IMG/VR virus record: IMGVR_UViG_3300018481_000043
Coordinates: 1-36,911 of that record
Reading direction: 5' to 3' (one strand)
DNA length: 36,911 bases
DNA from: a virus
Of the stretch, positions 1-36,911 are shown in pieces; position 1 is the first letter of the stretch, and each line of letters begins with the position of its first letter. The notes beneath the pieces are model-generated. The model saw nothing but the letters and a program-made list of their open reading frames with translations. It did not search any database and was not told the DNA's origin. A program made the position numbers and the translations under genes.

Positions 1-153
1 CACGACAAGATCATGAAACGAGTGGCTGCGAATCATTTGGAAAGCGTTAAAGCCACTAATACCAATTTGAAAACTTGGTTCAACGATTCAAACACGCCAT
101 TTAAACAACGAGAATACCTTGACACAAGCTATTGGGAAAACATATTGAATTAG
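1..153 (+). CDS. C-terminal end of a gene truncated by the window edge
   Basis: Reading frame 1 is open from the first base to a TAG at 151-153, giving the last 50 residues of a protein whose start is outside the window. The tail is polar and slightly basic and ends in SYWENILN. I do not recognise it. Its position directly before the large terminase, 10 nt upstream of that start, is where small terminase subunits often lie, so that is a possibility but nothing in these residues proves it. The TAG overlaps the strong AGGAGGTG ribosome binding site used by the terminase gene, which suggests one transcript. Confidence 0.6.
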   Translation, partial: HDKIMKRVAANHLESVKATNTNLKTWFNDSNTPFKQREYLDTSYWENILN

Positions 154-163
154 GAGGTGTTCT

Positions 164-1915
164 ATGGAATTCGCTTTGTCTAACAGGGCAACGCCTCGTT
201 ATTACGGCGAATTTCGAGACGCTGTCCTTCGTAAAGAAATTCCAGTAAACCGAGAAGTCAACCTGGAAATGAACAGGATTGATGCTCTAATCGATAACCC
301 TAATGTTTACTATGATCCAAATGCAGTAGAAGGGTTCATCAAGTATTGTGAGATGGAATTGACTCTCACTGATGGTAGTGATCTGTTTCTTCTTGACACG
401 TTCAAGCTTTGGGCTGAGCAAATCTTCGGCTGGTATTACTATGTTGATCGAAGCGTGTATCAACCAGGAGAACACGGAGAATCAGGATCTTACGTTACCA
501 AAACGGTAAAGAAACGCTTGACCACGAAGCAATACTTGATCGTGGCCAGAGGCGCGGCTAAGTCAATGTACGCTGCCTGTATTCAAGCATATTACTTGAA
601 CGTAGACACTGCCACGACTCACCAGATCAACACCGCGCCTACCATGAAGCAAGCAGAGGAAGTTCTTTCTCCTCTCCGAACTGCTATCACAAGGTCTCGT
701 GGCCCTCTCTTCAAGTTCTTGACTGAAGGGTCTATTCGAAACACCACTGGATCTAACGCTTTTCGTCAGAAGTTGGCCACTACCAAGAAGGGTATTGAGA
801 ACTTTCTTACTGGTTCTATTCTTGAGATTCGGCCAATGACAATCAACAAACTGCAGGGTCTTCGACCTAAGGTTTCGACCGTTGACGAATGGCTATCTGG
901 TGATATTCGAGAAGATGTGGTTGGCGCGATCGAACAGGGCGCCTCTAAGATGGACGATTATTTGATCGTCGCGATCAGTTCAGAGGGAACCGTTCGAAAT
1001 GGATCCGGTGACACTATCAAGATGGAGCTTGCCAACATCCTAAAGGGTGAATACCAAGCTCCGCATATTTCGATCTGGCATTACAAGCTTGATGACATCG
1101 AAGAAGTTGGGGATCCGTCTACTTGGATCAAGGCTCAGCCTAATCTAGGTAAAACCGTGACCTATGATGTCTATCATCTGGATGTAGAAAGAGCAGAGAA
1201 CGCTCCAGCGTCTCGCAATGATATTTTGGCCAAGCGCTTTGGCATTCCGATGGAGGGTCTCACCTACTTCTTCACTTATGAAGAGACCATTCCTCATCCT
1301 GTCAGAGAGTTCTGGACCGTTCCTTGTGCCCTTGGTGCTGACCTTTCGCAAGGCGATGACTTCTGTGCATTCACTTTCTTGTTCCCGCTTGGGAATGGGG
1401 CGTTTGGTGTAAAGACAAGGAGTTACATCACTGAGCTTACTTTGATGAAACTTCCTGCTGCGATGCGCATCAAGTATGACGAGTTCATTCGTGAAGGAAG
1501 TCTTCACATCATGCCAGGCAACGTTCTTGACATGAACGAAGTGTACGAAGATTTGGATGCGTTCATCATCGAACAAGAATACGATGTTCGTTGCCTTGGC
1601 TTTGACCCATACAACGCAAAAGAATTTGTTGCACGATGGGAAGCTGAATACGGGCCTTATGGAATCGTCAAGGTTATTCAGGGAGCAAGAACCGAATCGG
1701 TTCCCCTGGGAGAATTGAAGATCTTCGCTGAGCAAAGAGCGTTGATATTTGATCAAGATCTTATGAGTTTCGCCATGGGTAACGCAATTACTATGGAAGA
1801 CACTAATGGAAACCGTAAGCTTCACAAGAAACGATCGGAAGAAAAGATCGATAACGTTTCTGCGTTGATGGATGCTTATGTAGCATACAAAGCCAACAAA
1901 GACTCCTTCGAGTAA
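164..1915 (+). CDS. Terminase large subunit
   Basis: This is the motor ATPase and nuclease that packages and cuts phage DNA into the prohead. At 583 residues it has normal family length. A Walker A-like segment ARGAAKS is at about residues 128-134, with VDEW as Walker B plus catalytic Glu at 240-243. The C-terminal RNase H-like nuclease shows its acidic residues in GADLSQGDD (D393), GFDP (D481) and IDNVSALMDA (D563, D570). The ATG at 164 has an ideal SD, AGGAGGTG, 5 nt upstream. It heads the structural block followed by portal and capsid genes, the usual order for HK97-like phages. The motifs and gene order agree, so I am confident of the function. Confidence 0.95.
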   Translation: MEFALSNRATPRYYGEFRDAVLRKEIPVNREVNLEMNRIDALIDNPNVYYDPNAVEGFIKYCEMELTLTDGSDLFLLDTFKLWAEQIFGWYYYVDRSVYQPGEHGESGSYVTKTVKKRLTTKQYLIVARGAAKSMYAACIQAYYLNVDTATTHQINTAPTMKQAEEVLSPLRTAITRSRGPLFKFLTEGSIRNTTGSNAFRQKLATTKKGIENFLTGSILEIRPMTINKLQGLRPKVSTVDEWLSGDIREDVVGAIEQGASKMDDYLIVAISSEGTVRNGSGDTIKMELANILKGEYQAPHISIWHYKLDDIEEVGDPSTWIKAQPNLGKTVTYDVYHLDVERAENAPASRNDILAKRFGIPMEGLTYFFTYEETIPHPVREFWTVPCALGADLSQGDDFCAFTFLFPLGNGAFGVKTRSYITELTLMKLPAAMRIKYDEFIREGSLHIMPGNVLDMNEVYEDLDAFIIEQEYDVRCLGFDPYNAKEFVARWEAEYGPYGIVKVIQGARTESVPLGELKIFAEQRALIFDQDLMSFAMGNAITMEDTNGNRKLHKKRSEEKIDNVSALMDAYVAYKANKDSFE

Positions 1916-1925
1916 AGGAAAAACA

Positions 1926-2321
1926 ATGCCCAACCCGAACCAACTTGTCACGCAGGCTGTTGTGACCGAGCGCGATAGTCTCGACCCCAACACTGGCGTG
2001 CATCGACTTGCCATCTTCAATGAAGACGGAAGTCCCTTCAACAACTCCGGTCTTGCTCCTGTTGTCACGGCCACGGCCATTGGCACTGCAGCCAAGACCA
2101 CCACCAGCCCCGAGCCTGCTGACAACTCTCTTGTTGTGATCAAGTTCACTAACGGAAACTCCGCCGCTGCGGTTACTGTGGCCTTTGATGGTGGTACTGC
2201 TCGTGCAGTCCATCTTGGTGGCGCGACTGCCACTGGCGCTGAGCTTACTGTCGCTGCTGGCGGCGTGGCTCTCTTCTGGTTTGATGGAACCATCCTTCAT
2301 CAGGTTGGAGTGGTTGCATAA
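1926..2321 (+). CDS. Small structural-region protein of unknown function
   Basis: The product is 131 residues, rich in Ala, Thr, Val and Gly, with a beta-strand-like composition and no membrane segment or catalytic motif. The second half (VTVAFDGGTARAVHLG, then a run ending WFDGTILHQVGVVA) looks like a compact beta-sandwich, as in small head decoration or fibre proteins, but I cannot assign a family. The start has only a weak AAAGGAA SD 10 nt after the terminase stop. Codon use shifts to C-ending codons typical of abundant structural proteins in this genome, which fits a virion component. Function is inferred only from position and composition. Confidence 0.75.
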   Translation: MPNPNQLVTQAVVTERDSLDPNTGVHRLAIFNEDGSPFNNSGLAPVVTATAIGTAAKTTTSPEPADNSLVVIKFTNGNSAAAVTVAFDGGTARAVHLGGATATGAELTVAAGGVALFWFDGTILHQVGVVA

Positions 2322-2352
2322 TATTTTCACATTTCCTCAAAGGAGGTGAATA

Positions 2353-2814
2353 GTGATTATCACGGAAGACGCGTATATGGAGCATCACGGCGTCAAGGGC
2401 CAGAAGTGGGGCGTTCGAAAAGACAGAGCGGTACGAGTATCCAAAGCTGTAGGCCGAGGATCTAAGAAGACAGCGATCGTTGTTGGACGCGGGGCAAGGG
2501 GCACCTTTAGATTTGCTCGTGATAATCCTGAAACTGCAGCCAAAATTGTTGCTGGTGTTGCCGCCGCTGGGCTGATTCTTAAAGCGAATCGTGGTATGAA
2601 AGCAAGAACCATTCGCAAAGAGGATTACAAAGCCGCCGCTAAACTTCTTGAGGCTAACAAAACAAGACGACTTAGTGATCTTGGTGGAATTGCCACGAGA
2701 AGTAAACAAGGAGGCGTTATTAGGAATCTAGCTGTCAAAGAAATGGCAGTAACTAGAACTAATCATGATGCTGCCTTAACCGCGCTAGCTAAGAACTTGA
2801 AAGTGAGGAGGTGA
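2353..2814 (+). CDS. Small head-region protein with HHGVKGQKWGVR motif
   Basis: The 153-residue basic protein starts at GTG 2353, six bases after a strong AAGGAGGTG SD. Residues 9-22 carry MEHHGVKGQKWGVR. I recognise this as the short HHGVxGxKWGVR signature found in head-morphogenesis proteins of many Gram-positive phages. A hydrophobic Ala/Val/Gly stretch follows at about residues 53-75 and the rest is Lys/Arg-rich. Its place between terminase and portal supports a head assembly role, possibly as a minor capsid or scaffold-related protein. An alternative start is ATG 2377, just before the motif, but it lacks a well-spaced SD. Confidence 0.8.
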   Translation: MIITEDAYMEHHGVKGQKWGVRKDRAVRVSKAVGRGSKKTAIVVGRGARGTFRFARDNPETAAKIVAGVAAAGLILKANRGMKARTIRKEDYKAAAKLLEANKTRRLSDLGGIATRSKQGGVIRNLAVKEMAVTRTNHDAALTALAKNLKVRR

Positions 2815-2820
2815 TGATCT

Positions 2821-4092
2821 TTGGCCATTATCGATAGGGTAAAAAGTGCATGGAACGCATTTCGAAATACTGAGCCAGAGGTTTATTCTCCGCAATACGG
2901 GAGTACATCTTCTTATTCTCAATCGCATAGTCGTCCTGCGTTTGGTTTCTACAACGAACGATCTATCGTCTCAGCAATCTACAACAGGATTGCGATTGAC
3001 GTAGCAGATCTTCCTATTTACCACATCTTGATGGATGAACTTGGCCGATACAAGTCTCACGTCGGGAGCCAACTGAACTATTGTTTGACAATTGAGCCAA
3101 ACATTGATCAAGCTCCTCGAGCATTCAGGCAAGACGTTGTTATGAATCTGTTTTCTTCTGGATGTGTCGCGATTGTTCCTGTTGACACTACAATTAATCC
3201 TGAAACAGGACAGTTTGACATTGATTCTCTTCGAGCTGGAGAAATCAAGGAGTGGTATCCAAAACACGTAAAAGTTGATTTGTACAACGAGGAAAAAGGT
3301 CTTCGTCAAGAAGTAGTTCTTGAAAAACGATTCGTCGCGATCATCGAAAACCCGTTGTACGCAGTAATGAATGAACCGAACTCAACTCTTCAGAGACTTA
3401 TTCGAAAGTTGAGTCTTCTCGACGCTATTGATGAACAGTCTGCTTCAGGCAAACTTGACATCATCATTCAGCTTCCTTATGTCATCAAGTCTGAAGCACG
3501 AAAGGCGCAGGCAGAACAACGTCGAGAGGATATCGAGTTCCAGCTAAAGGGTAGTAAGTATGGTATTGCTTACACTGAAGCAACGGAAAAGATTACTCAA
3601 CTTAACCGTCCTGCTGAGAACAACCTGATGAGCCAAGTCGAGTACCTGGTTAACATGCTTTACGGTCAGCTAGGTATCACGGAAGATGTAATGAACGGTA
3701 CAGCAGACGAAGCCGCAATGATCAACTACAACAACCGGACTGTTAAGCCAATTGTGGAGTCCATTGTTGAAGGCATGCAAAGATCTTTCCTAGGACCTCG
3801 AAATCTATCCAATGATGAGAGGATCCTTTACTTCAAAGATCCGTTCAAGCTTGTTTCGGCCGCAGACTTTGCCGAAATCGCTGATAAATTCACTCGTAAC
3901 GAAATCCTGTCCTCTAACGAAATCCGAGGCTACATGGGAATTCCGCCGTCTGATGATCCGAAGGCTGACCAACTGGTCAATAGCAACATTAACCCCTCGG
4001 TTCCAACAGATAGTGTCGTTACTCCGAAGCTGAAGCGGCAATTGAAAGCCGCCGAAACAACTCTTAGAAAGGAAAGTCAAAATGGAAGCTGA
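2821..4092 (+). CDS. Portal protein
   Basis: This protein forms the dodecameric ring at the head vertex through which DNA is packaged and ejected. Its 423 residues match the HK97-type portal family length. Family-like features are the NERSIVSAIYNRIAIDVADLP segment near residues 41-61 and the EYLVNMLYGQLGITEDVMNGTAD stretch at about 273-295, in the place of the family's stem and wing region. A glycine-poor helical C-terminus follows. The start is TTG 2821 after a strong GAGGAGGTGATG SD. The gene ends 11 nt inside the next one, so translation is coupled to the protease-capsid fusion. Assignment rests on family resemblance and position between terminase and protease. Confidence 0.9.
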   Translation: MAIIDRVKSAWNAFRNTEPEVYSPQYGSTSSYSQSHSRPAFGFYNERSIVSAIYNRIAIDVADLPIYHILMDELGRYKSHVGSQLNYCLTIEPNIDQAPRAFRQDVVMNLFSSGCVAIVPVDTTINPETGQFDIDSLRAGEIKEWYPKHVKVDLYNEEKGLRQEVVLEKRFVAIIENPLYAVMNEPNSTLQRLIRKLSLLDAIDEQSASGKLDIIIQLPYVIKSEARKAQAEQRREDIEFQLKGSKYGIAYTEATEKITQLNRPAENNLMSQVEYLVNMLYGQLGITEDVMNGTADEAAMINYNNRTVKPIVESIVEGMQRSFLGPRNLSNDERILYFKDPFKLVSAADFAEIADKFTRNEILSSNEIRGYMGIPPSDDPKADQLVNSNINPSVPTDSVVTPKLKRQLKAAETTLRKESQNGS

Positions 4093-6073
4093 TTTCAGCG
4101 GCTATGTCACTAAGGCTGGCGTCCGTTGCACCGATGGTCGGACTATCATGCCCGATGCATTCAAGCACCAGGACAAAGAGCAGGTGCCGCTCGTTTACAT
4201 GCATGGACATACCGAGATCGAGAACGTTCTTGGCCATGTGCAGCTTGAACACCGACCTGATGGCGTGTACGGATACGGTTTCTTCAACAAAACCGCTAAG
4301 GCCGCACATGCTCATGAGGCGGTTGAGCACAAGGACATCAAGGCGATGTCGATTTGGGCAGGCCAACTGATCCAAACGGGTAAGATGGTGGTCCATGGCG
4401 CAATCAAGGAAGTTAGTCTGGTTCTTTCCGGAGCTAACCCCGGCGCGTTGATTGACAACGTCGTTATTCGTCACTCTGATGACGGAAGCGATGACGAAAC
4501 CCTTCCCGATGAGGCCATCATCACCTCAGGTGAGGAGTTCGAGATCATTCATTCCGATACCGAGGGCGACAAGCCTGAAGAGAAGAATGAAAAGAAAGAC
4601 GAGGACAAAGACGACGTTACTCACGCTGAGGGCGACGACGATGAGTCTCTCGAAGACGTTTATGAGTCGATGAACGAAAAGCAGCAGGGCCTTCTTCATT
4701 TCATGCTTGCAGAAGCAATTGAGGGCGCCGAGTCGTTGAAGCAAGACGACGTTGATGATGACAAATCCGATGATACCAACACTAACGATAAGGAAGGCGC
4801 TGAAATGAAGCACGAGAACGTTTTCGAAAAGGGAAACGACGCTCCGAGTCACGAGATCTCGCATGCCGACATGAAGGGCATTGTCGAAGAGGGCGATCGT
4901 CTCGGTTCTATGAAGAAGGCCGTGAAGGAGTACGCTCTTGCTCACGGTATCACGGACATCGAGACCCTGTTCCCGGACGCCAAGGCTGTTACGGACACCC
5001 CGGAGTGGATCTCTCGCCGCGTTGAGTGGGTCGCTGACCTTCTCGGCAAGGTGCGGAAGAGCCCGTTCGCCAAGATCAAGACGCTTAGCGCCGATCTGAC
5101 CTATGACGAGGCTCGGGCCAAGGGTTACGTGAAGGGCACGCTGAAGAAGGAAGAGTTCTTCGGTGTCTCGGCTCGTACCACCGAGCCCAAGACCATCTAC
5201 AAGAAGCAGGCTCTCGATCGTGACGATATGATCGACATCACCGACTTCGATGTGGTGGCTTGGCTCAAGGCTGAGATGCGTCTCATGCTCGACGAGGAGC
5301 TGGCTCGTGCCATTCTCGTTGGCGACGGCCGTGACCCTTCCGATGAGGACAAGATCAGTGAGACCAACATCCGCCCCATCGCGACTGACCACGAGCTCTA
5401 CACCACTGTGGTCAACGTCAACGTTGGCGATGCTTCTTCCACAATGAACGAGGTTGTGGACGCGGTCATCACCAACCGTTGGAAGCTTCGGGGCTCCGGC
5501 TCGCCGACCTTCTTCACCACGGAGTACTGGCTTGGTCGTTTCATGCTCCTCCGGGACAACCAGGGCCACCGTATGTACAAGACCCTTGCGGATCTTGCTG
5601 CGGAGCTTCGGGTGTCGAACATCGTTGCTGTTGAGGCCATGATGTCTGACCAGTCGATCGTTGGTATCATCGTGAACCCGTCGGACTACGTCCTCGGCGC
5701 CAACCGTGGTGGCCAGGTCACCATGTTCGATGACTTCGACATCGACTACAACAAGCAGAAGTACCTGATCGAGACCCGGGTTTCTGGTGCTCTCGTCAAG
5801 GTGAAGTCTGCCATGGTCATCATGTCGACCGATTCCGACAGCGTTCTGGCTACTCCGACCGAGCCGGCATTTGTCGCCGCCACTGGCGTTGTGACGATCC
5901 CGACCGTGACTGGCGTGGTCTACAAGGACGCCGAGGGCGACACGATCCCCGCAGGTGCCATGGCTGCTATCGCCGCCGGCGCGTCTGTCACGATCTACTC
6001 GGTCCCGGCTTCCGGTTACCACTTCGCTTCTAGCGACGACGATAGCTGGACCTTCACTCGCGACGAGGCCTGA
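4082..6073 (+). CDS. Prohead maturation protease fused to major capsid protein
   Basis: A single 663-residue frame joins two activities that are usually separate genes. Residues 1-130 resemble the S78 HK97 prohead protease, with the VYMHGH histidine (H41) and the MSIW serine (S90), followed by EVSLVLSGANPGA. Residues about 130-240 are a very acidic, low-complexity linker that could act as a scaffold. From about residue 242 onward the protein matches an HK97-fold major capsid protein, including TPEWISRRVEWV, an EEFFGVSARTTEPKTIYKK region and an FDDFDIDYNKQKYLIETR segment. The final ~65 residues form an extra Ig-like module (see findings). Codon use becomes strongly C-ending after about position 4800, as expected for an abundant capsid protein. 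Confidence 0.9.
   Translation: MEADFSGYVTKAGVRCTDGRTIMPDAFKHQDKEQVPLVYMHGHTEIENVLGHVQLEHRPDGVYGYGFFNKTAKAAHAHEAVEHKDIKAMSIWAGQLIQTGKMVVHGAIKEVSLVLSGANPGALIDNVVIRHSDDGSDDETLPDEAIITSGEEFEIIHSDTEGDKPEEKNEKKDEDKDDVTHAEGDDDESLEDVYESMNEKQQGLLHFMLAEAIEGAESLKQDDVDDDKSDDTNTNDKEGAEMKHENVFEKGNDAPSHEISHADMKGIVEEGDRLGSMKKAVKEYALAHGITDIETLFPDAKAVTDTPEWISRRVEWVADLLGKVRKSPFAKIKTLSADLTYDEARAKGYVKGTLKKEEFFGVSARTTEPKTIYKKQALDRDDMIDITDFDVVAWLKAEMRLMLDEELARAILVGDGRDPSDEDKISETNIRPIATDHELYTTVVNVNVGDASSTMNEVVDAVITNRWKLRGSGSPTFFTTEYWLGRFMLLRDNQGHRMYKTLADLAAELRVSNIVAVEAMMSDQSIVGIIVNPSDYVLGANRGGQVTMFDDFDIDYNKQKYLIETRVSGALVKVKSAMVIMSTDSDSVLATPTEPAFVAATGVVTIPTVTGVVYKDAEGDTIPAGAMAAIAAGASVTIYSVPASGYHFASSDDDSWTFTRDEA
4790..4807 (+). 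promoter_or_regulatory. Internal ribosome binding site and ATG start for free capsid protein
   Basis: Inside the fusion gene, AAGGAAGG at 4790-4797 is followed 7 nt later by an in-frame ATG at 4805, codon 242. Translation from here would give a 422-residue protein, the usual size of a major capsid protein, without the protease and acidic linker. The site sits exactly at the junction where codon usage changes. This is a sequence inference; it would let the phage make far more capsid subunit than protease. Confidence 0.6.
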
Positions 6074-6087
6074 TGTAAGGAGCGGTA

Positions 6088-6417
6088 ATGACTCGATTTT
6101 GCGACAAAGTCGGTTACGGCATTTCCCAAGAGAAGGAAGATCAGCCCGGAGTTTGGGTAGATGTAATCACAGAATTCCCTTACACAGGAACTGTCATTCG
6201 CAATACAAGACGGTTGGACGATAACGAGAAGCTTAATCAAGACATCAATGTCGCCAACTCGATTAGCATTGTAGCCGATCAATACGCCGTCGAGCATTTC
6301 GCTTACATCAAATACGTAAGATGGTCGGGGGTAATCTGGACTGTGACTTCGGTTGAAGTTCAGAGCCCCCGGCTCATCTTGAGCCTTGGGAGCGTGTATA
6401 ATGGCCCAACTGCGTAG
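6088..6417 (+). CDS. Head-tail connector protein (DUF7253-like)
   Basis: The 109-residue protein begins at ATG 6088 after a GTAAGGAGCGG SD. The pattern PGVWVDVITEFPYTGTVIRNTRR, then SISIVADQYAVEHFAYIKYVRW and SPRLILSLGSVYNGP is one I know from small neck proteins of Gram-positive siphoviruses that follow the capsid gene. They are annotated as head-tail connectors or left as DUF7253. It would sit between the portal ring and the tail. The gene overlaps the next one by 17 nt. Family membership is from recall of the pattern; exact connector role (adaptor versus stopper) is inferred from order. Confidence 0.75.
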   Translation: MTRFCDKVGYGISQEKEDQPGVWVDVITEFPYTGTVIRNTRRLDDNEKLNQDINVANSISIVADQYAVEHFAYIKYVRWSGVIWTVTSVEVQSPRLILSLGSVYNGPTA

Positions 6418-6703
6418 CGAGCTACATACCCTTCTGAAAACTCTGGCTGATAATGTATATTTCCAGCCACCTCCAAGCATTCAAATGCAGTATCCTTGCA
6501 TCGTCTATAATCGTGACGACAGAGACACTGTATATGCCGATAACCAGCCTTATACACATAAGAAACGCTATCAAGTCACTGTCGTTGATCAAAATCCAGA
6601 CAGTGATCTTCCTGAAAAGGTAGCAGCGTTGCCATTATGTTCCTTTGAGCGCTTTTTTACGGCTGAAAACCTAAATCACGATGTCTACAACCTTTTCTTT
6701 TAG
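6401..6703 (+). CDS. Probable tail terminator / tail completion protein
   Basis: I chose ATG 6401 because GGGAG at 6388-6392 is spaced 8 nt before it; a TTG at 6386 in the same frame would add five residues but has no SD. The 100-residue product contains IQMQYPCIVYNRDDRDTVYAD followed by KKRYQVTVVDQNPDSDLPEKVA. This is the usual layout of small tail terminators (gpU/gp10-like), with a central beta sheet, a helix, then a strand. It lies directly before the major tail protein, as tail terminators usually do. It ends about 12 nt before the next start. Function is inferred from layout and neighbours. Confidence 0.75.
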   Translation: MAQLRSELHTLLKTLADNVYFQPPPSIQMQYPCIVYNRDDRDTVYADNQPYTHKKRYQVTVVDQNPDSDLPEKVAALPLCSFERFFTAENLNHDVYNLFF

Positions 6704-6715
6704 GAGGAGAAGCAC

Positions 6716-7588
6716 ATGGCAGTCCTTACATGGGACGAGACCGGCGAGCGAGTTTATGAGACTGGCGTCGATCATGGCGTTCTTTACATGCCGAATGAGT
6801 CTGGAATCTACGAAGATGGCGTTGCCTGGAATGGTCTGGTCAACGTCACCGAGGCTCCTTCGGGCGCTGAGGCCAACCCTCAGTTCGCTGACAACATCAA
6901 GTACCTGAACCTCTTCTCGGCCGAGGAATTCGGCGCGACGATTGAGGCGTTTACTTACCCTGCTGCGTTCAATGCTTTCGATGGTCTTGGCGTTCCTTCG
7001 CCTGGCGTGACTGTTGGACAGCAGGCTCGTGGTGTGTTCGGGTTCAGTTACCGGACCAAGATGGGTAACGACATTGCCGGTGAGGCATATGGCTACAAGC
7101 TGCACCTCGTGTACGGGGCTAAGGCTAGCCCGTCTGAGAAGGCTTACGCCACGATCAGTGACTCGCCGGAACCGATTACCTTCAGTTGGGAAGTGACGAC
7201 CACTCCGGTGGGTGTGACTGGCTTTGCCCCGACGTCCATCATCACGATCGACTCCACTCAGGTGGATGCCGATGCACTGGCGGCTCTTGAGCTGCTTCTG
7301 TATGGTGACGTTGCTGCAGACCCGGCGCTTCCGCTTCCGGATGCAGTCATTGCTCTGTTCGAGGGCACCATCACTGAGGTTACCCCGAACGCCCCGACCT
7401 ACAACAGTGGCACTGACACCCTTACCATCGTGGCCACCACCGGCATCACCTACTACAACAACGGTGTCGAGATTGCCACCGGCGCGACGGTTGTCACTGA
7501 AGACCCGCACGTCCTCGCTGTGCCGAACCCGGGCTATGTCCTGGCGCCAGGTGCCGACGACGACTGGGTGTTCGACTACGTGCCGTAG
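6716..7588 (+). CDS. Major tail protein (tail tube)
   Basis: This 290-residue protein forms the stacked rings of the tail tube. A strong SD (AGGAGGAGAAGC) precedes ATG 6716. The N-terminal 200 residues have the family layout: TWDETGERVYETGVDHGVLY, then EFGATIEAFTYP and FSYRTKMGNDIAGEAYGYKLHLVY. The last ~65 residues (from about 226) form an Ig-like add-on ending in DDDWVFDYVP that matches the tail of the capsid protein. Codons are strongly biased to C endings, like the capsid gene, which indicates high expression. A clear paralog lies just downstream of the chaperone gene. Confidence 0.9.
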   Translation: MAVLTWDETGERVYETGVDHGVLYMPNESGIYEDGVAWNGLVNVTEAPSGAEANPQFADNIKYLNLFSAEEFGATIEAFTYPAAFNAFDGLGVPSPGVTVGQQARGVFGFSYRTKMGNDIAGEAYGYKLHLVYGAKASPSEKAYATISDSPEPITFSWEVTTTPVGVTGFAPTSIITIDSTQVDADALAALELLLYGDVAADPALPLPDAVIALFEGTITEVTPNAPTYNSGTDTLTIVATTGITYYNNGVEIATGATVVTEDPHVLAVPNPGYVLAPGADDDWVFDYVP

Positions 7589-7611
7589 CCTTAATTTGAC
7601 AGGAGTTAAGA

Positions 7612-8163
7612 ATGCTCAAACTAATCATCAAAGACGGCGAACAATACGACGAAGAGAACAACTTGTTTTCTCCGATCAATGTTGTTGAACTGGAGTTAGA
7701 GCATTCTTTGCTGGCAATGTCAAAATGGGAGTCGAAATACAAGAAACCGTTTCTTTCTTCTAACAAGAAGGACACCAAAACTCCTGAAGAGATGATCGGT
7801 TACCTCAAGGCCATGGTGGTAACACCAAATGTGGACCTCGACGTTCTGTACATGTGTTCGCAGGAAAACATTGACGAGATTCAAGAGTATATTGATTCTC
7901 CTCAATCTGCGACAACCTTCGGGAACATGCCAGAACGTCGAGGTCCCGGCGAGGTTATTACGTCAGAGCTTATTTACTATTGGATGGTGGCGTTTAGCAT
8001 TCCTTTCGAATGCGAAAGTTGGCATCTCAATCGTCTGTTTGCTTTGATTCGAATTTGCAACATCAAGAACAGCAAGCCCACAAAGATGTCTCGTGGTGAA
8101 ATTGCCAGGAGAAACCGAGATTTGAACGAACAGCGTAAGAAAGAACTAGGAACAACTGGCTGA
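7612..8163 (+). CDS. Tail assembly chaperone
   Basis: The 183-residue protein has the signature ELEHSLLAMSKWESKYKKPFL near residues 26-46, followed by KTPEEMIGYLKAM and a C-terminal half with ELIYYWMVAFSIPFECESWHLNRL and MSRGEIARRNRDLNEQRK. I know this combination from tail assembly chaperones of Gram-positive siphoviruses. They coat the tape measure during tail assembly. Both halves that are elsewhere split by a programmed frameshift seem to be present in one frame here, and I saw no need for a slip site. It lies between two tail-tube paralogs, which is not the usual position next to the tape measure gene. The SD is ACAGGAG. Confidence 0.85.
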   Translation: MLKLIIKDGEQYDEENNLFSPINVVELELEHSLLAMSKWESKYKKPFLSSNKKDTKTPEEMIGYLKAMVVTPNVDLDVLYMCSQENIDEIQEYIDSPQSATTFGNMPERRGPGEVITSELIYYWMVAFSIPFECESWHLNRLFALIRICNIKNSKPTKMSRGEIARRNRDLNEQRKKELGTTG

Positions 8164-8173
8164 GAGGAGGGTC

Positions 8174-9151
8174 ATGGCTACCATTACTTGGGATGATATC
8201 GGAGAACGAGTTTTTGAGAGTGGAATTGACAAAGGCGTCTTGTACCTTCCTAACGGTCTAGCAGTAGCATGGAATGGTTTGACTAACATTGTTGAAGAGT
8301 CAGACAAAGAAGCTCAGCCAGTTTACTTCGATGGTATGAAAACCAATGACATTGTGGTTCTTGGTGACTTTGCAGCGACCATGTCTGCGATGACATACCC
8401 TGATGAGTTTCTTCCTCTTGAAGGATACGCGACCCCGAGAAACGGCGTGTACATTGGCGATCAGCCGCTCAAGACTTTCGCGCTTTGCTACAGAACTCTC
8501 ATAGGAAACGATGTCGAAGGAGAACGGGCGGGCTACAAGCTTCACATCATCTACAATCTTGTGGCAATTCCTAGCGGCAAATCCTATGGAACATTGTCGG
8601 CTGATCCAACCACTACAGTTTTTGAATGGAGCATTACTGCCGTTCCAGAAGAGGCTGAATACTATCGCCCAACAGCACAGATCATTGTGGACTCTCGCAC
8701 ACTTGATCCTGATATTCTGGAAGCATTGGAAGACATGCTGTATGGATCTGATACAGAGGCTCCAATCCTTCTCCCGATGCCAGAACTGATCGCGTTTCTT
8801 ACCGATTGGTATCGCATCCGGATCATTGATCATGGCGATGGTACGTTCTCTGCTATTTCCAACATCGACGGACTTATCGTGTTTGGCGCGGATCCGATCA
8901 TGGATCTTGTTACGATCAACGAAGCCACCACAAACCCGGTTGTCATCGTTGGAGACAGCTACGAACTGTCCGATACGTTCCAGGTTGGTGAGCTTACTGA
9001 CATCATATTTGTCGACAATGGCGATGGAACTTGGACAGCGACTACAGACGACGCGTCTCTCTTCACTGAAACTGTCGATGGAGTATTCGAGATCAGGGAA
9101 GCGAATCCGTCCTACATCAACCCGTACACTTGGCGTGTCACATACGCATAA
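8174..9151 (+). CDS. Second tail-tube-like protein, paralog of the major tail protein
   Basis: The first ~190 residues align along their length with the major tail protein. The shared pattern includes TWDDIGERVFESGIDKGVLY, VAWNGLTN, CYRTLIGNDVEGERAGYKLH and DPDILEALEDMLYG. The C-terminal 120 residues differ from its Ig-like module and contain two units with DHGDGTFSA and DNGDGTWTA turns. Codon bias is weaker than in the major tail gene, so this copy is probably made in smaller amounts and may cap the tube or join it to the tip. It has a strong GAGAGGAGG SD and follows the chaperone by 10 nt. Homology is clear; the exact place in the tail is inferred. Confidence 0.85.
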   Translation: MATITWDDIGERVFESGIDKGVLYLPNGLAVAWNGLTNIVEESDKEAQPVYFDGMKTNDIVVLGDFAATMSAMTYPDEFLPLEGYATPRNGVYIGDQPLKTFALCYRTLIGNDVEGERAGYKLHIIYNLVAIPSGKSYGTLSADPTTTVFEWSITAVPEEAEYYRPTAQIIVDSRTLDPDILEALEDMLYGSDTEAPILLPMPELIAFLTDWYRIRIIDHGDGTFSAISNIDGLIVFGADPIMDLVTINEATTNPVVIVGDSYELSDTFQVGELTDIIFVDNGDGTWTATTDDASLFTETVDGVFEIREANPSYINPYTWRVTYA

Positions 9152-9160
9152 GGAGGAAAC

Positions 9161-9694
9161 ATGGTTTCAATTACTGGCTTCAATGCGGCACGTTCCCAAG
9201 AGATCGAAGATGCAAGTATCATTGGTGGAACTGTCGTAGGTGGAGATCTAATTCTAACTCGTCATGATGGTGGTGAGGTAAACGCTGGTGATATTCGTGG
9301 CGGTGAACAGATTCCACACAGTAACATCGTTCAAGTAACCAGTACCGGAAGCACTACCTCTTCAACCTTCAGCAACTTTGCTTCTTCTCTTGCCGTGGCA
9401 AGCTTTGTGAAGTATAGGGATGATACAAAACTTCATGTTGAATTTACTGGAGGAATCTATACTCCAGATACATTCACTCAATATGAAGTCGCCATTTACA
9501 TTGACAGCGTTAACCGAATTGTGGTAAATGACTTCGGTGCCAGTGGCGGCAAAGCAGGAATGATGCAAATCACTGGACTGGCTGCCGGTACTTACACGTG
9601 CACTGCCAGGAAACGTCGAGTCACTGGCTCAGGCACTGTTTATGAAGCACATGCTGGTGGAAAGAGTAGTCTGAAGATCACAGAAACCTTCTAG
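9161..9694 (+). CDS. Fibre-like minor tail protein
   Basis: The product is 177 residues. The N-terminus has ASIIGGTVVGGDLILTRHDG followed by GEVNAGDIRG. I recognise this short beta-strand motif from actinophage tail fibre and minor tail proteins. The remaining residues are a Ser/Thr/Gly-rich beta sandwich (HVEFTGGIYTPDTFTQYEVAIYI...), similar in composition to C1q- or TNF-like tail tip domains. It could bind the host surface, and no larger receptor-binding protein is present in this tail operon. The start ATG 9161 follows AAGGAGGAAAC. The assignment is moderate: motif recognition plus position. Confidence 0.65.
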   Translation: MVSITGFNAARSQEIEDASIIGGTVVGGDLILTRHDGGEVNAGDIRGGEQIPHSNIVQVTSTGSTTSSTFSNFASSLAVASFVKYRDDTKLHVEFTGGIYTPDTFTQYEVAIYIDSVNRIVVNDFGASGGKAGMMQITGLAAGTYTCTARKRRVTGSGTVYEAHAGGKSSLKITETF

Positions 9695-9707
9695 CTTTGG
9701 GGGCTGC

Positions 9708-10088
9708 ATGATTAGCATCTCAACCAAAGGCGACGGAAACGTCACTAGAAAGTTTCTTGAGCGTCTTAAGAAGCAGGATATGTTCACGCAACTTGATACG
9801 TATGGTCGCGAAGGTGTTCAGATTCTTAGGTCAGCTACTCCAGTTGAGTCTCGTTTGACCGCTGATTCATGGGAATACCGAGTCATCAGAAGTCACAGAT
9901 GGCCTGGAATTGAGTGGTACAACACGAACCCTGCGGGCAATTCAGATGTTTCTGTGGCTGTCCTTATCCAGTACGGACATGCTACTGGTGGCGGGGGTTA
10001 TGTTCACGGTAGGGATTACATCAATCCTGCTATGCGTCCTTTCTTTGACAGAGTTTCCGACGAGGTTTGGAAGAAGGTGAAATCATGA
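9708..10088 (+). CDS. HK97 gp10-like tail/neck protein
   Basis: This 126-residue protein resembles the HK97 gp10-like family of Gram-positive phages. Residues TYGREGVQILRSATPVESRL form the conserved first helix and turn, SWEYRVIRSHRWPGIEWYNTNP the central strands, and VLIQYGHATGGGGYVHGRDYINPAMRP the family's C-terminal motif. Members act in tail completion or head-tail joining. Finding it directly before the tape measure rather than in the neck cluster is also seen in related Gram-positive phages, from my recall. The SD is weak (TTGGGGG). It overlaps the next gene's start by 4 nt. Confidence 0.8.
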   Translation: MISISTKGDGNVTRKFLERLKKQDMFTQLDTYGREGVQILRSATPVESRLTADSWEYRVIRSHRWPGIEWYNTNPAGNSDVSVAVLIQYGHATGGGGYVHGRDYINPAMRPFFDRVSDEVWKKVKS

Positions 10089-13000
10089 GTGTTGACGATC
10101 GCATTGTCGCAATGAAATTTGATAATGAGTCGTTCGAGCGAAAGCTCAGCGAAACGATCAGGAGTCTAGATAAGCTCCGAGCCAGTCTTGATTTCTCCAG
10201 GGCCAAGAGTAATCTCGCGGATCTCAGTAGTGCTGGCAGGAAATTCAACATGGAGGGCATGGGCCACTCCATTGATGGAATCAGTAACAAGTTCCTTGCC
10301 ATGGCTACCATTGGCATCACTGCTCTGTCTAATCTGACGAACAGGGCAGTCGACGCCGGCATCTCTATGGCTAAAGCGTTCACAATTGGTCCGATCATTG
10401 ATGGTTTCAAAGAGATGGAAACCAACATGAACTCCATCCAGACCATCTTGGCGAACACTGCTTCAAAGGGAACAACTCTGGATGACGTCAATGCTGCACT
10501 TCAGTTGCTGAACGAGTATTCTGACAAAACGATCTACAACTTCGGTCAGATGGCAAAGAACATCGGAGCCTTCACGGCTGCTGGTGTTGATCTTGATACT
10601 TCAGTGGACTCTATCAAGGGTATTGCTAACCTTTCGGCTCTTTCAGGTGCTAGTGCTGAAGATGCATCTCGTGCTATGTACCAGCTTTCTCAGGCAATCT
10701 CGTCCGGAACTCTTCGTCTTATGGACTGGAGATCTGTCGAGAACGCTAACATTGGTGGCGAGATCTTCAAGAACCAGTTGCTTCAAACGGCCTCTGCTCT
10801 TGGAACCATCACCGAGATCCCCTTTGACATGACTGTCAAGGAATGGGAGAAGGCTAACGGTTCGTTCCGTGAATCTCTTGAGAAGGGGTGGATCACCTCA
10901 GAGGTGCTCACCACGGCGCTAGGAACCTTCACCGGTGACCTTACTGACGCAGAACTTGCCGCCAAGGGGTTCACCGACGCACAGATTGCCAACATTCAGA
11001 AGCTGGCTAAGATCGCAGTGGCCTCTGCCACTGAAGTAAAGACCTTTAGCCAGCTAATTGGCACAGTCAAAGAGTCCATTGCGACCGGCTTTGCCGACTC
11101 GTTCAAGATCGTCCTTGGTGGATTCAACGAGGCAAAGGCTCTCTTCACTGAGATCAACAATGCGATTGGGAGTGTCGTTAGCAGATCTGCAGACTACCGA
11201 AACAACCTGCTCGCTGCGTGGAAGTTCTTCGGTGGAAGAGACAAAGCTATCCAAGCGTTCAAGGACGCCCTTGCCGGAATTGGCACGATCCTCAAACCGA
11301 TCCGAGAAGCCTTCCGAGAGATCTTCCCAAGGAAGACCGCGGTTGATCTTCTTCGGTTTACTGACTCATTTGCAAACTTCGCCAAGAACCTCAAAATAGG
11401 AGCGTTTACAGCAGATAAGGTCAAGAAGGTTTTCAAGGGATTCTTCTCCGTTCTTGAAATCGGCTTCGAAATCTTTAAGGGTATTGGCTCGCTAATCAGA
11501 ACTGTCACTTTTGCAATTCTTGGGGCAAGCCACGGTCTCTTTGACTTCGCTTCGGCCTCAAGTGGGTCTCTGGAAAAGCTCAACGAAGCACTCGTTGCTG
11601 GTGGAGGGATCAAGGATTTCTTTGACCGCATTGGTGACACCATCAAGAAGGCCATCGAGCCTCTTCATGATTTCATTCATGCAGTGGTTGACTTCTTCGA
11701 AGCATTTGACGAGAAGAAATCTGACGCCGCTCAAAAGGGTATTGACAAGATCGGCGATAGGTTCAGTTTCGTTGGCGCAATTGTTGACAGACTTTCAGAC
11801 ATCTTTGGCCAGATCATGGAGATTCTGGACGTTGCTTGGGAAGCATTGAGCAGTTGGTTCGGTGAACTTGGCGAGAAGCTGGTTGACGAATTGGTTCCAG
11901 GAGACTTCGATAAGGCAGTTGACCTAGTCAACGTCGGTCTTCTCGGTGGCATTCTACTTATGCTCAAGCGGTTTGTCGATGGTGGTTTGAAGATCAATCT
12001 GGGTGGCGGTGTTCTTGAGAAAATCAACGGCACTCTCACCGGTCTGACCAAATCACTTCAGGCTCTGGAAGCCAATGTCAAAGCTAACGCTCTCCTCAAG
12101 ATTGCCGCTGCTTTGGCTATTCTGACAGCATCTGTCGTCGTTCTGTCGTTGATTGATTCCGATAAGCTTGCGGCTGCGCTAACGGCGACTACTGCAGGCT
12201 TCGGTCAACTCATCGGTACGTTCACGATTCTAACCAAATTGTCTACTACCGCGTTCGCTATCAAGTTCGGTCTAGTTGCTGCAGGAATGCTTATTCTTGC
12301 GGCTGCTATTCTTGTGCTTAGCATCGCTGTTAAGCAGATGGCCAACCTTGAGATGATCGACATGGCCAAGGGTATTGGCGCTGTCGGCGCGTCGATGATC
12401 ATTCTCGTAAAGGGGATGAACGCGCTAAGCGCTGACATGAGGGGCATGGTTCGAGCCGGAATTGGTATGATCGGCATTGCTTTGGCGCTTCTTATTCTTA
12501 GTCAAGCGGTTGAACAATTCGGCAAACTTGATTGGGAAGAGCTTGGAAAGGGCCTCGGTGGAATCGCCGTTGGTCTTGGCGCGCTCGTTCTTGCAATGAA
12601 CAAGATGCCGGTCAAGGGAATGATTCAAGCTGGCGTCGGCATTGGCGCTATCGCTGTTGCGCTTCTTATTCTTAGTCAAGCGACTCAAGAATTTGCTGAA
12701 ATGTCTTGGGAAGAGTTGGCTAAGGGACTAGGCGCAGTTGTCATTGCGCTTGCAGCCATTGTGCTTCTCACAAACACCATGCCTGCTGGAAGTTTGATTG
12801 CAGCAGGAGCCGGACTTGTTCTAGTTAGTCTTGCTTTGGTTGTGATGGCTAAAGCTGTTAAAATGCTGGCTGATCTGAAGCTTACTGACTTGCTAAAGGG
12901 CATTGCCGGTATTGCTGCGTTGCTTATCATTCTTGGCGTTGCTGCATATGCCATGGAGGGTGCTGGCCCTGGGGCTGGTGCTATCGTCATCATGGCTGGA

Positions 13001-14932
13001 GCGCTTTATATTCTGACTGGTGTACTTGAGCGACTGGGTAAGATTCCTATCACTCAACTCATTACCGGTCTGGTTGCCATCGCGGCAGTCCTAACCGTGC
13101 TTGGTCTTGCGGCGCTTATCATGCAGCCGATCATTCCATCACTGCTTGGACTTGGTGTAGCTATGGCGGCTGTGGGCGCAGGCTTCGCTTTGTTCGGTGC
13201 TGCGGTATATTTGGTGGCAAAGGGATTGGAGCTATTGGCTCGATCTGGCAAGAAGGGTATTGACGCGGTCATTGCCATCGGCAAGAAACTCGTAGCTGCC
13301 ATTCCTGCTCTTATCGGGGCGATCATTGCTTCCGTCATCAACTCTGTAACGGAGATTGTGGAAGCTTTGCCGCTTCTGGTCAAGGCGTTGAAGGTGCTCA
13401 TCGGTCATATTCTTGACACCTTTACTGAATTGGCTCCAAAGTTTGCTGACACCATCGGCGCGATCATGCAGGCCACATTCGAAATCATCGGTGGACTTGT
13501 TCCTCAGTTGATTGAGCTTGGCTTCACGATTCTGGACGCTTTGCTTACTGGTATTCGAGAGAACATCGGTAAGTTGACAGATACTGCTACAGACATCATG
13601 ATAAACTTTGCTAGGGCCCTTCAGAAGAAGGCTCCGCTTCTGGTGGACGCGGCAGTTGATCTGATCTTGACTTTCCTCAAGGCAATCGCTGGTCGTGCAG
13701 CGGATATTGCTGCTTCTGGCCTCCTGGTGTTGACTACCTTCCTTAAGGGGATGGCTGACAACATTGGAAATGTCATTGACACAGTAACGATGATCATCAT
13801 CAGTTTCGTTCAAGGAATCGCTGACAACCTGCTTCTTATCGTTGACGCTGGTTACCAGATTCTAATCAATCTGCTTCTCGGTATCACAGAGAACATTCTG
13901 GATGTTGCTGCAGCGGTTACTGACGTCATCACCAGTTTCATCACAGCCATTGGAGACAATGCTTTGGCGATCATTGGTGCTGGCGCGAGCATGTTGGCTT
14001 CGCTTCTGTATGGTATCGCAGCCACAATTCAAACCGTGGCAGATGCTGTTGGCACAATTGTGACCACCTTCATCACAGCGGTTGCTGATAACGCTCAGGA
14101 CATCATCGACGCTGGTGTTGCGGCTCTAGTTAGCTTTATCACTGGTCTTGGTGAGAACTTGGAAGACGTTATCGATGCCGGTACTGAAGTGATCGTCAAG
14201 TTCATCGAAGGCCTCGGTGCGGCTGGAGAGCAAATTGTCAATGCTGCGTTCAGAACCCTTCTGAAATTCCTGAAGGCTCTAGACGAGGCTATTGTCAGGT
14301 ACACACCCCAGCTTCAAGAGGTTGGAAAGAGCATTGCTGGTCATATTCTGGATGGTCTTACATTCGGACTCGCTGGCAAGGCTAGTGGTTTCTTGAGTGG
14401 TATCACGGATTTGGCGAAGGACGCCAAGAACGGATTCATGAAAGAAATCGACGCCCAATCGCCATCCAAAGACTTCTATAAGATTGCAGGTAGCATTGTA
14501 GATGGCTTGACGCTTCGTATGGACAAGGATACGTCTGTTGAGGACGCTTCTGCAGGTCTTGCTAGTCGTGCTATCGTAGGCTTCACGAAAACTCTGGGTG
14601 GTTTCCCTAGTATTCTTGAGGGTATAGACCTAGATGCAAGCCCCGTGATCACGCCAGTATTGGACCTCACAAGAGTTCAGCAAGAAGCGAAGGGTCTTAA
14701 CGGACTCTTTGGTAGTAGAGCCATCGCGCCTGTTGTTTCTATCAATGGCGCTCGTACGATTTCGGCTACGGCAGAGGTTCCAGGATCTACTGATCCAGGT
14801 GCTCAGGTTATTGAACAGAACAACCACTTTGAGCAAAACAACTACTCGCCCGAAGCGTTGTCTACGAACGATATTTATAGGAACACTAAGAGCCAAATCG
14901 CATTGGCAAAGGAGGAACTCCAAATCGCATGA
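10085..14932 (+). CDS. Tape measure protein
   Basis: This largest gene sets tail length and helps DNA cross the host membrane. I placed the start at ATG 10085 because AAGGTG lies about 6 nt before it; a TTG at 10067 without SD would add six residues. The 1615-residue protein has a helical N-terminus (FDNESFERKLSETIRSLDKLR) and the ETNMNSIQTILANT and YNFGQMAKNIGAF segments common in tape measures. Many hydrophobic helices lie at about residues 665-1045 and a run of 22-residue repeats at about 1160-1381. At about 1.5 angstrom per residue the tail would be roughly 240 nm long. The end overlaps the next start by 4 nt. Confidence 0.95.
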   Translation: MSVDDRIVAMKFDNESFERKLSETIRSLDKLRASLDFSRAKSNLADLSSAGRKFNMEGMGHSIDGISNKFLAMATIGITALSNLTNRAVDAGISMAKAFTIGPIIDGFKEMETNMNSIQTILANTASKGTTLDDVNAALQLLNEYSDKTIYNFGQMAKNIGAFTAAGVDLDTSVDSIKGIANLSALSGASAEDASRAMYQLSQAISSGTLRLMDWRSVENANIGGEIFKNQLLQTASALGTITEIPFDMTVKEWEKANGSFRESLEKGWITSEVLTTALGTFTGDLTDAELAAKGFTDAQIANIQKLAKIAVASATEVKTFSQLIGTVKESIATGFADSFKIVLGGFNEAKALFTEINNAIGSVVSRSADYRNNLLAAWKFFGGRDKAIQAFKDALAGIGTILKPIREAFREIFPRKTAVDLLRFTDSFANFAKNLKIGAFTADKVKKVFKGFFSVLEIGFEIFKGIGSLIRTVTFAILGASHGLFDFASASSGSLEKLNEALVAGGGIKDFFDRIGDTIKKAIEPLHDFIHAVVDFFEAFDEKKSDAAQKGIDKIGDRFSFVGAIVDRLSDIFGQIMEILDVAWEALSSWFGELGEKLVDELVPGDFDKAVDLVNVGLLGGILLMLKRFVDGGLKINLGGGVLEKINGTLTGLTKSLQALEANVKANALLKIAAALAILTASVVVLSLIDSDKLAAALTATTAGFGQLIGTFTILTKLSTTAFAIKFGLVAAGMLILAAAILVLSIAVKQMANLEMIDMAKGIGAVGASMIILVKGMNALSADMRGMVRAGIGMIGIALALLILSQAVEQFGKLDWEELGKGLGGIAVGLGALVLAMNKMPVKGMIQAGVGIGAIAVALLILSQATQEFAEMSWEELAKGLGAVVIALAAIVLLTNTMPAGSLIAAGAGLVLVSLALVVMAKAVKMLADLKLTDLLKGIAGIAALLIILGVAAYAMEGAGPGAGAIVIMAGALYILTGVLERLGKIPITQLITGLVAIAAVLTVLGLAALIMQPIIPSLLGLGVAMAAVGAGFALFGAAVYLVAKGLELLARSGKKGIDAVIAIGKKLVAAIPALIGAIIASVINSVTEIVEALPLLVKALKVLIGHILDTFTELAPKFADTIGAIMQATFEIIGGLVPQLIELGFTILDALLTGIRENIGKLTDTATDIMINFARALQKKAPLLVDAAVDLILTFLKAIAGRAADIAASGLLVLTTFLKGMADNIGNVIDTVTMIIISFVQGIADNLLLIVDAGYQILINLLLGITENILDVAAAVTDVITSFITAIGDNALAIIGAGASMLASLLYGIAATIQTVADAVGTIVTTFITAVADNAQDIIDAGVAALVSFITGLGENLEDVIDAGTEVIVKFIEGLGAAGEQIVNAAFRTLLKFLKALDEAIVRYTPQLQEVGKSIAGHILDGLTFGLAGKASGFLSGITDLAKDAKNGFMKEIDAQSPSKDFYKIAGSIVDGLTLRMDKDTSVEDASAGLASRAIVGFTKTLGGFPSILEGIDLDASPVITPVLDLTRVQQEAKGLNGLFGSRAIAPVVSINGARTISATAEVPGSTDPGAQVIEQNNHFEQNNYSPEALSTNDIYRNTKSQIALAKEELQIA

Positions 14933-15792
14933 GAGTAACCAGCGTAGAAATCCATCAAGTGGATTCCTCCGGAGAACCATTGGGCGGGACGTCTAGTGTA
15001 GCTGTTCTGAGCTTCCGGGATCCCCAACGGCTAAACCCGTATAACATTAAAGCACTTCTCGGCCTTGATGTGGACGAGATCGTGCCTCGATTCTACGGGA
15101 TCGCCGGAAAATCAGCAGCTAAGAACTATAGTCTGTCAATGGAACAGCGTATTATTGTCGCTCGTATCCAATTGAACCCCAACTTCTCCAACAACGAATC
15201 ATATTCTGACCTGCGAGACAATCTATACAAGTTCATTGCCTCGTCTAGGTCAGGATTGGTTCAACTGCGATTCAAGGATGCAAACGTAACTACCGCTGTT
15301 ATTTCTGGTACTATCAGTAAGTTCGAGGCTGCATTGGCTTCGAAAGAACCAGAAGTTCAGCTTACAATCAACTGTCTTGATCCTTGGTTGAAATCTCCTG
15401 AACGAGTCAACGTTGATGTTAGTGGCTTCGATCCAGCAGACACAACGATTGAAGACGAACTGTCTACTGCTCCTCATGGGTTCCGTTTCGAAATGTCCTT
15501 CAGTGGCGCGACGACACAGTTCTTCATGGAAGACACAGCCATTGGATGGATATTCGAAGTCACTCCTGTGGATGGGTTCTTGATCGGTGACGTTCTTCAT
15601 TTCTCAAGTGAGCTTGGTAATCGATATTTGTACGTGTTCAGGGACGAAGCGCCTCTTTATCTTGCTGATTGTTTGAATCCTAATTCTGTTTGGCCAATCA
15701 TATTTCCAGGCGAGAACAAGTACACGATCGACAACAGCGAATACATGACTTGGGAAAAGATCTCGTATTACTCCACTTACTGGGGAGTGTAA
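14929..15792 (+). CDS. Distal tail protein (Dit-like)
   Basis: This 287-residue protein follows the tape measure, the standard position for the distal tail protein that forms the hexameric ring at the tail end. Family-like features are an N-terminal beta domain, FYGIAGKSAAKNYSLSMEQRIIVARIQL near residues 45-72, and the DLRDNLYKFIASSRSGLVQLRF helix-strand, followed by the NCLDPWLKSPERV segment. It starts within the last codons of the tape measure gene (ATGA overlap), with an AAAGGAGGAAC SD inside that gene, so it is translationally coupled. I rely on the family pattern and gene order. Confidence 0.85.
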   Translation: MRVTSVEIHQVDSSGEPLGGTSSVAVLSFRDPQRLNPYNIKALLGLDVDEIVPRFYGIAGKSAAKNYSLSMEQRIIVARIQLNPNFSNNESYSDLRDNLYKFIASSRSGLVQLRFKDANVTTAVISGTISKFEAALASKEPEVQLTINCLDPWLKSPERVNVDVSGFDPADTTIEDELSTAPHGFRFEMSFSGATTQFFMEDTAIGWIFEVTPVDGFLIGDVLHFSSELGNRYLYVFRDEAPLYLADCLNPNSVWPIIFPGENKYTIDNSEYMTWEKISYYSTYWGV

Positions 15793-15793
15793 C

Positions 15794-16903
15794 ATGGATG
15801 TTTTCAAATTCAACAATCCAACACATCCAATGCTCATGGAGCAAGGCGAAATTGTCAATGGTCTAAGCAGCAAGATGTGGATTGAGCGATATTCTGAAGC
15901 CGGAGAGTTCACATTCTCTGCTCCAGTAAGTTCAAACATTCGTGAAACGCTTCCTATTGGAACGTTCGTGTCTCATATCAACACAAGAGACATAATGCGG
16001 GTCAAAGACCACGAGATCAATGAAGAAAAGAATCAAGAAGCAGAACTCATTGTCACCGGAGTAGGACTTGAGGTGGCGTTCGACAGCAGAATCGTTGGAG
16101 CCGAGAAAACGTTTCCAACGTCCACTGGCGTAACTGACTACGTGATGAGTTCAGCGTTTCTTGACGCCAACATCGTTACATTGATCAAGGATCATATTTA
16201 CGCCAGTGAAGTGGTGGATGCAGACAACGCAATTCCTTATCTTGAAGTCATCTCAACCGTTTCCAGTCATGGCACGGCTGCAGCATTGTCTTTGAGGCAA
16301 ACCGATCTATATTCTGCTGTCCTTGAGCTTCTCATCGATCAAGACCTTGGAATCAGGGCAGTTCGTCCTGGGCCATGGAACACCGCCTTGTCTAATCTCA
16401 TCAATACGGCAATCGAGGTTCACCAAGGAGCAGATCGTACACAAACGGTCGTCTTCTCTAATGATAGTGGAGAAATCGAACGGGCGGATTATCTTTGGAG
16501 CGACAGAAAGGACAAGAACTGCGCGTTGATCACTGGTCGATGGGTTGAAACTACAGTTGAAGGAACTGAAGTTGGAATTGATCGGAAATGGATGACGGTT
16601 GATGCCTCAGACATTGATCAATCTCTTACTTCTGCGCCATCGGGTGGTACTTTGACTTCCATCGTCAACAAAATGAAGAAACGTGGAACTGCGGCACTTA
16701 GAGCTCAGAAGAACATCGCCCTCACCAAAGCTGAGATCGCTAAGAACTCAGTCAGGGCTCTATATCGCACGGATTACGAACTAGGAGATCTTATTTCGGT
16801 TGAGGGTAATTACAATGAAGATTCGATTCGGCGTGTTACTGAATACGTTGAGATCGAGGACAAAACCGGCCGAAGCGGATATCCTACGCTTTCAGAGCCC
16901 TAA
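15794..16903 (+). CDS. Tail hub protein, ReqiPepy6 Gp37-like
   Basis: The 369-residue protein resembles the Siphovirus ReqiPepy6 Gp37-like family, the tail-tip hub of many actinophages. Key stretches are MWIERYSEAGEFTFSAP, VSHINTRDIMRVKDHEIN, VLELLIDQDLGIRAVRPG and the final TDYELGDLISVEG followed by RVTEYVEIEDKTG. The hub closes the tail tube and positions fibres; some members carry enzymatic additions but none is seen here. It starts 1 nt after the previous stop. Unusually, it is the last tail gene before the holin, with no separate large receptor-binding protein. Confidence 0.85.
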   Translation: MDVFKFNNPTHPMLMEQGEIVNGLSSKMWIERYSEAGEFTFSAPVSSNIRETLPIGTFVSHINTRDIMRVKDHEINEEKNQEAELIVTGVGLEVAFDSRIVGAEKTFPTSTGVTDYVMSSAFLDANIVTLIKDHIYASEVVDADNAIPYLEVISTVSSHGTAAALSLRQTDLYSAVLELLIDQDLGIRAVRPGPWNTALSNLINTAIEVHQGADRTQTVVFSNDSGEIERADYLWSDRKDKNCALITGRWVETTVEGTEVGIDRKWMTVDASDIDQSLTSAPSGGTLTSIVNKMKKRGTAALRAQKNIALTKAEIAKNSVRALYRTDYELGDLISVEGNYNEDSIRRVTEYVEIEDKTGRSGYPTLSEP

Positions 16904-16916
16904 ACAAGGAGTTAAC

Positions 16917-17279
16917 ATGGTTCTTCCTCAGAAGTACTACGATTTCGTAAAGTGGTTTGTTGGCATTGTTCTTCCGGCAATCAGCGCTGCGGTGTTCTCT
17001 CTTCAAGAGACGTTCAACATCGACAACGCTGAGCAGATCATGGGTGTGTGTGCCGTTCTGGCCACCTTCCTTGGCGCAATCGCTGGAATCAGTTCCAGGA
17101 ACTTCAACAGGAGCGACGCGGCCTACGATGGCTATGTTGTCGTAACGAATCCGGACGATGGCCCGAAGAACTTCAGCCTTGAGCTGAACAAGGAACCTGC
17201 AGATCTGGAAGCACAGACGAGTATTCGCATGAAGGTGGTTGAGGGACCTACTGGTCCTCCTGTAGACGACGTTGCGTGA
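16917..17279 (+). CDS. Holin, r1t type
   Basis: ATG 16917 follows an ACAAGGAG SD; an upstream in-frame start at 16800 lies inside the hub gene and is ignored. The 120-residue protein matches the phage r1t holin pattern: KYYDFVKWFVGIVLPAISAA, a second membrane segment EQIMGVCAVLATFLGAIAGISS, then FNRSDAAYDG. Two transmembrane helices are evident (about residues 10-28 and 39-58), with a charged C-terminal tail of 60 residues. It forms lesions in the membrane at lysis. The endolysin that usually accompanies it is not beside it or elsewhere in the window. Confidence 0.85.
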   Translation: MVLPQKYYDFVKWFVGIVLPAISAAVFSLQETFNIDNAEQIMGVCAVLATFLGAIAGISSRNFNRSDAAYDGYVVVTNPDDGPKNFSLELNKEPADLEAQTSIRMKVVEGPTGPPVDDVA

Positions 17280-17280
17280 T

Positions 17281-17308
17281 TCGCAAACAATACATCGCGT
17301 ATAATGAG
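17281..17308 (+). promoter_or_regulatory. Phage promoter P1
   Basis: First of nine copies of the rigid element: TCGCA at 17281, TACATC ten bases later, and TATAATGAG at 17300-17308. The start of TCGCA to the start of TATAAT is exactly 19 nt, as in all nine copies. It begins just after the holin stop and drives the small gene at 17328. Confidence 0.85.
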
Positions 17309-17327
17309 ACCTACAGAAAGGATTTCA

Positions 17328-17621
17328 ATGCTGAAGTACTTCTTCAGACGGAACAGGAAAGAGCTCGACGACGAGATCGGCGCTGTTCTAGTAGAGATGG
17401 GACGACTGGGACCAACCCACGACGAGTACCCCGAACAGCTAGCATTGCTGGAACGACTCGAGGAGCTGAAGGCAAACAATCGCCAGAAGCCCATGAGCCG
17501 AGACACAATGCTGCTGGGAGGAGCCAACTTGCTCGCGGTGGTCGCGATCGCCTGGATCGAACGAACCAGCGTCATGACGTCGAAGGGATTCACCTTCATT
17601 CGACCGATGAAGACGCAGTAA
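17328..17621 (+). CDS. Small membrane-associated protein of unknown function
   Basis: The ATG at 17328 follows GAAAGGA by 5 nt. The 97-residue product has a basic N-terminus (LKYFFRRNRKE), a charged helix likely to form a coiled coil (residues about 10-53, ending LERLEELKANN), and one hydrophobic segment, LLGGANLLAVVAIAWIE, at about 65-81. A short C-terminus follows. I do not recognise the family. An in-frame ATG at 17304 lies within the promoter -10/initiation region and is not likely used. It is the first of several one-gene cassettes with their own promoter. Confidence 0.7.
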   Translation: MLKYFFRRNRKELDDEIGAVLVEMGRLGPTHDEYPEQLALLERLEELKANNRQKPMSRDTMLLGGANLLAVVAIAWIERTSVMTSKGFTFIRPMKTQ

Positions 17622-17637
17622 CCATCCACCTGTAGTA

Positions 17638-17693
17638 AAGGCTCAGAAGCCGTGTAAGATCGAAAGATGATTTTACATGGCTTCTGAGCTTTG
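17638..17693 (+). terminator. Long hairpin, probable bidirectional terminator
   Basis: GGCTCAGAAGCC and GGCTTCTGAGC form an 11-bp stem that continues inward through GTGTAA/TTTACAT with minor mismatches to a GAAA-containing loop. A-rich bases precede the left arm and a short T run follows the right arm. It would close transcription of the structural operon and the small gene at 17328. The right arm contains the 14-nt TTTACATGGCTTCT that recurs at 33123. Confidence 0.65.
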
Positions 17694-17917
17694 CTCATCA
17701 CAAATCGGTCATATTCTACAAGTCCTGGTTGTTTTTCGAAAAAAATGCCCCGGGGAAAAATTTAGGTCAAGCTTTTTGAAAAAACACCCCGCTAGATTGC
17801 CGTGTAATCGATTTGATGAAGCAAACTGATATAACGATCCCATATTTTAGGTGAAATCGATTAGAGAGCCTTCTAGGGGCCTATCCAGCGATTTAGGGGT
17901 ATATTTGCCTTCCGCAT
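17694..17917. other. AT-rich non-coding interval with inverted repeat
   Basis: This is about 220 nt with no credible gene. It holds several A and T runs (for example around 17733 and 17778) and short C/G blocks. It also has a perfect 10-bp inverted repeat, TAATCGATTT at 17805-17814 and AAATCGATTA at 17854-17863, each containing the palindrome ATCGAT. It separates the late structural block from the early cassettes, a natural site for an operator or replication origin, but nothing here proves either. Confidence 0.5.
17805..17863. repeat. Perfect 10-bp inverted repeat around ATCGAT
   Basis: Arms TAATCGATTT (17805-17814) and AAATCGATTA (17854-17863) are exact reverse complements separated by 39 nt. 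Each arm contains a self-palindromic ATCGAT, so a dimeric protein could bind each. It lies 55 nt upstream of promoter P2. Confidence 0.6.
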
Positions 17918-17945
17918 TCGCATGATTTACACGTACTGTAATGAG
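17918..17945 (+). promoter_or_regulatory. Phage promoter P2
   Basis: TCGCA at 17918, TACACG at 17928 and TGTAATGAG at 17937-17945, with the same 19-nt spacing as the other copies. It drives the small membrane gene at 17966. Confidence 0.85.
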
Positions 17946-17965
17946 AAGACCACAAAGGAGCAATC

Positions 17966-18145
17966 ATGCATAAGTATGCCCGCCCTTCGTACGTTTCCGA
18001 CTCGAAGACAACTTCGATCGCAAGAATCATCATCACGGTGATCCTGCTGATCGTGATCGTCCTTCCGATCGTGAAAGTCATGAAGGATACAGCAGATTCG
18101 CTGCACGACCAAACCGTGGAGCTCAACAACAACGGGACCCCATAA
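17966..18145 (+). CDS. Small single-pass membrane protein
   Basis: This 59-residue protein starts at ATG 17966, with AAAGGAG spaced 6 nt. The N-terminal 20 residues are polar. Residues about 21-36 form one strongly hydrophobic segment (IIITVILLIVIVLPIV), and the C-terminus KDTADSLHDQTVELNNNG is polar. I do not recognise a family. The gene has its own promoter (P2), and its stop codon lies inside the loop of the terminator that follows, so it is a compact monocistronic cassette. A role in modifying the host envelope early in infection is only a guess. Confidence 0.7.
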   Translation: MHKYARPSYVSDSKTTSIARIIITVILLIVIVLPIVKVMKDTADSLHDQTVELNNNGTP

Positions 18146-18162
18146 CAGGGGTTTCGTTTTTT
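18135..18162 (+). terminator. Rho-independent terminator overlapping the stop codon
   Basis: ACCCC (18137-18141) pairs with GGGGT (18148-18152), with G-U extensions at the base, and the loop ATAACA contains the TAA stop of the preceding gene. TTCGTTTTTT follows. It separates the P2 cassette from P3, which starts two bases later. Confidence 0.8.
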
Positions 18163-18163
18163 C

Positions 18164-18191
18164 TCGCAGGAATTACACGGCGTATAATGAG
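18164..18191 (+). promoter_or_regulatory. Phage promoter P3
   Basis: TCGCA at 18164, TACACG at 18174 and TATAATGAG at 18183-18191, with the invariant 19-nt spacing. The following leader GACCTACAACCAAGGAG is nearly identical to that of P6 and close to P1. Confidence 0.88.
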
Positions 18192-18213
18192 ACCTACAAC
18201 CAAGGAGACCCTA

Positions 18214-18396
18214 ATGGGCAAGCTCATGAACGCACTGGAAGCTGTTGGCAAGGTCGCGTCCGCACTGGGGGAACGCAACATGGAGATCGACGAGATGACT
18301 CGCGAACTCATGAAGCGCTCCTACGGAGTGGACCCGATCGAAGCCCGCAAGATCGCCACTGTGCTCGTTGACCGCGCAGAAGTGACCTGGAAGTAA
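18214..18396 (+). CDS. Small soluble protein of unknown function
   Basis: ATG 18214 has AAGGAG 8 nt upstream; an in-frame ATG at 18187 overlaps the promoter and is disregarded. The 60-residue product is helical and charged: LMNALEAVGKVASALGERN, then EIDEMTRELMKRS and a C-terminal DPIEARKIATVLVDRAEVTWK. It has no membrane segment, cysteine cluster or recognised motif. It lies in a P3-to-terminator cassette of its own. Small acidic or helical early phage proteins often bind host enzymes, but I cannot say so here. Confidence 0.7.
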   Translation: MGKLMNALEAVGKVASALGERNMEIDEMTRELMKRSYGVDPIEARKIATVLVDRAEVTWK

Positions 18397-18402
18397 GATT
18401 CG

Positions 18403-18432
18403 AAAGGGGGTGCCGCAAGGCATTCCTTTTTT
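18403..18432 (+). terminator. Rho-independent terminator
   Basis: GGGGTGCC (18407-18414) pairs with GGCATTCC (18419-18426) using two G-U pairs around a GCAA tetraloop, followed by TTTTTT. It closes the P3 cassette. Confidence 0.85.
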
Positions 18433-18435
18433 CTC

Positions 18436-18463
18436 TCGCACGTTCTACATCGATTGTAATGAG
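18436..18463 (+). promoter_or_regulatory. Phage promoter P4
   Basis: TCGCA at 18436, TACATC at 18446 and TGTAATGAG at 18455-18463, with the invariant spacing. It drives the gene at 18487. Confidence 0.85.
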
Positions 18464-18486
18464 AACATCGACCCGAAAGGAACATA

Positions 18487-18738
18487 ATGAACAAGAAGAC
18501 TGTCATTGCCCTTCTGGTTGCCGCATTCGTTGCCGGCGACTTCGTCGCGATCCCTCGAGCCAACCGCTACTTCAAGAACAAGGTTCGGAAGCTGGAAGCA
18601 GACAACTGCATCCTGCAGATGAAGCTTGACGCTTGCTGTGAGGTGTTCGAGGCCGCAGACGCTGGCGCCGACATGGATGAGACACTTCAGAGGTTCAATG
18701 CTCAGCAAGAGTACATCGCCCTTGTCGAGCGAATGTGA
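18487..18738 (+). CDS. Small membrane-anchored coiled-coil protein
   Basis: The 83-residue protein starts at ATG 18487 with a GAAAGGAAC SD. Residues 4-21 (KTVIALLVAAFVAGDFVA) form an N-terminal membrane anchor or uncleaved signal. Residues about 31-65 are charged and heptad-like (NKVRKLEADNCILQMKLDA), suggesting a short coiled coil. Three cysteines occur at about 41, 50 and 51. No family is recognised. It has its own promoter P4 and terminator. The topology would put the coiled coil outside or inside depending on orientation, which I cannot fix. Confidence 0.7.
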   Translation: MNKKTVIALLVAAFVAGDFVAIPRANRYFKNKVRKLEADNCILQMKLDACCEVFEAADAGADMDETLQRFNAQQEYIALVERM

Positions 18739-18740
18739 TC

Positions 18741-18771
18741 AAAAGGAGGGGCCTACATGGCCTCTCTTTTT
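18741..18771 (+). terminator. Rho-independent terminator
   Basis: GAGGGGCC (18746-18753) pairs with GGCCTCTC (18759-18766) around TACAT, followed by TTTTT. It is closely similar to the terminator near 20390, so these two may be duplicated elements. Confidence 0.88.
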
Positions 18772-18772
18772 C

Positions 18773-18800
18773 TCGCAGGAATTACACGTCCTATAATGAG
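18773..18800 (+). promoter_or_regulatory. Phage promoter P5
   Basis: TCGCA at 18773, TACACG at 18783 and TATAATGAG at 18792-18800, with the invariant spacing. No protein gene follows before the next promoter; only the small structured RNA candidate at 18796-18864. Confidence 0.85.
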
Positions 18801-18864
18801 GAGAGACGCGGTAGCCGTAATACGGACCGACTTATTAAAGTCGCTGCTCCTCCCCATTTTTTTT
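18796..18864 (+). ncRNA. Candidate small structured RNA, three-way junction with poly-U end
   Basis: Between P5 and P6 there is no open reading frame with an SD. The sequence folds as a three-way junction. GAGGAG (18798-18803) pairs with CTCCTC (18847-18852). Inside are hairpin CCGT/ACGG (18815-18818 with 18822-18825) and hairpin CGACTT/AAGTCG (18828-18833 with 18838-18843). Eight T follow at 18857-18864. Own promoter, closed fold and T-run together argue for a discrete ~65-nt RNA. The 5' arm begins immediately at the -10 box, which is odd (see findings). Not matched to any family I know. Confidence 0.6.
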
Positions 18865-18891
18865 CGCATAAAATACATGGCGTATAATGAG
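18864..18891 (+). promoter_or_regulatory. Phage promoter P6
   Basis: TCGCA at 18864 (sharing its T with the preceding T-run), TACATG at 18874 and TATAATGAG at 18883-18891, with the invariant spacing. It drives the gene at 18913 through a leader nearly identical to that of P3. Confidence 0.88.
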
Positions 18892-18912
18892 ACCTACGAC
18901 CAAGGAGAAATC

Positions 18913-19086
18913 ATGAACGCATTTGACAAGCTCAAGGCTCGTTGGAACGACGACCCCATCACGGTGCTCACAGTCGGAGCCCTGGTTGCCACAGCAGCAG
19001 CCAAGGTGATCGACACAGTGACCGCCGCACAGGGACGCCGTGCCTACGCCAAGCAAGTCAACTACCGAGTGAAGAACCGGAAGTAA
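18913..19086 (+). CDS. Small protein with one hydrophobic segment
   Basis: ATG 18913 follows CCAAGGAG with 5-6 nt spacing. The 57-residue product has a charged start (FDKLKARWNDDP), a moderately hydrophobic stretch at about 16-34 (ITVLTVGALVATAAAKVID) and a very basic end (QGRRAYAKQVNYRVKNRK). A single membrane pass with a positively charged inner tail is likely. The family is unknown. It is again a one-gene cassette, between P6 and a terminator. Confidence 0.7.
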   Translation: MNAFDKLKARWNDDPITVLTVGALVATAAAKVIDTVTAAQGRRAYAKQVNYRVKNRK

Positions 19087-19097
19087 CGCTCGAAGAA

Positions 19098-19125
19098 GGA
19101 AGGACCACACAGGTCTTTCCTTTTT
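19098..19125 (+). terminator. Rho-independent terminator
   Basis: GGAAGGACC (19098-19106) and GGTCTTTCC (19112-19120) form a 9-bp stem with loop ACACA, followed by TTTTT. It ends the P6 cassette. Confidence 0.88.
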
Positions 19126-19130
19126 GCCAA

Positions 19131-19158
19131 TCGCAAGATTTACATGCCCTGTAATGAG
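19131..19158 (+). promoter_or_regulatory. Phage promoter P7
   Basis: TCGCA at 19131, TACATG at 19141 and TGTAATGAG at 19150-19158, with the invariant spacing. It precedes a structured RNA region and then the operon starting at 19289. Confidence 0.85.
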
Positions 19159-19271
19159 AAGAGGTGAGATACGAATGCGTAGGTGCAAGACCTACCCACC
19201 TGGTGCGGGAGCAAAACCGCTAAATAACAGTTTTCGTTAGGCTGTTAACCCAAGCTTCTCATTATATTTTT
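19152..19271 (+). ncRNA. Candidate structured RNA between P7 and the next genes
   Basis: The region folds into a closed multi-branch structure. TAATGAGAAG (19152-19161) and CTTCTCATTA (19255-19264) are perfect 10-bp complements. Inside are AGGTG/CACCT (19162-19166 with 19197-19201) enclosing GTAGGT/ACCTAC, then GCGG/CCGC (19205-19208 with 19217-19220) and AACAG/CTGTT (19226-19230 with 19242-19246). TATTTTT follows at 19265-19271. It could be a short RNA ending at the T-run, or a leader that controls read-through into the membrane-protein genes at 19289 and 19434. I know no family with this shape. Confidence 0.6.
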
Positions 19272-19288
19272 CAACCGAAAGGAACCTA

Positions 19289-19429
19289 ATGGGATGTAAC
19301 TGCAATCACGCATGCAACTGCAACAACTACGGTTGTTTGAGTTTTCTGGGTGATCTCTTCATGCTCGCAATCACAGGCGGGCTTTGGGCTATCTGGATTT
19401 TCTGCCGCGAGCTTCGGAGGCGTCGATAG
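19289..19429 (+). CDS. Cysteine-rich mini membrane protein
   Basis: This 46-residue protein starts at ATG 19289, with GAAAGGAAC spaced 5 nt. Its first 16 residues contain five cysteines (MGCNCNHACNCNNYGC), followed by a hydrophobic span (about 18-38, including FMLAITGGLWAIWIF) and a basic end RELRRRR. The cluster could bind a metal or form disulfides; I do not recognise it. It lies between the P7 structured leader and the DUF6353-like gene, whose start follows only 4 nt after this stop, so the two are probably coupled. It is small, but SD and spacing support translation. Confidence 0.65.
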   Translation: MGCNCNHACNCNNYGCLSFLGDLFMLAITGGLWAIWIFCRELRRRR

Positions 19430-19433
19430 ACAT

Positions 19434-20162
19434 ATGGATATTTCCTCACTAATGGTTAACGGACGTAAGGGCATTACTAAGCATTCACCAGAGATCCTCA
19501 CGGGCATGGGTGTTGCTGGCGTGTTCATTACGTCATATTTGGCGGGTAAGGCTTCGTATGAGATGGCAATGGTTGACGAAGCCACCCAATGGACGCCAAC
19601 GCTAAAGGAACGAGTAAAAGAGCATTGGAAGCTTTATATTCCAGTGGTCTTGTCAGGTGGCGTGACCGTCGCATGCATCATTGGCGCTTCGAAGGCCAGT
19701 GGACGACGTACGGCCGCTGCTGTGACTGCATATTCTCTCACCGAGAAGGCGTTCTCCGAATACAAGGACAAGGTTGTCGAGCAGATCGGTGAGAACAAGG
19801 AACGCAAGGTTCGTGACGAAATTGCACAGGATCGCGTCGACAAGTCCTCGAACGAGGTTATATTTGTCGCGCACGGGAACGTGTTGTTCTGTGAGGCATA
19901 CACGATGCGTTTCTTCCGGAGCGACATGGAGACAGTCAAGAAGGCTGAAGTCACGATCAATCAACGCATTTACCAAGACATGTACGTCATGTTGAGTGAG
20001 TTCTATGATCTCATCGGCCTTCCGCCTACGTCCGTCTCCGATTACCTAGGATGGGATTCGGGTAATCAAATGGAGCTTCGTTGGTCAACAACGATGACAG
20101 AAGGCATGGCAGCCGAGCCGGCTCTCATGTTCGATTACAACTACGTAAAGCCAATCGCATAA
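19434..20162 (+). CDS. DUF6353-like membrane protein
   Basis: This 242-residue phage protein family is of unknown function. The hallmark N-terminus is present: GITKHSPEILTGMGVAGVF leading into a membrane span, and a second span after KEHWKLYIPVVLSGGVTVACIIG. Then a basic turn (RRTAAAVTAYSLTEKAFSEYKDKV) and QIGENKERKVRDEIAQDRV follow. The C-terminal half, with SDMETVKKAEVTINQRIYQD, FYDLIGLPPT and YLGWDSGNQMEL, forms a soluble domain. I took ATG 19434; it has no close SD but follows the previous stop by 4 nt, suggesting coupling. The gene runs into promoter P8, whose TCGCA overlaps its last codons. Confidence 0.8.
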   Translation: MDISSLMVNGRKGITKHSPEILTGMGVAGVFITSYLAGKASYEMAMVDEATQWTPTLKERVKEHWKLYIPVVLSGGVTVACIIGASKASGRRTAAAVTAYSLTEKAFSEYKDKVVEQIGENKERKVRDEIAQDRVDKSSNEVIFVAHGNVLFCEAYTMRFFRSDMETVKKAEVTINQRIYQDMYVMLSEFYDLIGLPPTSVSDYLGWDSGNQMELRWSTTMTEGMAAEPALMFDYNYVKPIA

Positions 20163-20182
20163 AATACATCTCATATAATGAG
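20155..20182 (+). promoter_or_regulatory. Phage promoter P8
   Basis: TCGCA at 20155, TACATC at 20165 and TATAATGAG at 20174-20182, with the invariant spacing. Its upstream element overlaps the stop of the DUF6353-like gene. It drives the small gene at 20205. Confidence 0.85.
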
Positions 20183-20204
20183 AGACCACTACAAGGAGAT
20201 TAAA

Positions 20205-20366
20205 TTGGAAATTGAACTTGAGCCGACATCCCCCTCCATCCGAGTGCAAGCTGGAAAGGTGCTCGTCGTCAGTATGACGGCGTTCATCACGACCAAGCTC
20301 GCCGAGGGTGTGTACGAGATGCTCGTCGCCAGGAGCAAGAAGACCACTGCCGATCCCGAGCAGTAA
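20205..20366 (+). CDS. Small protein of unknown function
   Basis: I chose TTG 20205, which has AAGGAG 6 nt before it, giving 53 residues. An in-frame ATG at 20178 falls within the promoter core and would give 62. The sequence starts with a polar beta-like stretch (EIELEPTSPSIRVQ), then a semi-hydrophobic helix (KVLVVSMTAFITTKLAEGVYEML) that may be a membrane anchor, and a basic end. No family is recognised. It is a single-gene cassette bounded by P8 and the terminator at 20377. Confidence 0.65.
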   Translation: MEIELEPTSPSIRVQAGKVLVVSMTAFITTKLAEGVYEMLVARSKKTTADPEQ

Positions 20367-20376
20367 GTCCTCAAAG

Positions 20377-20404
20377 AGAGGGGCCGATCATGGCCTCTCT
20401 TTTT
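20377..20404 (+). terminator. Rho-independent terminator
   Basis: AGAGGGGCC (20377-20385) pairs with GGCCTCTCT (20392-20400) around GATCAT, followed by TTTT. It nearly duplicates the terminator at 18741. No promoter of the P1-P9 type lies between it and the next gene, so partial read-through may feed the long operon that follows. Confidence 0.85.
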
Positions 20405-20432
20405 GCCTAACTAACCTAAGACAAGGATACAA

Positions 20433-20876
20433 ATGATCAGCAAAACCCTCACGTTCAACGACTTCAATGACAATGAGGTCACGGACACCTTCTGGTTCCA
20501 CATGACCAAGCCTGAGCTCGTGGACATGGAAGTGAAGTATAAGGACGGCTTCGAGTCGTTCATTAAAAAGATCATCAGGACTACTGACCGCCAGGAATTG
20601 ATCAACTTGTTCAAGGAGATCATTGTCATGGCGTATGGAGTCAAGTCTGATGATGGGCTTCGATTCATCAAGAGTGAAGAGCTTGCTACTGAGTTCACTC
20701 AGACGGCTGCATATGAGTCTCTGTACATGGAGTTCATCACTCAGGAGAACGCGCTTGCCGAATTCATGGTTGGCATTATGCCCAAGGACATGCAGGGCGA
20801 AGCCACTCAGAAGATCAAGGACATGCCTGCAGAAGTTCTTTCCGCACCTAGCCCGCCTAAGCCCCCTGCGGCTTAG
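20433..20876 (+). CDS. Conserved phage protein, possibly chaperone-like
   Basis: This 147-residue acidic helical protein starts at ATG 20433 after ACAAGGATAC. The pattern FNDFNDNEVTDTFWFHMTKPEL, IVMAYGVKSDDGLRFIKS and AYESLYMEFITQENALAEFM recalls a family I have seen in Gram-positive phages. It has sometimes been compared with tail assembly chaperones, but my recall is not firm. The C-terminus ends in a proline-rich stretch (APSPPKPPAA). It lies at the head of the early operon, far from tail genes, so a chaperone role for the tail would be surprising. Function is left open. Confidence 0.7.
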   Translation: MISKTLTFNDFNDNEVTDTFWFHMTKPELVDMEVKYKDGFESFIKKIIRTTDRQELINLFKEIIVMAYGVKSDDGLRFIKSEELATEFTQTAAYESLYMEFITQENALAEFMVGIMPKDMQGEATQKIKDMPAEVLSAPSPPKPPAA

Positions 20877-20894
20877 CACGAGAAGAGGATAATT

Positions 20895-21518
20895 ATGAGC
20901 GATCCTACGGATTATCAAGGCAATAGTAAGAAGAGCAAGGAACCGACCCCAGACAAGAACATCGAGAAGGTTGTCAAGGGTCCGGTCGTCGTGCAGAAGC
21001 GAACGCTTGGTCAGAAGATCAAGGACACGTTTGTCGAAGCCGACATCAAGACGGTCATGAAGTACGTGGTGTCGGATGTTCTTCTTCCCGCTGCTCGTGG
21101 AATGATTGTGGAAGGGGCCAGCAAGGGCGTTGAGCGTCTCATCTATGGTGAGCGAGCTCAGCGAGGCCGGATGTTTGGGAACGGTCCACGTTCACAGTAC
21201 AACAACCCGATCAATCGCGACTATCGCGACTTCCGTGACCCACGAACCAGCCCGCCAGGTCGAACTCGTGCACCACGACTTGCCCGAAACGAATTCATCT
21301 TGGCGTCTCGTGAAGAGGCGACGCTTGTCCTAGAGCGTATGAACGATGTTCTGGACATGTACAAAGTGGTTTCTGTGGCTGATCTGAATGACCTTGTTGG
21401 GTTTCCGACGAGCCATGTGGATCACAAGTGGGGTTGGGAGTTCCTTGGCGATGTTGAGGTTCGACCGATTCGTGAGGGGTTCTTGATCGATCTTCCTCCG
21501 GCAGAACCGATTGACTGA
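20895..21518 (+). CDS. Conserved phage protein of unknown function
   Basis: The 207-residue protein has ATG 20895 after a GAGAAGAGGATAA SD. The N-terminus is basic and disordered (NIEKVVKGPVVVQKRTLGQK), followed by a helix (YVVSDVLLPAARGMIVEGASKGVERLIYG). An Arg/Tyr/Asp-rich low-complexity stretch follows at about 99-127 with repeated RDYRDFRDPR-like units. A C-terminal domain then begins near FILASREEATLVLERMNDVL and continues DLNDLVGFPTSHVDHKWGW. This last part resembles the C-terminal domain of the DUF6353-like proteins (helix, (L/V)xDLVG, GW turn). I have seen this architecture in Firmicutes phages too. Function unknown. Confidence 0.75.
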   Translation: MSDPTDYQGNSKKSKEPTPDKNIEKVVKGPVVVQKRTLGQKIKDTFVEADIKTVMKYVVSDVLLPAARGMIVEGASKGVERLIYGERAQRGRMFGNGPRSQYNNPINRDYRDFRDPRTSPPGRTRAPRLARNEFILASREEATLVLERMNDVLDMYKVVSVADLNDLVGFPTSHVDHKWGWEFLGDVEVRPIREGFLIDLPPAEPID

Positions 21519-21661
21519 TGAACCAATCCGATAAACGAGAGGCTTTGCTCAAACTTAAGTCTAGCCCGGGTTGGAAAGACAAGATCAAAAAGATGGATAG
21601 TAAAGAAGTTAGTGCTCTTTACAACCAGATGAACTTTGAAGGAAGGTTTGGTGAGAAATGA
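21518..21661 (+). CDS. Small basic protein of unknown function
   Basis: The 47-residue ORF starts at ATG 21518, sharing one base with the preceding stop, and ends overlapping the next start by 4 nt (ATGA). The product is rich in Lys and Asp/Glu (QSDKREALLKLKSSPGWKD, KKMDSKEVSALYNQM) and likely helical, with no membrane span. Its tight coupling on both sides argues that it is translated. No family is recognised. Its upstream neighbour provides AACCG but no clear SD, so coupling probably drives initiation. Confidence 0.6.
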   Translation: MNQSDKREALLKLKSSPGWKDKIKKMDSKEVSALYNQMNFEGRFGEK

Positions 21662-22542
21662 AGCTAATTCCATATTCTGTAACTCGTAGTGTGGCAACAA
21701 CCGTGGTGAGGACCAAGAGGAATTCTCCTCATATTTTCTTCGCCGGTGGAGTCCTTGGCGTGTTCGCCAGCACGTTTCTTGCTTGCAAGGCGACTCTCAA
21801 GCTTGAAGAAACTGTAGACGAGATTAAGATCGATCTCGACAAGGTCAAGAGCATCAAGAATTCTGAGCAGACGAAGCTAGATCTTGATGTGGTTGAGCAG
21901 AACTACACTCGTGAGCTTGGCAAGGTGTATATTTCAAGTCTGATGAAGGTTGGTCGTCTGTACGGACCTTCGGTTATTCTTGGTGTTGCATCTGTCGGTG
22001 CTCTGACTGGTTCACATGTTCAACTTGCTCGACGTAACGCTGCGCTTACCGCAACGCTTGCTGCTGTCTCGAAGGCTTACGAAGATTATCGTGAGCGTGT
22101 TCGTGAGCAGATTGGTGATGAGCGTGAGCGCGATCTATATTTGGGCGTGACTGAAGAGGAATTCGAGGAGAACGGTAAGAAGAAGACGGTTAAGATCGTC
22201 GATGTGACCGGGCTTTCTCCATACGCTCGATTCTTTGATGATCAGTCCGTCGAGTGGAGGAAAGACGCAGAGTACAACCGCGTTTACCTCTCATGTCAGC
22301 AGCAATATTTCAATCAGAGGCTTCAGGCCCATGGGCATGTGTTTCTGAATGAGATCTATGACAACCTTGGGTTCGAGAGGACTAAGGAAGGTCAGATTGT
22401 TGGCTGGATTCGAAATGGTGATGGCGATGGGTTCATTGACTTCGGCATGTACGAAGACTACAACCGTCGGTTTGTCAACACCATTGAGCGTTGCATGATT
22501 CTTGATTTCAATGTTGATGGTCCAATTCTAGACAAAATCTAA
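21658..22542 (+). CDS. DUF6353-like membrane protein, second copy
   Basis: The 294-residue protein shares the layout of the 19434 gene. It has an N-terminal span after TKRNSPHIFFAGGVLGVFAS, an inserted charged coil (EIKIDLDKVKSIKNSEQ...), a second span near GPSVILGVASVGALTGS and a basic helix (KAYEDYRERVREQIGDERERD). A C-terminal domain of about 95 residues has EYNRVYLSCQQQYFN, HGHVFLNEIYDNLGF, GWIRNGDGDGFIDFG and ILDFNVDGPI. That domain recurs alone in the gene at 36469. The SD (GAAGGAAGG) is inside the previous gene. Its two membrane helices and soluble domain suggest a membrane-bound complex; function unknown. Confidence 0.8.
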   Translation: MKLIPYSVTRSVATTVVRTKRNSPHIFFAGGVLGVFASTFLACKATLKLEETVDEIKIDLDKVKSIKNSEQTKLDLDVVEQNYTRELGKVYISSLMKVGRLYGPSVILGVASVGALTGSHVQLARRNAALTATLAAVSKAYEDYRERVREQIGDERERDLYLGVTEEEFEENGKKKTVKIVDVTGLSPYARFFDDQSVEWRKDAEYNRVYLSCQQQYFNQRLQAHGHVFLNEIYDNLGFERTKEGQIVGWIRNGDGDGFIDFGMYEDYNRRFVNTIERCMILDFNVDGPILDKI

Positions 22543-22551
22543 GGAGGAGTA

Positions 22552-23271
22552 ATGGACGAGCAAGCTAATGTAGTGGTCAAGTCCTCTTGGGGTGACCGTG
22601 GTCTCGTTGGCCTTGTAGCCTTCGGTGCCGGAGTCGGTGTCGGTTATATTCTGTGGCGTAGGCCCAAGCCGTATGTGCTTCATGCGGTTCCGGATCCTGT
22701 TGACATGGACATCCATCCTGAGGATCTTCAGCGTAGTCGGGAAGAAGCAACCGAAGAGCATCCTGCTTCTGCTCCTGAAATCTCAGTAGCTCCAATTGTC
22801 GAGCAACGAATCAAGGAAAGCATGACTAAGGTTCACGATCCAGAGGCTGAAGAGCCTGTTATCACTCACAATGTCTTCGCTGGAAACGACGAAGACTGGG
22901 ATTACGAGGCTGAGGTCGCAAGCCGTACAAAGGATATTCCCTACGTCCTCCACAAGGACGAGTTTCATGACGACGAGAAGGACTACACTCAGACAACGCT
23001 GACTTATTACGCTGGCGACAACATCATGACTGATCAGGATGACACTCCGATCTATAACTTCGGTCATGTGGTTGGTCCTCTGAAGTTTGGTCATGGCTCA
23101 GGGGATCCTAACGTGTTCTTTGTGCGAAACGACAAGCGTCATGAGGAATGGGAAATCGTCAAGCACACAGGAACATATTCCGAGGAGATCCTCGGTCTTG
23201 AAATTGAAGAGAATGCTCGCGCTGGTGACATCAAGCATTCCAATCAGCGCAAGTTTAGGGACAGTGATTAA
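22552..23271 (+). CDS. Conserved membrane-anchored phage protein
   Basis: The 239-residue protein starts at ATG 22552 after AAGGAGGAG. One membrane span lies at about 16-34 (RGLVGLVAFGAGVGVGYIL), then a long acidic linker with a Glu-rich region (EEATEEHPASAPEIS). The soluble domain shows PYVLHKDEFHDDEKDYTQTT, YYAGDNIMTDQDD and the motif FGHGSGDPNVFFVRN followed by YSEEILGLE. I have seen the HGSGDPN motif set in Firmicutes phage proteins adjacent to DUF6353-like genes. It probably acts with its neighbours at the membrane. No enzyme motif is visible. Confidence 0.75.
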   Translation: MDEQANVVVKSSWGDRGLVGLVAFGAGVGVGYILWRRPKPYVLHAVPDPVDMDIHPEDLQRSREEATEEHPASAPEISVAPIVEQRIKESMTKVHDPEAEEPVITHNVFAGNDEDWDYEAEVASRTKDIPYVLHKDEFHDDEKDYTQTTLTYYAGDNIMTDQDDTPIYNFGHVVGPLKFGHGSGDPNVFFVRNDKRHEEWEIVKHTGTYSEEILGLEIEENARAGDIKHSNQRKFRDSD

Positions 23272-23273
23272 TC

Positions 23274-23798
23274 ATGGAAGAGCCCATTGAAGAATCATAT
23301 TTCAATTGGCTCTGCGCAAAAGTACTTCAACCGTATAATGCAAACCATCGAGAACTTCTGAAGATCCTGTATCAAACGGAGTTTGTATGGACGATTCCGG
23401 GAGATAGGAATCGAGCTGAAGACGGCGTTGAACTACGAGAAGAATTCTTGAAAGCAACGTTTATACGGGATGAGCCAATGTGGCACGCATATCCTTGTTG
23501 CATCTTGGAGATGTTCATTGCTTTTTCTAACAGAGCATCTTTCCAAACAGATACTGAGCCTCAAGTTTGGTTTTGGGTGATCATGGACAATCTAGGTCTG
23601 GATGAGTTCAGACGTGTGACTGGTCGCGACAGAGCCAAAATTGAGGACATTCTATACAACTTTGTATGGAGAACATATTCATCGGATGGTTACGGTGGTA
23701 TGTTTCCTTTGCGCAATCCATCAAGAGATCAAAGAGAGGTGGAAGTCTGGTACCAATTCTGTGATTACCTAGAAGATCGGGGCCTACTATATGCGTAG
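23274..23798 (+). CDS. Conserved phage protein of unknown function
   Basis: This 174-residue protein begins at ATG 23274, 2 nt after the previous stop, with no clear SD, suggesting coupled translation. It begins EESYFNWLCAKVL and continues LLKILYQTEFVWTIPGDRNRAEDGVELREEF. It is rich in Trp and Tyr, with NLGLDEFRRVTGRD and YGGMFPLRNPSRDQREVEVWYQ near the end. I recall this family (SYFxWL...DNRAxDGxxLRxxF) in phages of Gram-positive hosts next to the same two neighbours. No catalytic residues are obvious. It ends 11 nt before the replicase gene. Confidence 0.75.
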   Translation: MEEPIEESYFNWLCAKVLQPYNANHRELLKILYQTEFVWTIPGDRNRAEDGVELREEFLKATFIRDEPMWHAYPCCILEMFIAFSNRASFQTDTEPQVWFWVIMDNLGLDEFRRVTGRDRAKIEDILYNFVWRTYSSDGYGGMFPLRNPSRDQREVEVWYQFCDYLEDRGLLYA

Positions 23799-23809
23799 AA
23801 AGGCAGGCT

Positions 23810-26800
23810 GTGGATTTCTATAAACCAATCATTACTCAAAAGAAAGACGGCACCCTGCAGATAAGGCCTGATTGGATTGTTGGACGATCTAAGGATCTGA
23901 TGACTCGTGGCGGTTCGTTCTATGCGATTTGGGACGAAGAAGCACAACTGTGGTCAACAGAGATCTATGACGTTCAGCGTTTGGTAGACGCGGAATTGGC
24001 GAAGTATGCAGCCGAGCAAGAACAGAAGACAAAGCAAGTATATTCCGTTCTTACCATGGAGTCCAATGGAACGAAGTTGTGGGACGAGTTCCAAAGATTC
24101 ATTCGAAACAGCGGAAACAACTCTCGTCCTCTGGATGAGAAGCTTATATTCGCCAATACTGAGGTCAAAAAGGAGGATTATGCAAGCAAGAGGCTTTCTT
24201 ATTCGTTGCATGAAGGTTCTTATGCTGCTTGGGATACCCTTGTCGGCACTCTATATAGTGATGAAGAAAGAGCTAAGATTGAGTGGGCTATTGGAGCAGT
24301 TGTCTCCGGTGACTCGAAGTTCATCCAAAAGTTCCTGGTTTTCTACGGACCGCCAGGGAGTGGAAAGTCCACAATCCTTCACATCATCGATCGACTCTTC
24401 CGAGGATACACAGCAGTCTTCGATGCACGTGAGCTCACAGGAAACAACTCTTTCGCCACTGCGGCGTTCAAGGCGAACCCGCTAGTCGCGATTCAGCATG
24501 ATGGTGATCTGTCCAGGATCTACGACAACACAAAACTAAATTCCATTGTCGCCCACGAGATCCTGCCTGTGAATGAGAAGTATCAACGAGTGGTAGAGAT
24601 GCGATCCAATGCGTTCTTGTTCATGGGCACGAACATGCCTGTCAAGATCTCAGATGCAAAAGCTGGAATCATTCGACGTCTCATCGACGTTATTCCAACG
24701 CAGATGACGATTGAGAATGGGCATTACCATCGTCTCATGGACCAGACTGAAAACGAATTGGGCGCGATCGCTCAGCATTGCCTTGACCGGTACAAGGTCA
24801 TGGGCAAGAACTACTACAGCAACTACCGTCCCAAAGAGATGATGCTTCAGACGGACGTGTTCTACAACTTCGTTGAGTCATGCTTTGACATATTCAAGCA
24901 AGAAGATGGCGTGACTTTGAAGAGGGCTTGGGAACTCTACAAGCAATTCTGTGGGGATACAGGCATCGAGAAGATGCTTCCACAGTACAAGCTTCGTGAG
25001 GAACTCAAGAACTACTTCTATATCTTCGAGGAGCGAGCACGAATTGATGGGCAAAATGTGCGTAGCTATTACAGTGGCTTCAAGCAACTTGAGGCGCTAC
25101 AACCACAGACTGAGCTTCCGATAAAGACAGAAGGCATCTATGAGATTGTGCTCGAAGAGCAACCTTCTATATTTGACGAACTCAATCCTGGATGGCCAGC
25201 GCAGTATCATCATGCAGACGAAAATCGTCCAGCTAACAAGTGGGTAAACGTCAAGACAACGCTTGCTGATATCGATACTTCGAAGCTTCATTACGTGAAA
25301 ATTCCAGAGAATCACATCATCATTGACTTTGATTTGACGGACGAGAATGGCGACAAGAGTCTGGAGATTAATCTTGAGAAAGCATCCAAATGGCCAGCCA
25401 CTTATGCAGAAGTTTCTAGAAGCGGACAAGGACTACATCTCCACTATAATTACACCGGAGATGTTCGAGAACTTGCTCAAATCTATGACGTGGGAATTGA
25501 GGTCAAGACACTTCTTGGAGACTCATCCCTTAGGCGAAAGCTGACTAAGTGCAACAACATGAACATTACTCCGCTTGACGGAGGATTGCCGAAGAAGGAG
25601 AAGCCACTGATCAACACAAAGAGTATCAAGACGGAAAAGGGGCTTCGTGACCTTATCGCTAAGAATCTCCGTAAAGAAATCCACCCAGGTACTAAATCGT
25701 CTGTCGATTTTATTCATCACATCTTGGCTGAAGCTTATGAAGATGGTGTGGCTTACGATCTTTCGGATATGCGTGGCGATATTCTTACATTTGCGGCAAG
25801 AAGTACGCACCAGTCGGCACAAGCCATAAAGACAGTTCAGGACATGCAGTTCGTTGGGAAGAACCAGATGCCAGAGATTCCAGAGGATACTGAATCGCCT
25901 CTGGTGTTCTTCGACGTTGAGGTATATCCCAACCTGTTCGTCGTGTGTTGGAACGCTGAAGGATCTGACACTGTCGTTCGAATGATCAACCCAAGTCCAC
26001 AGGAGATCGAAGCACTGTTCTCCATGAAGCTTGTGGGGTTCAACAACCGTCGGTTCGACAATCATATTCTGTACGCTCGTTACTTGGGCTATTCTCTTTT
26101 GGAGCTGTACAAGTTGTCTCAGAAGATCATCAACGGCGACAAGAGTCGCGACGTGTTGTTCGGTGAGGCATACAACATCTCTTACGCTGACGTCTATGAC
26201 TTCAGTTCTAAGAAACAGGGCCTCAAGAAGTTTATGATCGAGCTCAAGATCATTCACATGGAGTTGGATATTCCGTGGGATGAGCCGGTGGACGAAGGTT
26301 TGTGGGACAAGATCGTCGAATACTGTGTGAACGACGTGTTGGGCACGAAGGCAACGTTCCATTACAGGAAGCAGGACTTTGTCGCGAGGCAGATCCTTGC
26401 TGATCTTTCTGGGTTGAGTGTCAACCACACGACGCAAGCACATACTGCCAAGATCATATTTGGCGAAGACAAGAACCCACAACGTTCGTTTGTGTACACA
26501 GACTTGAGCGAGAAATTCCCAGGTTATAGCTTCGAAGGAAAGGAGAGCATTTATCGTGGAGAAGTCACCGGTGAAGGTGGATATGTATATTCCGAACCTG
26601 GTGTCTATGAGAACGTCGCCCTTCTGGACGTGGCGTCCATGCATCCGACGAGTATCGAAATCCTCAATCTCTTCGGTGTGGAATACACACAGAAGTTCAG
26701 TGAACTCAAAGAAGCTCGTATGGCAATCAAGCATAAGAACTACGAGAAAGCCCGGACTCTCCTTGACGGTAAGCTCGAACAGTTTCTTACAGACGATTCG

Positions 26801-27568
26801 CACGCTGAAGATCTGGCCTATGCTCTTAAGATCGTCATCAACATTGTCTACGGACTCACTAGTGCAAGATTTCCCAACGCATTCAGAGATATCCGTAACA
26901 AGGACAACATTGTAGCCAAGCGTGGTGCGTTGTTCATGATCGATCTCAAGCACGCAGTTCAAGAGGAAGGATACCAAGTTGTCCACATCAAAACAGACTC
27001 TATCAAGATCCCAGATTCAACGAGTGAGATCATCGATTTCGTTATCGAATTTGGCAAGAAGTATGGTTACGACTTCGATCATGAATGCACCTACGACAAG
27101 TTCGCTTTGGTCAATGACGCAGTTTACATTGCCCGAAGTGAAGAAAAATGGACTGCAGTAGGCGCTCAGTTCCAGCATCCGTATGTGTTCAAGAAGCTGT
27201 TCTCTAAGCAGTCTGTCGAGTTCTCAGACTTCTGTGAGACTAAGAACGTCACCAAGGGCACCATGTACCTTGACTTCACTGATGATGAAGACGCGACTAG
27301 CAAGGACATGGTTCACGTTGGACGTACTGGAAGCTTTGTTCCAGTAACAGAAGGCGGAGCAACCCTTTGGCGAATCATTGACGATAATAAGTATCACGTT
27401 TCTGGCACCAAGGGATACAAGTGGATTGACAGAACCGTTGCAGCAAATCGTCAGAGCATTGACGAATTGAAGATCGACTCTTCATATTTTGAGGAGTTGA
27501 AGGCTAAGGCAATCGAAGCAATTGTACAGTTTGATGAAGTTGAATCATTCGAGCAATTTATTTCCTAG
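23810..27568 (+). CDS. Fused SF3 helicase, AEP-like primase and family B DNA polymerase
   Basis: A 1252-residue replicase starts at GTG 23810 after AAAGGCAGG. Region 1 (about 140-440) is a D5-type SF3 helicase with Walker A GPPGSGKST at 180-188 and an acidic HDGD at 230-233. Region 2 (about 480-600) looks like an archaeo-eukaryotic primase: IDFDL at 505-509, SGQGLHLHY at 538-546 and EVK at 564-566. Region 3 (about 695-1252) is a polymerase with proofreading: ExoI DVE (702-704), ExoII NNRRFD (745-750), ExoIII YCVND (838-842), motif A DVASMHP (940-946), motif B KIVINIVYG (1007-1015) and motif C KTDS (1061-1064). Motif C lacks the first Asp of the usual DTDS. Helicase, priming and synthesis are thus in one chain. 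Confidence 0.9.
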   Translation: MDFYKPIITQKKDGTLQIRPDWIVGRSKDLMTRGGSFYAIWDEEAQLWSTEIYDVQRLVDAELAKYAAEQEQKTKQVYSVLTMESNGTKLWDEFQRFIRNSGNNSRPLDEKLIFANTEVKKEDYASKRLSYSLHEGSYAAWDTLVGTLYSDEERAKIEWAIGAVVSGDSKFIQKFLVFYGPPGSGKSTILHIIDRLFRGYTAVFDARELTGNNSFATAAFKANPLVAIQHDGDLSRIYDNTKLNSIVAHEILPVNEKYQRVVEMRSNAFLFMGTNMPVKISDAKAGIIRRLIDVIPTQMTIENGHYHRLMDQTENELGAIAQHCLDRYKVMGKNYYSNYRPKEMMLQTDVFYNFVESCFDIFKQEDGVTLKRAWELYKQFCGDTGIEKMLPQYKLREELKNYFYIFEERARIDGQNVRSYYSGFKQLEALQPQTELPIKTEGIYEIVLEEQPSIFDELNPGWPAQYHHADENRPANKWVNVKTTLADIDTSKLHYVKIPENHIIIDFDLTDENGDKSLEINLEKASKWPATYAEVSRSGQGLHLHYNYTGDVRELAQIYDVGIEVKTLLGDSSLRRKLTKCNNMNITPLDGGLPKKEKPLINTKSIKTEKGLRDLIAKNLRKEIHPGTKSSVDFIHHILAEAYEDGVAYDLSDMRGDILTFAARSTHQSAQAIKTVQDMQFVGKNQMPEIPEDTESPLVFFDVEVYPNLFVVCWNAEGSDTVVRMINPSPQEIEALFSMKLVGFNNRRFDNHILYARYLGYSLLELYKLSQKIINGDKSRDVLFGEAYNISYADVYDFSSKKQGLKKFMIELKIIHMELDIPWDEPVDEGLWDKIVEYCVNDVLGTKATFHYRKQDFVARQILADLSGLSVNHTTQAHTAKIIFGEDKNPQRSFVYTDLSEKFPGYSFEGKESIYRGEVTGEGGYVYSEPGVYENVALLDVASMHPTSIEILNLFGVEYTQKFSELKEARMAIKHKNYEKARTLLDGKLEQFLTDDSHAEDLAYALKIVINIVYGLTSARFPNAFRDIRNKDNIVAKRGALFMIDLKHAVQEEGYQVVHIKTDSIKIPDSTSEIIDFVIEFGKKYGYDFDHECTYDKFALVNDAVYIARSEEKWTAVGAQFQHPYVFKKLFSKQSVEFSDFCETKNVTKGTMYLDFTDDEDATSKDMVHVGRTGSFVPVTEGGATLWRIIDDNKYHVSGTKGYKWIDRTVAANRQSIDELKIDSSYFEELKAKAIEAIVQFDEVESFEQFIS

Positions 27569-27577
27569 GAGGAAAAA

Positions 27578-27865
27578 GTGGGAGAATACCAAGAGTACCA
27601 AGTCGCGGAAGGACTCGTGGCTACGAAGTATGTCATCGGCAATGAGACAGTTGACGGCCATGATCATGTTTTCTACTTGAGGGACCATCTCCCTATTGCT
27701 ACGACGGTCAGCTTCGTCAACAGCCGAGGACATGCTCATTCTATTGAGAAAGGACCGGGTAACACCGTCGTATGTGCAGAGGCTGAAGGGCATGTCCATG
27801 ATAATCTGGTCGTCGAAGAAGAAGGCGACTACGAAATTCGCACACTATATTCTGAGGAGGAATAA
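27578..27865 (+). CDS. Small histidine-rich acidic protein
   Basis: The 95-residue product starts at GTG 27578 after TAGGAGGAA. It is acidic and contains histidine pairs spread through TVDGHDHVFYL, SRGHAHSIEKG and AEGHVHDNLV, with beta-strand-like spacing. Metal binding or a small beta-barrel are possibilities, but I recognise no family. It ends by sharing a base with the next start and belongs to the replication operon immediately after the replicase, which hints at a role in DNA metabolism without proving it. Confidence 0.65.
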   Translation: MGEYQEYQVAEGLVATKYVIGNETVDGHDHVFYLRDHLPIATTVSFVNSRGHAHSIEKGPGNTVVCAEAEGHVHDNLVVEEEGDYEIRTLYSEEE

Positions 27866-28143
27866 TGGCAATGGACGAGGACTTGAGACGGATTTTGAAT
27901 GAGGCCGGAAGACCTACTATGGGAAGAGCAATTCTTAATTCGCCTGTCGTTTTGACGAATGATGAAGCTCGGTCTCTGTTTCCTGTAGCCGATGACTTGA
28001 CTGGGTACGATTATTTGAATACACCCATGACTCAACTCATTAAGCACCCGGACTTCAGTCCACAAGCAATGCGAGCAGTAGCGACGATGTCAACTATGAC
28101 GTCAGATCAACTTAAGAAGATTAACTTCAGAGGAGAAAACTAA
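27865..28143 (+). CDS. Small helical protein of unknown function
   Basis: ATG 27865 overlaps the previous stop by one base and has a strong GAGGAGG SD; a second ATG at 27871 is also possible. The 92-residue product (DEDLRRILNEAGRPTMGRAIL, LTNDEARSLFPVADDLTG, MRAVATMSTMTSDQLKKINF) is helical, with no membrane span. I do not recognise it. It lies between the replicase and the ssDNA-binding protein candidate, one base overlapping each neighbour, so it is co-translated with them. Confidence 0.65.
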   Translation: MAMDEDLRRILNEAGRPTMGRAILNSPVVLTNDEARSLFPVADDLTGYDYLNTPMTQLIKHPDFSPQAMRAVATMSTMTSDQLKKINFRGEN

Positions 28144-28607
28144 TGCCTGATGACGCAAAGACTTTCCAGATCGAGGATGTTCAGATCATCTTCCGAAATT
28201 TCGCAGGAGAGAAAAGCACGTTCAACCAGAATGGCGATCGCACTTTCGCAGTGGTTCTGGATGAGAAGCTCGCTAAGACGATGGCCGATGACGGCTGGAA
28301 CGTGAAGCTGCTTGAGTCTCGTGAGGAGGGTGAGCCCGGCACGCCGTATATTCAGGTGACCGTCGGATACAAGAACCGACCCCCCTACATCGTCTTGATC
28401 TCTGGTGACGACAACCGCACACATCTCACGGAAGATATTGTCGGGATGCTTGACGGAATCGACATCAAGACCGCTGATCTCATCTGTCGTGGATACGACT
28501 GGGACGTCAATGGCAAGAAGGGCACCAAGGCATATCTCAAGACGTTGTTCGTGACCCTTGAGGAAGATGACCTGATGCGTAAGTACGGCGTTGGAGCTGA
28601 TGGCTGA
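28143..28607 (+). CDS. Putative single-stranded DNA-binding protein
   Basis: The 154-residue protein resembles a phage family I know as OB-fold ssDNA-binding or associated DNA-metabolism proteins. It begins with IEDVQIIFRNFAGEKSTFNQNGDRTFAVVLD, with WNVKLL and PYIQVTVGY strands in the middle and YDWDVNGKKGTKAYLKTLFVTLEEDDL near the end. The net charge is negative with an acidic C-terminus (EEDDLMRKYGVGAD), as in many SSBs. A GAGGAGAAAAC SD precedes ATG 28143. Its place after the replicase supports the role. It could also be an uncharacterised replication accessory protein. Confidence 0.6.
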   Translation: MPDDAKTFQIEDVQIIFRNFAGEKSTFNQNGDRTFAVVLDEKLAKTMADDGWNVKLLESREEGEPGTPYIQVTVGYKNRPPYIVLISGDDNRTHLTEDIVGMLDGIDIKTADLICRGYDWDVNGKKGTKAYLKTLFVTLEEDDLMRKYGVGADG

Positions 28608-28783
28608 TGGCTAAGTACGGTATCGTCGAGCTATTCAAGGGTGAGAACGCTAAGTGGTATTTCCATAAGAAGTCCCGCAACGGAAAGATCACTGAGCCCT
28701 CACAAGGATACAAGTGGAAGAGCTCTGCTGTTAGGGCCGCCAAGCGCGATATTCCTGGGGTACCAATCTTTGAGGTGAAGTAA
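28607..28783 (+). CDS. YegP/DUF1508 family small protein
   Basis: The 58-residue protein (ATG 28607, overlapping the previous stop by one base) shows the DUF1508 pattern: a strand, then WYFHKKSRNGKITEPSQGYK, then a helix of SSAVRAAKRDIPG and a final strand. In this family the domain is a compact beta-beta-alpha unit found in cellular and phage genomes, usually without a defined biochemical role. It ends overlapping the next start (TAATG). I am fairly confident of the family from the WYFHxKSxNGxxxxxSxGY signature; function in the phage is unknown. Confidence 0.75.
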   Translation: MAKYGIVELFKGENAKWYFHKKSRNGKITEPSQGYKWKSSAVRAAKRDIPGVPIFEVK

Positions 28784-29124
28784 TGGGCCGTAATGTATTG
28801 GAGGAGTTTGGGACAAGCATCTCAGATATTGCCAGCCCAGACGCGCCCACCATCACAAACGAAGACGGAGGCTCACAGTCCGATATTCCCGTTCGCTTCG
28901 ACCTGATCGATGCTGGCGCCATGTTCGAGATGGCCAAGGTTCTTGATGCCGGAGCGAAGAAATACGGGGAAGAAAACTGGCGTCTCATTCCGGTCAAAGA
29001 CCACTTGAATCATCTACTGATGCATACGTTTGCGTATTTGAAAGGCGATATCACAGACGAGCATCTAAGTCATATTCTCTGCCGAGCCACATTCGCGCTC
29101 GGTGTATCACTTGAGGAGAGCTAG
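28783..29124 (+). CDS. dATP/dGTP diphosphohydrolase-like protein (DUF5664)
   Basis: This 113-residue protein matches the DUF5664 pattern of phage nucleotide diphosphohydrolases. The segment PVRFDLIDAGAMFEMAKVLDAGAKKYGEENWR is followed by DHLNHLLMHTFAYLKGDITDEHLSHILCRATFALG. In the family this all-alpha, MazG-related fold carries acidic residues for metal; here E62-E63 in YGEEN, and D86 and E88 in DITDEH, are candidates. It would hydrolyse dNTPs to dNMPs and pyrophosphate, reshaping nucleotide pools during replication. The N-terminal 35 residues are variable. Single-base coupling on both sides places it in the replication operon. Confidence 0.75.
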   Translation: MGRNVLEEFGTSISDIASPDAPTITNEDGGSQSDIPVRFDLIDAGAMFEMAKVLDAGAKKYGEENWRLIPVKDHLNHLLMHTFAYLKGDITDEHLSHILCRATFALGVSLEES

Positions 29125-29234
29125 TGGAGTTTGTACTTGGAGCAGGAGTGCTCTTGATCGGTGTGCTTCTAGGAGCAGCTATCACGAGTGCCAGTTACAC
29201 AAAGATCTTTAAGAATGCAGGAGAGGAGGACTAA
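29124..29234 (+). CDS. Tiny single-pass membrane protein
   Basis: This 36-residue ORF starts at GTG 29124, sharing a base with the previous stop, with TTGAGGAG spaced 6 nt. It has one hydrophobic segment (EFVLGAGVLLIGVLLGAAIT) and a polar end (SYTKIFKNAGEED). The SD and coupling make translation plausible. No family is recognised. A second tiny membrane ORF follows 2 nt after its stop. Confidence 0.55.
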   Translation: MEFVLGAGVLLIGVLLGAAITSASYTKIFKNAGEED

Positions 29235-29236
29235 TA

Positions 29237-29356
29237 ATGCCTGCACGATTTACTGCAGTCAAGAACGCGTTTCCGTTTGTTCTTGGTGCTGCTACGTTCG
29301 CGGCTGGCGTCATCGTTGGCGCTTCGCTTGTGAATCTCAACACCGACAAGAAGTAA
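29237..29356 (+). CDS. Tiny single-pass membrane protein
   Basis: The 39-residue ORF starts at ATG 29237; GAGGAG at 29224-29229 is spaced 7 nt. A basic start (MPARFTAVKN) is followed by a hydrophobic span (AFPFVLGAATFAAGVIVGA) and a polar tail. It has the same size and layout as the ORF just upstream, so the pair may act together. No family is recognised. Confidence 0.6.
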   Translation: MPARFTAVKNAFPFVLGAATFAAGVIVGASLVNLNTDKK

Positions 29357-29388
29357 GACACATACCCGACCTAAGGATTACATTTAAA

Positions 29389-29805
29389 ATGGATATGACC
29401 ACGTTTGTTCGCAAGCCGTTCAAGGTTGAGGCTGTCGAGATCACCGAGGAGAACATTGAAGAGATTGCTGAGTTCGTCGGCACTCTGCAGACTAAGGAAG
29501 ACGGCTCCCCTTACATTCGGGTGGATCGCCGACTGGTTCCCAACGTCTTCAAGGTTTTCCCCGGTTTCTGGATGACCAAGATGGGTGACAACATTCGCTG
29601 CTACTCCAAGAAGATCTTCGAGGAGCAGTTCGTGAAGAACGCGCCTGATATCGAGGAGTGGGTCGACTTCATGGATCGTCAGACGGCACAGCCTGAGACG
29701 CGTGTCGGTGAATACGGGCGCATCGAGGAGGTCCCTCAGCCAGAGGAGTCTGTTCTTGCCTCAGAAGGCCCACAGGGTGAGGATGCTGAGGCTGTAGCCC
29801 AGTAA
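29389..29805 (+). CDS. Conserved actinophage protein of unknown function
   Basis: I chose ATG 29389 (ATG 29395 is two codons later); CTAAGGA lies about 12 nt before, a long spacing. The 138-residue protein has KPFKVEAVEITEENIEEIAEFVG, then PYIRVDRRLVPNVFKVFPGFWMTKMGDNIRCYS and FEEQFV. This arrangement resembles a small beta-rich domain I have seen in other actinophages, always unassigned. The C-terminal 40 residues are acidic and disordered. It is the last gene before promoter P9. Confidence 0.75.
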   Translation: MDMTTFVRKPFKVEAVEITEENIEEIAEFVGTLQTKEDGSPYIRVDRRLVPNVFKVFPGFWMTKMGDNIRCYSKKIFEEQFVKNAPDIEEWVDFMDRQTAQPETRVGEYGRIEEVPQPEESVLASEGPQGEDAEAVAQ

Positions 29806-29833
29806 TCGCAGGAATTACATGTCCTATAATGAG
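29806..29833 (+). promoter_or_regulatory. Phage promoter P9
   Basis: TCGCA at 29806, TACATG at 29816 and TATAATGAG at 29825-29833, with the invariant spacing. It lies 9.7 kb from the cluster at 17-20 kb and leads directly into structured RNA. Confidence 0.87.
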
Positions 29834-29885
29834 AAGGATACCATTTGAGTATCATGCTACCCCAAGCACTTCTCATTAGTTTTTT
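29828..29885 (+). ncRNA. Candidate small three-way-junction RNA with poly-U end
   Basis: AATGAGAAG (29828-29836) and CTTCTCATT (29869-29877) are perfect complements. They enclose hairpins GATAC/GTATC (29837-29841 with 29849-29853) and TGCT/AGCA (29855-29858 with 29865-29868). Six T follow at 29880-29885. The plan, closing stem plus two hairpins plus T-run, is the same as at 18796-18864, and the 3' arm with its AAGC context resembles the one at 19252-19264. It may be a short RNA or an attenuator for what follows. Confidence 0.6.
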
Positions 29886-30099
29886 GGTGATGCTATGACA
29901 AGGGGCTTAGCCGTTTAGTCATACAGTCTGTGGAAGATCAGATCTTGGTCTTCTTGCTACGTCAGACCATCACCGTTTCAGGGTGTCTAGAGCCGTTGGA
30001 TCTGAATGCGCAGAGCGCGAACGTGCCTACGAAAATAGCTACAGTCCGTGGGGATCCCAACCAGTGGCAACGAGAGGGATTGAAGTCGGACGCACCCTG
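29886..30099 (+). ncRNA. Candidate structured RNA of about 215 nt
   Basis: No credible gene lies between 29806 and 30134, but strong pairings do. GGTGATG (29886-29892) pairs with CATCACC (29968-29974) and encloses TATGAC/GTCATA and GTCTG/CAGAC helices. CAGGGTG (29979-29985) pairs with CACCCTG (30093-30099) around a GCGC/GCGC hairpin (30008-30018). A GTCCG/CGGAC helix (30044-30048 with 30087-30091) and a near-perfect GTTGGATC/GATCCCAAC helix interleave in a possible pseudoknot. It may be one RNA with the 29828 element or the leader of the next gene. Not assigned to a known class. Confidence 0.55.
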
Positions 30100-30133
30100 G
30101 TAACCTCCCATCCATTAATCGAAAGGAAAGTTC

Positions 30134-30409
30134 ATGGCTGGTTTTGTTCAAATGCCTGCGGGCGGTGTTTATCAGTTCCACATTGATACACCGAACGTGG
30201 CCGAGAGAATTCGAGACGCAGGAGAAAACAGACGAGTTCTTTCGCTTCAGCTTGACGGCGATGAGCTCGACGCTGCTCTCTGGGGAATCCAGAACTTCCA
30301 GAAGGGTCGCACTGAGGGACCGCTTCGAGCGATCAAGCACACAGACAACTGTTCATGCCGAATCACACGAGACTGCGCCCAGAACACCTTGGGGGCGAGG
30401 GTCTGGTGA
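30134..30409 (+). CDS. Small protein of unknown function
   Basis: The 91-residue product starts at ATG 30134 after CGAAAGGAAAG. It is a mixed alpha/beta-like sequence (MPAGGVYQFHIDTPNVAERIRD, RVLSLQLDGDELDAALWGIQNF) ending in a cysteine pair region (NCSCRITRDC). No family is recognised. It overlaps the next start by 4 nt, so the two are coupled. Its position after the ~215-nt structured RNA suggests that the RNA might control it. Confidence 0.65.
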   Translation: MAGFVQMPAGGVYQFHIDTPNVAERIRDAGENRRVLSLQLDGDELDAALWGIQNFQKGRTEGPLRAIKHTDNCSCRITRDCAQNTLGARVW

Positions 30410-30774
30410 GGAAACAAGAAAAGAAGTGGGGCTGGAATTCAGTTAGACACGAACAGATCTACTTGAAGACCAGGGGACACAGCGTCGATATTCATGTATA
30501 CCCAGTCATGCAACAGCTATGGGATGCAGGAATCCAGACGTTCTTCTCGTGCCAGGGTGGCCCAGCTCGCCTTTACGGGAATCGGAAAGTCACTTCGGAT
30601 CGAGCCATGGTCGTCGTCTTGAAGAAGGACAAGGACAAAGTGCTTAAGATCTTGAAGAAGCTGAACCCGAAGGCTGGGAAGTGGGAAAACCGCGATCGTC
30701 GCAATCGATGCGGGATTACCTTCGATGCTTCTCCAGAAGCACAGGCAGTACAAGTAATGGTGAAAGGCGAATAG
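30406..30774 (+). CDS. Small conserved phage protein of unknown function
   Basis: I favour GTG 30406, overlapping the previous stop; an ATG at 30355 in the same frame lacks an SD and would overlap more. The 122-residue protein has a basic start and then IHVYPVMQQLWDAGIQTFFSCQGGP, a pattern seen in small phage proteins with an N-terminal helix and a FSCxGG turn. A Lys/Asp-rich helix (LKKDKDKVLKILKKLNPK) and a C-terminal strand pair follow. Two cysteines could bind metal. Function unknown. Confidence 0.65.
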   Translation: MRKQEKKWGWNSVRHEQIYLKTRGHSVDIHVYPVMQQLWDAGIQTFFSCQGGPARLYGNRKVTSDRAMVVVLKKDKDKVLKILKKLNPKAGKWENRDRRNRCGITFDASPEAQAVQVMVKGE

Positions 30775-30801
30775 AATTCCATCGACTGAAAGGAACGAAT
30801 A

Positions 30802-31041
30802 ATGCACAGCTCAGTCATCGAGGCGAAGGCCCACCGAGATCGTGAGAACGGTCGCCGTGAGCTCAACCTCAAGAAGCAGCGAGCTGGGAAGCTCATGCTC
30901 CTCCTGGGTTGCGACCCAGCGTTCACCCCGTCTCCGTACGGGAAGAAGCGCTCCATCCGACAGGAGGAGAGCCGACCGCAGCGGAAGCTGACCCGAGACA
31001 TGGGCATCTTCTTTGCCTCGTGGGTGTTGTACTACAGGTAA
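30802..31041 (+). CDS. Small basic protein of unknown function
   Basis: ATG 30802 follows GAAAGGAACG. The 79-residue protein is very basic (HRDRENGRRELNLKKQRAGKL, YGKKRSIRQEESRPQRKLTRD) with a short hydrophobic end (MGIFFASWVLYY). It may bind nucleic acid or the membrane surface. I do not recognise a family, and codon use is like that of its neighbours. Confidence 0.6.
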   Translation: MHSSVIEAKAHRDRENGRRELNLKKQRAGKLMLLLGCDPAFTPSPYGKKRSIRQEESRPQRKLTRDMGIFFASWVLYYR

Positions 31042-31081
31042 GATCCGAAGTTAAGGGAGCCAGGTAACCGTGACTGGCGAT

Positions 31082-31126
31082 AAAGGAGGAAGACGGATGG
31101 GCGCCTCCTGTTATTACATCACTTAA
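31082..31126 (+). promoter_or_regulatory. Possible leader peptide with sequestered ribosome binding site
   Basis: The longest SD near this gene is not at the gene. AAAGGAGGA (31083-31090) lies 6-7 nt before ATG 31097, which opens a 9-codon ORF (MGASCYYIT) ending at 31126. GGAGG (31085-31089) can pair with CCTCC (31104-31108), hiding this start. The next gene begins at 31143 with its own SD. This may be a leader that tunes the band-7-like gene, or chance. Confidence 0.35.
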
Positions 31127-31142
31127 TCAAAGGAGCAAGTTA

Positions 31143-31580
31143 ATGAGTTTCTATATTGACGAAAACGACAATCTCAAGGCTTCGTCGGTGGTGAAGACCA
31201 TCTTCGGCGTTCTTGTCGTTTTGGTTGGGATCTGGTTGATGTTCGCTCTTGTTGGTCCTCAGCTTCGTCTGTACAGGGTCAACACCGAGAAGCAGGCCAT
31301 CATCACCGAAGCCAAGGCTCAGGCTGAGGCAGCTCAGTACACGGCGGAGAAGAACGTGGAGATCGCAGAAGCTGAGGCTGATGTTGATCGCGCTCGCGCT
31401 GCTGGTATTGCCGACTCGAACACCACAATTGCTCAGTCTCTGACGCCTGAGTATATCCAGTGGTATTTCATCGATCGGCTTGACAATGTCGATGGACAAA
31501 TCATCTATGTCCCTGGCGAAGGTCTCATCCCGATCACCGAGGCTGGACGAGCTGTTCAGGAAGAGACAAAGAACGAGTAG
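31143..31580 (+). CDS. Minimal band-7/SPFH-like membrane protein
   Basis: The 145-residue protein (ATG 31143 after AAAGGAGC) has one membrane span at about 15-38 (VVKTIFGVLVVLVGIWLMFAL). A long Ala/Glu coiled coil follows (KQAIITEAKAQAEAAQYTAE, EIAEAEADVDRARAAG), then TPEYIQWYFIDRLDNVDGQIIYVPGEGL. This matches the C-terminal part of band-7 proteins such as prohibitins or HflK, while the SPFH domain itself is absent. It would oligomerise at the membrane. A role in membrane protection or exclusion is inferred. It ends 3 nt before a 1.06 kb structured RNA region. Confidence 0.75.
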   Translation: MSFYIDENDNLKASSVVKTIFGVLVVLVGIWLMFALVGPQLRLYRVNTEKQAIITEAKAQAEAAQYTAEKNVEIAEAEADVDRARAAGIADSNTTIAQSLTPEYIQWYFIDRLDNVDGQIIYVPGEGLIPITEAGRAVQEETKNE

Positions 31581-31582
31581 TA

Positions 31583-32646
31583 ACTCGTCTGAGCGAGTAT
31601 AAACAGCGTTTAGGCTCAGAGCGGTAGTGGGAGATAAAGACGGAAAACGAAGGTGCCAGAGCCCCTGAAAAATGGGGACGGTAGCCGGAAACGGAATCGG
31701 CCGACAGTTAGCAAAAACGTCGGGTAGCCCACTACGTACTGGCTAAGGAAAAAGCCGAAAGACAGTATAGGACTCGACTTGGGGAACCTGAGCGAGACGT
31801 ACGCCTATATTGTGGTAGCAAATAACCGCTTTCGTGACGATTAGCGCCTTATCGGCGTTATGGAGCAGAGACGGGTACGCTAACTTGGCGTACATGTGTC
31901 GAACGCGCACTGAAGAGTGCTTGCGGCGAAAGGGCGGGGAGAAGAGCTCAGTGGAGCAGCAGCACAAATGGTGGCTACAAATCTTCTCCTCAACTTCTCA
32001 ATCTCGGTTCTACAGCGGAACTCTGTAGGAGTGTTAGGTGAAACCCTGGTAGGAAGAAGCGGACACAGCTCAGAGCCGTGGACGACAGGTGGAACCACTT
32101 AGCTTGAACTCGTATCGTCCCGATGGCGTGTGGCACTAGTCACATAAAGCGCACAGGGCTAAGCACGAGCGGGTCCCGGATATGCTTGCGGGACAATTTC
32201 TCGGTGGGGTGACGGCCCGTAACGCCGTGACTGAAATGAGGCGAAGTACCGACGAAAGCAAATACTCCGAAGGGAACCGTTATGAAAGGTGGTGACACGG
32301 TAGACTGAGTCCTTCCCGGATTAGGTCTTAAGACCACGCCCTGATGACGAGTTGAGGATAGTCGGGAAAGATAGCCAAAGCCACCATTTCTTGGGAGGAA
32401 GTAGGGTTAACAGTGCCCGGGTCCCTCCAGGGGTCACGCTCTGGCCTCCCACCTTTTGAATGGGGACAGTAACAGAATAGCCAATCCTCGCATCCCCTGT
32501 AAGGTTGGAGCTGTTATTGGTGGACCAGACAGGAAACACCTAACCCAGATTTTTAGTGGGGTCTCAGTTCACGCCACCCGTGACAGAGATGAGCGTCCTT
32601 CCCGCCCCCAGCGCGAGGACGTAAGAGGACGGGAGACCCGCCCCAC
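31583..32646 (+). ncRNA. Giant ornate structured non-coding RNA candidate
   Basis: Almost 1.1 kb between 31580 and 32678 holds no credible gene but many helices. Examples: ACTCG/CGAGT (31583-31598), GTAGTGGG/CCCACTAC (31624-31631 with 31728-31735), TATAGG/CCTATA (31766-31771 with 31804-31809), GTACGC/GCGTAC (31875-31893), GGAGAAGA/TCTTCTCC (31938-31945 with 31982-31989), CTACAG/CTGTAG (32010-32028), GTCCCG/CGGGAC (32173-32194), TTCCCG/CGGGAA (32313-32368), GGGAGG/CCTCCC (32393-32398 with 32445-32450), CAGTAACAG/CTGTTATTG (32467-32519) and GTGGGG/CCCCAC (32556-32646). GNRA-like GAAA loops also occur. The size and style recall giant phage RNAs such as GOLLD or ROOL, but I cannot match conserved motifs from memory. 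Confidence 0.75.
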
Positions 32647-32677
32647 TATATCTAGCAACTCAACCTAAGGAGACTTA

Positions 32678-32992
32678 ATGAATCAAACTCTGCTTGGATA
32701 TGTGTTCACCAACATAAAAGGCTTTACTTCTCTGTACGAAGAGGAGCCTGATCTTATTTCCCTGAGGCGACCTAACGGCACGAAGCTCTCAGCAAGCGTT
32801 GTTGGTCCAGCTTTTTGTCTAGTCAGTGGTTGGGATCTCAATGGATGCGTCTTGCGCGTCAACAAGAAGGACATGGCTACGGGGCCGCTTGAGATCATGC
32901 TTTGGATGGTTGAGTGCGCACCGAAGACACTGAAAGAGGTCATTCGTTTGTCCTTGGAATACGAACGACAGGAGCTTGCCGATGCCGGATGA
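32678..32992 (+). CDS. Small protein of unknown function
   Basis: The 104-residue protein starts at ATG 32678 after AAGGAGAC. It is a small alpha/beta sequence (LLGYVFTNIKGFTSLYEEEPD, RRPNGTKLSASVVGPAFCLVSGW, LEIMLWMVECAPKTLKEVI) with two cysteines. No family is recognised. It is the first gene after the giant RNA, and its SD lies 18 nt beyond the last clear helix, so it could share the RNA's transcript. It overlaps the next ORF by 11 nt. Confidence 0.65.
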   Translation: MNQTLLGYVFTNIKGFTSLYEEEPDLISLRRPNGTKLSASVVGPAFCLVSGWDLNGCVLRVNKKDMATGPLEIMLWMVECAPKTLKEVIRLSLEYERQELADAG

Positions 32993-33107
32993 ACACGGGC
33001 TTGATTTCACAGCCGCTGTCGCGATCTTCGGCATTGTGGTAGGCGGCACACTCCTGATATACGCATTGTGGGCATACCGATACGCCAAGTCGCATGAGAA
33101 GACTTGA
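32982..33107 (+). CDS. Tiny single-pass membrane protein
   Basis: ATG 32982 follows AGGAG at 32970-32974 by 7 nt and overlaps the previous gene by 11 nt. The 41-residue product has a polar start (MPDEHGLDF), one hydrophobic span (TAAVAIFGIVVGGTLLIYALW) and a basic end (YRYAKSHEKT). It is another member of this genome's many tiny membrane proteins; no family is recognised. Confidence 0.6.
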   Translation: MPDEHGLDFTAAVAIFGIVVGGTLLIYALWAYRYAKSHEKT

Positions 33108-33144
33108 TGCTTAGGTTTGTCATTTACATGGCTTCTCTTTTGTA

Positions 33145-33348
33145 ATGGAAGAGGATTGTCCGTTATCTAAGGCGATTAGATCGGGCAATCATGACGATAT
33201 TATGTGGCGGCTGTTTGACAACATGGCTGCTGGGCGAATCGTTAAACATAATAAGTCAGGTGGGAGCCGATACGATTCGACAATTGGGGAAGAGAAGAAA
33301 TCATCAGTCCACTATTGGCTCATGTTCGAATGGATGAGTCGATTCTAA
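33145..33348 (+). CDS. Small protein, possibly from a leaderless message
   Basis: The 67-residue ORF starts at ATG 33145 with no SD in front. Upstream at 33123-33136 is TTTACATGGCTTCT, followed by TTGTAATGGAAGAGG. This resembles the TACATG and TGTAATGAG parts of the phage promoters but with 7 extra bases between them. The product (EDCPLSKAIRSGNHDDIMWRLFDN, HYWLMFEWMSRF) is unknown. The start may be wrong or initiation may be leaderless, so this call is cautious. Confidence 0.5.
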   Translation: MEEDCPLSKAIRSGNHDDIMWRLFDNMAAGRIVKHNKSGGSRYDSTIGEEKKSSVHYWLMFEWMSRF

Positions 33349-33361
33349 TCAAAGGAGAATA

Positions 33362-33583
33362 ATGCCAAAGAAGCGCTTTGTGTTGTTCGAGGACAACGAA
33401 GATGGAACGACCACCATGACTGCGTGCGTTGACGAGAGTGGTGAAGAGCACGTGTTTGTCGTGGGCATGAGCTTCGAAGATCTTTCTGAGTCGCTTGCTC
33501 CGGCAACGATGGACGACGCCCAGGCTTTGATGAACGAGAACGCGGTTTACATTCCACCGACTCCACCAATGGAGGGAGACTAA
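33362..33583 (+). CDS. Small acidic protein of unknown function
   Basis: ATG 33362 follows AAAGGAG with 6 nt spacing. The 73-residue product is acidic, with a beta-rich core (KKRFVLFEDNEDGTTTMTACVD, EEHVFVVGMSFEDLSESL) and a proline-rich end (IPPTPPMEGD). The family is unknown. It shares one base with the next start, implying coupled translation. Confidence 0.65.
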   Translation: MPKKRFVLFEDNEDGTTTMTACVDESGEEHVFVVGMSFEDLSESLAPATMDDAQALMNENAVYIPPTPPMEGD

Positions 33584-33765
33584 TGAAGGAATTCGCAGCG
33601 GTGTACGATGAAGACGACGATGTCGCTTTTGTCATCGTGCGCCCCAAGCTGATGTCACCTGTGTTGAAGAACGACGCAACATGGAAAGTGTTCACCAGGA
33701 TCGACAGCGAAGACAACGCAATCAAGATCGCAGACGCGCTTAACAAAGCGGAACCTTTTAACTAA
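33583..33765 (+). CDS. Small acidic protein of unknown function
   Basis: ATG 33583 follows GGAGGGAG and overlaps the previous stop by one base. The 60-residue product (MKEFAAVYDEDDDVAFVIVRP, TRIDSEDNAIKIADALNKAE) looks like a compact alpha/beta domain, and its size and style match the preceding gene, with which it may pair. No family is recognised. Confidence 0.65.
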   Translation: MKEFAAVYDEDDDVAFVIVRPKLMSPVLKNDATWKVFTRIDSEDNAIKIADALNKAEPFN

Positions 33766-33787
33766 TCACCAAACAAAGGAAAGATAC

Positions 33788-35350
33788 ATGAGGAAAACAC
33801 TGGCGGGTATCACCGTCGGAGGCATGGCGTTTGGCACCATCTGGATGGGTGTTGCCGCTCCCCATGACTTCAACGGTGGTGGCGACTGTGATAGCTACAC
33901 TATCGTGCTTGACGGTACGTATGAAGCTCACACCATCCTTATCGATGGAGTCGCCCAGGCAGAAGTGAAGCTGACGTATGATATTCCCGATACGTCTGAC
34001 AATGAGGAGCGCAGTTTCACTGTCAAGTGGGACAAGACTTCTAACGACATCATCAAGACTCACACTCTTGAGCGAGACACGAGTGATTGTGTTTCGAAGA
34101 AGGTCACCATCTGTCATGCCACGAACTCCAACACGAATCCGTATACGCATCCCACTGTGGACGCTGACGCGGTCGATGGAGACACTGGTAACGACAACGG
34201 CAATGGAGATCACCAGACTCACACGGGTCCGGTTTGGAATCCTCTGCTGAAGGATCAGCAAATTTCCTGGGGGGATATCATTCCTCCGTTCTATGAGGAT
34301 GGTAGCCCTGGTTACTGGCCCTCGAAGAACTGGGATACCGCTGGTCAGGCGCTCTACCGAGCCGGATGTCAGATCCCGAAGCCTGACGATCTTGTCGAAT
34401 ACACTGAGTGGGAAGACGGGGACTATGAGTGCCCGGATACCACGGTGGAACAGACTCGTAGCAAGACCACAACTACCTACAAGCTCGTCCAGGGTGAGTG
34501 GGTTGTTGACACCGTTACCACGGTTGAGGAGACTCGTACTCGCGATCTGACTCTTGAGGAGCAGCAGAGCGTTTGTGAGGAGCCTGAATCCAAGGTGGAG
34601 TACACCGAATGGGTTGATGGTGACTACGAGTGTGGTGACACGACTGTTGTTCAGACTCGAACCAAGACGGTGACGAACTACACGTTTGTTTCTGGCGAGG
34701 GTTGGGTTGCTGATGAGCCGATCGTGACTGAGGAAACTCAGACTCGTGATCTGACTGCTGAAGAGCAGGAAGAGGCTTGCCCCGTGATTACACCGTTCGC
34801 CTTTGGTGCTGCTCTTACAGAGTGCCAGTCTGGCGTTCCGTATATCGTGATCACCTTCCAGAACACTTACCCGCAGCTTGCTGGTCTGACCGGAACCCTC
34901 TTCATCGATACTCTCGCTGAGGAGCCGGTTTCAAACCAGCCTCTCGTTTACCAGCCCGGCACTACGGTTCAGGTTCTGTACCCTGGAGCCACGGTTGACG
35001 AGAACGGTGAGGTTACCGACCTTCCTGGTTGGAATCTCAACGATGACGGCTTCTGGGTTCGTGACCCATCGGATGAGTTCCTTCGCGACGGGCTTCTGTT
35101 GCGATACGAGCTCAACCCAACAGCTACGGCTGAGGTGACATACCCGCCTGAGTCTTCGCTGTGTTCAAGCCCGGAGAACCCGCCGGTTGATCCTCCTGTG
35201 GATCCGCCGGTCACTCCTCCGACCTCGCCGCCGGTGACGAAGACTTCGTTGCCTGTGACTGGATCGGAAACTGGTATGCTTGTCAGCCTTGGAGGCCTTC
35301 TCCTTGCTGCAGGCGCGGTCACTCTCTTCGTCAAGAAGCGGTTGATCTAG
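33788..35350 (+). CDS. Phage-encoded LPXTG cell-wall-anchored surface protein
   Basis: The 520-residue protein (ATG 33788, AAAGGAAAG SD) has a signal peptide ending near GVAA (about residue 24). A domain at about 105-168 with VTICHATNSNTNPYTHP, HQTHTG and DIIPPFYE resembles a Cys/His domain of actinobacterial surface proteins. Two repeats of about 66 residues start near 204 and 270 (VEYTEW.DGDYEC.DTT... to TRDLT.EEQ). A Pro-rich spacer lies at about 464-486. LPVTG is at 488-492, followed by a membrane span and KKRLI. These are the exact parts needed for sortase attachment to the host cell wall. Placing such a protein in a phage suggests host-surface modification or exclusion. Confidence 0.9.
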   Translation: MRKTLAGITVGGMAFGTIWMGVAAPHDFNGGGDCDSYTIVLDGTYEAHTILIDGVAQAEVKLTYDIPDTSDNEERSFTVKWDKTSNDIIKTHTLERDTSDCVSKKVTICHATNSNTNPYTHPTVDADAVDGDTGNDNGNGDHQTHTGPVWNPLLKDQQISWGDIIPPFYEDGSPGYWPSKNWDTAGQALYRAGCQIPKPDDLVEYTEWEDGDYECPDTTVEQTRSKTTTTYKLVQGEWVVDTVTTVEETRTRDLTLEEQQSVCEEPESKVEYTEWVDGDYECGDTTVVQTRTKTVTNYTFVSGEGWVADEPIVTEETQTRDLTAEEQEEACPVITPFAFGAALTECQSGVPYIVITFQNTYPQLAGLTGTLFIDTLAEEPVSNQPLVYQPGTTVQVLYPGATVDENGEVTDLPGWNLNDDGFWVRDPSDEFLRDGLLLRYELNPTATAEVTYPPESSLCSSPENPPVDPPVDPPVTPPTSPPVTKTSLPVTGSETGMLVSLGGLLLAAGAVTLFVKKRLI

Positions 35351-35362
35351 CAATTGGTTCGT

Positions 35363-35406
35363 AGAGGGGGGTCGGGCTTGTTTAACAACTTGCTCGGCCT
35401 CCCTCT
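35363..35406 (+). terminator. Strong hairpin after the surface-protein gene
   Basis: AGAGGG and the following bases at 35363-35377 pair with 35392-35406 (ending CCCTCT) over 15 positions, allowing three G-U pairs, around a loop TTGTTTAACAACTT. There is no clear T-run after it (GTATTGG), so it may terminate inefficiently or act as an mRNA-stabilising hairpin for the upstream message. Confidence 0.6.
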
Positions 35407-35478
35407 GTATTGGCAGGCGAGAAAGGTAATAATCTTGGAGGGGCCTAATAGTAACCACTAAAAGAAAGAAGCCCTAAA

Positions 35479-36243
35479 ATGAAGACACGAGTTAGAATTG
35501 GTGCAGGCTTGCTAGTACTAGCATTCCTGGCTTCGGCATGTGAGGCAGTCGACATGCAAGTTGGTCAGACGCAGTCTCGTACCAACGAAGCAACGGTGAC
35601 GTTCACTCAGGTGGACGCGCATATCGTTGATGCATTCAGCAACGGTAAGCAGACAGAGCGATACAACTGCAAGGATGGTTTGGCCGCACCATTGCTTGTT
35701 AGCAACACACTTACGGTCGATTGTGTGGAAAATCCCGCAGGGAAAGTTCAGCCCACGGTTACGGATGTGCTTCTGGATAAGTTGGGAGCAGATCAAATTG
35801 CCATGCCGCCTGATGGTGACATGGAAGACATGAGCGCGCAGCCTATGACTGAGCTTCAGTCAGTGGTCTATTGCTCTGGTGGTAAAGGTTGGACAACCAA
35901 CGATCTAGTTTTTCAGGATCGTAGGGGAAACAAGCCTGATTCCTCTTCGGATGCTCTGAATTGGAAGATCATCTACAACGTCAAGTGGTGTGTGAGAAGT
36001 GGCGTTGTGTCAACCGGACTGACTTTGACGGATACTGTGATCAATGGCCGTATGCGAGAGATCGCTGATCGGACATGGACGTATGATCCGCCAGGACTTC
36101 CTTCACGAACCTTCAGCGCTGACTACGACTTCATGTTTGGTTGGTGCCCATGGTGCACGGATATCGACGCTGATATCCGCGTTACCGTTCGAAATGATGG
36201 ACGTTACAGCGTTTCGCTGTCACACAACGGAGACGGATTCTAA
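35479..36243 (+). CDS. Secreted, probable lipoprotein of unknown function
   Basis: The 254-residue protein starts at ATG 35479 with a weak AAAGAAAGAAGCCC upstream. It has a signal peptide (KTRVRIGAGLLVLAFLASAC) with a lipobox-like end, LASAC, though the -3 position is Ala rather than Leu. The mature part is beta-rich with paired cysteines (for example VYCSGG, KWCVRSG and GWCPWCTDID). It is likely anchored outside the membrane and has no recognised family. Next to the LPXTG gene it makes a cassette of host-surface proteins. Phage lipoproteins elsewhere often block superinfection; that role here is inferred. Confidence 0.75.
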   Translation: MKTRVRIGAGLLVLAFLASACEAVDMQVGQTQSRTNEATVTFTQVDAHIVDAFSNGKQTERYNCKDGLAAPLLVSNTLTVDCVENPAGKVQPTVTDVLLDKLGADQIAMPPDGDMEDMSAQPMTELQSVVYCSGGKGWTTNDLVFQDRRGNKPDSSSDALNWKIIYNVKWCVRSGVVSTGLTLTDTVINGRMREIADRTWTYDPPGLPSRTFSADYDFMFGWCPWCTDIDADIRVTVRNDGRYSVSLSHNGDGF

Positions 36244-36356
36244 TGGATCAGACTGAAGAAGAAAGCTTCTTTACCAGGAACCGAAGCCCCATTTGGATCC
36301 TCATCTTGCTCTCTGCCCTCTTCGCGGCTTGGCTGCTGCTGGGGTACTGGAGCTAG
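36243..36356 (+). CDS. Tiny single-pass membrane protein
   Basis: ATG 36243 overlaps the lipoprotein stop by one base. The 37-residue product has an acidic start (DQTEEESFFTRNRS), one hydrophobic span (PIWILILLSALFAAWLLLGYW) and ends at 36356. Its coupling to the lipoprotein gene suggests that the two work together at the membrane. No family is recognised. Confidence 0.6.
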   Translation: MDQTEEESFFTRNRSPIWILILLSALFAAWLLLGYWS

Positions 36357-36366
36357 CAATTGGATC

Positions 36367-36438
36367 GCCCCTGTAACTCAATGGCAGAGTTGTGGCCTTT
36401 TAAGCCGACGGTTGTGGGTTCGAGTCCCACCAGGGGTA
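36367..36438 (+). tRNA. tRNA-Lys(UUU)
   Basis: The 72-nt sequence folds as a cloverleaf. Acceptor arms are GCCCCTG and CAGGGGT, the D-arm ACTC/GAGT, the anticodon loop CTTTTAA with TTT at the anticodon, and the T-arm GTGGG/CCCAC around TTCGAGT. The discriminator is A and no CCA is encoded. One base pair of the anticodon stem (G-A at its outer end) is weak. Lys AAA codons are fewer than AAG in the highly biased structural genes, so the tRNA may mainly help less biased genes. Confidence 0.9.
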
Positions 36439-36468
36439 CTGTAATGTTCATCTATTTAAGGAGACATG

Positions 36469-36783
36469 ATGGAAACAGTAACTGAAATTGAAATCGTGTT
36501 CAACGAGTCGAGCCTCCATTGGCGGAGGGATTACGACTACAACAAGTACTTCTTGCTTGCCCAGCAGAACTACTTCAACAATTGTCTCGCAACGCGAGGG
36601 CATGTGTTCCTCAACGAGGTCTTTGACGCGCTGGGGATGAAGCGTACAACTCAGGGCGCGATCAGTGGATGGATCGGAAAGAGCTTCATCCATTTCGGAA
36701 TTCAGAACAAGAGTGAGTCCGAGATGGTGATAACTCTGACCTTCAACATCGACGGGGTTATCTACGACAAGATTGAGGACTAA
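36469..36783 (+). CDS. Stand-alone C-terminal domain of the DUF6353-like paralog
   Basis: I chose ATG 36469 because AAGGAG is 5 nt upstream; the adjacent ATG 36466 is only 2 nt from it. The 104-residue protein matches the C-terminal domain of the 21658 gene along its length: RRDYDYNKYFLLAQQNYFNN, RGHVFLNEVFDALGM, GWIGKSFIHFG and LTFNIDGVIYDKI. It lacks the two membrane spans. A free domain copy 14 kb from the full-length gene may partner with or regulate the membrane-bound forms. Confidence 0.8.
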   Translation: METVTEIEIVFNESSLHWRRDYDYNKYFLLAQQNYFNNCLATRGHVFLNEVFDALGMKRTTQGAISGWIGKSFIHFGIQNKSESEMVITLTFNIDGVIYDKIED

Positions 36784-36911
36784 TGATTGAAATCATCTCT
36801 CTTGTCGCGATCGAGTTGGATAAGAGGTTGACCAGATTAGAGGAGGAGACTTGTGGGGCCCGTACCACGTTGGTAGACAAGCCATGGAGCATTCCTGTAG
36901 TGTGCAATCGA
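36783..36911 (+). CDS. Partial open frame running off the window end
   Basis: ATG 36783 overlaps the previous stop (TAATG) and the frame stays open to the last base, 43 codons (starting MIEIISLVAIELDKRLTRLE). An alternative start is TTG 36851 in another frame, after AGGAGGAG, which also runs to the end (WGPYHVGRQAMEHS). I cannot decide between them within the window. Confidence 0.4.
   Translation, partial: MIEIISLVAIELDKRLTRLEEETCGARTTLVDKPWSIPVVCNR

Follow-up and report, generated by a model that had tools for sequence, protein, structure and literature searches.

What occupies about 1.1 kb of phage DNA in which neither strand holds a plausible gene? The stretch lies between a gene ending at position 31580 and a gene starting at 32678 of an IMG/VR viral contig of the tailed-phage type, with terminase, portal and DUF5906 primase/polymerase genes, which was analysed over its whole length of 36.9 kb (36,911 nucleotides; hereafter the window). 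An earlier note, made from the sequence letters, had seen no plausible coding frame in 31583-32646, and this was borne out: each plus-strand frame is broken by 16-19 stops, and the longest stop-free runs measure 78 codons (plus strand) and 88 codons (minus strand). The ORFs of 61-74 aa in the interval matched no Pfam family, and their sole match in PHROG was at chance level (E 0.043). The stops, together with the Pfam and PHROG results, rule out a protein-coding reading of 31583-32646 on either strand.

The stretch opens, at its exact start and immediately after the stop codon that ends the preceding gene, with a Pistol ribozyme that the earlier note had overlooked. In cmscan, the Rfam model RF02679 matched 31583-31632 with 44.2 bits against a gathering score of 34.5. 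No other family of Rfam 15 matched the stretch even at E<5, which sets aside OLE, HEARO, and the group I and group II introns, all of which had been proposed for this check. The elements of the Pistol domain are the following:

31583-31632, plus strand: 5′ part of the Pistol ribozyme (Rfam RF02679)
31583-31587 with 31594-31598, plus strand: Pistol P1
31589-31593 with 31615-31619, plus strand: Pistol pseudoknot
G31613, G31621, and G31623, plus strand: catalytic residues kept (the purine, the G40 equivalent, and the G42 equivalent, respectively), by comparison with published Pistols
31624-31735, plus strand: enlarged Pistol P3, in which 8 bp (31624-31631/31728-31735) enclose an insert of 96 nt
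31736-31737, plus strand: GU dinucleotide, predicted Pistol cleavage site, from the register P3, NU, 2-4 nt, H1 across the family
31738-31740, plus strand: 3′ strand of Pistol P2, ACU, pairing with CGU at 31607-31609 in the sequence

P1, the pseudoknot made by its loop, P3, the two-nucleotide junction, and the equivalents of the catalytic purine-32, G40 and G42 are all present, whereas P2 forms two of its three pairs; P2 covaries in the family described below. The 8-bp helix spanning 31624-31735, traced earlier as one of many, exists exactly as drawn and turns out to be the P3 of this ribozyme; another such helix, 31938-31945/31982-31989, is likewise exact. Stem and insert of P3 start with GUAGUGGGAGAUAAAG, end with GGGUAGCCCACUAC, and resemble those of two relatives, L010 and L188; a pattern joining the Pistol to the start of the window's insert had no match elsewhere. 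A circular-RNA arrangement was dropped because the Rfam search gave no second ribozyme at the 3′ end.

We then asked whether the RNA beyond the Pistol has relatives. The body of the window copy had no direct DNA homologs in phage records or in the loci of related contigs, searches through the proteins encoded upstream and downstream gave none either, and no close relative emerged by either route. More distant ones were reached in three ways. Among 80 contigs fetched through the primase, a first search placed a Pistol downstream of that gene in six, to which L012 was later added as the seventh. In seven relatives scanned with Rfam at the gathering score, only Pistol and tRNA matched. A Pistol pattern search of IMG/VR returned 88 stretches, among them many simple Pistols whose P3 is a short hairpin and which sit near a gene. 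Others, a subset, follow a shared order, namely Pistol, enlarged P3, NU junction, hairpin H1, a variable hairpin H2, the A-rich strand AAACAAAAAACCG, a long-range helix P6, and more structured sequence, where H1 is of the type CUGUG-AAGG..-CACAG or CGGAG-AAGGUA-CUCCG and the distance from GCG to H1 is 17-191 nt. The second scan used a core pattern of H1 and the A-rich strand only, with no Pistol in it; it found 14 further viral loci, with a Pistol directly upstream in 13 of the 13 that had upstream sequence (three of these being repeat contigs or near-copies of ones already found), and it caught Pistol variants invisible to the first Pistol pattern. In cellular genomes, the same core pattern gave three matches, all without a Pistol, which look like chance.

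Altogether, 34 loci including the window (33 others) parse into the same order. Because the parser had been given the spelling of the A-rich strand that is particular to the window, the window's place in this set is not independent evidence; its independent tests are the scan with a covariance model, R1, and the shuffle tests of P3-NU-H1 and P6 given below. An AUUUCU motif after a further stem, P7, occurs in only a minority of members and was dropped as a family feature.

The helices of the family are maintained by compensatory change. Across 19 members and six helices (P1, the pseudoknot, P2, P3, H1, and P6), standard pairs fill 92.3% of cells as against 73.1% in shuffles and double changes number 118 as against 37, none of 500 shuffles reaching any of five covariation measures, in a test where the 3′ strands of P6 and also the registers of P3 and H1 were chosen by pairing. 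The signal collapses when one strand slides by one column. For P3, pairing with the own partner reaches 7.4 of 8, compared with 4.3 when strands of other members are swapped in. For P6, an unanchored search gave own and swapped partners alike, and a GAC-anchored comparison was adopted for that reason; it is also the fairer test, since the covariation test had picked the P6 3′ strands by pairing. Defined as the bases right after ACCG pairing with a strand trailed by GAC, P6 forms in 24 of the 33 members against 1.3% of swapped controls, a comparison not fully independent because the anchor was spotted in the same sequences, although the swapped control shares it. P7, past the GAC, also prefers its own partner. 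Family-wide, the covariation is overwhelming.

The insert within P3 varies between members and looks exchangeable, and it is evidently optional because a few members carry a plain short P3. One insert type, GGGCGCUAAG...CUUACUGUCUG...GUCAGGCCGCCC, lies within P3 in many members, whereas L184 has it upstream of its Pistol and L111 downstream; the window-like type, GUGGGAGAUNAAG...AGCCCAC, occurs in L010 and twice in L188, where one copy is free-standing. Three-way-junction-like P3 modules were also noted outside the Pistol, upstream in L184, downstream in L111, and on both sides in L188, in the manner of RNA domains that can move. By eye, the P3 inserts of L111 and of phage Count are tRNA-like, and ARAGORN calls neither of them; a free-standing tRNA-like element that resembles the Count insert lies upstream of the Pistol in Microbacterium phage Camille (L193, ~1499-1610). 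L012 has tRNA genes on the 3′ flank of its RNA, and such genes also lie close to several further members. In the window, the nearby tRNA invoked earlier is real, a tRNA-Lys, and its position is 36367, 3.7 kb downstream of the non-coding stretch.

The Microbacterium phages Count and Camille are isolates and carry members of the family, with GUGAGCGGUGUGAUAGUCACCGAACG...AAGUAGUUAAAAAC in Count and an altered version in Camille. Both cores follow a Pistol, and their P3 sequences are different yet paired. Model R1 gives Count no score, and its assignment was made by alignment A3 with L147, L116, and L166. In Count (L007), gene calling has put a hypothetical gene within the RNA (4152-4289), annotated in GenBank as gene 88 with 45 aa, which is probably a miscall.

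Several other observations were made around these loci. A second type of post-Pistol RNA, with AAGYCCCUG after a small hairpin, was seen in Curtobacterium phage Pippin15 (L002, 4006-4280), L120, L161, L163, L172, and L173, seemingly in two copies in L161. Pistol-led non-coding stretches with CACCCATGT(G/A)ATTGA and AAACCGG in L008 (19400-19600) and L039 (15690-15910) are possibly a third type, and at 19980-20140 L008 also has a structured-looking stretch with a long closing stem, ATGGATAATGATGAG...CTCATCATTGTCCAT. At least two Pistols per contig occur in L124, L093, L117, L128, L155, L095, L125, L159, and L175, some of them only a few hundred bases apart (223 nt in L124). In L092, an H1-like hairpin and an A-rich strand recur after ~1750 (CTGTGAACTAACACAG...AAACAAAAAATTCC) and suggest a tandem copy of the core, and in Gordonia phage GMA2 (L004) a Pistol at 4001 directly follows tRNA-Trp within a dense cluster of tRNAs. 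The window itself has a further stretch of low folding energy at 33101-33300 (z -3.1), lying between small genes.

Downstream of its Pistol, the window copy offers counterparts, at different strengths, for the elements of the core:

31741-31756, plus strand: hairpin H1, GGCU-AAGGAAAA-AGCC, with the family-typical AAGG-type loop
31762-31813, plus strand: hairpin at the H2 position, 10 bp (31762-31771/31804-31813) with an inner hairpin, where other members form a variable one
31818-31828, plus strand: probable A-rich strand GCAAAUAACCG, counterpart of the family strand, with a weak match of model R1
31828-31839, plus strand: probable 5′ strand of P6, GCUUUCGUGACG, in a position that fits the family
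32252-32259, plus strand: candidate 1 for the 3′ strand of P6, ACGAAAGC, 8 Watson-Crick pairs (~1% of shuffles)
32278-32288, plus strand: candidate 2 for the 3′ strand of P6, CGUUAUGAAAG, 11 pairs including 2 G-U (~5% of shuffles)
31966-31976 with 32379-32389, plus strand: possible long-range helix of 11 bp that crosses P6; without comparative support, may be chance
31987-31995 with 32350-32358, plus strand: possible long-range helix of 9 bp, also crossing P6 and likewise without comparative support, so that it may be chance
31737-32660, plus strand: predicted non-coding RNA released by Pistol cleavage, as placed by the register of the Pistol, with no ORF and no protein family

The succession of P3, NU and H1 with its A.GG loop was reproduced in 0 of 3000 shuffles, and the stretch at the H2 position folds with z -2.7 to -3.2. 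Model R1, built without the window, found its best match in the whole window at GCAAAUAACCG, a weak one of 10 bits (E 0.72) as against 33-70 bits for known members. The two candidates for the 3′ strand of P6 are mutually exclusive, and neither is trailed by the family's GAC. No terminator-like site was found on the plus strand within 31737-32660. As judged from sequence, then, the case for family membership is strong and clear for P3, the junction and H1 and only probable for the A-rich strand and P6, and the window RNA would be a long, divergent member.

The Pistol match, the absence of coding, the family-wide covariation, and the synteny are the observations behind the reading that we favor and regard as probable: the stretch is a large structured phage non-coding RNA with a self-cleaving Pistol at its 5′ side, which is freed by cleavage and acts in trans. 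We infer the cleavage, release and trans-action as follows. The RNA would be co-transcribed with the neighboring genes, and the Pistol would cut after the P3 domain, between 31736 and 31737, freeing an RNA of ~0.9 kb with a 5′ hydroxyl and itself staying on the upstream mRNA as a structured 3′ end. The freed RNA would fold into the hairpins H1 and H2, the conserved A-rich strand, and the long-range helix P6, and most likely it would be a stable, structured, trans-acting RNA made during infection, of a kind comparable to GOLLD and ROOL but, as far as the Rfam models tell, not homologous to them.

The genomic setting bears on whether such an RNA acts in trans or on its own message. It lies on the same strand as the neighboring genes; several relatives have a primase/polymerase upstream of it, and in several a helicase gene follows (for the most part weak matches to Pfam Helicase_C; Count and Pippin15 have one by annotation). 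The immediate neighbors on both sides differ between relatives, which makes it less likely that the RNA controls any single gene, and the distance from the core to the next gene varies (hundreds of nt). Both points count against a cis-acting leader, in which the Pistol and the structured RNA would form a long 5′ UTR processing or regulating the mRNA of the gene at 32678 and onward, and a leader of a kilobase would be unusual. Such a leader would suit the AAGGAG, resembling a ribosome-binding site, and the start codon that come directly after the stretch at the next gene, as well as the many simple phage Pistols located close before genes; we nevertheless consider it unlikely.

A freed RNA presupposes a Pistol that still cuts, and here the family is mixed. 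P2 is fully paired in 8 of 28 family Pistols as against 29 of 41 simple ones, and the cut-site dinucleotide is AU or CU in 10 of the 28, so that some members may cut slowly, under regulation or no longer at all. These features, and the enlargement of P3 in most members, would fit a Pistol that no longer cuts and is retained as a structural domain within a larger folded RNA. However, the family keeps the catalytic purine, the G40 and G42 equivalents and the 2-nt length of the junction; in published Pistols the identity of the GU varies and the junction length is strictly conserved, and the window has GU, the usual Pistol cleavage dinucleotide. The loss of cutting seems to us improbable for these reasons.

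Whether anything past the Pistol is an RNA element at all depends on more than folding. The earlier note had argued from helices covering the stretch from end to end and from GNRA-like loops. In 31583-32646, perfect stems of at least 8 bp number two within 120 nt as against 0.9 in shuffles, and nine at any span as against 6.2 ± 2.2. The folding energy is unusual in 31583-31930 (z -3.5) and at chance level in the remaining two thirds past ~31930 (z -0.8 and -0.3). The helix count fails as an argument because the stems scarcely exceed shuffles and the energy stands out only in the first third, and folding energy alone proves nothing because coding stretches of the same phage score z -3.6 to -5. 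The 5′ third of the window RNA is demonstrated, and the distal two thirds folds as expected by chance. This chance-level folding, the weak model match, and the failure to find close relatives would agree with only the Pistol (31583-31740) being a real RNA element and the remainder ordinary non-coding or decayed DNA. Against this stand H1 in its exact register, the properly placed A-rich strand, the P6 candidates, and the conserved core past the Pistol in 33 relatives; moreover, a kilobase of empty DNA rarely persists in phage genomes. We hold a lone Pistol to be quite unlikely. The conclusion of a structured non-coding RNA thus stands on evidence other than the weak reasons first offered for it; the early observation mostly holds, and its interpretation is partly supported, in that comparison ties the stretch to a Pistol-anchored family absent from Rfam, as a possible new class would be.

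A divergent GOLLD or ROOL RNA, as the earlier note had also suggested from the size, the phage setting and a tRNA, and as tRNAs near or inside some relatives might recall, is highly improbable, since neither model matched the stretch at E<5 or the seven relatives at the gathering score and the conserved core includes a Pistol.

Neither the Pistol nor the notion of large structured RNAs in phages is new. The conserved RNA that joins a Pistol to the core is absent from Rfam 15, and we found no paper describing a Pistol-anchored RNA of this kind in the open-access literature, although an earlier description is possible. We lean, with some reserve, toward a new class of phage RNAs, large, modular and acting in trans, that would make their own 5′ end by a built-in Pistol, with a P3 that accepts exchangeable domains, tRNA-like ones included, in many environmental phages related to actinobacterial ones; they might form assemblies or bind to machinery of the host, as is thought for GOLLD and ROOL. 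Most phage Pistols have no known purpose, and a Pistol as the fixed 5′ domain of a covarying RNA suggests a job for it, the making of the 5′ end of a non-coding RNA. As the cultivable phages Count and Camille (Microbacterium foliorum) carry the RNA, its transcription, cleavage, structure and the effect of a knockout can be tested.

The 5′ domain of the window resembles the Pistol RF02679 in Rfam score, P1, pseudoknot, P2, P3, catalytic purines and the 2-nt junction, and differs from it in the 96-nt insert held by P3 and in the conserved non-Pistol core that comes after. Published GOLLD and ROOL RNAs are homo-oligomeric cages of unknown function. Unlike GOLLD, the present family has a Pistol-anchored 5′ end, other conserved motifs and no match to the Rfam GOLLD model; with ROOL, it has no conserved motif visibly in common, and it does not match the Rfam ROOL model. 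It shares with GOLLD the large size and structure of a phage RNA, a region of variable modules, and tRNAs near or inside some loci, and with ROOL, a large structured RNA of phages and prophages, the frequent proximity to tRNAs. If confirmed, it would join GOLLD and ROOL as another family of large, structured RNAs in phages.
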